Part shown: one piece after another, positions 1-64,000 of the stretch | How positions within the stretch are numbered: the stretch's first letter is position 1 | Layout of the letters: every line of letters starts with the position of its first letter | NCBI RefSeq assembly: GCF_032854445.1 | Contig: NC_088301.1 | Coordinates: forward strand, 58,228,512 to 58,292,511 | Length of the DNA: 64,000 bases | Source of the DNA: Liolophura sinensis | Lineage: Eukaryota; Mollusca; Polyplacophora; Chitonida; Chitonidae | Reading direction: 5' to 3' | Translations under genes and position numbers: made by a program | Notes under the pieces: model-generated | What the model saw: the letters and a program-made list of their open reading frames with translations, nothing else | Told to the model about the DNA's origin: nothing | Databases searched by the model: none

Positions 1-758
1 ACGTTTCTCTATCGCTTGAAAACGATGTTGGTGTCTTTATTGAAGAGTCGTGCTAATAAATCAAGGTCTTCTTTAGTGTACTTCATCACCAACTTCTAAA
101 TGCTCAGTAATTTCTAAAACTTTTTGCTTACAAATACGACTTGAGTAACATAATATCAACCTTTTTTCTCTTGTGTCTCTTTTTCTTGTTTGATGTTTAT
201 TTTCTGTTTAAGCTAAGACGGCGAGATCTCCTTGTATAATTACATTAAAAGAAAAGACAATATATAATCTCACTTGTTTCGAGAGAGGGGTGGAAATAGA
301 TCTAGTGCTCTATAAATCAATTTGTGCCCAGGAATTCTTATAAATCCGTGAGATGCGCCATGTCAGAGAATCCAGAAGCATGACATGGTGTCATTGTTAC
401 CCTACGTTTATTACCTTATATTGCAAAAAGCGTAACCTCAAAAAGTAAAAATGTGCCTCCACTGGTTATAGAATTAACTCTCGTCTGATCAACGAAAATT
501 GGCAGCGCTTATGATTTTCACCATGTGCTACCTTCAGATTACTTTCAACTGCGATATCTCCGTTATACATCACAAAAAACAGAAAGATACGTTTTTTAGA
601 CTTTTGGCGGGATATTTTTGCGATCCATATGTACATTTTGTCTAGAGCTGACTTTTCTTTCAACTGTACACAATATATCTGTTGATGTCATAATCACACA
701 GCCTTTTCAACAAATCGACCTCAGTAAAGTTCGTGTTTTTATCACAGCTATCACTTAC
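1..758. other. No supported feature; downstream flank/intron of the RhoGEF gene
   Basis: The last recognised RhoGEF exon ends at 759 with a GTAAGT donor, so this stretch should be intron. A minus-strand open segment near 466-640 could continue the phase (an AG precedes it at about 639), but its polypyrimidine tract is poor and the peptide is not convincingly PH-like, so it was not called. Confidence 0.4.
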
Positions 759-3700
759 CGAGCAAGGTCACAGGGCCCTCATATAGGAGTCTTCTTTTAG
801 GGCTCGCCAAAAGCCTCTCACATGGCTGCTTTGACACCAGGGGTCGTAGAAACTACATAGAGAAGCATTTTCACATATCATTACAATATCAGTATCTCTA
901 AGAAACGTACAACTATGTAATCTACACAATACGTGAAGAGTAAGTTTATTGGTTGTGGATCAGTTCTAGTTAGTACCGCATTCAAAATTAAAAGCAAGCT
1001 ACAGGAAGAAGCTTTATACACAATCATGTAAATATGAGAAAAGTGTAACAGGGAGACTTTGTAGCTGATTCAAGTTATAATGTGTGAGGACACCACAAGA
1101 CGCAGTAGCATGCAATAATATCTATGGGGTAAGATGTCAAGCACAAAAACCAAACAAAAGAGATAACTAAATACGTCAGACTATACTCCTTGCAGCGCAT
1201 GCGTCGCTCTCTACCTTTCGTATTACATCACTGCCACCAACTGCACATTTTTTACAGAAATCTTGAACAACGCCAATATCACTGGGCTCACAGTGATGAG
1301 GCAGGAAGTTATGTCAGAAAACTGAAACAATACGTCTCAACGTTTGTCTCAAATAATACTTCATTCACATGCATTCTCTTTATCTAGCGTATGTACAACA
1401 TTATTCTAACCAATACCTAAAACAATTTTATTGATGAATCCTGATCAAATAGATCCGCGGGAGGAGACGAGTGATGAGGCTAAGCCTAAACAGGCCACAG
1501 ACTCCCATTAATTCCGTGGCAACAAATATTCCGTGGCCAGTAAGCTTTGGTGCAAACCTGGCCCAGCCTGTGAGAAAGAAGCCATAAAAATCTTGACATA
1601 GGCTGACCGTCAAAATTTCTATGCCGGTAGCTGGGAGGGGTACCTTGCAACGCCAAGGGCATTTCACTCGCACCCTCATCAAGAACCTTTTCCCTTGTGT
1701 CCTCTTGTCCAGAATTTCACACTCATACCTGCCCAAAGCTTAGACAATTTCCATCATTTTGATTCCAAGCATGCACCTGTACACCAAAAATGGCAGACTG
1801 GCAGCGAAAAAAGACTGTACAAAAAATACACAGTATTACATTCGTAAACGGAGAAGCGGAAGTTGTAATGGGGTACTGCATCCAACAAAGTTACGTGCGT
1901 CTCACAGGCTCCAATGGTCAAGCTTGTCTATTGGTGGCAGACATGTAAAGCGACAGGTAGAGAGTGACGCTTGCGCTGTAAGAAATATGGCGTCAGACCA
2001 GAGGAAACGCGAGACAAATACTTTCAGTGCCATTTAAATGCGGAGAAAATACCAAGCAAAGCATTTTAGGATGGTTCACAACTTATCAACATCGATAACG
2101 TTTCCATATAGTCATAAACGACGATGACCCCTTAATCAAAATGTAGAGACCCACCAATTACACAAATCCAAATGCGGAATCTTTGTATCCCACACCAATG
2201 TACACAATACATTCATTATGTAAAAAACTTATGGAATACACTTGAGAGAAGATGTCAAGGAGATAGTCACAGGTCTTTCTTTATTGTATTCCTTCAAGTA
2301 CACATTTTGGCTATCAGACATTCATGTGCTTAACTATAACTATCGACACTTAGTCCAGAGCTTATTAGTTTATGACAGTATTAAGGCCACATGTGTTAAT
2401 GTCTCCATTTTCCTCTTACATTTAACGCCATTATGCAATAAGTAAACTTGTAATATGTTAAGTTAATCAGGTAAAACATTCGCTTATCTTGATTCCAGCC
2501 CAGTATGCTACCAATCTTTTGTTTATTACCCCTGCCTAATTACTTATATCAATATTTTTTATTCAATTACGATAGCGGTTTAGGGTTTGTACCCGGGAAA
2601 ACCAATGCGTTAACTCAGCCATAGTCCATTGGAGTTATTCCACCACAAGGATACAATCTTAGGAACAGAGTATACTGAACAAAAGGTTACTTAGGGTAAT
2701 TAAATCTTAGCAAATCGGAGCGGAGCTCGCCTCAGGACACCATTATAGATTGGCCACAGATTCATTCTCCACTTCTCCTGCTTCACTGAGCGGGGTTGGA
2801 TAGTCAGTGTGTATTCCTCGCAGACGTGATGATCAGACGTAATGACCAGACGCGCTGATTAGATTGTAATTATACACACATCAAAAGAATGGCAGCTCGC
2901 CTGAGAACACATGCAAATGCCGGGACAAATCTAACCGTAAAACGGGAACTGCTTTTGTAACTGGTTGTTTTTTAGTGCCATGTACGTCCGAGCATGGCCC
3001 TGTCTCCTTATCGGTTGAAAGCCTTTCGTTCAGAATCTTAAGACTGATACTGGTAAGAGTCTTGTCAAACTTTTGTCATACATATTAAGACGTATTTGAC
3101 TATCGTGTCACTTTCACAGATGTAATAACATTGCTGTAACAAGACAAATGTCATGTCGCAGCAAAACGTGGTCGGAAAACTAAATGCGATAAATAAAATT
3201 ATGCGTACAATTAGTTTCGGGTTATCCACAACAAAATAGTACTATCTGAATACAGAGCATTGTGTTGTATTTGCAAAAGCAAATATCTGTAAAATGTACA
3301 TTAATCTGAATAAAATGGACCGGTGATTGTAAACGTGTTCCACAACTTATGCCTCCCTGCGATTTTTCAACACGTTTTGAAGTTCAGAGACAAGAGTCAT
3401 TACGTGTTATGTCATTTAGTGCTAACTCATACCTCTGGGATATAGCCCCGTGGGTCCAGTTCTGTTACGCTAGGCCACACCAAGTTCTGCTGAATCTCTT
3501 GCACCCTCTCCAAATTCCTCACCCACTTTAACTTATCTTCTAGATTTCCTGCAAGAAAAGAGCACGTTTAATAGTCAATAGTCAAATACAAATAGAATAA
3601 ACATGTACCAAAGATAAAAAAAATGTATCTTCAAGAAGAAGTTGCCCTTGACTAATGTTTTAATGACAAACAAGCGTTGGCAACCTGGGCCCGTTGTTTA

Positions 3701-6700
3701 AATCTACATTTCTTTGACTGGCTAAAGCTTTTTGTATTTTTGCAACCTTTCAAGCCTGATATAAAGTCGCGTTGCTAAAACTAGAATATTCGAAGTTCAA
3801 ACATCCGCCGCAGTTTAATGCACAAATCCCACACTATGTCGACTCAGAGTCGTTGAAAAAATCCTTGGATCCGAATCCAGATCCAGATCACGACGACTTA
3901 GTGCCAGGTCCAAGTCTAAGTTATGCATAAATTTCATCATAATCCGTCCGTAACATTTTCCATAACATGCGGTTAGAGTACCTAACAATACACCACTGTA
4001 AAGCAACACTTACTAGATAGACGTAGGCAGCATAACGGAAGAGCAATGTGATTTAAATCTAGTTCACCCATGTAATCATGCAATTGATTCTGCCTTTAAC
4101 GCGAGTACAGCTTGGTTGGCTCCTTTGATATTGTTGAAATAATTATGCTATTCTGAATATTATCATTCCGGTTCCGTAGAAGGAACAATTGTGTTAAACA
4201 TTAAGACATATGCTGACAGATCTGGTTTGAATCAATGAAAATGCTACTTAGACATTTTACAGCAAAATTCTTTACAAAATATAATATAAACAGGCTATAT
4301 TTTCTGTATAATTCGGTAGTTGGCATTTGGAACCGTAAAACCCATGCACTTAGCAAGCTACGGACATCTTACGTAGAGATTTCTCCACAGTCTGGATGGA
4401 TTCTGATAGTTGCCTCTTCTCTTCTGGATCCTTGGTATAGTTTCGAATATTGGAAAGTATCAATGGCAGCTTCGTACACCGTTGAACAGGGGCTACCAAC
4501 AGGTCCGTTATCTGAAGTCTTTTGCATCTTGCGTCTTGTTCGCACCACTAGAAATTACACAAATAATAAAAAGCTTCATTTGAAGACCTATCAAAAAATA
4601 TTTGCATTTAAAGAATATCATTTAAATACAAGAAGCCTGTTCAAATGTTAATGTCAAAATTAATAAATATCAGCCGCATTTAGTCACATGTATGAACACT
4701 TATTAATATTATGTACCGTCACAATAATACATGTGTATAACTAAACATGTATATCATGCATCATATGTACCTTAATAAAGTCAGCAAAGTCGTCGTTCTT
4801 TAACAACCTTTCCAAGTAGCCCAAAGCGTTGACATAATTCAAGCAATAAGAATGAAAAACACCCGCGTCACGTGACAAAGCTGAAAACTGAGTTGATAAC
4901 AAGCGTTAGAAGCCACCGAATATGATTTTTGTTCCGTCCAAATGTTGTCGAAATATTTCTGCTTTAAGACAATAAGCAGCCAATTTGCATGAGGCACTCG
5001 TCACACTGACGGCCACTGATTACATTTGTGGTATACTTCCAGGAGAGTAACATGCTCAGTGCATGTATAGTATGTGACAAACTCTTTATGGGCAACCAGT
5101 CTTAACAAGGGTTGATTCATTCAAATATTTATTTATTTCAAGCTGCACTCCAGAATATTTCACTTATTCGACGGTGGCGAGCATTATGGTGGGAAGAAAC
5201 AGCAAAGATTGAGGAAAGACTTCTGGGATATGTAACAACTCATTATACATGTACAGTCAGTGAAAGTGGAATAAAACAGCACATATAGTCATTGCAAAGA
5301 GATGTATAACGGTTAAACTTACACGGTGAAAAGTTTTTATAAGTATCTTGGTCCTTCCAAACTCTGTTGGGCGGTAGCTCAGGTCTTTCAGGATAACTGA
5401 GATAAAATCCTTACAGAATGTGTAGCTCACCTGTCAATATGAAACATAAAGTTGTATATGTCATTTGCATTTTTGAAACGACTAATCTTGTTTACGCGTT
5501 TTACGATCGATCATTGACACCGGCCTAGACGTGTGGTAGGCAAAACAGTGCAAATACAACTCGGTGTGTGACACACCAAAAAATTAAACTGTTACTTTTA
5601 ACAGAAGTTTGTTACCTGAGCCTTGCTAGAATGTATTCTGTTATTATAACATAATACTATCTCATAGACAACATATCCTGCTGGTCTAACAGAATCTTTA
5701 TGTTGAATCAATAGAATACGTGTTATATTTAACAGAATAGTTTGTTGCAATAGCAGAATACATTCTAGTATCATTCAGACAACAGACTTCTGTTAAAATA
5801 AATTTTTTAGTGTAGTATACACAGTACTGTAACTTCCCCACATGGGCTAGCTTGAAAAAGAATTTCTGTTATATTATCAGGTTTTCTTATCTTGCATACA
5901 CCCAATGCCAAACCCTCAAGTGCATATAATCTTTTTCAAATGCCATCACTTTGCACACGTCAAACATCGTTAATTCACCATTCTGGCAAATACATTTGGT
6001 GAAGGGTGCGATTTCCTACTCAAAAATGGAGCATTAATATACATATTAACATTTTCTATGCATTTATCCGTCGTCCTCCGATAGAATTTGCTTAATTTTC
6101 CACAAACTTGTGTAACCTTTCCGTACGTAGTTTCCTTAAAACCTTCAAATACCTTTTATATAGAAACGATATAGCAAAATGGTAAACTTGAACAAAAATA
6201 CATTTTTAGACGTGCGTGTAGTGAAAACCTACATGATGTAGACTAATGTGACACATACATAGCATAACTCATCCAGGTTAGAAAACAGTTCTGCCGGCTC
6301 CGCGTACATCAAGAATCCATCCACTTGTAGCTTCTTCAGAGGTTCCAAGAAGCACTAAGTAGACCAGAAAACAAACAGGAAGTGAAACCAGGGAAGTGTG
6401 CCAGGAGCAGTGTTGAATTATAATGGCACCAGCAAACTCAGGAAATCAAGTGTCCCATGATGTACATCATTTAGTTGACATGCACACTTAAGTTTTTTTT
6501 GTTGTTGTTATAGATGTTACTGTCGTCATTAGAAGTGAATATTTAATAATAACAAAATCTAAAGACAAGATATATATAAATATACATTTATTTATATATT
6601 CGTTATTCGTTATCCAGTACGACGTTAAACCCAAGCATTCAATCATTTATTCTTCCAATCATACAACTTATAATTTTAAGTGAATGAATATCTAGTGGAA

Positions 6701-9700
6701 ACAATATGCAGCATTCCTGTGGCAATAGATACCTACATGCTTCAAAACCATGAGGTGGTCGATGAGAAAGACACATTCGCTTTTAAACAGCTCCCATACC
6801 GCCTCTCGGCGCTTTCCTTCTGGTTCCTGCAGATTGGTAACCTCCCTCTTTATGTCTGGGTCGGTTATCAAGTCTGACCAGTGAGCATTCTGAGAGATTC
6901 AAAACAGATGGCCTTTAGATTATACGTGCACTGTCTGGGGGGGGAAGCCGAAATGTTAACCACATGCCTGTTTGGTCGAATTAATTGCTGTATAAAACCT
7001 GCATATGATACGTGCCGTTATAATATGGTTTAGGCAAAAGAACTTGAAAATAATAACTACTGTAAGTTAGGATAGATGGTGTTTTCTGTACGTTAAACGA
7101 TTTCAAACCCTATTAAAATGCAGTATCAAAGTTCAACATACATGTATTTAGCTCACATATATTTCGGTGGGAATGATTTTAGTGTAAGATGTATTTCGAG
7201 ATTTCGAGGCTTTGTTAAACATGAGAACTGAGGAAGATATCAGTGTCCTGCCACAGACGTCATCACCAGAAAACATGGATGTAAATAACGACAATTCATA
7301 AAATTATATTAAGTTTTAATATCATGGAACGGCTCATCCAGCTACATGCATAAGATCAGTTTTTCAGGATACCACTTTCAAATACAAATAGCTATAAATG
7401 TCACATTCAGTGACGGGTCAAAAGTACTTTCTGATCTATGGAAACAAAGTGGATTTTCCACACAATGACGTCATAGAAGCGATCACTCTCGCATGTATGA
7501 CAAACTAATTGCATTTCTTGAAACTCTAAATGATAATTACCTTATACCGAGTTAAATGGGCGTCCTTGAACTCGGACCTATTTATCTGTGAAAGAGCATC
7601 AGAGAGCTGAGAAAGAGATTCTTTACTCCGTGATTTCATCTGAAAAAAAAGTAAACCACCATTTGGTTGCCACATCGAATTACAATACTTATTTTATAAC
7701 AAAGACTCGTCACACCGAGAAGCGGATACTCGATAAATAATCCTACTGACAGCTTCACTTAATTTGATAGATTAGGGATACATTTGTAATTAAACACCTA
7801 TAACGATGACAGAAGTGGATACCTGACAATCTCTGGCAACATCTCCTCGAATGCCATAAGGGTGTATGTCAGTCCTTGTATACGCAGAACAGACCGAATG
7901 GATTGTACATGTGTACGATGTGCTGTGTAACCCGTAGGCGTGACGATGTCATCCAAGATACTGTCCCCGATAATGCTATTGCCACAGTGACAGTCTATAT
8001 AAAGACATTGCTGAGCTAAAGGAGGTTTGGGTGTAAACAAGATGTCTTAGGCTTAACATCGTGGTCTCATACAATCGATTTGTGCACAGAGATGATCATT
8101 ATGTCCCCATAGACAGCGTACGTCTGACTAGATACATCTTCCACGTTGCTTTGGCATGTCGTTCTGATACAATGTCTGACACTGGTAGAGAGTATATCAC
8201 CATTAATTGGATGGATTTTTTCAACATAGGTATAGGGATACATATCACAGTTTGTATAACAACAGCTTAGTCGTAATACCACGCTTGAAAGGCGTCACGT
8301 GTATGAATGACAACATACAACTGGGAAGCACCAACAGTTCCACAACTAGCGGTCAGATATGAGTTTATCTGACGTACTAAAAATAAACGCTACAATGGTA
8401 ATTGTAATGGTGCTTACCAGTTTGAGCAGGGAAAATGTTTGTCTAGGTTTCTTTGAATCTGAAAAAGAAAAAGGATTTGACAATTGTTTACGTTATATAT
8501 ATTATAGTTCATGTTCCACGGCTTACCACTGACTGACACTTGACTAACAGATGAAGTATATCTTCATCGCAAAACAGAACGCAAATAGCATTATGCACTC
8601 AGTCAGCATGAAAACACACGTAAATGAAAATCTGTTTGATCAGCAGGACAAAAATCTATCACTTGTCGAGTTTGTTTATTGGAAAACTAATAACTAAACA
8701 AACATGTATGTGTGATTAATGTCTCCCAGCCATGAGCAGAATGGATCGCCATTTCCGAAGACTTACCATCTGTAGGTGTGGTGCTCGTAGATGAGGACTG
8801 GCGGAGAGCAGCAAAGTCCGCTATGGTGTGTTGACGGACTAGAGGCTTTCTGGTGGGCTTCTGCAACAGGCAGTCTCTGGAATTCACTTCGAGAGGGAGG
8901 TCCAGAGAGCTTCTTCGTCTCCCTTCGCGGTGTGCCATCACACTGGGAGAGAAGACAAGGTTTACAATTACATCAAGTACTACATTTGCTGTAGGACAAA
9001 TAACAGTCACTCTGTAGCTAGTCTTGATACATTTTCAAGAGCCTACGCATTTTTCCGACGGACGGAATAGCAAAAGATGCTCGCACCGCAATGCTATTGG
9101 TGTGGAAGCACCCAAATGGATAGCTTCATTAAGGCAGGACACCTAGCCATCACCATCCACCCCAGATGCTAACAAGCGTTCACTGGGTCTTCCCGGGGCA
9201 TGTTGTTTAACGGCAGCGCTTAGTTGAAGCACGTTAAATCTCACAGCTTCGGGCGACGGGCGGCAGGGTTAATAAAAAGATAGGGGAGGCGGGTAATGGA
9301 AAGGTCACTGAGATTCAGGTGTAAGCCCGTATCCTAGCCTGATGGCAGAACCTCCACACACGACCACATGATAATGACGTTTATATGATCTTGAGAAGTA
9401 ACACTGCCACTTGTCTTATCTACACAGGCTTTTCATACGTGTCCTGTTTATAACAATAGGAGACTCGCCATTAAAAATGGCATCAAAGAAATGACGCGAT
9501 CCGTGGATTACTATTAACTTCTTTGCAAAAACAACTGAGGGTAATTGCCGGCAGTTAGATTCTAGGATGCGCATATTTAACCAATGAATAAGTGTGTCGA
9601 TTTAGTTAGTGGGGTTAGCCACATAAAACTCTGGGATGAAGGAATCGATACATTACTTGCTGATCATTTCTGCCCATGGATTTTTCCAGACTTGGATTGA

Positions 9701-12700
9701 TACCATATATGTTCTCGCACATAACACGTTGCCTTCTATGTTTATACGAACCACCATTCTAAAACCATTAGGCTGCCTCAGGGAGGTCTCAGCATAAACA
9801 AATTAATATATTACAACTTCCACTTAGCACCATATTACTTAGCGCCCGAATTTCACCGTTTTCCAAGATACATCCCTAATTTATAATTGACTTCCGACAT
9901 AAGCACGAATATATACATCTCCCAATATTCTGCCTTGCGTCTGCCAACGCCTATCTGTCAACACGTGTCTGGCAATGAAGTAAGCAAACCACGTGAATCA
10001 CTGAGAGAGTATGGAAATATGAACATCACCTGTTGTGTTCCAGATCTTCCCATAATATCTCCGGCTCTGGGGACAGGCTCTCCGGCGAGCAGTCTCCAAC
10101 ATGCTGGAAAAGCAAGACAGACAGGCCCCCGTGGATATTCTCGACAAGCAGAACTCCCTCTTCCATTGAAACAAGGCAAAAATGTTCCCTCTTATACAAT
10201 GATTATTGATATTTTTCCAGTTACAGCTGTTAGTTTCAATTCCGATAATAATGAAAAAACATTCGTTTGTCTTTTTGCAAAATGTATTGTCAATTTCCTT
10301 AATTTTCAAAAGTGTGGAATTACATAATCTAATGGTCTAATCTTAAAAGCTGTTATATTATTTAAAGACTTCAAATCTATTTGCTTGATTGGCGCTTGAC
10401 TAGGATGACGTTGTTCACGCCTATGAGTGAGCGAAACGGCAAAAAGTTGGACGGGCTACGCCGCTTGCGAAGCTATACACTTTACTGCTGATGTAATGCC
10501 GCAGCCGCTTGGAGAACTGCAGAATTGCGAGGACTGGATTCGAACATCTATTTATTACGATAGAGTTGTCTTAACTAAGCCTTAGAGTTGTTTGAACTGA
10601 GCCTTTGAGGAATAATCACTGAACGAAAAGACAACTCTAGACCTGTAGATATGCACTGATGAAGTTTTCTACATATACACCAACGTATATCCTCACCTCT
10701 TTTTATTTTTGTGATGTTGCATAAATATTATACACTGAGAAAATCGAAAGCGCCCTTATCTTGTTATTTAACCTATCAGGAGATAATAATTTCTACAACC
10801 CGAGAACGCAGATATCCTCCCTCTCGTCCCGTGAACCGTGTTTTTTCCTTTTAGCCTTATGTACGTAGAGTACGAGTAGTACATAATGACGAGACATCGT
10901 GTTTCTGGTTTCTCTCACAAGGCTGATCCACGACCAGATTAAAGGTTTATTTATAGAGTAAACAAGGACATCAGGAGAAATAACTTTCGAAATAACAACC
11001 GCTTTATCATTTATTGCCTTTATCTATTGCCCACACAGTATCTTATACAAAACCTGCATTGATCACATTTGATGATTAAGACGTGCGATGGTCCCAAACG
11101 TAAACCTGGCTGGACGAATATTTTACAACCACCATGATGTCTTTCTTAAAGGACACTTTAAGAAACGTTTCATATGGTACTTAAAGATGCTTTGAATATT
11201 CGCTCCAAGAGCTATACAAATATATTTTCCCCCATTACATTTGTTTCATCATTTCGCAGCATTTGGACAGGGCCGGACCAGAATTGCAATAACCAAAGTC
11301 AAGTGTAGACAACTAACTACTATAGATAAAGCTCTTGTTTAGGACGAGTTTGAGCCTTGTGCCACATCTTGAAAACTAGTCTTATATTACATGTTAGCGA
11401 CTGATCGGCACACCAGACACAAATGCCCAATACAAAAATCTTATCACACTGATCCATTCACACAAGCAGAAATGTTCCCAATTAAATCATGCACAATTCC
11501 GCATTTAACGTAAGGTCACATCCTTAGCTTTTTCTCATTAGAAAAACACCCTTTACGGAGCTATTGAACAGAGCCAAACGTGGACATACATCCACGTTGA
11601 AGCTGCACACAGTATGTGACGGAGTAAACGTTTCAAAGGGAAAGCATTAGCATTTAGACAGGGAACGATCAACAGGGATCAGTTCCAGATTGGAACCAGC
11701 TTAAAGGAAAGCCCGTCTCATTAAAATTTGATGTCAGAGTGTGAGAAGTTTGATATCTATCATTGACATACAGTAAATCTTTCAATTATCTGTGAATATC
11801 GATCAGCTTCAGGTGGAAAAGTTTTCACCACGTGGCTACCTTCAATGATTATACCGGATAGTTCATGGTGGAGAACCAAGTGCACCTCAGACTACTAAAG
11901 TGAGTGATTACAGTTTGGTTAAAGGGAACTTCAGGTGACTCGTGTTTGTACACAATAAAACAATTGCTTTACTGCTCCATATGAAATGGGGCTGAAAAGT
12001 GGGTGTTGAAAAGTGCAATTTAAAAAGCACACATGGTCTTAAAAAGTATTTGTTAAAAGGTACGAGAAGGTATTAAAGGTAGGTGTTAAAAATTGCAGTC
12101 CATTTTGTGATGAAGCACTAACATTCTTCATGAATAGTGGTCAGTTACTGGTGCTATTGTTAAATATGTACATGTATGTGATGAACAAGTGATTACAAAA
12201 TAAAGATCGACACCCTTCGCGACCATCAAACGGCTTCTATTTTAATATTATACCTTGATGAATTTTTGTTGAATTGAGTTCAGCTTCAAAAATAAGGATT
12301 ATGGCAAATTGAATCAAATGCCCATGTCAGGTATATTTTAAGTAGGTAAGGACATAACGTGAAAATCAGAACCAGAGGTTTTATATTATATTGTATTCCT
12401 GCATACACCAGGATTCTTCTGGTGGATTAAGCATTCCCAAAGCCTGGTTTCTTTGCGTTGTTCTATATTTTTTACCTAATTCTACTTAAAGCATGGCGTT
12501 AGGGGCGAGTATATTGCAAATATTTATCCTTTATATGAACAGTTAGATTAAAACCTTAAATGATGTGAACTGATAAGATGCTGTATTTCACCGGTTACGT
12601 GCGACCATATGCCATCTCTCACACTTTCGTCGCTGCTGATTTTATTCTCTATTCTGTATTTTATCGTATGTAAACGTCAATCTGAAAGACATCCGTTGAG

Positions 12701-15700
12701 TGATACACCACAGGATCAACTAGAAGACTTGTCAGTAGAAGCTGACATGTTATTAGACCTGGAAACACAATCGAGGGGTAATTATGTGTGACGATTGGGG
12801 TTCCTCTCTTGTTCCTTTTCCCTGTAGTCCAAGAAATATTACTTACACCGCCCTGATCACCTGAAAGTTGCAATCCTACCGTTCTTGTCTACGAAGGGTA
12901 GTTATCTTATCAAGAACAGCAGGCATAGTTAAATAAACGTGTGTGACTCCTTTCACTGGCAATTGTATTCTTAACAGTACAGTTCAAGATTCATAAATAA
13001 CTAGATGTTTATACATCCTAAAGCCCTCATAGGATGAAATCAGTCGTAGATAGACACAATGTCGAACTTTAGCGGATTCGTTGGAAGGACGATATTCTTG
13101 CTTGGACTGAAAACATCCAAATGCTAACTTTTGCCATACGCCTTATTCATGCAGTTTCAGCGTAGTTTATCCTGAAGCTGGAGCACGTTACCAGTGAAGT
13201 AACCGGGGAAACCCTAGGATGGACCTGCCCTGGACATAAGCCGTTTTACCCCGAGACGAGTCACGTATAGCCTGGTGGAAATAACCTTCCTTAGGAATGG
13301 ATCAAGGGCTTGATATATAAGACAACCTTAACCAACATTTTAGTAGAATCGACTGCGCATGTAGGGACCACAACTGCTAGTAATTCTCGTAAGCATCTCT
13401 ATCCCTGGAAATCGTTGTCTATACCGAATACATGTAGTTCAGATGAAATGAAGGTACAGCTTCAAAGCACTCTTACAAAAACAGTCAAGAGCTATGAATA
13501 TTATATTAATAAATTTAAAAGAAGTTCTACGCAGTGATACATAAATTTCCTATTAGTTACTTGGTGATGTTGAACTTATTCCTTGTAGCCACAAAAAGAA
13601 CACAAACTGTAAGAAGCTGACGTCTCGGGCAGCTTATGCAGTGCTACCTTTTGAGCACTCTCCAAACAAGTACCTATTTATCACGGTGGCATCGGTCGCG
13701 ATGAATAATGTAAGGTTGATGGAGAGTCATGCAAATTCAGCTGATAAACGAGTTATCATTCTTGTCCTTTGGATTATTGATAAAAATATTTATGACGTTT
13801 TATTGTAAATGAATTCGATTCTCCTTCTAAAACTTATTTACGACGCAAGGCAATCATTTCGTCGTCAGCGCGGTAGAATAAGGCTAACAAAATTTCCAAG
13901 TCCGAAAGGAGCAATCAGTCACCAGAGCGTCTAAGAATCCTGTGTACTTTTTCTCCAAACACAAATCCAGCACAGCCATATTGATCATTTATGAAGTGAC
14001 GTTTGTAACGATCAAAGCAGGTGTGTGTCAGTCAAACCTGGCGAGATTAAAACCTACGCTCATATTTATCTGTCGCTGACCATATGAAGGACAAGAGCAC
14101 GGTTGTCCGAAGAAACCACGCCATAAATATCACACGGTTGACTTGGTCCTCTAACGATCCATCAGGAACTAAGAACAAACACAACAAACTACTGCCTAAA
14201 AGACAGCCATGACACGCAAGATCAACTGCTTTTTTTAACACTTTTAAAACAGGATTTTTTTTATTATATATAGATATTGAGGTATAGTGAATGCGACGTC
14301 TTTGCTTTTATTAATGTAAACTAAGGGCTTAACTACGAGCTCTAATATGGGGTGGAAAATATAATCAAGGAAACTAATTGAACAGAGTTAAACTAAATCT
14401 TCTGAATTATGTTTGCTAGTGGGATTAGGTTGCCAATATTGCAAAAATGTAGTTTTATGTAAGCACGAATACCGCCATGTTAAAAAGTGTAGGCCATAAT
14501 TATAACCAGCGGTAAAGGGCAATTCACACTGCATGGGATGTCAATATATTGTCTTAATGACGTAACTAAACCAAATTATTGTAGTACAGTGGTAAAAATA
14601 CATTATATATATAATTATTTCCTTATGAGGAGGGAAGGAGTTATAGGGGGAAGGCGATACATGCAGATTTTAGTTGTTAGCTTCACATATCCACACGATT
14701 CCTAGATGCAAAATCCTAGATTTTCGACACTTTCTAGTCCACATCCGATCTGTTATCATGTGTAACCATCTTAAACCGTTTGTGATGGACGAAGTTCGAC
14801 AGCTAGCACGATCAGCACACGGTATATGGTAAGCCCTACTCAACTAAAATAACAAAATATCGTCAGAGTTGAAGAGACTCCTACTGAAGGCTCACCGAGG
14901 TGGCTGCCCCGGTGTCAATTTGTACAGAAGTGTGACTGTTACGTGAGGTTATTTTTTCCGTTCCCGATGAAATGTTATCTGTTCGACGATATCAGGCTAG
15001 CCGTGTGGTATTTTTGTTAAAATCGATATTTGTGCCAATTAGTTAGAGAAAATGATATGATCAATTTTCTTCTAAGTAATGCTTTCTTTCTTAACTTGAG
15101 TTGCACTTCCTCGCCGTTTCTAGAGATATCCCTGAGCTTGACCATTTCTTTATCTGCTGGGGAATATTTACGGATACATGTTTGTTGTATGACGAAGGAA
15201 CTGCTCCAACTTTAGATAGAAAAACAAATATCTCCATCGAACCCCAGATCATTTTCCAAACAACGTTCCAACAAGTGCCAGAATTAAAATGTACTTCAAT
15301 TAGATTTTCAATAACACATATATGTACGAATTCAAGGATTGTTATTCTTCTTATTTCCATTGAAGATAACATTCTTCAAAACAAAAAAAAGCTTCAAAAC
15401 ATTACTCTTATAGCTATTAAACTAACGTTAAGTAAACGGCTTATGTTTGTTCTTTACATTCAATCCATTATATCTTTCTTTGCCATCTATATTTATGGTG
15501 AACGAATCGGTATTATTCCGTTTGTTCATGAAATGGAATGTGAATATCCAGTTGCATGGATTGAAACGTGCTAACAGTTATGGCTATATCTTATTGCTGC
15601 AAACTAATTGCCACACCATTGTTTGAATAAAAACATCTGAAGATTATGGGACATCGAAATCAGGCTAAACTGATTCTTGTAAGATACCACAAATTTAAAA

Positions 15701-16876
15701 TACACACTAAACAGTTGACAGTTAGGTATGTGGTTAAGTTTTATTAAGCGAATGGCAGTTAGTAATATCCCATCGATTTGCGTAAAGCGCTCTTATCGTG
15801 ACCAGTATGGTCACATTTCCATTCCTTCCGCAAATGGATTTATCTATATGTGTACAGCACATGTATATGTGGGACAGCATGTAGGCCTATAAATGATTTG
15901 ACGAAATCATGGACATATTAATGTCGTGGGGATGTTGGCTTTCCTGCAAGAACGATCAACACATGGCAAAAAAGACAAACAGACCGCCTTCAACAGGCCA
16001 TCAGGCTATACACCATATAAGTGCCAAATGTCTTCCAGGCCCGCTTTCTATCTGGGATTTTATTACGTTTAGTCTTTATTGTATTCTCGTCATTATGGCA
16101 TACAGACGGTCTGACTCTCCTGCCACTAAATATTCCTAGAGATCTGCCACTGGGAGATTTCTGTCTGGGATATCTGAGATTTCCATTCAAACCCGCTGTA
16201 GTAATCCCTTTTCACCAAGCGTCTCAACAAAAAAGCAGTACATTGAAACAAACATATTTCAACGAAAGATCTCCGACCGCTTTGTACCTTTAACTACACT
16301 CCCCAATTTACAAAACTGATAATGTATTTAATTTGCATTTAGATAATGGCGTTACTTAACTGGAGCCACCCCGTCTCACATATGCAAAGTTCCGTATGAA
16401 ACCTTACAAGGAATGGGTATACACTTTGCCATTCGCTGACGAATGTGTAAATACTTATATCCATGGCAGTGCTTTACAATGAGTCTCATAATCTAATACT
16501 GTAATTTAGTTGGAGACCCAGGAGATTGTTGGATGTGACGATATGAGCAGAGTGGCAAAAGCACGAAGAACCTTAGGGAATACGGCAGTCATAACACCAG
16601 TTACTTTCCCCGATATCGCAATTAAACAGTGTCAGTCTGAACTTCAGAACTGAATACACTTGACCGGTTCGTTAGCCTCAGTGCGCCTATTGTGTTACCC
16701 TGCTACCGAGTCAGTTCAAATCAAAGACTGTGTTTATTCCGTACAGCTCATTACTCACCAACCTTTGTCTCATCAATGGCGTATCGCCGTCCTCTTCTTG
16801 GAAACGGAGGCGATGGTTCAAACTCACTGTCATCAGATACACTGCTCAAACTCCCCAAGCTCGTTCTTTTGACAGG
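759..16876 (-). CDS. RhoGEF (DH-PH domain) protein, PLEKHG5-like, partial, 12 linked exons
   Basis: This is a Rho-family guanine nucleotide exchange factor, expected to load GTP on Rho GTPases at the membrane or cytoskeleton. Minus-strand exons in order are 16759-16876, 10030-10159, 8767-8942, 8418-8458, 7541-7639, 6737-6889, 6259-6354, 5325-5430, 4771-4880, 4373-4547, 3433-3548 and 759-852. All have AG/GT borders and the phases match through 1414 nt (471 codons plus 1 nt). Residues about 1-155 are Ser/Arg-rich linker. The DH domain runs from about 215 (AVWELFKSEC) through LFSNLDELCYV (about 261) to the conserved helix LLVAPVQRCTKLPLIL (about 360). It is followed by LVWPSVTELDP, YIPEFL and, at the start of the PH domain, ASPKRRLLYEGPVTLL, where the visible part stops in phase 1. 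The PH remainder and stop lie beyond position 1. The DH layout resembles PLEKHG5 from memory, but PLEKHG7 or another paralogue is possible. Introns carry a SINE, a MITE and a dispersed repeat. Confidence 0.87.
853..3432. other. RhoGEF intron, mostly featureless
   Basis: This intron separates the exon ending ...YIPE (3433) from the exon starting FLRPL (852). Apart from the dispersed repeat at 1622-1886 I see no coding or structured element in its 2.6 kb. Confidence 0.6.
1622..1886 (+). repeat. Dispersed repeat, copy 1 of 2 in window
   Basis: This segment aligns over about 265 bp, in the same orientation, with 61577-61850. Shared blocks include TGCCGG(T/C)AGCTGGGAGG at the start, CAACGCCAAGGG, CTTGTGTCCTCT, CCAAGCATGCACCTGTACAC and TTGTAATGGGG near the end. 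Sequence outside these limits does not match. It has no recognised coding capacity or terminal repeats, so the class is unknown. Confidence 0.75.
5122..5212 (-). mobile_element. SINE family A, 3' fragment, inside a RhoGEF intron
   Basis: Read on the minus strand, it carries CCCACCATAATGCT, then CGTCGAATAAGTGAAATATT and an A/T-rich AAATAAATAAA tail. This is the conserved 3' module shared with the copies at 52131-52412, 21008-21268, 36250-36417 and 54486-54608. The tRNA-like head is missing. Confidence 0.7.
5573..5814. mobile_element. MITE-like element with long imperfect inverted arms
   Basis: Left terminus ACACCAAAAAATT is mirrored by the right end (TACACTAAAAAATTT when reversed). Inside the termini, TTTTAACAGAAGT.TGTT occurs in both arms. 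CTAGAATGTATTCTG at about 5626 is the exact reverse complement of CAGAATACATTCTAG at about 5754. The element is about 240 bp, AT-rich and has no coding frame, so it is presumably non-autonomous. No clear target-site duplication could be fixed. It lies in the RhoGEF intron between exons 5325-5430 and 6259-6354. Confidence 0.7.
6605..6665 (+). mobile_element. SINE tail remnant (CGACGTTAAACCC type)
   Basis: It contains AGTACGACGTTAAACCCAAG followed by degenerate CATTCAATCATTTATTC, the 3' end of a SINE type common in molluscs as I recall it. A related tail is at 62600-62695. The body is not recognisable. Confidence 0.5.
10160..16758. other. 6.6-kb RhoGEF intron without recognised features
   Basis: It separates exon 16759-16876 (ends ...IDETKV plus G) from exon 10030-10159 (starts AG GGA GTT CTG). 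Short open frames at 12609-12791 (+), 14047-14241 (-) and 15101-15574 (+) match nothing I recognise and have no splice or neighbour support. Confidence 0.55.
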
Positions 16877-17195
16877 CTAACAAAAAATATGCCAAGGTTT
16901 GAACAAGAATGTGGAAATTACACATTAACGTAAATGAAATATATTCTGTGTATTAGAACGAAATCTAACGTTGATAAAAAAACCAACACTTCAGGAAAAC
17001 AGCATGAAAAGTGTGAGGTAACATAAACAGTTATTTAACATGAAGTAATAAAGTCACAGTAAAATAATTTAGAGCCAGATTATTACTACAAGTCAAATAA
17101 TGATGGCTTTCAGAAATGAATTTCAAATGTCAAATTGGCATGAAATAAAAAAATTACACCGCTGAAATGACAGATCCGCCCAAGTAAGACCTTAC

Positions 17196-17425
17196 CTTGA
17201 GTAATGGCTGAAGGGAGATTGAGTCCAAAGAAAATCCCCGTGACAGAACTCGCTTCTTGCACAAGCCACGTGGCGATTCCGAGTACATTTGTATCGGTAA
17301 TCTAACGTCTTGTTGAAGGTGGTCAGACACCATTAAGGCGATTTGGGTCGGTTCAGAACCAGAGGTTACAATCACAGTGTCGCGCTTTGAATGTGCTGCT
17401 GATGGGTCTGTTGTCTTCTGGGACA
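17196..17425 (-). CDS. RhoGEF upstream exon (Ser/Leu-rich linker), 5' border uncertain
   Basis: The open frame ends ...RGFSLDSISLQPLLK with a GTAAGG donor at 17195, phase 0. It joins in frame to exon 16759-16876, which begins PVKRTSLGSLSSVSDD. Two acceptors are possible: AG ending just above 17417 (phase 0, 222 nt) or above 17425 (phase 1). The polypyrimidine tract is weak. An in-frame TGA sits just upstream, so the exon cannot extend much further. Confidence 0.6.
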
Positions 17426-17732
17426 CTTCGGGGTTTCACAGGCAACATTATATTGATTCAGGTAAGGATATTCCCCGGGGACAAAGCCATGTGGCTTCGC
17501 TTCCTCTAGCGCCGTTTGTTCTCTAATGATATTTCCTAAATTGTTGTTGTCTTCTTTAGAGGCCTGATAGATACCTCCAGTTACAGTGTTCCTTTAACGG
17601 AAGCACATGCTTGTGTGAAAAACGAACAAATGAAAGTAGTCCTCCTCAGTACAGTAGGAACCGCCTGATCGGCCCAGCACTCGTGTTGACGAATTTGACA
17701 GCAGGGCGTTCCTGAACAGCGCTTGTCAATCA

Positions 17733-17889
17733 AAAACCATTGATCCCTATGAATTTTCTGGCACCAAGAGAAACAGCGCTTGGTGGGCATGCCCGAATAA
17801 CTGGTCCACACACAGTCATCTGTCCGCGTAAAACTTGTGGCGATGGAGGAGCTGAAGTGATCGGGGTAAAGGATTGCTGTACCCTTTCA
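17733..17889 (-). CDS. Candidate RhoGEF upstream exon (Pro/Ser-rich), 3' border uncertain
   Basis: The acceptor ...GGTTCCAG lies above 17889. The following T completes an Ile codon split with the exon at 18300-18393. The frame stays open for about 52 codons, with the motif TPITSAPPSPQ, to a TGA at 17730-17732. The donor is not obvious: a weak GTTTTT at about 17737 would fit a phase-1 join to 17425, and a donor after PSPQ would fit 17417. Other frames here are also partly open, so the call is provisional. Confidence 0.4.
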
Positions 17890-18299
17890 CTGGAACCATC
17901 GATCAAACAGGGTCGAATTATCAGTCAGACCACAGGCTGAAGCTCCCATTAAATTAGGTTGACATCATAACTTCACTGTTTAATTGATCGGCTCTCGCGA
18001 TGCCTCAGTCACGTGGTACAGATACAATTACAGAAATTACACACGATTTGGATCCATTGTATCAAAAAATGAACAATTGGCACACAATAAGCGCTGGCAT
18101 GCGATTATTCCAGAACCGACGAATAATCTGACGTTTATTCAGACTGATATTTCCTGGTGTAGATATGTCTATATCACAGCGGCACAAATTTATCACTTAA
18201 CGCATGGAGATAACGAAGTTATATCCTTACTCCAATCTTTTAAGAGTAATATCCTCGCGCCATGTACTTACTGCATAGTGCTGGCAACGGTAGGCTCAC

Positions 18300-18393
18300 A
18301 TTGTAAACTTAGCAGTGTTGATAAGAACCATGCACAATCCCTCCAATTTTGCAGCTAATTTTGACTGACTCCAAGGCATGGTAGTATCACTGA
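18300..18393 (-). CDS. Candidate RhoGEF exon, end of Ras-binding-like domain
   Basis: Acceptor CCCTTTACAG and donor GTGAGC bound 94 nt encoding SDTTMPWSQSKLAAKLEG and about 12 more residues. Incoming phase (needs 1 nt) and outgoing phase (2 nt) agree with the proposed neighbours at 18902-18978 and 17733-17889. In PLEKHG5 the corresponding stretch closes the ubiquitin-like fold after the DxSNTPL segment, which is the basis of the assignment. Confidence 0.45.
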
Positions 18394-18901
18394 CTGTAAA
18401 GGGAGAACATGTTAAAACACTTTTCCTGGGCATAAAATAGGCGATAACCGGTAATGCCATCTGTCCACGTCCTGGTTTCTCCTTGCTGGCTGGGCAGGTC
18501 ACGTCCGCGTAAGAAGTCAAAGGGGTAACAGTTTATGGTCAAGTAAACAGAAAGAATGGCTTTACACAGACCATTAAGTTACTACTGACGTAACACAATG
18601 CAGCTGTGTACACTGCCTGAGATGAATAAATTCGAAATCTTCCAGAATGAAAGGCTTTTCCAGTAAGACATATCATAGTCTCACAATTAAAAATTAAAAC
18701 TTTCGAATCTTGACGTAAGATAATAAATATATATACACATCTATAGATTTCATGAATGATTTCCAAGTTACACAAGCTCGGTTTAACCACAAAGCCTCCA
18801 AAGTGAAGTCAACGGGAAAATTAAACAGTTATAGATATTAGAGTTGCTTCTCTTAGGTTTTTGATTCTGCTCCCTTCTAATGAGGGCAATCATTAAGTTA
18901 C

Positions 18902-19163
18902 TATACCCACTAACATTAGCATTATCACATACAAAGACATCCTCGAGCAAAATCAGCACGTCACATATTCGACATACACTAAGAAACGTTATCCCCATGA
19001 GAATGACGAGCTAGTGTCTTTGGGAGCAACTAATTATCTCCACGAATTCCTTTTATAAAGTTCATGTTTTCTCCTATTAAGAGCGGTGCGTTAGGTTCGC
19101 TTACAGAAGACGGTCTCCGAACAGCTTATGACGATAAACTAACGAGACAATAATGCCGTCTGG
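18902..19163 (-). CDS. Two candidate RhoGEF exons encoding a Ras-binding-like domain
   Basis: Exon 19105-19163 has acceptor CTTTACTCTTCAG and donor GTAAGC. It encodes PDGIIVSLVYRHKLFGDRLL, the last Leu being split. Exon 18902-18978 has acceptor TTTCTTAG and donor GTAACT and continues in phase with VCRICDVLILLEDVFV. The pattern PDG-(x)n-GDxLL-x-(V/L)C-(x)n-LEDVxV resembles the Ras-binding-like fold upstream of the linker in PLEKHG5 proteins. The donor of the second exon is only moderate. Exons further 5', including the start codon, were not found. Confidence 0.42.
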
Positions 19164-19846
19164 CTGAAGAGTAAAGCTGTGGCACGGCGCCGAATGCATA
19201 ACGGTTACATCCAACGTGTAAACGGGTCCAAGCATCGATTTGAAATACGTACATATAACGACATCGTTGGACTAACAGCCAACATCCATCTACATTGGAT
19301 CAGGGCAAAGGCATTCTCGTGTATTGGTTCCCAGCTACTCGATCGACGAGATCTCGCAGCCTTACAGGCGCTGAAGACCCACGTCCTCGCAAAAGGTTAA
19401 TTGGTGAAGAGGGAGGCACAACTACCGTAGCCACATTTAGTGGGTTGGGGTATATCTCAGTGGATCACCTGTGACAAGCAATCGTGAATTGGAGGAAGTT
19501 TTACCCCAATAATACAGAATCTATAGAATTGTATGGGAAAACATATTATTCCTGTTACGGCCATAGCTTCCACTGCAAATTGCAATATACCACAACAATA
19601 ACATTTCAACAGCGGACCAGTCCTCTACCTAGAGGACTAATTATTGTAATTTATGGTACGATTTGCTCCTAAGACTCGAATTCACCGGAAAACAGGAGTT
19701 TGCGATTGACTAATCTCTCTCTTCCAGAATTCCCCAAAACACAAGAGTTAGGTTCGCTCGGTTATTTTTTTTTTTCGCCTTGTTAAACCAACTTCCATGG
19801 TACATGTTGAAATATAAATATGGAACGTCAGATTGTTTAAGGGTTT

Positions 19847-19944
19847 AACACCTTCGTCTTGGTGTTTGTTGTGTAACCCGACACCGCTGACCCCAGTACG
19901 AAACAAGTGTCAGCGGTATCGGATAACACCAAGACGATGGTGTT
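19847..19944. repeat. Small hairpin-forming inverted repeat
   Basis: AACACCTTCGTCTTGGTGTT at 19847 pairs with AACACCAAGACGATGGTGTT ending at 19944 (one mismatch in 20). CCGCTGAC inside the left arm is partly matched by GTCAGCGG in the right. The element is about 98 bp and could be the core of a foldback or MITE; no flanking duplication was identified. Confidence 0.6.
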
Positions 19945-20579
19945 GAAGTCAATTCTACCCCCAAATGAAGCAAAATGGCATGAAGCAAAATGGCATATTT
20001 CATGCTGTCATTCTCTCCCAGTCCCTCCGCAGAGGTCATGCATTTGAGGCTAATCAACGACAAGCCTAGGTTATTTGACTCGGGATTTGACTTGGTACGT
20101 AACAAGGGTATATACGGTATCAGCGGTATACGGTTAAGCCATTAACCAAACAACAAAACTTTAATTTAAATGGAAAAGGTTAATTGATGAGAAAAATTAA
20201 TAATGGCCGACAAATAATTATGTGCATACTCTATAGCCATTACTTATAAAACACAACTGAGGTGCTTTCCGCTTGTATCGTTACACAGAATCGTTGTCAT
20301 GCGCAAACTATAATATGACATAACTAAGTTTAGAATGGCGATCTATTCGTCATTTGTTTCAGGATTGCTCTCAGACTAGTCGAGCATCAGGTAAAAATTA
20401 CATTTTGATTTGTAATTTTCCTTGGATACTATTATTTCTAATCGAAGAACACGTCAAAACTATGAATGGACAAACACTTAGCCTTTGAACCATGTTCAAA
20501 GCCTACTATTATCAGTCTGAACAGCTTTGCTTGTTACTGGGCTAAAATATGAATGTTAAGGATATTTAAAACCAAGCGA

Positions 20580-20990
20580 GTGACAACTGTCTCCCTTCTA
20601 GAATCCAAGACTTTGCTCTAGAATTCATGCACATGAGTTGTTAGAAAGATCTAAATCGAATGATTTTAGACTCTCTTCTAGAATTCTAAAGACGGGTTGT
20701 TCACCCTATCTGAACGAACAATCGGCAAATGTCTCTCTTCTGAATTCACCAGAAGAGTCAGCACTAATTGAACTAAGCGATCGACAACTGTCTTCCATTT
20801 AGATTACACACGATCTCTCTGACCAACGACATATCTCTTCTTTCCTAGAATTCATATGAAGACAAAAGTTGTTAGCTGTAACTGAAGAAAGCGATAGGCA
20901 ACCTTTCCAGAATTCACAAGAAGACTCCACTGACCAGAAGTGTTTCGAACTTACAAGAGTGTTGTTCAGACTATCTGAACCAAACCATCG
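20580..20990 (+). repeat. Degenerate satellite cluster related to the 67-bp array
   Basis: It has irregular repetition of CGA(T/C)CGACAACTGTCT.CTTTCTAGAATTCA and GTTGTT..CTATCTGAAC. These are the same landmarks (GTCTCCTTTCTAGAATTCA, CTATCTGGAACAAG) that define the regular array at 22930-23545. Units are diverged and unequal in length, consistent with an older block. A further single unit may lie near 19680-19770. Confidence 0.65.
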
Positions 20991-21007
20991 ATGAAAATAA
21001 TTCAAGT

Positions 21008-21268
21008 GGGGCCTCCGTAGCCAAATTGTTAGCCTGCTAAGGCAGCACACTGGCTCACGAGCCTCTCAACAATGCGGTTTCTGTGAGTTCAAGCCCAGTT
21101 CATGCTGACTTCTTCTCCAGTCGTACGTGGGAAGCGAAGTTATACCAGCAATCCGCGTGTAGTCGTGGGTTTACCTCAAACTCTGCCTGATTTCCACCCA
21201 CTGCATAATGTAGATCGCCGTCGTATAAACGAAGTACTCTCCAGTATGTCGTAAAACACCAATAAATT
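21008..21268 (+). mobile_element. SINE family A copy, near full length
   Basis: It starts GGGCCTCCGTAG, has a B-box-like GAGTTCAAGCCC, then a conserved body (CGTACGTGGGAAG, TCGTGGGTTTACC, TTTCCACCCACTGCATAAT) and ends CGTCGTATAAACGAAGTA...GTAAAACACCAATAAAT. It is collinear with the better preserved copy at 52131-52412. It sits directly beside the older satellite cluster. Confidence 0.8.
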
Positions 21269-21269
21269 C

Positions 21270-22925
21270 TTCTTGACTAATCCGTATTGGTTAACTCTGT
21301 ACACTAATCCATGGGAATCAAACTAAGAGAAAAGCCTGCAGGTATAGTTACTTAACTGGAATATGTACATACATTATCTACTTCTTTGTTATTCCTTCTT
21401 TTTTTGAAATGTAGCGATCTGCTGCTTACATCTTTAAAACCAGGCTAATGGTCGTATTCTAGTGGGATTATGGTTATAACAGCTTCAAGGCTTTCCGCTG
21501 CGCAAAACAATGTTTAATACTTGGAAGAGATGACTAGTAGATACGTTTACCTCACATCCATTTGATTTGCTCTTCTCTTGCCATAAACTAAATTTTTACC
21601 AACCTCAAAACGATATGTGAAAAAACGATCTGTGAAACCAGGTGGAATACAAATACCGCAGGAAACGACAGCATAAAACTGGAACGGCCATCAATTATGC
21701 GGCTGTTTAAAGTGAAATTTCGCAGTTTGTGTGGGATGAATGGGTTTATTTTTGGTATCGATCTGGGTGATGTTTATTTACAGGCGCCCTTTAGATTCTA
21801 CCGAGGGATGCCATCGGCCCGATTCCTATCGGGCTGGAATTATTCGATGTGTGTGTCTTTACAGAGAAATTTCACATTTTTTTCTGTGATAAATTGATCA
21901 TTATGCTAACAGAATCCACATGTCGTGCTGGTGCTATTTTACATCCACTCAATTGCTAGTCACGGGCATGCATAATATATTTGAAAGATTCACCACAGAT
22001 TTGTGAATGCATGAAATTGTTCTGTGTAATTACTCCGTACAAATTACATCAGCGGTGTTTCCATACTGACTGTAGTTTTTGTTAAGTATTTGTCATCGAC
22101 CCTGTTTCAGGGCGCTTTAAAGATTGGAGTGCAAGTCCTCTTGAAAGAATTGGGGAAATACTGCAGAACACTTCAGTACCTTACAGAAGAAGAATACTTT
22201 AAAACATGACACTATAGGCTAAAAAGAGCACATTTTTTCTATCTGGTGGTGCATACTGGATAATTTTGCGATTTTTCCTCGCCATACACGTAAAGCCTGA
22301 AAACGTCAAAGCCGGCGTAAATGGCCATCGCGTTCTCCATCTTTAACACCCTGTAATTTATGTTGGAGGTGTATTGCCTCTCAGGCAATGCGAGTCGTTA
22401 AAACTGCCGGCTTGTTCGTGTAAACTCGGAATCTACGTCCAACATTCCGGTTTGCCGATCGTCAAGCGGAAAACGAACTGTACTGTTCGCTACCTTCTGG
22501 GAAGAAGAGTTCTACCGGAAATGTACGAACTGCACTTCGGCGGTTTCCGACGGCAATTCTCCTCCTAACACAGAAGACTTCAGGACCAGTTCTTAGGAAA
22601 AATGGAGACGCCCACAGCGGATTTTGGCGCTGATTTTATTTATAATTTATCAACTTGAGGTACATAGTAGAATTTTTTTATGGCATGCACAATGGTATTT
22701 GATTGATATCTAAATTTTCTTCTCCTTTAAACACTCCACAAGAAATCAAGACATATGCGACATTTGGAAAGAACTCGTCAACCGGAGCTAAACACTCCGA
22801 TTTAACTATTTCATACAGCTCCTTGTAATCTTGTTTCATGTAAAAATATCTCAGGAAGCTGTATATGGTATAAGTGTGCTATTGTGATGATTTCTGCACT
22901 ACATAAGGGTTTGAAAATGGTGCAG
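21270..22925. other. Intergenic, nothing recognised
   Basis: No coding, repeat or RNA signal I can support. A GC-richer patch at 22290-22570 is open in two frames but matches no family known to me. Confidence 0.5.
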
Positions 22926-22929
22926 AATG

Positions 22930-23545
22930 AGGGGCTAGCCCAGTCTCCTTTCTGAGTCACTGAAGACAAGGTATTAGTATTAGAGGCCATCGACAATTGT
23001 ATAATTTCTAGAAATCACATAAGGCAGTTGTTCGCTCTATCTGGAACAAGTCGTCGATAGTAGTCTCCTTCCAAGAATTCATATATGAACCAGGAGGTGT
23101 AAGTTCTATCACGAACGAGAAATCAACCGTTGTCTCCTTTCCAGAATTCAAACGAATTAGGACGTGTAAGGGCTATCGCGAACAAAACATTGACAGTTGT
23201 CTCCTTTCTAGAATTCAAATGAACCAGGAGGTGTAAGTTCTATCAGGAACGAGAAATCGACCGTTGTCTCCTTTCCAGAATTCAAACAAATTAGGACATG
23301 TAATGTCTATTACGAACAAACCCTTGACAGCTGTCTCCTTTCTAGAGTTTAAATGAACCAGGAAGTGTGCGGTCTATCACGGACAAGCCATCGACAGTTG
23401 TCTCCTTTCTAGAGATCAAAAGAATTAAGGGGTGTAAGTTCTATCAAGAACAAGCCATCGACAGCCGTCTCCTTTCTAGAGTACCTGTGGATTAGGAGTT
23501 GTAAGCTCTATCTGGAACAAGCCACTGACAAAGGTCTCCCGAGAA
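22930..23545 (+). repeat. 67-bp tandem satellite with dimeric organisation
   Basis: The landmark GTCTCC recurs at 23063, 23132, 23199, 23266, 23333, 23400, 23467 and 23534. After the first step of 69 the spacing is exactly 67 bp. Units beginning at 23132-23333 alternate between two subtypes: one with AAATGAACCAGGAGGTGTAA and ACGAGAAATC, the other with AATTAGGACRTGTAA and CRAACAAA. This implies a 134-bp higher-order unit. The two ends are more diverged. There is no coding capacity. Confidence 0.9.
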
Positions 23546-24424
23546 TTACACATAAATATATCTTCACAAGACGGCCCTCGCATACACGGATTCGGTCGTA
23601 CAAAGCTATGGGCTGAATGTTCTTTATTTTTAAATATATCTTAATATACACAAATTAACTGCAGTTAAAGAATTCTGTGTTACACTATTAACCACTTTGC
23701 GGGAATATATTCTATATAAGCATTGTTAAAGAGAATATTGTTTTAAACAGATCACCATGTAAAATTTCTAATTTTCTCTGCCGATAATTTCTTAGAATGT
23801 CAGTCACCAGGGGAATATTCCCCAAAACTCAACTTAGCAAAAGGACTTAATTAGGTCAATCCTGATATTGCTCAGTCAGATTTACATACATTCAAAAATA
23901 CTCGTCAGAAAATATGCGTTCCATAAAAAGCAACAAGGTAACACTGATAAGAATACCTATCGCAGTACCAGAACAAGAGCAAACCATCACTAAGAATACA
24001 ACATGGATTCAAACAAAAATGGCAATTTTTATGGCATATTATCGTGACAAAGATGGAAGTTGTCTTCTTTTGGGATATGTATCTCCAAAATTGGTACTAG
24101 GATCCTTTATAGTAAAAGAACTGAAAACAAAGTCAAACTTCACCCATCATATCATTTACTACACTCGAAATATCAATATCGCATTCGGGAAGAGTTTTCA
24201 AAACCATTGCGTCACTTCAATCATTCAACTTGAATTAAAAAACTTTTATATGCGTGATGTGTACTTTTAAGTAGACAAACATGGATGGAAGGCTCACTTG
24301 GTATGCTAAATATCGGTATATCAGGAAGAGCCATCAAGAATTCTCCAGTTAAAATAATATACTCCTGTTGAGGTATCGTATCAAGTTTCCATCTGGAACA
24401 TCCAATACTTCCTCAATTAATAGA

Positions 24425-24560
24425 CTTGAGAAGTCAGGAGACCTGGGTTCAAACCCGGGTCGGGTCATACCAAAGACTTTTAAAATGGTAGGCCTACTTG
24501 TTGGTGCCTCCAACGTCGCTCAACACTGAAGGTTAAAGCAAGGAAACAGGACTGGTATAA
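24425..24560 (+). mobile_element. SINE family B copy (tRNA-derived), 5'-truncated
   Basis: It carries the B-box-like GGGTTCAAACCCGGGTCGGG followed by TCATACCAAAGACTTTTAAAA, ACTTGTTGGTGCCTCC, CTCAACACTGAAGG and GGAAACAGGACTGG. The order and spacing match the copy at 51926-52110, where the A box is also present. Confidence 0.65.
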
Positions 24561-25186
24561 TGCAACTGGTCATTGGAGGTAGGACTTTGGGGACATTTAT
24601 CCAACCTGCTATAAGAAGTCACAGCGTATGAAGAGAGTACTCGTCGCCATAGGGCTGAAAATTGCGAAGCACACGACGTGAAAATCAACAAAATACATAC
24701 ATATGCATCATGCAAATTAATGGACTAATCTACATAGAATCTATACTCTAAATTCTAAAATATTAAAGAATTTTACTCGAGCATAATAACAACGTCCTTA
24801 TTCTACTTTTATTTGCCGTGCAATATACCACGAAATTGTGTAAAATCCACTCATCTCCTAAACTGATATTGACAGAACAGATTTCGGGAAATTCATCACT
24901 CTGCTCGCAGTATTGAAACTCCAGTCATGCCAAATTGACGTCAGTGTTTAGACAGCCGTCTAACATGCATTTTCAAACACTTTGGCCTGAACAACGTACA
25001 TGGATTCCAGCGCTTTCAACGTACATAAGGGTCATGGTGACAGTAGGCAGTCGATCACACGAGTGTGGCCGTTAGCAGAGTCTACCCTCATCACTGAAGG
25101 CCACTTCCGTAAGACATGCAATATGGTCTAAAAGGCTGTAGGTCACACGCGGCAAAGTGCATTTGAAACCTACCAAAGGCCGGTGG

Positions 25187-25285
25187 TTTACCGCGACTGC
25201 GGTTTCCTTCACCCATATAAATCACCGTCACCGTATAATTGATACATTCTTTATTTTGGTGTTAAACACCGAGGAATCAGTAATT
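25187..25285 (+). mobile_element. Possible old SINE family A 3' fragment
   Basis: TTTCCTTCACCCATATAA, CACCGTCACCGTATAATTGATACATTCTT and GTTAAACACC are spaced as in family A (TTTCCACCCACCATAAT, CGCCGTCGTATAAGTGAAATATTCTT, GTAAAACACC). It is strongly diverged. Confidence 0.4.
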
Positions 25286-25589
25286 TTTGTGAATGGCAAT
25301 AACCTATATCAATATTAGTCATTCATTATTCACCTATCGGTATCCTTGCTCAAGGGCAAGATGGAATAAACAGCAGTAGATGGTGGACAGTGTATGGAAA
25401 GAGCGTTACATTGCGAACATTATGTACATGTAGATCAACTTTTATTAGACGTGATGACGGGAAATGTACTAAGCATAGATAACGTTCCAAAAGTCAACTA
25501 CGCTCGCCGAATGAACATGACAGCAGGTAAGAATCTGGCTCGCGGCTTTAACGCACAGCTAGTTTAATCCGGGCTCTTCTGTTTCTTCC

Positions 25590-25668
25590 ACCCGTAAACC
25601 GGACTCACATTTAGTGTAATTGGAAAATTAAAGTACTGCGTTAAAACACCAATAAAATAAACAATAAA
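25590..25668 (+). mobile_element. Possible SINE family A tail
   Basis: AAGTACTGCGTTAAAACACCAATAAAATAAACAATAAA matches the family A end, and TTCCACCCGTAAACCGG upstream is a diverged body segment. The head is not found. Confidence 0.45.
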
Positions 25669-26807
25669 GTGCCGCTGTGATTTGCAGATGGAAGTAGTTG
25701 TCGAATCTGATAATGGGAACTGGGTTTTAATCAACTCGCTTGTACTACAAGCAGGCCGCAATATGCTTCTCTTTCATAGGCGTCTCTGACAACTGTCCAG
25801 ATGCGTAGAATAATCTCGCTTTATCCATTGTATTCACCGTTTTCCTTCTACATACGAATGCGAATCTAAAATGGTTCATTCGAAAAGGCTGTAACGATAA
25901 TGGGCTAACAACGCGCACAAGCTGTTCAACACGCCAGATAGCATCTTAGGGGTCACACGGCGTCAGTGGTCAACAAAGTCACCCACATGGACACACCAGT
26001 AATATAAGCAATCCAGAAACATAAGATATGACATGCCATCTGCTTTCCTGATTCCTGATTACCACAAACGTCCCCATAAATCATAAAAATGGAGGGAGCA
26101 ACAAATCGATTTAGCCATTACGATTACTCGATCTGCAGTGCTTAGTTATGATGGTCGGGTTAACACTCTGCATGGGCGTACCAAGAGATATTATAGCCAA
26201 TTGTCGTCGAAGAACGCAGAAATTTTAACTAGAGTTCTATAATATATCGTATTTGGTAGATATGATCGGCACAGTCTTTCCTTTTTTATTTGTGGAAAAA
26301 GCGCTGTGTTGCAGGACTTCATCTAAGCTAACGTGCATAGAACATTAAAGCACGCGGAAAAAATGAACAAATTTTACAATAAGATAACACCTCTTTCTCG
26401 CCAAAGCACATCAATTATATATAAACATATATACTGACTTCCATAAATGAGATACAGTGTAGACAAGTATATACTTAATTCTCAATAGACAGTATGAGAG
26501 TGCAGACGGCGATTATCATTTTGAATAGAATACAATCCAGAATGGAACTAAATGGTGTGGAAATTCAGACGTATGGAAAGATGATGGTACAGAATACTTT
26601 GAGAAGCGTGAAAAAACTAAGACAGTGCGCAAAGTGAATGTGTAAGCTAAACCAAGTTCCATGTTAATGCGCCAAGCCGGCCAGGACGTAAAGCTCGGAA
26701 TTACATTAGAGGTATGAACTTAGATTTGATATAGCAAGGCTACCAAAGAGCCCGCCTCTAGGATACATACGCATGAATGCAAAACAGCTCAATACATAAA
26801 GTACTTT

Positions 26808-27135
26808 TACTTCAACACTGATTCTAATCCACAATACACTACGTCGTGAATTCTGTAATTTAAGGCCATTGATATGCCACCCTTAAGGTTTTGTTTAACA
26901 TTGATTCCAATAAACAATACAATAAGTCATTGGTGTTGCAATTTAGGGTATTACCACAAACAGCAAATCCCCCTCGTGTGACATTGCTCTACATGTGTAT
27001 TACATGTGTGCAAACCTGAGCTCAATACATGAAGTACTTTTTCAGATACTGCCCATAACATTTTGTTTAACATCGATTCTACCATACATTGATAATATGC
27101 TAAGTTTTGAATTTTGTAATTTACGGTATTTACCA
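26808..27135 (+). repeat. Three diverged copies of a ~65-bp motif
   Basis: Segments near 26815, 26892 and 27060 share TTTAACAT(T/C)GATTC(T/C)A, a CAATACA...TAAG core, and TTTGTAATTTA.GGTATT...CCAC. Spacing is irregular. I see no transposon hallmark. Confidence 0.45.
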
Positions 27136-27858
27136 CCCCTACAATAATGTTCAACACTGCCGTTACTGGACGCCGACGCTCAGTGTATGACACTGGCTAG
27201 GCAAAGTAAGTAGGAAATGGACGAACGTTTAGACAAATCTGGTGAAATAAGAGAACGAAAGAGGTTAACCCTATATGCACCAGAACCAAGGGTGGAAATG
27301 GACAAATGTGAGGAGTGACACATCTATCTTTCCACCAAAAATTAGAACTGCACATGCGAAACCTTTTCTATATAGCCTGGTCTGTTGAAGGGCGTATAGA
27401 AAGTAGACTATGGCTGTGAACAATGACCACGTATGAAGTTAAAGAAACAATTTCCAGCTTCATATGGAAACAGTTCTTGGTGCAGACAGAGTGAGACGTA
27501 TGGCAACCATTTTCATATATTAGGCGGGGTAAAAAATATAAACGTGAATTATCAAATTAATGGGAACAACTGATCAGTTTGTTTTCAGTCTGAAGATTTC
27601 TCATGGCACTGGGAGAAATAATACATATGCACGTATATGCATGATCTACAGAGAAGCACTGAAAGACATGTCACAAAAGCGGTTTTTCACATGTATATGT
27701 GTAATTCTGTACCTTAACCATTTGCGTTTGTTTGGTTAATAACGATTTAATCTTACGATAAGAAACATATTACTGCTGGTAGAGGGACAGTTTTGGTACA
27801 GGGTACAGAGTGCCTGACTGTTCTCGGAAACTTCCATGTAGACTTGATAGGGAAGTGC

Positions 27859-27950
27859 GTGTCCATGAACCGGCTGTTATCTAAACACTAAGTACACAAT
27901 ATTGTGTCCATGAACCGGCTGTTATCTAAACACTAAGTACACAATATTTA
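27859..27950 (+). repeat. 45-bp perfect tandem duplication
   Basis: A unit beginning GTCCATGAACCGGCTGTTAT at 27861 is repeated exactly at 27906. There are two copies and no sign of further expansion. Confidence 0.9.
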
Positions 27951-28199
27951 CTTGATCCACAGTAGAGTATAGATAATTCACGAGCGCCAACATTTAATTC
28001 GCTGCACCTTATATAAGACTTTCCTATTTTTTTTACCAATTCACCCATCACTTGCATTCACCGGTGGGTATTTACAACACTTTCTTTTCTTTAAGTATTC
28101 ACAAAATGTATAATGAATGATGTAACACTTCCAATTTACTACTGAGACTTCACATAAAAACAAAAATAAAAGCATTCTTATACACAAATTTTAATTTCA

Positions 28200-29782
28200 T
28201 TTATTGTCATACAATCATTTTAATACCCATATCAAAGGGTCATGACTCTACATTCAAGTAATACCTGTACTTGAGCAGGAAAATGCGATGTGGCATAGTT
28301 GCCATTTTTGTACATGTGGATGTGGATGTGGACTGTTTATAAATTGTGATCTCATAACAGATTAAAAGACTCCCGTCTTCTAGTTTGAACTTGAACAGCA
28401 TCAATAAATTTGTACATAACAGCACAAAAACAAACCAAAAAACAACACAAGAAATGTATGATGAGTTCATCATGACATATTTTCGTTTTCATTAGTAACG
28501 AGAGCTAAACATCCACAATTTAACTGCAGGTCTGTTTCTGGTCTTAACAAAAACCTGAGAGAAATTCAATACGTGAAAAAGACCCTGCCTATATTTAACA
28601 TTTACACAACAAATAACAAGAAAATAAATGAAACTGTTTCAGACTTTAAACATTGAAAAACAGGAAAATGTGTAAAGTGGTACTTAATAAAATGGTCATG
28701 TATAAGAAAGACGTACATTGTACCATTTGTTAAAAGTGTGTCGACTGGATCCATTAAAGCAATTTGCCAAAGCCAAACCTAATAATTAAGAAGCTGTTAA
28801 TATGTACTCCACTACACATAGGACATGCACGGCTCATGTCCTGATGAAAAACATTCACCACATACCACCACTGTAGCGTACTGTATGTTTGAAGCTATAA
28901 TCATGTAGTGTACCAAAGGCCCTAGACTGATACCCTAATGTGTTCAGTGTATATGATACAACAAAGTTCAGATAAACCCACAAGGTGTCCCCCAATGGCC
29001 ACCAGGTGTAAGTTTCTATATAGACACAACAAGCACAGCCATTTTCATTATAGGTAACAGTTTTCTCACACATCAAAGAGAGGGCCCATGTTAAGTGCAT
29101 CTCTTCCGACAGGAGTAAGTTTCAAGTAAATTAGTCTGCTTTCATCAAATTAACAGTGATTATTAAATAAAGACCACTGACTGCTCACCTGCCTGCTGTA
29201 AATTGCAGTCCCACATAAAGGCACTCCTTGACATCTCTACATTCCCTAATATCAAATTGATAAACAATTAAATTCAGTCAATCCCTAGTACATCTAAAAC
29301 TTCCCACTTCACAACCACTGCTGACTAGAAAGCCTAGAAGGGCTACTGCCATAACCTCTAACCATACAACAGAGATATGTGGAGGCAAATAGTGTAGGTA
29401 AAAGCTTGTTTTTTTAACACACAGCACTGAAGTGAAGGAGAATTACAGCGTGAGGGGCTAGGTCAGGTGAAAATAATGTGAAATTTGCATACAAAGTAAC
29501 ACAGGTACACCCACGCATCACGACAGAAGCTTTCAAAAAGTCAGAAATTGTTTCTGAGCTGACCACATCTTCCAGCCTTATAATGAGTTAATATGTTCCC
29601 TAGGTATGTCCCTGATTATTCAGTATGAGCCCCATAAAGATGCCTCCCTCCATCATTCTGCTCTGCCATCCATAGCAAGTCTTTCCATGGTGTGGAATGG
29701 CTGCCTAAATAACTTAAATGGGATTGCATGTTAACAGGTTCTTCTGCTTCACATCAACCTCAAGTGTGATCTTTGTTCGTTG
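28200..29782 (-). other. Probable IMPDH 3' UTR with polyadenylation signal
   Basis: Minus-strand sequence after the IMPDH stop has no further coding or splice signal. The first clear canonical AATAAA I found on the minus strand is at 28205-28200, about 1.6 kb after the stop. It is followed by an A/T-rich stretch suited to cleavage near 28.18 kb. The exact end needs transcript data. Confidence 0.45.
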
Positions 29783-43408
<13,626 letters not shown>

Positions 43409-43499
43409 GCTGTTAACAGATGTGAATAATAACAAAATAAGTCAACTTTCGGACACCGAAAGCCACGTTTTCCCGCGAGGGTATAAGGTCAAGGATGAA

Positions 43500-43507
43500 T
43501 GACGTCA
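43500..43507. promoter_or_regulatory. CRE palindrome TGACGTCA upstream of IMPDH
   Basis: A full consensus cAMP-response element lies 92 bp upstream of the IMPDH ATG (43406-43408), with GC-richer flanks (CCCGCGAGG at 43472) and no TATA box seen. The position suits a proximal promoter element for CREB/ATF factors. Function is inferred from motif and location only. Confidence 0.5.
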
Positions 43508-46500
43508 CCTGCTCGTACCTTGCTAAGCACTGGCAAGACAAAAACTCAAACCTTTCGACCAGGCGAATGTTCAATGAGTATGCATACACGTGAGTGAAGA
43601 TCTAGATCTCTCCTCTTACTCGCTTGGAGGAAAGTGTTTGAGCTTAGTCAAGTGTTACATGCCGAAATATGACAAGCCCTGGCACTTCAGTACGTCACAA
43701 TTGAAAGAAGTGCATTTACATTTAAGAGAGCATGAATTAGTTAGTTAAGGAAGCTCACTGACGTCGGATCGAGTGGGCCTAACGTTGTTAATCTTATATG
43801 CGAAAGTCCAGGCCGTGGCCAACACGGCCTTGGGGCTTTTCCTCGTACTCGTGTATCGTGACTATCTCATATATATGTAGGCTATAAGTGTAGTATGGCA
43901 ATTCATCGAACTCTCGAAATTGATATAATAAGCACATAAACCCTTGACGTAAAATGGGAAATATGTTAGTTGTAATTTGGCGCCAGATATGCCCTATCAC
44001 TCGCCGAATTCCAGAGATCTGCATGTGCAATCGTCGCGGTGTCGAGCCACGCGTAACTGGCGGGCCTTTATCGGGGATGTAATACGGTTCCTAAAAAGGC
44101 ATCTATAGGCCTATGTCTGAAACCATGTGATCTAATCAATAGTTTTCTGTCTGTCCTTGATTATCAGTAATGTACTTTCAAAGGAGGTCAATATTCACGT
44201 ACTAAAATTTCCTTTAGGCCTATAGGTATTAAAATGCATTGTTCATTAAAGCGCTTGATGACCACTGATGATGACCGCTGATGATGAACATTCATTGTGA
44301 TAACCACTGATGACGACCGCTTATGATGACCATAGGCGATAACCGCTTAAGATGACCACATGCGATAACCACTGATGATGACCATTCACTTTGATGACCT
44401 TGATTCTAGGGTTAATAAGTTACAGAATATGGTCTAAACAAAATTTGGTTCTGAGCGTTGCTTCAAATTTGTAATCAAACTAGGCCTTCCTATTACTTTG
44501 ACGTCTTCGAACACAGACCTATAGAATCCATCATAATGCAATATTGACAATTCAATAAATTATAGCCTTGTCCGCAATATAGCTAGTCAAAATATTAACC
44601 AGGCTCTACATGTAGGCCCCATACACCGTCTTATCTTATTCAGGCCTGAACATCTTTATTATTACAAGTACCGGTACTGGATGTCAGTGTCTAATATTGT
44701 ACTGCCAGAAACATACAGACTTTGTTTTATTTATAACTTGGTAATAATAATTCTTTTCACAGAAAGATGCGGTGCTTTTATCGTTGAAAAGCACTCGTCT
44801 GGCACCTGAATATGGCGTTCAATGCTGTGCTTCATACGTATACGTCAAAAAGATCGTCAGTAACTTCCCAAAGGTCAATGGTTTACCCGTTCCTCTCCGA
44901 AATCTTCGACCCTTCGTATAAATGAAGAATTAATCAATCAACGAATCAACCAATCGTTAGCAAGACTAGAGCTTTGTTTAAAATAATTTTAGTATAAGGT
45001 ATATAAAGGTGTGTACAGGTGTATACCTATGCGTATAACATCGGTGTGGAGCTCACCTGGGGCCTTCGGCTCCGAGATGAAGTAACTTGGTGGTGCAGCG
45101 TCTAGCCAAGGTTTCGTGGCCAGGGGATGGACGGCCTTGCATCATAGACGACATGTGCTTGTAGCCGTACGTGGGCTAGTCTGTCTCCAGTCTGCCAGGA
45201 CGGATTACCTATCTCACAAGCTCTCGTCACGCTTTACTGCACCTGTACATATATACAAAAATAATAATGAAGCTTTTGCTATTGAATGTATGCTCTAGTA
45301 CATGTATGATCTCATACAGAAGGAGCAAAACATAAATCTGTCCTAAAGCCGATATAGAAGATCAGGAAAACTAGCCCTATTAGGTATATGGTTACATCTT
45401 CATATGGCATGTCTGCATATTGATCGCTAGCGCAGTCTCAGAATTCGAGCTGTTAATTGACATTCCTACTACTGAACGCGTCAGATTCCATCTTAGCATC
45501 ATCCCTGTTATTCCCTGTCGCTTACCAATAATTCGCCCGTGCCACCAAAAATACAGACTTTCCAGGACAAACACTTTCCTATACGGCAGCGTACAGTGAT
45601 GACAAATACACTTTAGACCTAGCCTGTATATACGTGGTCCGACCGGAGTTCGGTCACGCAGTGGTACATCCAGGTTACGTTGTCCCGCACGCTTTAAAGA
45701 TGTCACTATAGATCATATAACAGGTCTCAGCGTATATATTGTATATGTGTGGAATATGGTCTTCGTACTGCTTGCACAGTGCATGTATACTCGTATACCT
45801 CATGACACGCTTCCTGCAATCCTGTATAGTACAGAACTGACGAGCAGGGCTATCGATGAGGCTGACATATCAGATCGCACTGACCTATTCATAACGTAAC
45901 TGAGCATTTGTATGCAACACATATTGGCTTTCATTTACTCCACAACAGCTCTGTCTATTGCTTATGCCGTAAATCAGATAATCCCACCAGTCACATATAC
46001 CACTTCTCTAACGTCGCTGCCAATCACTACACATCGTGCGTACACAGCTTAATAATATTACAGAATGATTGTCTGGGGTACACCAGCAGACACACTTGTT
46101 ATCACATTATGGAGATATAAATAGTGTCACACTTACACATTCTACGGGGTGCTGTGCACAATCAGCCCGTGCAACATTGATGTCCGTCCGCCGAACACAC
46201 TGTACCCCCAAGCAATAAGCTAAAGCAGTATCTGTCAACCACTGCCTGTAAACCACTCGACGTTCTCGCTCTCCACACTCGTATGTTCATGTATGTGGCC
46301 TATATATGACAGCACTGTCGTCTTCCATCGACTGCTTACTCCATACGCATGCGTCTCCCTGGCAGCCAGGCCACCGGATGGATACGTAACTAGGCAACAG
46401 AATAAATTGTACTGAGCCTACATTGATTTTAGTCTGCAGCTTGGTCGCTTTGCTAGGTTGACAGCCACACATATACATGTAGCTTTGTTATAATCTGTTA

Positions 46501-47381
46501 CTGAGAACGTGGAATGGTCATCGTTAAGATGTGGGCATGAGTTCGAGCAGTATATATACATCGGTCACGTTGGTTTCTCTCATATGTAGGGCTGAGTTTA
46601 TCGCATTCTAAGCTATGTATTTTAATGCAACAACAAATTGGTTTGACATTAAGTTCTTTTGTACACGGGTGTTTCTACCACTGCATACAATGAAAATTCT
46701 CATCATGAAATTTAAAACATACAATCTTCCTATAGAAGGACAATTGCTCATCCATACTTTGCGCCCCACTTCGTTCGTATAAATTAAGGCTATCTACACT
46801 TCGGGAGTTCGGGAGTTCACAATTCTTGGTTTTGTTGGCGTGTGTTTAATGTCGTTTGAGCTTCATTTCACTGATTACATAAAGGTTTCTCCGATTTTTA
46901 TCTCCGATTTCAATTTCAATTCATATCTGTTGTAAATCCATTAAATCTAGGCGTCACTCTCCGTTTATAACAAACAATTGCTTCGTACACGCCTTGTGAC
47001 TACACCAGTATATGGGGTGTAATAAGTCTCTGAAGAAAGGTATTGGCTAGCAGCTCTCCTAACATTCTGCCATGTACACAGTAGCATGCACGGTATGTAA
47101 ACGAGAGAATAAAAGCTACCGTGTAATACGAGTAAAATGAAAGCATTGGTTATCGGCATTGTTAGCACATTCGTTCTCGTGCTAAATGACGTACAGGTGA
47201 CAGTTCTTTGAAAGGATAGAAATTAATGGCTAAAAATATACAAAGCAGACCTCCTTTCAGAAATATTTTCTGAGAAAATTTGGAAACAATTTGGAGTTCC
47301 CAGAACACTACAAACACGCGACAGTAAAAAGAAAACAGATTTGACAGGACGCCCTAGTATTCAATGTCCCTGTCACGAAGT

Positions 47382-47386
<5 letters not shown>
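43508..47386. other. Intergenic region upstream of IMPDH
   Basis: No gene recognised. Minor repeats are noted separately (44254-44401). A 10-bp duplication (CGGGAGTTCGGGAGTTC) occurs near 46802. The minus frame at 45392-45706 matches nothing known to me. Confidence 0.5.
44254..44401 (+). repeat. Degenerate GATGACCACTGATGATGACC repeat
   Basis: At least five imperfect units alternate GATGACCACTGATGATGACCG with GCGATAACCGCTTA-like variants over about 150 bp. It is a diverged low-complexity tandem repeat and noncoding. Confidence 0.7.

Positions 47387-47455
<69 letters not shown>
47387..47455 (+). repeat. (TA)n microsatellite
   Basis: An uninterrupted run of about 34 TA dinucleotides, about 450 bp before the left end of the DNA transposon. 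Confidence 0.97.
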
Positions 47456-47457
<2 letters not shown>

Positions 47458-47908
47458 CTTCCTGAATGTCATAAAAGGCATTCGACTGAATTCTTACCAT
47501 GAATATATGTTATCTTTCATTTGAAGAACTATCATATTATGAGTGCGTAAGGGGCAACAAGGATAATTTTAAGCCGGATGGGTGACTGGACGCGTCGGAT
47601 GGATAACCATGGCTTGATTTTGTTATGGCTAATCCAGCCAATACACAATATCCGGTGAGGAGAAAATGTTAGGTTCATTTTTATATGATAGTTGTTTCTT
47701 TATTGGATTGGTGTCTAACGCTGTTCACAAGAACGTTTCACCTTCGATAGCTAGGTACCTGACAAAATTCCTGACTAAAAGCCCCAGCCGAGGCAGCAGA
47801 GAAAAGAGATTGGTTTGAACATGCGATATCATTTGCCAAGGGCGTAATAGCCATTGCTATAACCATATGAGTGAAACGGATGTTGTTCAAAACAAGTACC
47901 GGTATATA

Positions 47909-48000
47909 TGTTACAGTCAATCTGTGTAATCAGTCATTACGCGTAATGACTACACAAATCAGTCATTTCGTGAAGTGCCTGTGAGCACCAGGCAATACGC
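47909..48000 (+). repeat. Left terminal inverted repeat
   Basis: Begins TGTTACAGTCAATCTGTGTA and contains the 18-bp palindrome GTCATTACGCGTAATGAC (47933-47950), then TCAGTCATTTCGTGAAG and GTGCCTGTGAGCACCAGGC. It matches the right end read in reverse. Confidence 0.9.
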
Positions 48001-48182
48001 GTAATGACTACACAAATTAGTCATTTCGTGATGTGCCTGTGAGCACCAGGCAATAGGCGTAATGACTACACAAATTAGTCATTTCGTGAAGTGCCTGTGA
48101 GCACCAGGCAATACGCGTAATGACTACACAAATTAGTCATTTCGTGAAGTGCCTGTGAGCACCAGGCAATACGTGTAATGAC
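47941..48182 (+). repeat. 58-bp subterminal tandem array of the transposon
   Basis: GCGTAATGACTACACAAAT recurs at 47941, 47999, 48057 and 48115, and as GTGTAATGACTA at 48173, a constant period of 58 bp. Each unit repeats the inner part of the TIR. The junction of successive units creates an (A/G)CGCGTAATGAC half-site, and GTCATTWCG motifs occur in both orientations. Variant half-sites continue to about 48250. The right end carries the corresponding segment only about once. Confidence 0.92.
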
Positions 48183-49345
48183 TAAAAATTCCAGTCATTA
48201 CGCGAAATGACTAAAAATCATGGTCAGGCATTACGTGAAATGACTAAATGCTATAAAACATCAGTTGAATATAAAGATATTATTGACGATTGATCATGAT
48301 GAAGTAAATCATGAGTTAAAGTCAAAAGTACAAAATGAAGTCATACATCACCGTTAAAATCATACACAATGAAAGTCTTGCAGTCACTTCACTTTAAAAA
48401 ATACTACATGTAGTTGGTTAGTATTACGAGTCATTTATTTTTGCACATTAGGCTGCTGTGACACCAGTTAGGGCATTTTTTTTTAAACACTTGCACCTAT
48501 TGGTTCCACATCTCTTGGAGCCTGCACAATTGCACCGTGCATATCCCTGACCACCACAGCTTGATTCCATATGTACAGCCTGGCGTTGTGTTACCCTCTT
48601 TGTACAGATTACATCAGAGTCAGTAAGTAAATGCTGGGGACACAAATCAAACTGATTGCGTGAAAACTTGCCTTTCAGAATCCCAGCTTTAACACAAATG
48701 GTGTACATGTCATTCTCATCACGGTCCATTATCATTCCCAGAATATTACGTGAATCACCACGTCCCCTCTCCACAGAAGAATAGGTACAGCCACATTGTC
48801 TCCCACCTTACCACTGGCTAGTTCCACACGACTCCTCTTGACCATACGCTGAGCTTGTGTCATCTGGGCAGAGCTGGCACCCTTTCTCTCACTTGAAATG
48901 TTTTGTAAGCGGCCACTCAATAAATCTGAGGATACTACAGTTGGATCATTGTCACTGCTCATTTGATCAACTGGCAGACTAGCTGCAGGTGCAAAGCCCA
49001 TATCAGTAGTTTGTGTCGGTTCCTGAGTGGTGGTTTGTGTTGGTTCCTGGGTGATAGCTGGTGTCGGTTCCTGGATGGTTGTTGGTGTTGACTCAAGATT
49101 AGAATATGCTAACACTAGATCATCTTCACTTTGCATTCGTTCAACAACCTCAGTCGGCAAAGATGATGATGTTAGGCCAACTTTAGCTTCACACCCAAAC
49201 ATAGCGGCATATGGTGATCGCTGGATTCCAGAATGCAAACTGGAATTTTCCTGAAACTGCACAACTTTGATGCCTACAGATCAATCATTTGTGTTATTAT
49301 CTCCCATCCAAGCAACAAGCATATCCTTAATGTCACCATTTGCTC

Positions 49346-49563
49346 TTTCAACAGAGCCTTGACTTTGAGGATGTCGAGGTTTACCGTGTACCATAATAAG
49401 TCTTGGCCAACTAATTTCAGTTCAGAGATTACTTCAGCAGTAAATTCACTTCCATTTCAACAGAGCCTTGACCTTGAGGGTGTCGAGGTTTACCGTGTAC
49501 CATGATAAGTCTTGGCCAAACTAGTTTCAGTTCAGAGATTACTTCAGCAGTAAATTCACTCCC
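49346..49563 (-). repeat. 109-bp tandem duplication inside the transposase
   Basis: Two adjacent copies (about 49346-49454 and 49455-49563) begin TTTCAACAGAGCCTTGAC and end TAAATTCACT(T/C)CCAT. One copy lacks a base (GGCCAACTA against GGCCAAACTA). The duplication repeats the segment from the second Asp motif to the catalytic Glu and breaks the frame. Confidence 0.92.
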
Positions 49564-49936
49564 ATAGTCGCTCTGAAGGAAGGATGGAGCACCAATAAGA
49601 AGAAAGATATACAGCAGCTGATGGGCAACCTCGGCAGCACGTTTTAAAGTTAATGCTCTCAGTATAACAAACTTGGCCAAGTGGTCCTGATAGACCATGA
49701 TCCACTTGAATGAATTTTGGGCCACAGACTGCATATCAATAAGGTCAAACTGTGCACGCGAGCCGAATTCCTTCGTGAGAATGGGACGTACTACTACACC
49801 CTTGGTACTTGAGCGCTTGCGCTTCTTCTGGCATTCCTGGCAGTAAGACTTAAAATTTCAAGAGCCTCTCGAGTGATGTTGGCACACTTTTTGTTGACCT
49901 CTCTGACCATCCGATCACGTCCCCCAAGGCCTGTGG

Positions 49937-50308
49937 CTATGTGAGCTCGCTTCACCACGTCGTGTGTATCTTTTATACTAGCATAGTATACTGGATCCTC
50001 ATCTTGGGTGGCTCGCTTTTTGATCCCTGGCTATGTGAGCTCGCTTAACCACGTCGTGTGTATCTTCTATACTAGCATAGTATACTGGATCCTCATCTTG
50101 GGTGGCTCGCTTTTTGATCCCTGGCTATGTGAGTTCGCTTAACCACGTCGTATGTATCTTCTATACTAGCATAGTATACTGGATTCTCATCTTGGGTGGC
50201 TCGCGTTTTGATCCCTGGCTATGTGAGCTCGCTTAACCACGTCGTAGGTATCTTCTGTACTAGCATAGTATACTGGATCCTCATCTTGGGTGGCTCGCGT
50301 TTTGATCA
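49937..50308 (-). repeat. 94-bp tandem repeat, four copies, inside the transposase
   Basis: CTATGTGAG(C/T)TCGCTT recurs at 49937, 50031, 50125 and 50219, exactly 94 bp apart, with only a few substitutions between units. The unit corresponds to protein around TRATQDEDPVYYAS and KRAHIA. As 94 is not a multiple of three, each added copy shifts the frame, and a stop follows in the second unit read. Confidence 0.95.
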
Positions 50309-51157
50309 GTTTCTCGACATCACCACACTGCAGTATCTCAAACCTGAAATAATACAAGAAATTTATTTAACAAGAGATTTATATAACAAACATAAATAGA
50401 TCATGCATGCATGGTTTACTTGATGTAAACTGCCAAAATATCCATAGTATATCAAAATGACCGCTAAGCTCTCTTAAATCTTAAATCAATTATACGGCTG
50501 TTAACAGCTCTGTAATTTGGCACCATATGCCTGATGTTTTTAAATTGAATAAATATAAACATAAATTTACTTTGATAAAAGGTAGTATCCATGTCTGTTC
50601 TTTGTTCCAACAGCTCTCGCTGCCCCTTTTAAATCCTCTATCATTGTGAAATACGTCTTCTTCGGAATCAAAACTTTCTCGCAAACTTCATATTTCTTAT
50701 AAAGCGCCTCTGTAAACTGGTTTTCATAAGATTCTGCCATTGTGATATCTTGTAATGGCTGTAACAGAATGATTTATGGCAAAATTCTGTTACAATGCAG
50801 GTTATATGGGAAAATTTTCAAAGTCATAGGTTTGGAGGATTAAGAAGTCACTTTGGGTATAAAGCCCCTGGAGGGAAGACACCGTTTCGGGGCTTAATTG
50901 TCATGTGCTAAGGGATTAAGAAGTCACTTGGGGAAGACACTCACTATGGGAAGCCACTCTCACTCTTAAGAACTTTTCATTGGGCGTGTTTAAAAAGGCC
51001 ATATTACCTCCGTAACCACTGTGCTACTTGTTGTATGATAATAAAATCATACTGGTATCGAGATCAAAGTAATCAGATAATAACAACATTGTCGTTTTAT
51101 GTGTTACACACATTGCCTGGTTTGCAGAATTTGTATTCAGACATTTTAAGTCATTAC

Positions 51158-51249
51158 TTGTATTGCCTGGTGTTCACAGGCACTTTACGAAATGACTGAT
51201 TTGTTTAGTCATTACGTGTAATGACTGATTACACAGATTGACTGTAACA
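51158..51249 (-). repeat. Right terminal inverted repeat
   Basis: Reverse-complement counterpart of the left TIR. It includes GTCATTACGTGTAATGAC (an imperfect form of the palindrome), TTTACGAAATGACTGA and TTGCCTGGTGTTCACAGGCAC. It terminates ACTGTAACA and is followed by the TATA duplication. Confidence 0.9.
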
Positions 51250-51253
51250 TATA

Positions 51254-51925
51254 CATGTAGATATGGTATCAGTTGACAAAGTTGACAGAGCACGTGAGCT
51301 TATGGGATCAGTGTCTTACTTACATTTTCCCTCTATGTAGATTATAGCCTGCACTGTAATTCAGTCGAACGTTCTCGAGGCGTTGTTGTGTCATTGTAAT
51401 ATGAGTGTAGATTCTGGAAATATGTATCGGTGTTGTAAACATATTTAAGATCAAACCATCAAGAATTGTCTTTTCGTTAGTTTATAGATATGAGCGACGG
51501 AGCTGTGAAACTCTCAGTCATTTACTCGAGGCCATTGGAGAGAAGTCATATTTGACTCTGGGAATGATTTTGCTGGGTCTGGAGATATAGGCTTTCACGC
51601 CATTCCACAATCGTCGTTTGTACTCCATTTTCTGTAGAGACCACTTTGTGAGCTTGTGTTTTGCAACTTGCTATTTTTGAGACGTTATTTTGGAGCTTAT
51701 ATCGCCCATTATCTCTTTGTGCAATTTGGTAGATTTCATCCCAGTTTACCCTGAAAGTGGCTTTGTGTATGTTTCCAAGGAGTGAAACATACATCGACAG
51801 CTCGGCATCACGGACGATACTGTCAACCCGTCCGCCTTGGGAAGTTACACATTCACCGGCACTTGGTGAATAGTTATCGGACTATCCTCCTCTTAACTAT
51901 AGTTACGTGGACTGACTCGTCTTTG
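51254..51925. other. Spacer between transposon and SINE nest
   Basis: An open minus frame at 51546-51794 (82 residues) has a plausible amino-acid mix but no match, splice context or start context I can defend. Nothing else seen. Confidence 0.4.
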
Positions 51926-52110
51926 GAAGATCGGCCCTGATAGCACATTTGGTAGAGCGTCCGCTTCGGGATCGGTAGATCCAGGGTCGATCTTGGGTCG
52001 AGTGACACCTAAGATCTTAAAAGAGAAAGTTGTAACTTCCTCGCTTGCCGGTCAGCATGAAGTGGACAGTGCATTGACCCGTTGACACGTATCAGTATAA
52101 TGGCACGATC
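51926..52110 (+). mobile_element. SINE family B copy with tRNA-like head
   Basis: The A-box-like TAGCACATTTGGTAGAGCG and B-box-like GGGTCGATC are spaced as in a tRNA. Then come GGTCGAGTGACACC, GATCTTAAAA, CTTCCTCGCTTG, TCAGCATGAAG and GACCCGTTGACACGTATCAG. It shares body order with the copy at 24425-24560. Probably RNA polymerase III derived. Confidence 0.75.
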
Positions 52111-52130
52111 GGGGCAGCTTACTTATATGC

Positions 52131-52412
52131 GGGGGGCCTCCGTGGATCAGTTGGTTAGCGCTGCTAGCGCAGCGTAATGACCCAGAAGTCTCTCACCAAT
52201 GCGGTCGCTGTGAGTTCAAGTCCAGCTCATGATGGCTTCCTCTCCGGCCGTACGTGGGAAGGTCTTCCAGCAACCTGCGGATGGTCGTGGGTTTCCCCCG
52301 GGCTCCGCCCGGTTTCCACCCACCATAATGCTGGCCGCCGTCGTATAAGTGAAATATTCTTGAATACGGCGTAAAACACCAATCAAATAAATAAATAGAT
52401 AAATAAATAAAT
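52131..52412 (+). mobile_element. SINE family A, best-preserved copy
   Basis: The head is GGCCTCCGTGGATCAGTTGG (A-box region) with GAGTTCAAGTCC (B box). The conserved body contains CCGTACGTGGGAAGGTCTTC, GGATGGTCGTGGGTTTCCCC, CACCATAATGCTGGCCGCCG, TATAAGTGAAATATTCTTGA and CGGCGTAAAACACCAATCAA. It ends in an (AAAT)n tail with ATAG variants. It abuts the family B copy on its left and the LTR element on its right. Confidence 0.92.
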
Positions 52413-52429
52413 ACTTATATTCGGTAAAA

Positions 52430-52770
52430 TATAAGAGAGTTGAACAAGTCTCAGTGAAGCAGTACTAGATAAAAGAGCGGCGGAAATCCGTCCCACAACA
52501 AGGAACAAAGTACGACGTACTTGGAAGCCGGAATATTCCCCATTTGGACGCTGTCATCAGTAAGAGACTATACATTTTTGTGATTACTTTTATTGTTTTG
52601 TATATTACTATCAGTTGTATTATTTGTCCATTTTTGTTCAAATATATGTATTGAACTTATTCAAGCGTCTTCGTGTTCTTTTGATCTTGTGTAAGGCCTT
52701 TCGCTGAACCGGAATAGTTGAACAAGTCAGTTGTTTCCCATTTTTACCCTCCGATAGTGGCACCCTTACA
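52430..52770 (+). repeat. Probable 5' LTR (left border uncertain)
   Basis: It lies immediately upstream of the primer-binding-site-like sequence and ends in CA. It contains AGTTGAACAAGTC twice (52437 and 52720) and a T-rich central part. There is no second LTR in the window to fix its borders. Confidence 0.5.
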
Positions 52771-52773
52771 TAC

Positions 52774-52791
52774 TGGGGTCTTGTCTGGGAA
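52774..52791 (+). other. Candidate retroelement primer-binding site
   Basis: TGGGGTCTTGTCTGGGAA matches 14 of 18 positions of the tRNA-Pro type site TGGGGGCTCGTCCGGGAT, three bases after the presumed LTR end. The assignment is by similarity from memory and position. Confidence 0.45.
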
Positions 52792-52919
52792 CTAAAACTG
52801 TTTGTGCTAAACTGTTGTCAGCTTTGTTTAGCGGGGTTTTGGCTCCTGTTTTGGATCAAACAGAGATTCCCATTTTGTACGTCTATTTATAAAGTTTCTT
52901 TGTAACTAAGGGCTGAGGA

Positions 52920-53430
52920 ATTTAATGTAGGGTCAGGATTTGTCAGTTGTTAAGCTGCCTGAAGGTAGATTTAAGGAAAATATCTGACAAGTTTGAATTA
53001 GACTTAAGCCAAAGTGAAATGGTGTATGCTGTTAGCAAACACTTGGGCTTAGGTAATACTTTACCTATTATGGACCAAAGTGGTGATATTGAGTTAGTTA
53101 AGATTCAGTTAGAGAAGAAAAGGTTTAAGTTTGAAAAGAAAGAAAGAGAAAGAGAGCAATAGAAGAAAGGGAAAGAGAGAGGGAAAGACAGCAAGAGAAG
53201 AAAGAGAGAGACAAAGAGAAGAAAGAGAGATTGAGTTAGAGAAGTTGAAATTAGAACAGGAGTTCAAACTGAAGAAACTCTTGGTAATGTAATGACAATG
53301 ATATGGTAAGTCGTAGTCGCCAATGATTTGGTTTGGTTCGAAACATTCGATTAGTGCCCAGTTTTAACGATAAGAATGTAGCAAGGTTTTTTCTGTCTTT
53401 TGAGAAAGTGGCTGTTAGCTTGGAGTGATA
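52920..53430 (+). pseudogene. gag fragment of the gypsy element
   Basis: The open frame at 52947-53162 (DKFELDLSQSEMVYAVSKHL) runs into a purine-rich E/K/R helix that is interrupted by a TAG at 53160. Further on, LVPSFNDKNVARFFLSFEKV (about 53350-53427) is a typical capsid start of these elements, stopped by TGA. Frames are broken between the pieces. Confidence 0.65.
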
Positions 53431-53447
53431 TGAAAGATAAGTATCAG

Positions 53448-53729
53448 CTGAGGATTAAGCAGTTTAAATTCATAGGTTATCAACCTCAGTCCCTAGAGGC
53501 TTTGGAACGATACCACCAAACCATGAAGGGTGGTCTACGAGCATATTGTATGGAATATCCTGAAGACTGGGACAAAGGGATTCCATTTGTATTCTTTGCC
53601 ACTCGGGCTACTTCTAATGAGTCCACTGTGTTTAGTCCATTTGATTTGGTGTATGGTTATGAGGTTAGAGGTCCTTTAGCTTTGATGAAGGACCGTATCT
53701 TGGCCTGGGAAGCAGAAGAAACTTATTAG
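53448..53729 (+). pseudogene. Integrase C-terminal fragment of the gypsy element
   Basis: YQPQSLEALERYHQTMKGGL contains the catalytic Glu region (normally HPQSQGALERYHQ). It is followed by EDWDKGIPFVFFATR and FSPFDLVYGYEVRGPL, which continue the core and its C-terminal end. The upstream half with the two Asp motifs is missing. The frame ends at a TAG after EAEETY. Confidence 0.85.
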
Positions 53730-53756
53730 AGTACGTTTCCCAGTCAATCAGTAGCT

Positions 53757-53918
53757 TTTGCCAGCACAGTAGTAAATCATGTAGAGGAGAGCGGTGACTT
53801 ATCTACTACATCTACTCAGTCCAAAGAGCCAGCTAGCCTTCAAGTTGATTTGTTAGATCCTAAGTTGAATAACTCAGGTGTATTGAGCAATTTAGATGAA
53901 GTGTTGTCATCTTTCTAA
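53757..53918 (+). pseudogene. Linker fragment normally found just before reverse transcriptase
   Basis: A short frame contains LDPKLNNSGVLSNLDEVLSS and then a TAA. In mollusc and fish gypsy polyproteins as I recall them, an LNNSxxLxNLD segment precedes RT. Its position after integrase here suggests the integrase-before-RT order of Gmr1-like elements. Confidence 0.5.
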
Positions 53919-54219
53919 ACGTCAGAGACAGGACTTACACTTGACAGTTCGATACTGGAGATTGGCATTTCATAATGAATTGCCAATTTGATATCTGTGA
54001 TTGACACTGAGCTGTAATTATTGATCTCCTATGCGTGGAAAATGTCTTAATCTGGATTGTGGTATTTTTTTGCCCCGAGGCTAGGACATATATACCTTCT
54101 ATGTCTGGTTTATGTAATACGGCAAAACAAGGGATTAACACAGAAAATTGCAGAAGTAACATATAGTTCCCAAAGTTCCTAATTTACTGTTCCTAAGTCT
54201 GAACATAAGACCTATGCAA

Positions 54220-54480
54220 CATGTCCATATGTACTCTTCAACCTCTCTAATAATTTTAATTCATCTCTGACTGGTAAATCATACAGTATTTATGATTTTG
54301 TTTAATTCACTAAGTGTTGTCATCAGTATGTTGGAAAGACCACTCAAAATCACATCTAAAGCTAAACAGAAAATCAGTCAGGCAAAAACAAGTGCTGACA
54401 GAAAACATTTTTCTGCCCCCGATCATGGTTGGGAGGACTTCAGCATTCAAATAATAGACATGATTTATCCTTCTTCAAGG
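54220..54480 (+). pseudogene. Penelope-like element GIY-YIG endonuclease remnant
   Basis: One frame reads LTGKSYSIYDFV, a stop, then KCCHQYVGKTTQNHI (the CxxC...QYVG part of a Penelope-type endonuclease). A frameshift leads to KQKISQAKTSADRKHFSAPD and then HGWEDFSIQIID, equivalent to the conserved HF..P.H...D....ID region. The reverse transcriptase is absent. The SINE at 54486 follows directly. Confidence 0.65.
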
Positions 54481-54485
54481 GATAC

Positions 54486-54608
54486 TGGCGGATGATCCTG
54501 GATTTCCTCTGAGCTTTGCCCGGTTACCTCCTATCATAATGCCGATCGCCGTCGTATAAGTGGAAATATTCTTGAGTACGACGTAAAACACCGATCGAAT
54601 AAATAATT
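54486..54608 (+). mobile_element. SINE family A 3' fragment
   Basis: GGATGATCCTGGATTTCCTC, GCCCGGTTACCTCCTATCAT, CGCCGTCGTATAAGTGGAAA, TTCTTGAGTACGACGTAAAA and CACCGATCGAATAAAT match the family A 3' half in order. Confidence 0.88.
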
Positions 54609-56149
54609 CAAGGGATACTGTTTCCGATGTAGAGCGGAAAATGTCTGATGAGGAACTATTGTGGATACTGGAACTTAAATGACAATATCATATGCTCATT
54701 TGCATGTAACATCCAGTCAGCGACACGACTCTAATATGACACAACTGTTATAATGCTATCAAGTCAACGCAATAATGGTTGAAATTTAACGTGTCAGTTC
54801 ATAGCAACATAACCATCAGCTTAGGTTTGTTTAAAGCAGCAAACATCATCATGCACTTTCTCTTAAAATATGAAGTAAAGTGGTACTGAATTATTTCACA
54901 CGCGGAAGCTGTTAAAGACTTCAAGAGTCTGAATACATCTTTACTTACCTTACCTTTACATACCATCCATGTAAACATGTCATGACTGATAACCTTAATA
55001 GTCTAAAAAATGATATTATGCCTCTGAGGGGTCCGAAGTATAGAACGCCCAGAGGAATAAATAAGAGAGTTAATAAGAAAACTATTCTTTCCGCGCATGA
55101 AAACATAGCTATTAAATGGTCAAAAACGGAAGAAAGTAGAACTTTCAGTCCATGGTAATTGGCTTGAGATAGTAAAAAAAAACGTCATATATGCAATCCA
55201 TCATATAAACACTAATGCCCACACCAACAAGTTTTAGTTCTAAAGGGCCCTATCGTGTAAAAGATGCTTGTTTAACTTCAAAGAAAATACGTTAACGCCC
55301 GCTGTCAAACGTCTTAATAATTTTATACTTTTCTGCACGAATTATTACTATCAGTGTCTTAAAGACGAGTTAGATAAAGATATTATACATTCCTTACGCC
55401 TTCTCAACATCATGGAAAACTGTTGACTGCTTCCCTTTGTATGAATCCGTCGTAATTTACACGTCTTTACACACTTTCTTATGTGATTTATTGCTTTGTG
55501 TTGAACGATGTGTCAGGAATTAGTCTTACGATTATTGACCTGGACCGTCCATTTTGGTTGACGGCTGACATACGAATGTCTGTATTGATGACTATATTTG
55601 AAGTCGGCATCTGAGGTTTACAAAGCAAAGTGTGTGCAACAGTCGAATTTGGAATCAAGGACTGATACACCGTTTATGTACTTTCTTAATAAATGGGCAC
55701 ATTTGTTAGTTATAAAAAAAAGACTCAAGATACCCGAGTTTCCTTGCACTGAGTGAACTGCTTTAAATTTGGTTGTATTTTCTTCTTCTGACATGTGCTG
55801 GTTCACACCGTATGCGATGCATGGTGGTGTTTTTGCAACGTCTTACTAAAATGCAATTATCACGTCAACATATTCACCCAATAATTTAGGAAATTGAGTG
55901 ATTTGCGAGTAACAAGCCAGTTTTTGACGTCATCAGCGAAGTGAAGAAATGAAAGGTAATCTCGTTCGTTTTCATGTACAACTATAGCGAATAGTTAATC
56001 TGTAAAAGATCTGTATCAACGATCATCATCGGATAAAAAATCAGTGTAAGGCATTAAACACCAATTAAATGATTTCGGATGATTACTGACGACGGCTTCA
56101 TTCTTACATTGAACGCGTCTTGTTCCACATGATTTTCGGATGATTTAGA
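54609..56149. other. Intergenic, nothing recognised
   Basis: No coding or structured feature is supported. A short GTAAGGCATTAAACACCAATTAAAT at 56046-56070 may be a last trace of a SINE A tail. Confidence 0.45.
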
Positions 56150-57640
56150 GAATCCGTCTTGAAGGTATCATTACGATTGAATTTGACATGGACCTTGAGA
56201 TTATAACTACAGCTTATTTGTTCTTGATCTTCTGATCATCATTACCTTTAATTTCCGATTATTATCAAAGTTTATTTGAGAATGGACGTTGGGATTATGT
56301 GTACGGTTGAACTGGTCATCGATTAACGATAATCATCATGAATGATTCTGATGGGGATCTTGGTGTTATTATGGAACTTTGTATTATTAAGGAAATTGAT
56401 CAATATAGTTGATTTTGTCTGGATCTTTCTATTTCATCAGTGATGATTTGATCATGGATGCTGTGATCTGACAACATGGATTTGATCACGGATATTGCGA
56501 GTATGGTTACGTTTGGTTTGGTCATTGCTCGGTTTGTGATTACCATTACAGATGATTCCGAAACTGATATGTTTAAACTGGACATGGATCTTCTGATTTT
56601 CGTTACGGCTGATTTAGACACTGATAATGAGACTAGTTTTGCTGTTGGTTGAGTCACAAATCATGCAATCATTGTTAGACTTTATTTGATTATGGATTTA
56701 CCTTTATGGCTGATTTGGACATGGGTCTAGTGATTATCATTGCAAAGCATTTATTTTGGATTTTGCTTATATACTTACGGTTGAGTGGGATATAAATATT
56801 TGTATTATGAGAGCGTTTGATTATGATGTGGATGTTGTCACAACCATTGCCATTGATTTACACTTGGATATTGCTATTATCAATGCAGTGGTTTTGGGCA
56901 TTATCGTGAGATTATTAGATGTATTACGGTTAATTTGGACATGTATCTGGCGATTATCATTACTGCTCAAGTTGATTTTGATGTGAATATTGAGATTTTT
57001 ATTACGATTGACATGGATATGAATTTTTCAATTATCATTATCATTATTATTAATGACTATGATTGGGGTTGGCTGGACATGTATCTGGCGATTATCATTA
57101 CTGCTCAAGTTGATTTTGATGTGAATATTGAGATTTTTATTACGATTGACATGGATATGAATTTTTCAATTATCATTATCATTATTATTAATGACTATGA
57201 TTGGGGTTGGCTGGACATGTATTAGTGATCATCATTAGGCTTGATTTCAATGTGCAGTTGGCTTCTATCGTGACCTTTGGGAAATGGACTTGTTACCCTG
57301 GACATTAATATTATGGATATAATGATGATTGAATTGGTCGAAGATCTTGCGATTATCGTGCGGGTAATACAGACTTGTGTCTTTCGATAATCATTACAGC
57401 GTATTTGAAGGTGGACTTTGTTACTATCATAATGTTGGATTTGTATCAGAATCTTGCGATCATCACTACAGTCTTATTGAATATAGACCTTGCGATTTGT
57501 ATTACTGTTGATTTGTTATGGATCTTGCTATGATTATGTCTGGTTATTTGGACACGAATTTTGTAATTATCATTACATGCGGCATAATGGGTCGATTGGT
57601 TCTTATGAATACGACTATACTTATCTGGACAATGAACAAA
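56150..57640 (+). repeat. Diverged 36-bp satellite block (GATTTGGACATG...ATTATCATTACAG)
   Basis: Many imperfect units share TTGATTTGGACATGGATCTT and GTGATTATCATTACAGTT-like halves with indels. The same unit is regular at 58190-58745. The long open frame at 56935-57225 results from the period being a multiple of three and is not taken as a gene. Confidence 0.75.
56939..57226 (+). repeat. Exact 138-bp tandem duplication within the satellite
   Basis: The segment from ACATGTATCTGGCGATTATC at 56939 is repeated without mismatch from 57077. A third copy breaks off after about 12 bp at 57215-57226. 138 is 46 codons, so the frame stays open. Confidence 0.93.
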
Positions 57641-58189
57641 ACGGTCCCCTGTCACACCGACTTCAGCTGATTTCAATTTTCCCCTCAAAATGAACCTTAC
57701 CTGGATGGCAATATACTGAAGGGCCCTGCATATAATTATTGCAAAACTGGTGTGTCTAGGTTATTCCATCAAACGCCTTCAATCTAAACGTCTTAAGGAC
57801 AAGAATGGTTATAATTCGCTTGAAACCAAATATGAACAGAACGTCCAGAATCTCTGAATTCGGTATAATTGTGTCTTATCCTGTTTAACTCGGGGCACAC
57901 GTATTAATCGTTTTTTATTTACATGACGGTCACCATGTTGGATATATGAACAGTTGCAATCAAAACGCACCTGAGAGACAAATTTTGATTATCGACTACG
58001 TATATACAATCATGGTATACGAGTTGGATACTGATTTCATTCATTCACCTAGAACATTCCATGCGTGTTTCCATTATCATTTAAAAACGCTGGCTGCTTC
58101 CTATGCATCATTCCATGCTAGTTTCGTATTTTATTCACTTTCTTAGTCATTTGTGATTTGTCATAATATCGTCATTGGTGTTGATTTGT

Positions 58190-58745
58190 AAATGTTTCTT
58201 GCTATTGTAATGGTGGTTTTTATTTGGACATGAACCTCCTTCTTTATTACTGATTTGGACATGGTTCTTGTGATTATCGTTACAATTGATTTGGACATGG
58301 TTCTTGTGATTATCGTTACAGTTGATTTGGACATGCGTGTTTTTGATTTGGGCATGGACCTTGTGATTATCACTACGGTTGATTTGGACATGGGTCTTGG
58401 ATTATCATCACAATTTTTTGGACATGGATCTTGTGATTATTATTACAGTTGATTTGGACATGGGTGTTTTGATTATCACTACAGTTGATTTGGACATGGG
58501 TGTTTTGATTATCACTACAGTTGATTTGGACATGGGTGTTTTGATTATCACTACAGTTGATTTGGGCATGGATCTTGTGATTATCATCACAGTTAATTTG
58601 AACATGGACCTTGTGATTATCATCTCGGTTAATTATGACATGGATCTTGTGATTATACATCATTACAGTTGATTTGGGCATGGATCTCGTGATTATCACT
58701 GTAGTTGATTTGGACAAGGATCTTGACATTATCATAACAGTTGAT
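58190..58745 (+). repeat. 36-bp satellite, regular block
   Basis: About 14-15 units of the GATTTGGACATGGGTGTTTT / GATTATCACTACAGTT type. The three units at about 58449-58556 are nearly identical. Read forward the unit gives LDM(D/G)(L/V)LVIIxTVD; the reverse strand is open too. It is noncoding by all appearances. Confidence 0.9.
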
Positions 58746-60590
58746 TTCGGTATAAAGAATCCTATTTTTTTTATTTTGTTAACTGACTCACTGTTATATG
58801 TCTTGTGAGTAAATCCATGCATAATGACAGACATTGTCAATATTTCACGTCAATTATTACTAGATCAATTTTTAAAACAAGCATCGACACAAACCACGTA
58901 AGAACGTATATGAAGTAAGAAATCAGGACGGACTCGAGTAGAATGAAGCGGTCAACTATTCTTTGTGATGCCAGGACGACACAAGAGCTGTTCAAGAGGA
59001 TTTTAATTTTCATCCAAATTGTGTAGCATGGTTATCAACAAATGTATCAGTTGCTTTTTTGATTTCAACTGTTCATATATCTAATGTGCCAATCTAAACT
59101 CTTCACAAATCCAGTGTGACAATATGAGTCAACAAAATGAATGTATAGCCTCTAGCCTGGGTTAAGCGGAATTAGACAGTTATGAAACAGAGTGCCAGAT
59201 TCTGGACATTTTCCATGTTTATGTACAGAATAATTATACTCATTGTAAAGTATAATTATATTTTTAATTCAGGCCCAGATAACAAGTAACAAAACAAAAT
59301 ACTACTGACTGACGCACAATGAAGAATGAAGCAGAACCGTAAGCTTATTCCATCACGGTACATGGCGCGCCATGGGCACAAAGGTACTATATTACACAAA
59401 ATACAAGACATCCTTATTTTTGTTTACCATCAGTACGCCTACCATCAGAACAGTTGAGGAAATGGCGCAGATAATTCAATTATTGCCGTAGAAGGGGCAT
59501 GTATAGATTTACGGGGAGATGGCAAATCGTCAAACGTAATCGTTGAAACAAGGCCTCTTGTGGGTTTACCTGATGCATTTAGGGTTTCATCTAACTAATT
59601 TAATGCTTAAATACTAGCAACCAACACACCCCCTTGCTCCGAGACTTACAATGCATTAAAGGCCGTCGGTCTAGAATTATTCGAATGCTGAGTGGTCATC
59701 ACATTCGATAGTGCATCCGAGGTTCTTGGTCCATCAGCATTAATTATTCAAAAGTCGGTGGTTTCTCCGGTAACTCCGGCTTCCTCCGACACACTCACCA
59801 GATCGGAATGAGATCTCTTTCATTATTCTTCCCCAGCTTATAATTAGCTTTGAGAAATACAAAGCTGTACTCTTTCCATTTATTAACCTGGAACTCGGTC
59901 TTTTAGGTCGTGCTGTCGTCAACACGTAAAAGATGAATACGCTACAAAACCCAGTGTCCTTTAAACCCGAACGAAGTAATTCTGTCTTCGTATTTCCTAT
60001 TTTTTTATTAGTGACAGACTTAATCCTGTGTAACAAAAGCAACAAACATTGCTGGTTTCCTAGGGACTAACGTTGGAAATATTACAGGACAATTTATCAT
60101 TGGTAATGTATGTCAGACTAATTAGGTGTAGGGAAATGGAATGTGTTTTTATTTCTAAACTTTGGTATAGATAGACTAATACGGCTACTGGCCAAATCAG
60201 ACAGTTCCGATGACACATTGTAAGTAAAAATATTCTCGATTTTTTTTATACATTTGCCATAATGTAATCAGTTTCGTCACCCCCATTCACCCCTTAAAAT
60301 TATCAGTAAGTTTTTTTATGGCAGCTACATGTACGTCTTCTGTAACTGCAGATGATTACAATCTATGCGTCAAAACAGACATTCGTGTACCAGCCGTCGA
60401 CCAATAAGGATGTTCCAGGTAATCCCAGATAGGATATTTAGATGGGTACCATATGGACGTGATCTGGATATCTTGGCAGGGGTTTGCCCAGGTGTATGAA
60501 ATATTCAGCATACAGCATATCTATCTTTATGGTAGATTAATGAAATCAGAGAAACGGGTTTAAATACATGTATATCTGACACCCGTATAC
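58746..60590. other. Intergenic, nothing recognised
   Basis: Only a 14-bp palindrome CATGGCGCGCCATG at 59361-59374 stands out. The minus frame at 59740-60045 matches no family I know. Confidence 0.5.
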
Positions 60591-60630
60591 TCTGTATTCC
60601 GTTTGAGACATTTTTCTGTCGTGGTCAAGT

Positions 60631-61103
60631 ATGGAACTTCAGGCAGAGTTGTGTGCTGTTAGCCGATTGGAGTGCCCCTGCCACATTATAGGTGAGTAAC
60701 ACGGTGCAAATGGATACAATTAAACTCTAGTAATATTAAATTCATCAACCAAATCAGAGGATTCTTTTATTAGGGCCTACAGAAATATCCTGTAGTTTTA
60801 ATATGGTACAAATATACTATCCAAAATGCTGTGGAACCTTAACTTTAATACTATTTTGACGTGAAACAAATTCTGGGGTGTAACACTAAGAGACACATAC
60901 CCCCTCCCCTTCCCCACCCCCTCTTCCCCCGCCAGGAGTCCTTAGATGCCTGGACTTAATTGGTGTCAAGTGACCAACAGGAGATCCTGTGGTGCCCAGT
61001 GGACCTCTGTCTCTCTCTGTCTTTCCCGCTGGACTTAGAACTGTTAACATTTGAGGGAAAACTATAGGACACATTTACAAGTTATCTTAATTTGGATCAA
61101 CAG
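60631..61103 (+). CDS. Possible first two exons of a plus-strand transcript (short ORF)
   Basis: ATG at 60631 opens MELQAELCAVSRLECPCHII, followed by an excellent donor (G|GTGAGT at 60692). A strong polypyrimidine acceptor (CTCTTCCCCCGCCAG) precedes 60936, and a good donor (CAG|GTAAGAG) follows 61103. A TTTAAATA at about 60558 could act as a TATA element. Joined, the frame ends at TGA 60971-60973 after 32 residues, so the transcript may be noncoding, may use another start, or the splice pair may be chance. No family recognised. Confidence 0.3.
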
Positions 61104-61576
61104 GTAAGAGTTTAACAATTCTTATAATTGATAGAAAAGAAAATAAGAAAAGTATTAATAGTTAAAGTTTTCAATCTTTTAATTATTGGCAAACCTGGAA
61201 TTTGATTAATCTAAGCTAATTTCATTGAAATGCTCTATAAATTATTGTAAAACTCATTGTTTAGAAAGTAAACATGTAGATTCGTTAATTTATATTTTAA
61301 TTCAAATAATGACAACATTTTTAATAAACAGACATTTCTTCAGTTTGATACAAATAGTTAAGGTTTATAAACCTTAATAAGTTTAGTAAATAGGGATTTA
61401 ATAGTAGTTTTTTGTCTTCCCTACAAGTGATATTTCCTCAGACTAACATTGTCATCATGCATACATGGTGACGGTATAGGGAACTTTGCGCGGGGGTTTT
61501 GACCAGTGTAAAACAGGCTCCATAGTTAGCTATAGGGAGGTAAGGTTTCCCCTCCTTCGACTCTTCGACCTTTCCG

Positions 61577-61850
61577 TGCCGGCAGCTGGGAGGCGTGCCT
61601 AGCAACGCCAAGGGTACGTCACTCGCAGCCTCATCACTACCTCACACCTTGTGTCCTCTCGCCCAGAATTTCAAACTTTCATCAATAAAGCTCATACCTC
61701 CTCAAAGTTTAGACAGTTTCCAGCATTTTAATACCAAGCATGCACCTGTACACCAAACATGGCCGCCTGAGTGTAAAAAAAGACTTCATACCCTAAAATA
61801 CACAGAACTACAATCGAAAAACGGAAATTGTAATGGGGGTCTGTGTCCAT
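61577..61850 (+). repeat. Dispersed repeat, copy 2 of 2 in window
   Basis: Counterpart of 1622-1886 in the same orientation; shared blocks include CAACGCCAAGGG, CTTGTGTCCTCT, AAGCATGCACCTGTACACCA and ACGGAAATTGTAATGGGGG. It carries an extra AATAAAGCTCATACC-region insertion relative to copy 1. Confidence 0.75.
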
Positions 61851-62599
61851 AAATGTAAACACTGCCACATGTAGCTACATTATAACTACTTACAACTTGT
61901 AAATTTTAGTTATTATTTTTAAATAAATACAAGAAAAGGAAAGAAATCAAATGCAGGCTATTTCTGTCTTGAAAAAGTTAAACTTGTTCTCATAACAAAC
62001 TACATGTAGTCGCAATTGTGAATTAAAATTGTCATTCTATTGTATTCGCACACAAGTTTCACGCAGGCTATAAATTTTACTTACATTCACACAATCACGA
62101 TGTCAACAATGTGGTTGGTGATTCATTAGCCTATACATTTACATGTTATGAAACGATATCATTGTGTAATATGGGCTGAACTGATTTATTGTATAGTACA
62201 ATACTCAACAACCCGTTCAGTCTGTTGATGTTGATTAACGTGTATTTTGAATAAGTGGCATTTCCTCTAATGTTTGACTATTCTGTTAGTGAACATTTCA
62301 TCACTTCAAATGAATGTATCAAAACACAAGGGTGCAAGTGTGGAGTCATGGATGTAAGATTTTTCTTTGTTGAGCATACACCATCAATGACAGATCTTTT
62401 GTATACATATCACATGTATTTAAAATATATTTATTTTTCATAATTGTGGCTGTCAGTTGAATATACACAGAGATTGTCGAGACACTATATGATCCGCTAC
62501 AATGTATCAGTTGGAGTTATCAGAAGTATGCCTGTCGTATCAGCCGAGCACGAAGAGCTCATTTGAGAGGATACATATGCGAACTGTATGGAAAAACGT
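61851..62599. other. Intergenic, nothing recognised
   Basis: AT-rich sequence without repeat or coding support. Confidence 0.5.
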
Positions 62600-62695
62600 A
62601 GGATGCCTCTGTATCACATGGTTAAGGACCCTTTCATCATCATATGGCTGAAAAAATTGTTAAGTACGACGTTTAACCCCAAACAGTCACTCACT
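62600..62695 (+). mobile_element. SINE tail (GTACGACGTTTAACCCC type)
   Basis: CATCATCATATGGCTGAAAA, then TTGTTAAGTACGACGTTTAA and CCCCAAACAGTCACTCACT form the 3' end of a mollusc SINE type related to the remnant at 6605-6665. Confidence 0.6.
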
Positions 62696-62890
62696 ATGCA
62701 TCACGCAGACAACCTGTCAGAGATGTATCTTGGATATATAAATTTCAATGTCCGGTGTAGTATGTAAGTGTTTGATAAAATACAGTCATGAATAGATTTA
62801 TCAAATACACTTTTTATTTTCAGAGGCTGTACAGTGGAATGCAGAACTGTGTTCAGTTCCCTGCCAATGACTGATATAATGAGGATGGGA

Positions 62891-64000
62891 GGCTCGTTAG
62901 CTACCTTTGCTGGGCCAGCCAGACTTACAGGCCTATCAGCGATGGAGACTGGAAGGGCTCGTCAGCTACCTTTACTAGGCCAGCCAGACTTACAGGCCTG
63001 TCAGTGATGGAGACTGGAAAGGCTCGTCAGCTACCTTTGCTAGGCCAGCCAGACTTACAGGCCTATCAGCGATGGAGACTGGAAGGGCTCGTCATCTACC
63101 TTTGCTAGGCCAGCCAGACTTACAGGCCTGTCAGCGATGGAGACTGGAAGGGCTCGTCAGCTACCTTTGCTAGGCCAGCCAGACTTACAGGCCTGTCAGC
63201 GATGGAGACTGGAAGGGCTCGTCAGCTACCTTTGCTAGGCCAGCCAGACTTACAGGCCTGTCAGCGATGGAAACTGGAAGGGCTCGTCAGCTACCTTTGC
63301 TAGGCCAGCCAGACTTACAGGCCTATCAGTGATGGAGACTGGAAGGGCTCGTCAGCTACCTTTGCTAGGCCAGCCAGACTTACAGGCCTTTCAGCGATGG
63401 AGACTGGAAGGGCTCGTCAGCTACCTTTGCTAGGCCAGCCAGACTTACAGGCCTTTCAGCGATGGAGACTGGAAAGGCTCGTCAGCTACCTTTGCTAGGC
63501 CAGCCAGACTTACAGGCCTGTCAGCGATGGAGACTGGAAGGGCTCGTCAGCTACCTTTGCTAGGCCAGCCAGACTTACAGGCCTGTCAGCGATGGAGACT
63601 GGAAGGGCTCGTCAGCTACCTTTGCTAGGCCAGCCAGACTTACAGGCCTGTCAGCGATGGAGACTGGAAGGGCTCGTCAGCTACCTTTGCTAGGCCAGCC
63701 AGACTTACAGGCCTGTCAGCGATGGAGACTGGAAGGGCTCGTCAGCTACCTTTGCTAGGCCAGCCAGACTTACAGGCCTGTCAGCGATAGAGACTGGAAG
63801 GGCTCGTCAGCTACCTTTGCTAGGCCAGCCAGACTTACAGGCCTGTCAGCGATGGAAACTGGAAGGGCTCGTCAGCTACCTTTACTAGGCCAGCCAGACT
63901 TACAGGCCTATCAGCGATGGAGACTGGAAGGGCTCGTCAGCTACCTTTGCTAGGCCAGCCAGACTTACAGGCCTTTCAGCGATGGAGACTGGAAGGGCTC
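62891..64000 (+). repeat. 65-bp minisatellite, about 17 units, runs off window
   Basis: GGCTCGTCAGCTACC recurs every 65 bp from 62891 (then 62956, 63021 and onward) to the last base. Units are nearly identical, differing at a few fixed positions (CCTGTCAGC/CCTATCAGC/CCTTTCAGC; TTTGC/TTTAC; GGAAGG/GGAAAG). The first unit (CTCGTTAGC, GCTGGGCC) is the most diverged. 65 is not a multiple of three and each unit carries an in-frame TAG in one phase, so it does not code. Confidence 0.97.

Follow-up and report, generated by a model that had tools for sequence, protein, structure and literature searches.

An inserted copy of a probable Ginger2/TDD DNA transposon with a broken transposase gene in Liolophura sinensis

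Analysis of a 64,000-base window (the whole stretch of Liolophura sinensis DNA considered here) indicated that positions 47909-51249 are very probably a single inserted copy of a Ginger2/TDD cut-and-paste DNA transposon that is no longer self-sufficient. This 3,341-bp element has TGT...ACA ends, and its ends, its target and the type of its integrase gene fit the published description of Ginger2. It adds one well-delimited Ginger2-type copy for which both the insertion site and a predicted intron can be specified. The copy is an ordinary member of the Ginger2 family, in which a CXC-like protein tail and arrays of palindromes in the ends merit a comparative look.

Element boundaries and insertion site

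The element is bounded by two terminal inverted repeats of 101 bp, at 47909-48009 (+) and 51149-51249 (-), which match at 95 of 101 positions (99 of 105 when the flanking TATA is included). Outside these repeats, identity per 20 bp drops sharply from 18-20 to 2-10. Among exact inverted matches whose arms lie 200-6000 bp from each other, the longest measured 36 bp, whereas 40 dinucleotide shuffles of the window gave a mean of 14.5 and a maximum of 17. The only two exact copies of the end sequence TGTTACAGTCAATC in the 64-kb window are those at the element ends, one at 47909-47922 (+) and the other, in reverse complement, with its last base at 51249; inclusion of matches with 2-3 mismatches raised the total to 15 against 10.4 expected, which places the 13 inexact matches at chance level. 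Both termini read TGTTA and thus conform to TGTNR.

On either side of the element the sequence reads TATA (47905-47908 and 51250-51253), a presumed target duplication, and the chance of equal 4-mers flanking both ends is 0.004 at the local composition. The insertion context, A-TATA-C, matches RTATAY in this single copy, but because TATA is palindromic, the copy taken alone is compatible with a 4-bp duplication, a 2-bp duplication or a longer inverted repeat. RTATAY sites number 176 on the + strand of the 64,000-base window. Joining the two flanks into an empty site gives ...ACCGGTATATA|CATGTAG..., and an empty allele would be expected to read ...GGTATATACATG... across the site. An earlier note on this DNA had taken TGTTACAGTCAATC and its reverse complement as terminal inverted repeats, flanked on both sides by TATA and enclosing a minus-strand integrase-like gene, and these observations are confirmed here. 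A (TA)n run of 37.5 copies lies ~450 bp to the left of the element (47382-47455); although Ginger2 favours TATA sites, the element is not inserted in it.

The transposase gene and its integrase core

The gene between the repeats lies on the minus strand and extends from an ATG at 50740 to the last stop of its tail frame (48448-50740). A 227-bp GT-AG intron is predicted at 50344-50570 (-), whose exons join in frame. An integrase core piece with presumed D, D and E residues lies at 49432-49857 (-). In a single frame, this piece matched foamy-virus integrase with E=2.4e-4. For a joined reading of pieces across the breaks, the match to the same protein covered 230 residues (E=1.5e-11) and paired the D, D and E positions with columns that we take to be the catalytic residues of the viral enzyme. 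The Pfam scores were below gathering scores throughout, both for single pieces (rve, E=0.012; rve_3, E=0.004) and for the joined reading, which was weaker (0.04 and 0.097, respectively). Inspection of the H2C2 finger region by eye revealed one His and a CxxC, with Leu at the position of the second His, and neither the gene pieces nor the joined reading matched PF17921 (H2C2). Alignment-free AlphaFold modelling of the core piece failed (pLDDT 40.4, pTM 0.27). A viral glycoprotein model that matched the C-terminal piece at E=0.23 was dismissed as chance. A 24-bp minisatellite of 3.5 copies (49006-49088, -) lies inside the transposase frame and encodes a Thr/Gln/Pro-rich linker.

The gene is interrupted in several ways. 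Four copies of a 94-bp unit at 49934-50307 (-) form an array that disrupts the frame, its period not being divisible by three. A 109/110-bp tandem duplication occupies the core region at 49346-49565 (-; repeat families D5 and D7), while further lesions comprise a stop at 49281-49283 and frame changes at three places, one near 49.86 kb, one between 48735 and 48807 and one in the tail, at a run of nine A (A9). Given the array, the duplication, the stop and the frame changes, this copy is not expected to encode a functional enzyme in its present state. The internal tandem duplications may have arisen from replication slippage or from gap repair after excision. The element had previously been described as almost complete, which holds for the DNA ends and fails for the gene. 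Since both ends are kept, an enzyme supplied from elsewhere could in principle still move this copy.

Assignment to Ginger2 and alternative origins

In the available text of the paper by Bao, Kapitonov and Jurka (2010; PMC2836005), Ginger2 elements are described with TGTNR ends, inverted repeats of ~50-180 bp, 4-bp duplications in RTATAY, and an integrase-type transposase in which an H2C2 finger is present and GPY/F and YPYY are absent. Ginger1 is characterised there by CCGG or CCGT duplications and GPY/F, with OTU or Ulp1 domains in all listed families except one. The 101-bp repeats and the length of 3,341 bp both fall inside the published Ginger2 ranges, full-length entries in Table 2 of PMC2836005 spanning 2,751-6,676 bp. 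GP[YF] was absent from all seven gene pieces, and none of the seven gave a Pfam match to OTU, Ulp1 or PHD at E<=1, in a gene that is broken. A contiguous [YF]P[YF][YF] was likewise found in 0/7 pieces, although this pattern covers contiguous residues only and the spacing within YPYY may differ. The TGTTA ends, the 101-bp repeats, the A-TATA-C site and the lack of both GP[YF] and OTU, Ulp1 or PHD matches argue for Ginger2 rather than Ginger1. These features support the earlier label of a GINGER-like element, and TATA within RTATAY together with the missing Ginger1 motifs and domains allows the more precise assignment to Ginger2/TDD.

The copy shares with the Ginger2/TDD elements of PMC2836005 their TGTNR ends, inverted-repeat length, RTATAY duplication, DDE integrase core and lack of GPY/F, and differs from the full-length entries in being broken. 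A Cys-rich C-terminal module and palindrome arrays are not described in the accessible part of that paper, which may reflect a missing description and not a difference. Ginger2-like sequences have also been reported in sesarmid endogenous nimaviruses (PMC10871703), where, in the passages available, Ginger2 elements are termed intron-containing and a Ginger2-like integrase is tied to (AT/TA)n insertion. An intron-containing Ginger2-like integrase, inverted terminal repeats and AT/TA insertion are thus common to both systems, but the nimavirus integrase belongs to a viral genome hundreds of kb long whose repeats measure 46 bp, as opposed to a 3,341-bp element (PMC10871703). A motif in common with the nimavirus inverted repeat was considered and rejected, as the longest shared word was 8 bp and 84/1000 shuffles reached at least 8.

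Three other origins were weighed against a Ginger2 copy. An element of Ginger1, or of a lineage intermediate between Ginger1 and Ginger2, that had inserted at an unusual site would belong to the same superfamily and would share TGTNR ends; there is even a CCGG close to the left end, at 47899-47902. This CCGG neither adjoins the end nor recurs on the right, and in place of a CCGG or CCGT duplication, TATA is found at both ends. Extra domains could have been lost from a broken gene, and one listed Ginger1 family also has no OTU, Ulp1 or PHD (as given in the text available from PMC2836005), but the lack of GPY/F together with the lack of matches to these three domains makes this origin very unlikely. 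It is slightly harder still to sustain a chimera, in which inverted repeats from another superfamily, one that targets TA or TATA, surround an unrelated integrase-derived gene or host pseudogene. A palindromic TATA in a single copy is compatible with a 2-bp TA target, and the available part of PMC3257199 includes KRBA2 and SCAND3 among host genes derived from rve. Against this, the ends, the target and the type of integrase gene jointly match Ginger2, and most of the space between the ends is taken up by the gene.

The remaining candidate, the remains of a Gypsy-type LTR retrotransposon in which part of an integrase lies between two inverted solo LTRs, is the least probable and can almost be set aside. 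Integrase homology and TGT...ACA ends are both common to Gypsy, and two opposed LTRs have been floated as the origin of Ginger1 in the consulted text of PMC2836005. The gene nevertheless has its own ATG, a predicted intron and a stop inside the repeats, GPY/F is absent, and the terminal repeats are inverted, where an LTR retrotransposon would have direct long terminal repeats. The search for a reverse transcriptase covered the seven gene pieces with Pfam.

Relatives of the Ginger2-like copy were sought by pattern and protein searches. Pattern scans of viral_contigs gave 0 matches each for the end sequence, HPQSQGSVERAN and a subterminal unit, and a pattern scan of genome_contigs also gave 0 matches. 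Looser patterns yielded 16 loci (HPQSQG..ER) and 35 loci (W....YQDH). When all 51 were compared with the seven gene pieces by tblastn, 15 reached E<=0.01, consisting of 15/16 from the first pattern and 0/35 from the second. The best match had E=5.2e-6 over 25 amino acids (8.9e-5 over 54 amino acids for the joined reading), and the matches were short and centred on the motif used to choose the loci. The matches resemble bacterial IS3-type transposases. No relative emerged from protein scans of viral_contigs (33 and 1 pattern stretches) or genome_contigs (35 stretches), and tblastn of the core piece had no match in phages or plasmids. Overall, no close relative was found beyond short integrase-core similarities; the collections covered were viral, prokaryotic, phage and plasmid, so for eukaryotes this absence carries little weight.

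The Cys-rich tail and the palindromes of the ends

The gene ends in a Cys-rich, CXC-like tail at 48437-48534 (-), whose first half lies in the gene frame (48487-48534) and whose second half lies in another frame beyond the A9 run (48437-48475). The peptide quoted in the earlier note as a C-terminal CXC-like module, GYARCNCAGSKRCGTNRCKC, is present in the minus-strand gene pieces. Across six frames of the window, CNCAGSKRCGTNRCKC is the sole match to the first-half CXC consensus CX[C/H]X2-13CX4-7CXC, as this is given in the available text of PMC3447885. Just past the A9 run, a different frame reads CPNWCHSSLMCKN, which has Cys spacing like that of the second half of a CXC domain and ends CXN. 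Nine ligands in one frame ending CXN are not found here, with the second half out of frame and without Cys-8. A second-half pattern, relaxed so as not to demand Cys-8 and selected after inspection of the sequence, had 8 occurrences when the entire window was read in six frames, and appeared in one frame in 12/200,000 letter shuffles of the 56-base segment. The in-frame part of the tail had no Pfam match, and the only solved-structure match of the tail piece at E<=1, chorismate lyase (E=0.81), was taken as chance.

Compared with the CXC domains of MSL2 and tesmin/TSO1, as far as these are set out in the accessible text of PMC3447885, the first five Cys fit the consensus and the other-frame continuation ends CXN, whereas the tail is split over two frames, lacks Cys-8, has a His after Cys-7 and has a linker after Cys-5 that is shorter than the published X5-60. 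The proposed module is real and CXC-like, yet divided between frames and not a full CXC match; the sequence is most simply explained by an ancestral CXC-like module that was encoded in a single frame. Such a module might mark a distinct lineage, as the earlier note suggested. Similar tails presumably occur in invertebrate proteins annotated as KRBA2-like. KRBA2 is among the expanded gene families of a vent snail in the available part of a mollusc genome paper (PMC7895826), which would fit transposon genes carried under that name, although this is a lead only. In the literature passages retrieved, no description of a Ginger element with a Cys-rich, CXC or palindrome feature was found, no such feature was described for Ginger2 in connection with repeats or molluscs, and no passage on KRBA2 or SCAND3 linked KRBA2 to Ginger2. 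A literature search by motif letters found nothing.

Both ends carry arrays of palindromic 20-bp units. The left array (47932-48245) has 11 units, ten spaced 29 bp apart and the last 33 bp on, while the right array has three units 29 bp apart at 51149-51226, within the right terminal repeat. On a grid set by eye, each unit forms 6 to 10 of 10 self-complementary pairs, and 5/14 units reach at least 8; a scan of both end regions at this threshold returned those five and one off-grid 20-mer (51033-51052). When up to 3 mismatches were allowed, the consensus palindrome was matched 19 times in the window, both strands counted, against 0.02 expected, and 18 of these matches represent 9 places in the element ends counted on both strands. 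A 58-bp tandem repeat of 4.4 copies (95% matches) runs inside the left array. The palindromic units are good candidates for transposase binding sites. TTYGAA is a LIN54-type motif; it occurs in neither array and at one place in the whole element, so LIN54-type sites were rejected for these arrays. The Tetris foldback element of Drosophila virilis also has inverted repeats with internal tandem repeats, but its units are ~220 bp and it is apparently nonautonomous (in the text available from PMC4079207), as opposed to 29/58-bp palindromic units around a transposase gene.

In intact relatives, the gene would be spliced to give an integrase-type transposase with an H2C2 finger, a DDE core and a CXC-like tail that may bind zinc. 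This enzyme would bind the palindrome arrays inside the inverted repeats and cut at TGT...ACA, and the ends would be joined across 4 bp within an RTATAY site, so that each flank keeps a TATA. A CXC-like tail paired with end palindromes could help to explain how integrase-type transposases recognise their ends. A more specific proposal, which we consider doubtful, is that a Ginger2 lineage uses a C-terminal CXC-type zinc module to read phased 20-bp palindromes at 29-bp spacing, with arrays that expand and contract (11 on the left, 3 on the right) to tune binding and whose tandem growth seeds satellite DNA.

Several further features were recorded elsewhere in the window. A fragment at 53382-53729 (+) resembles the later part of a Ty3/Gypsy integrase, with matches to Ty3 Gag-Pol (E=0.026), a retroviral-type integrase (E=0.021) and PFV integrase (E=0.029) and no Pfam match, and is probably a separate retrotransposon remnant. 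Tandem repeats comprise a 67/134-bp array at 23036-23524, 36-bp arrays (2.4 and 11.2 copies) together with a 138-bp array (2.2 copies) at 58251-58747 and 56936-57237, and a 65-bp satellite of 17.1 copies with 97% matches at 62891-64000, which runs to the end of the window.
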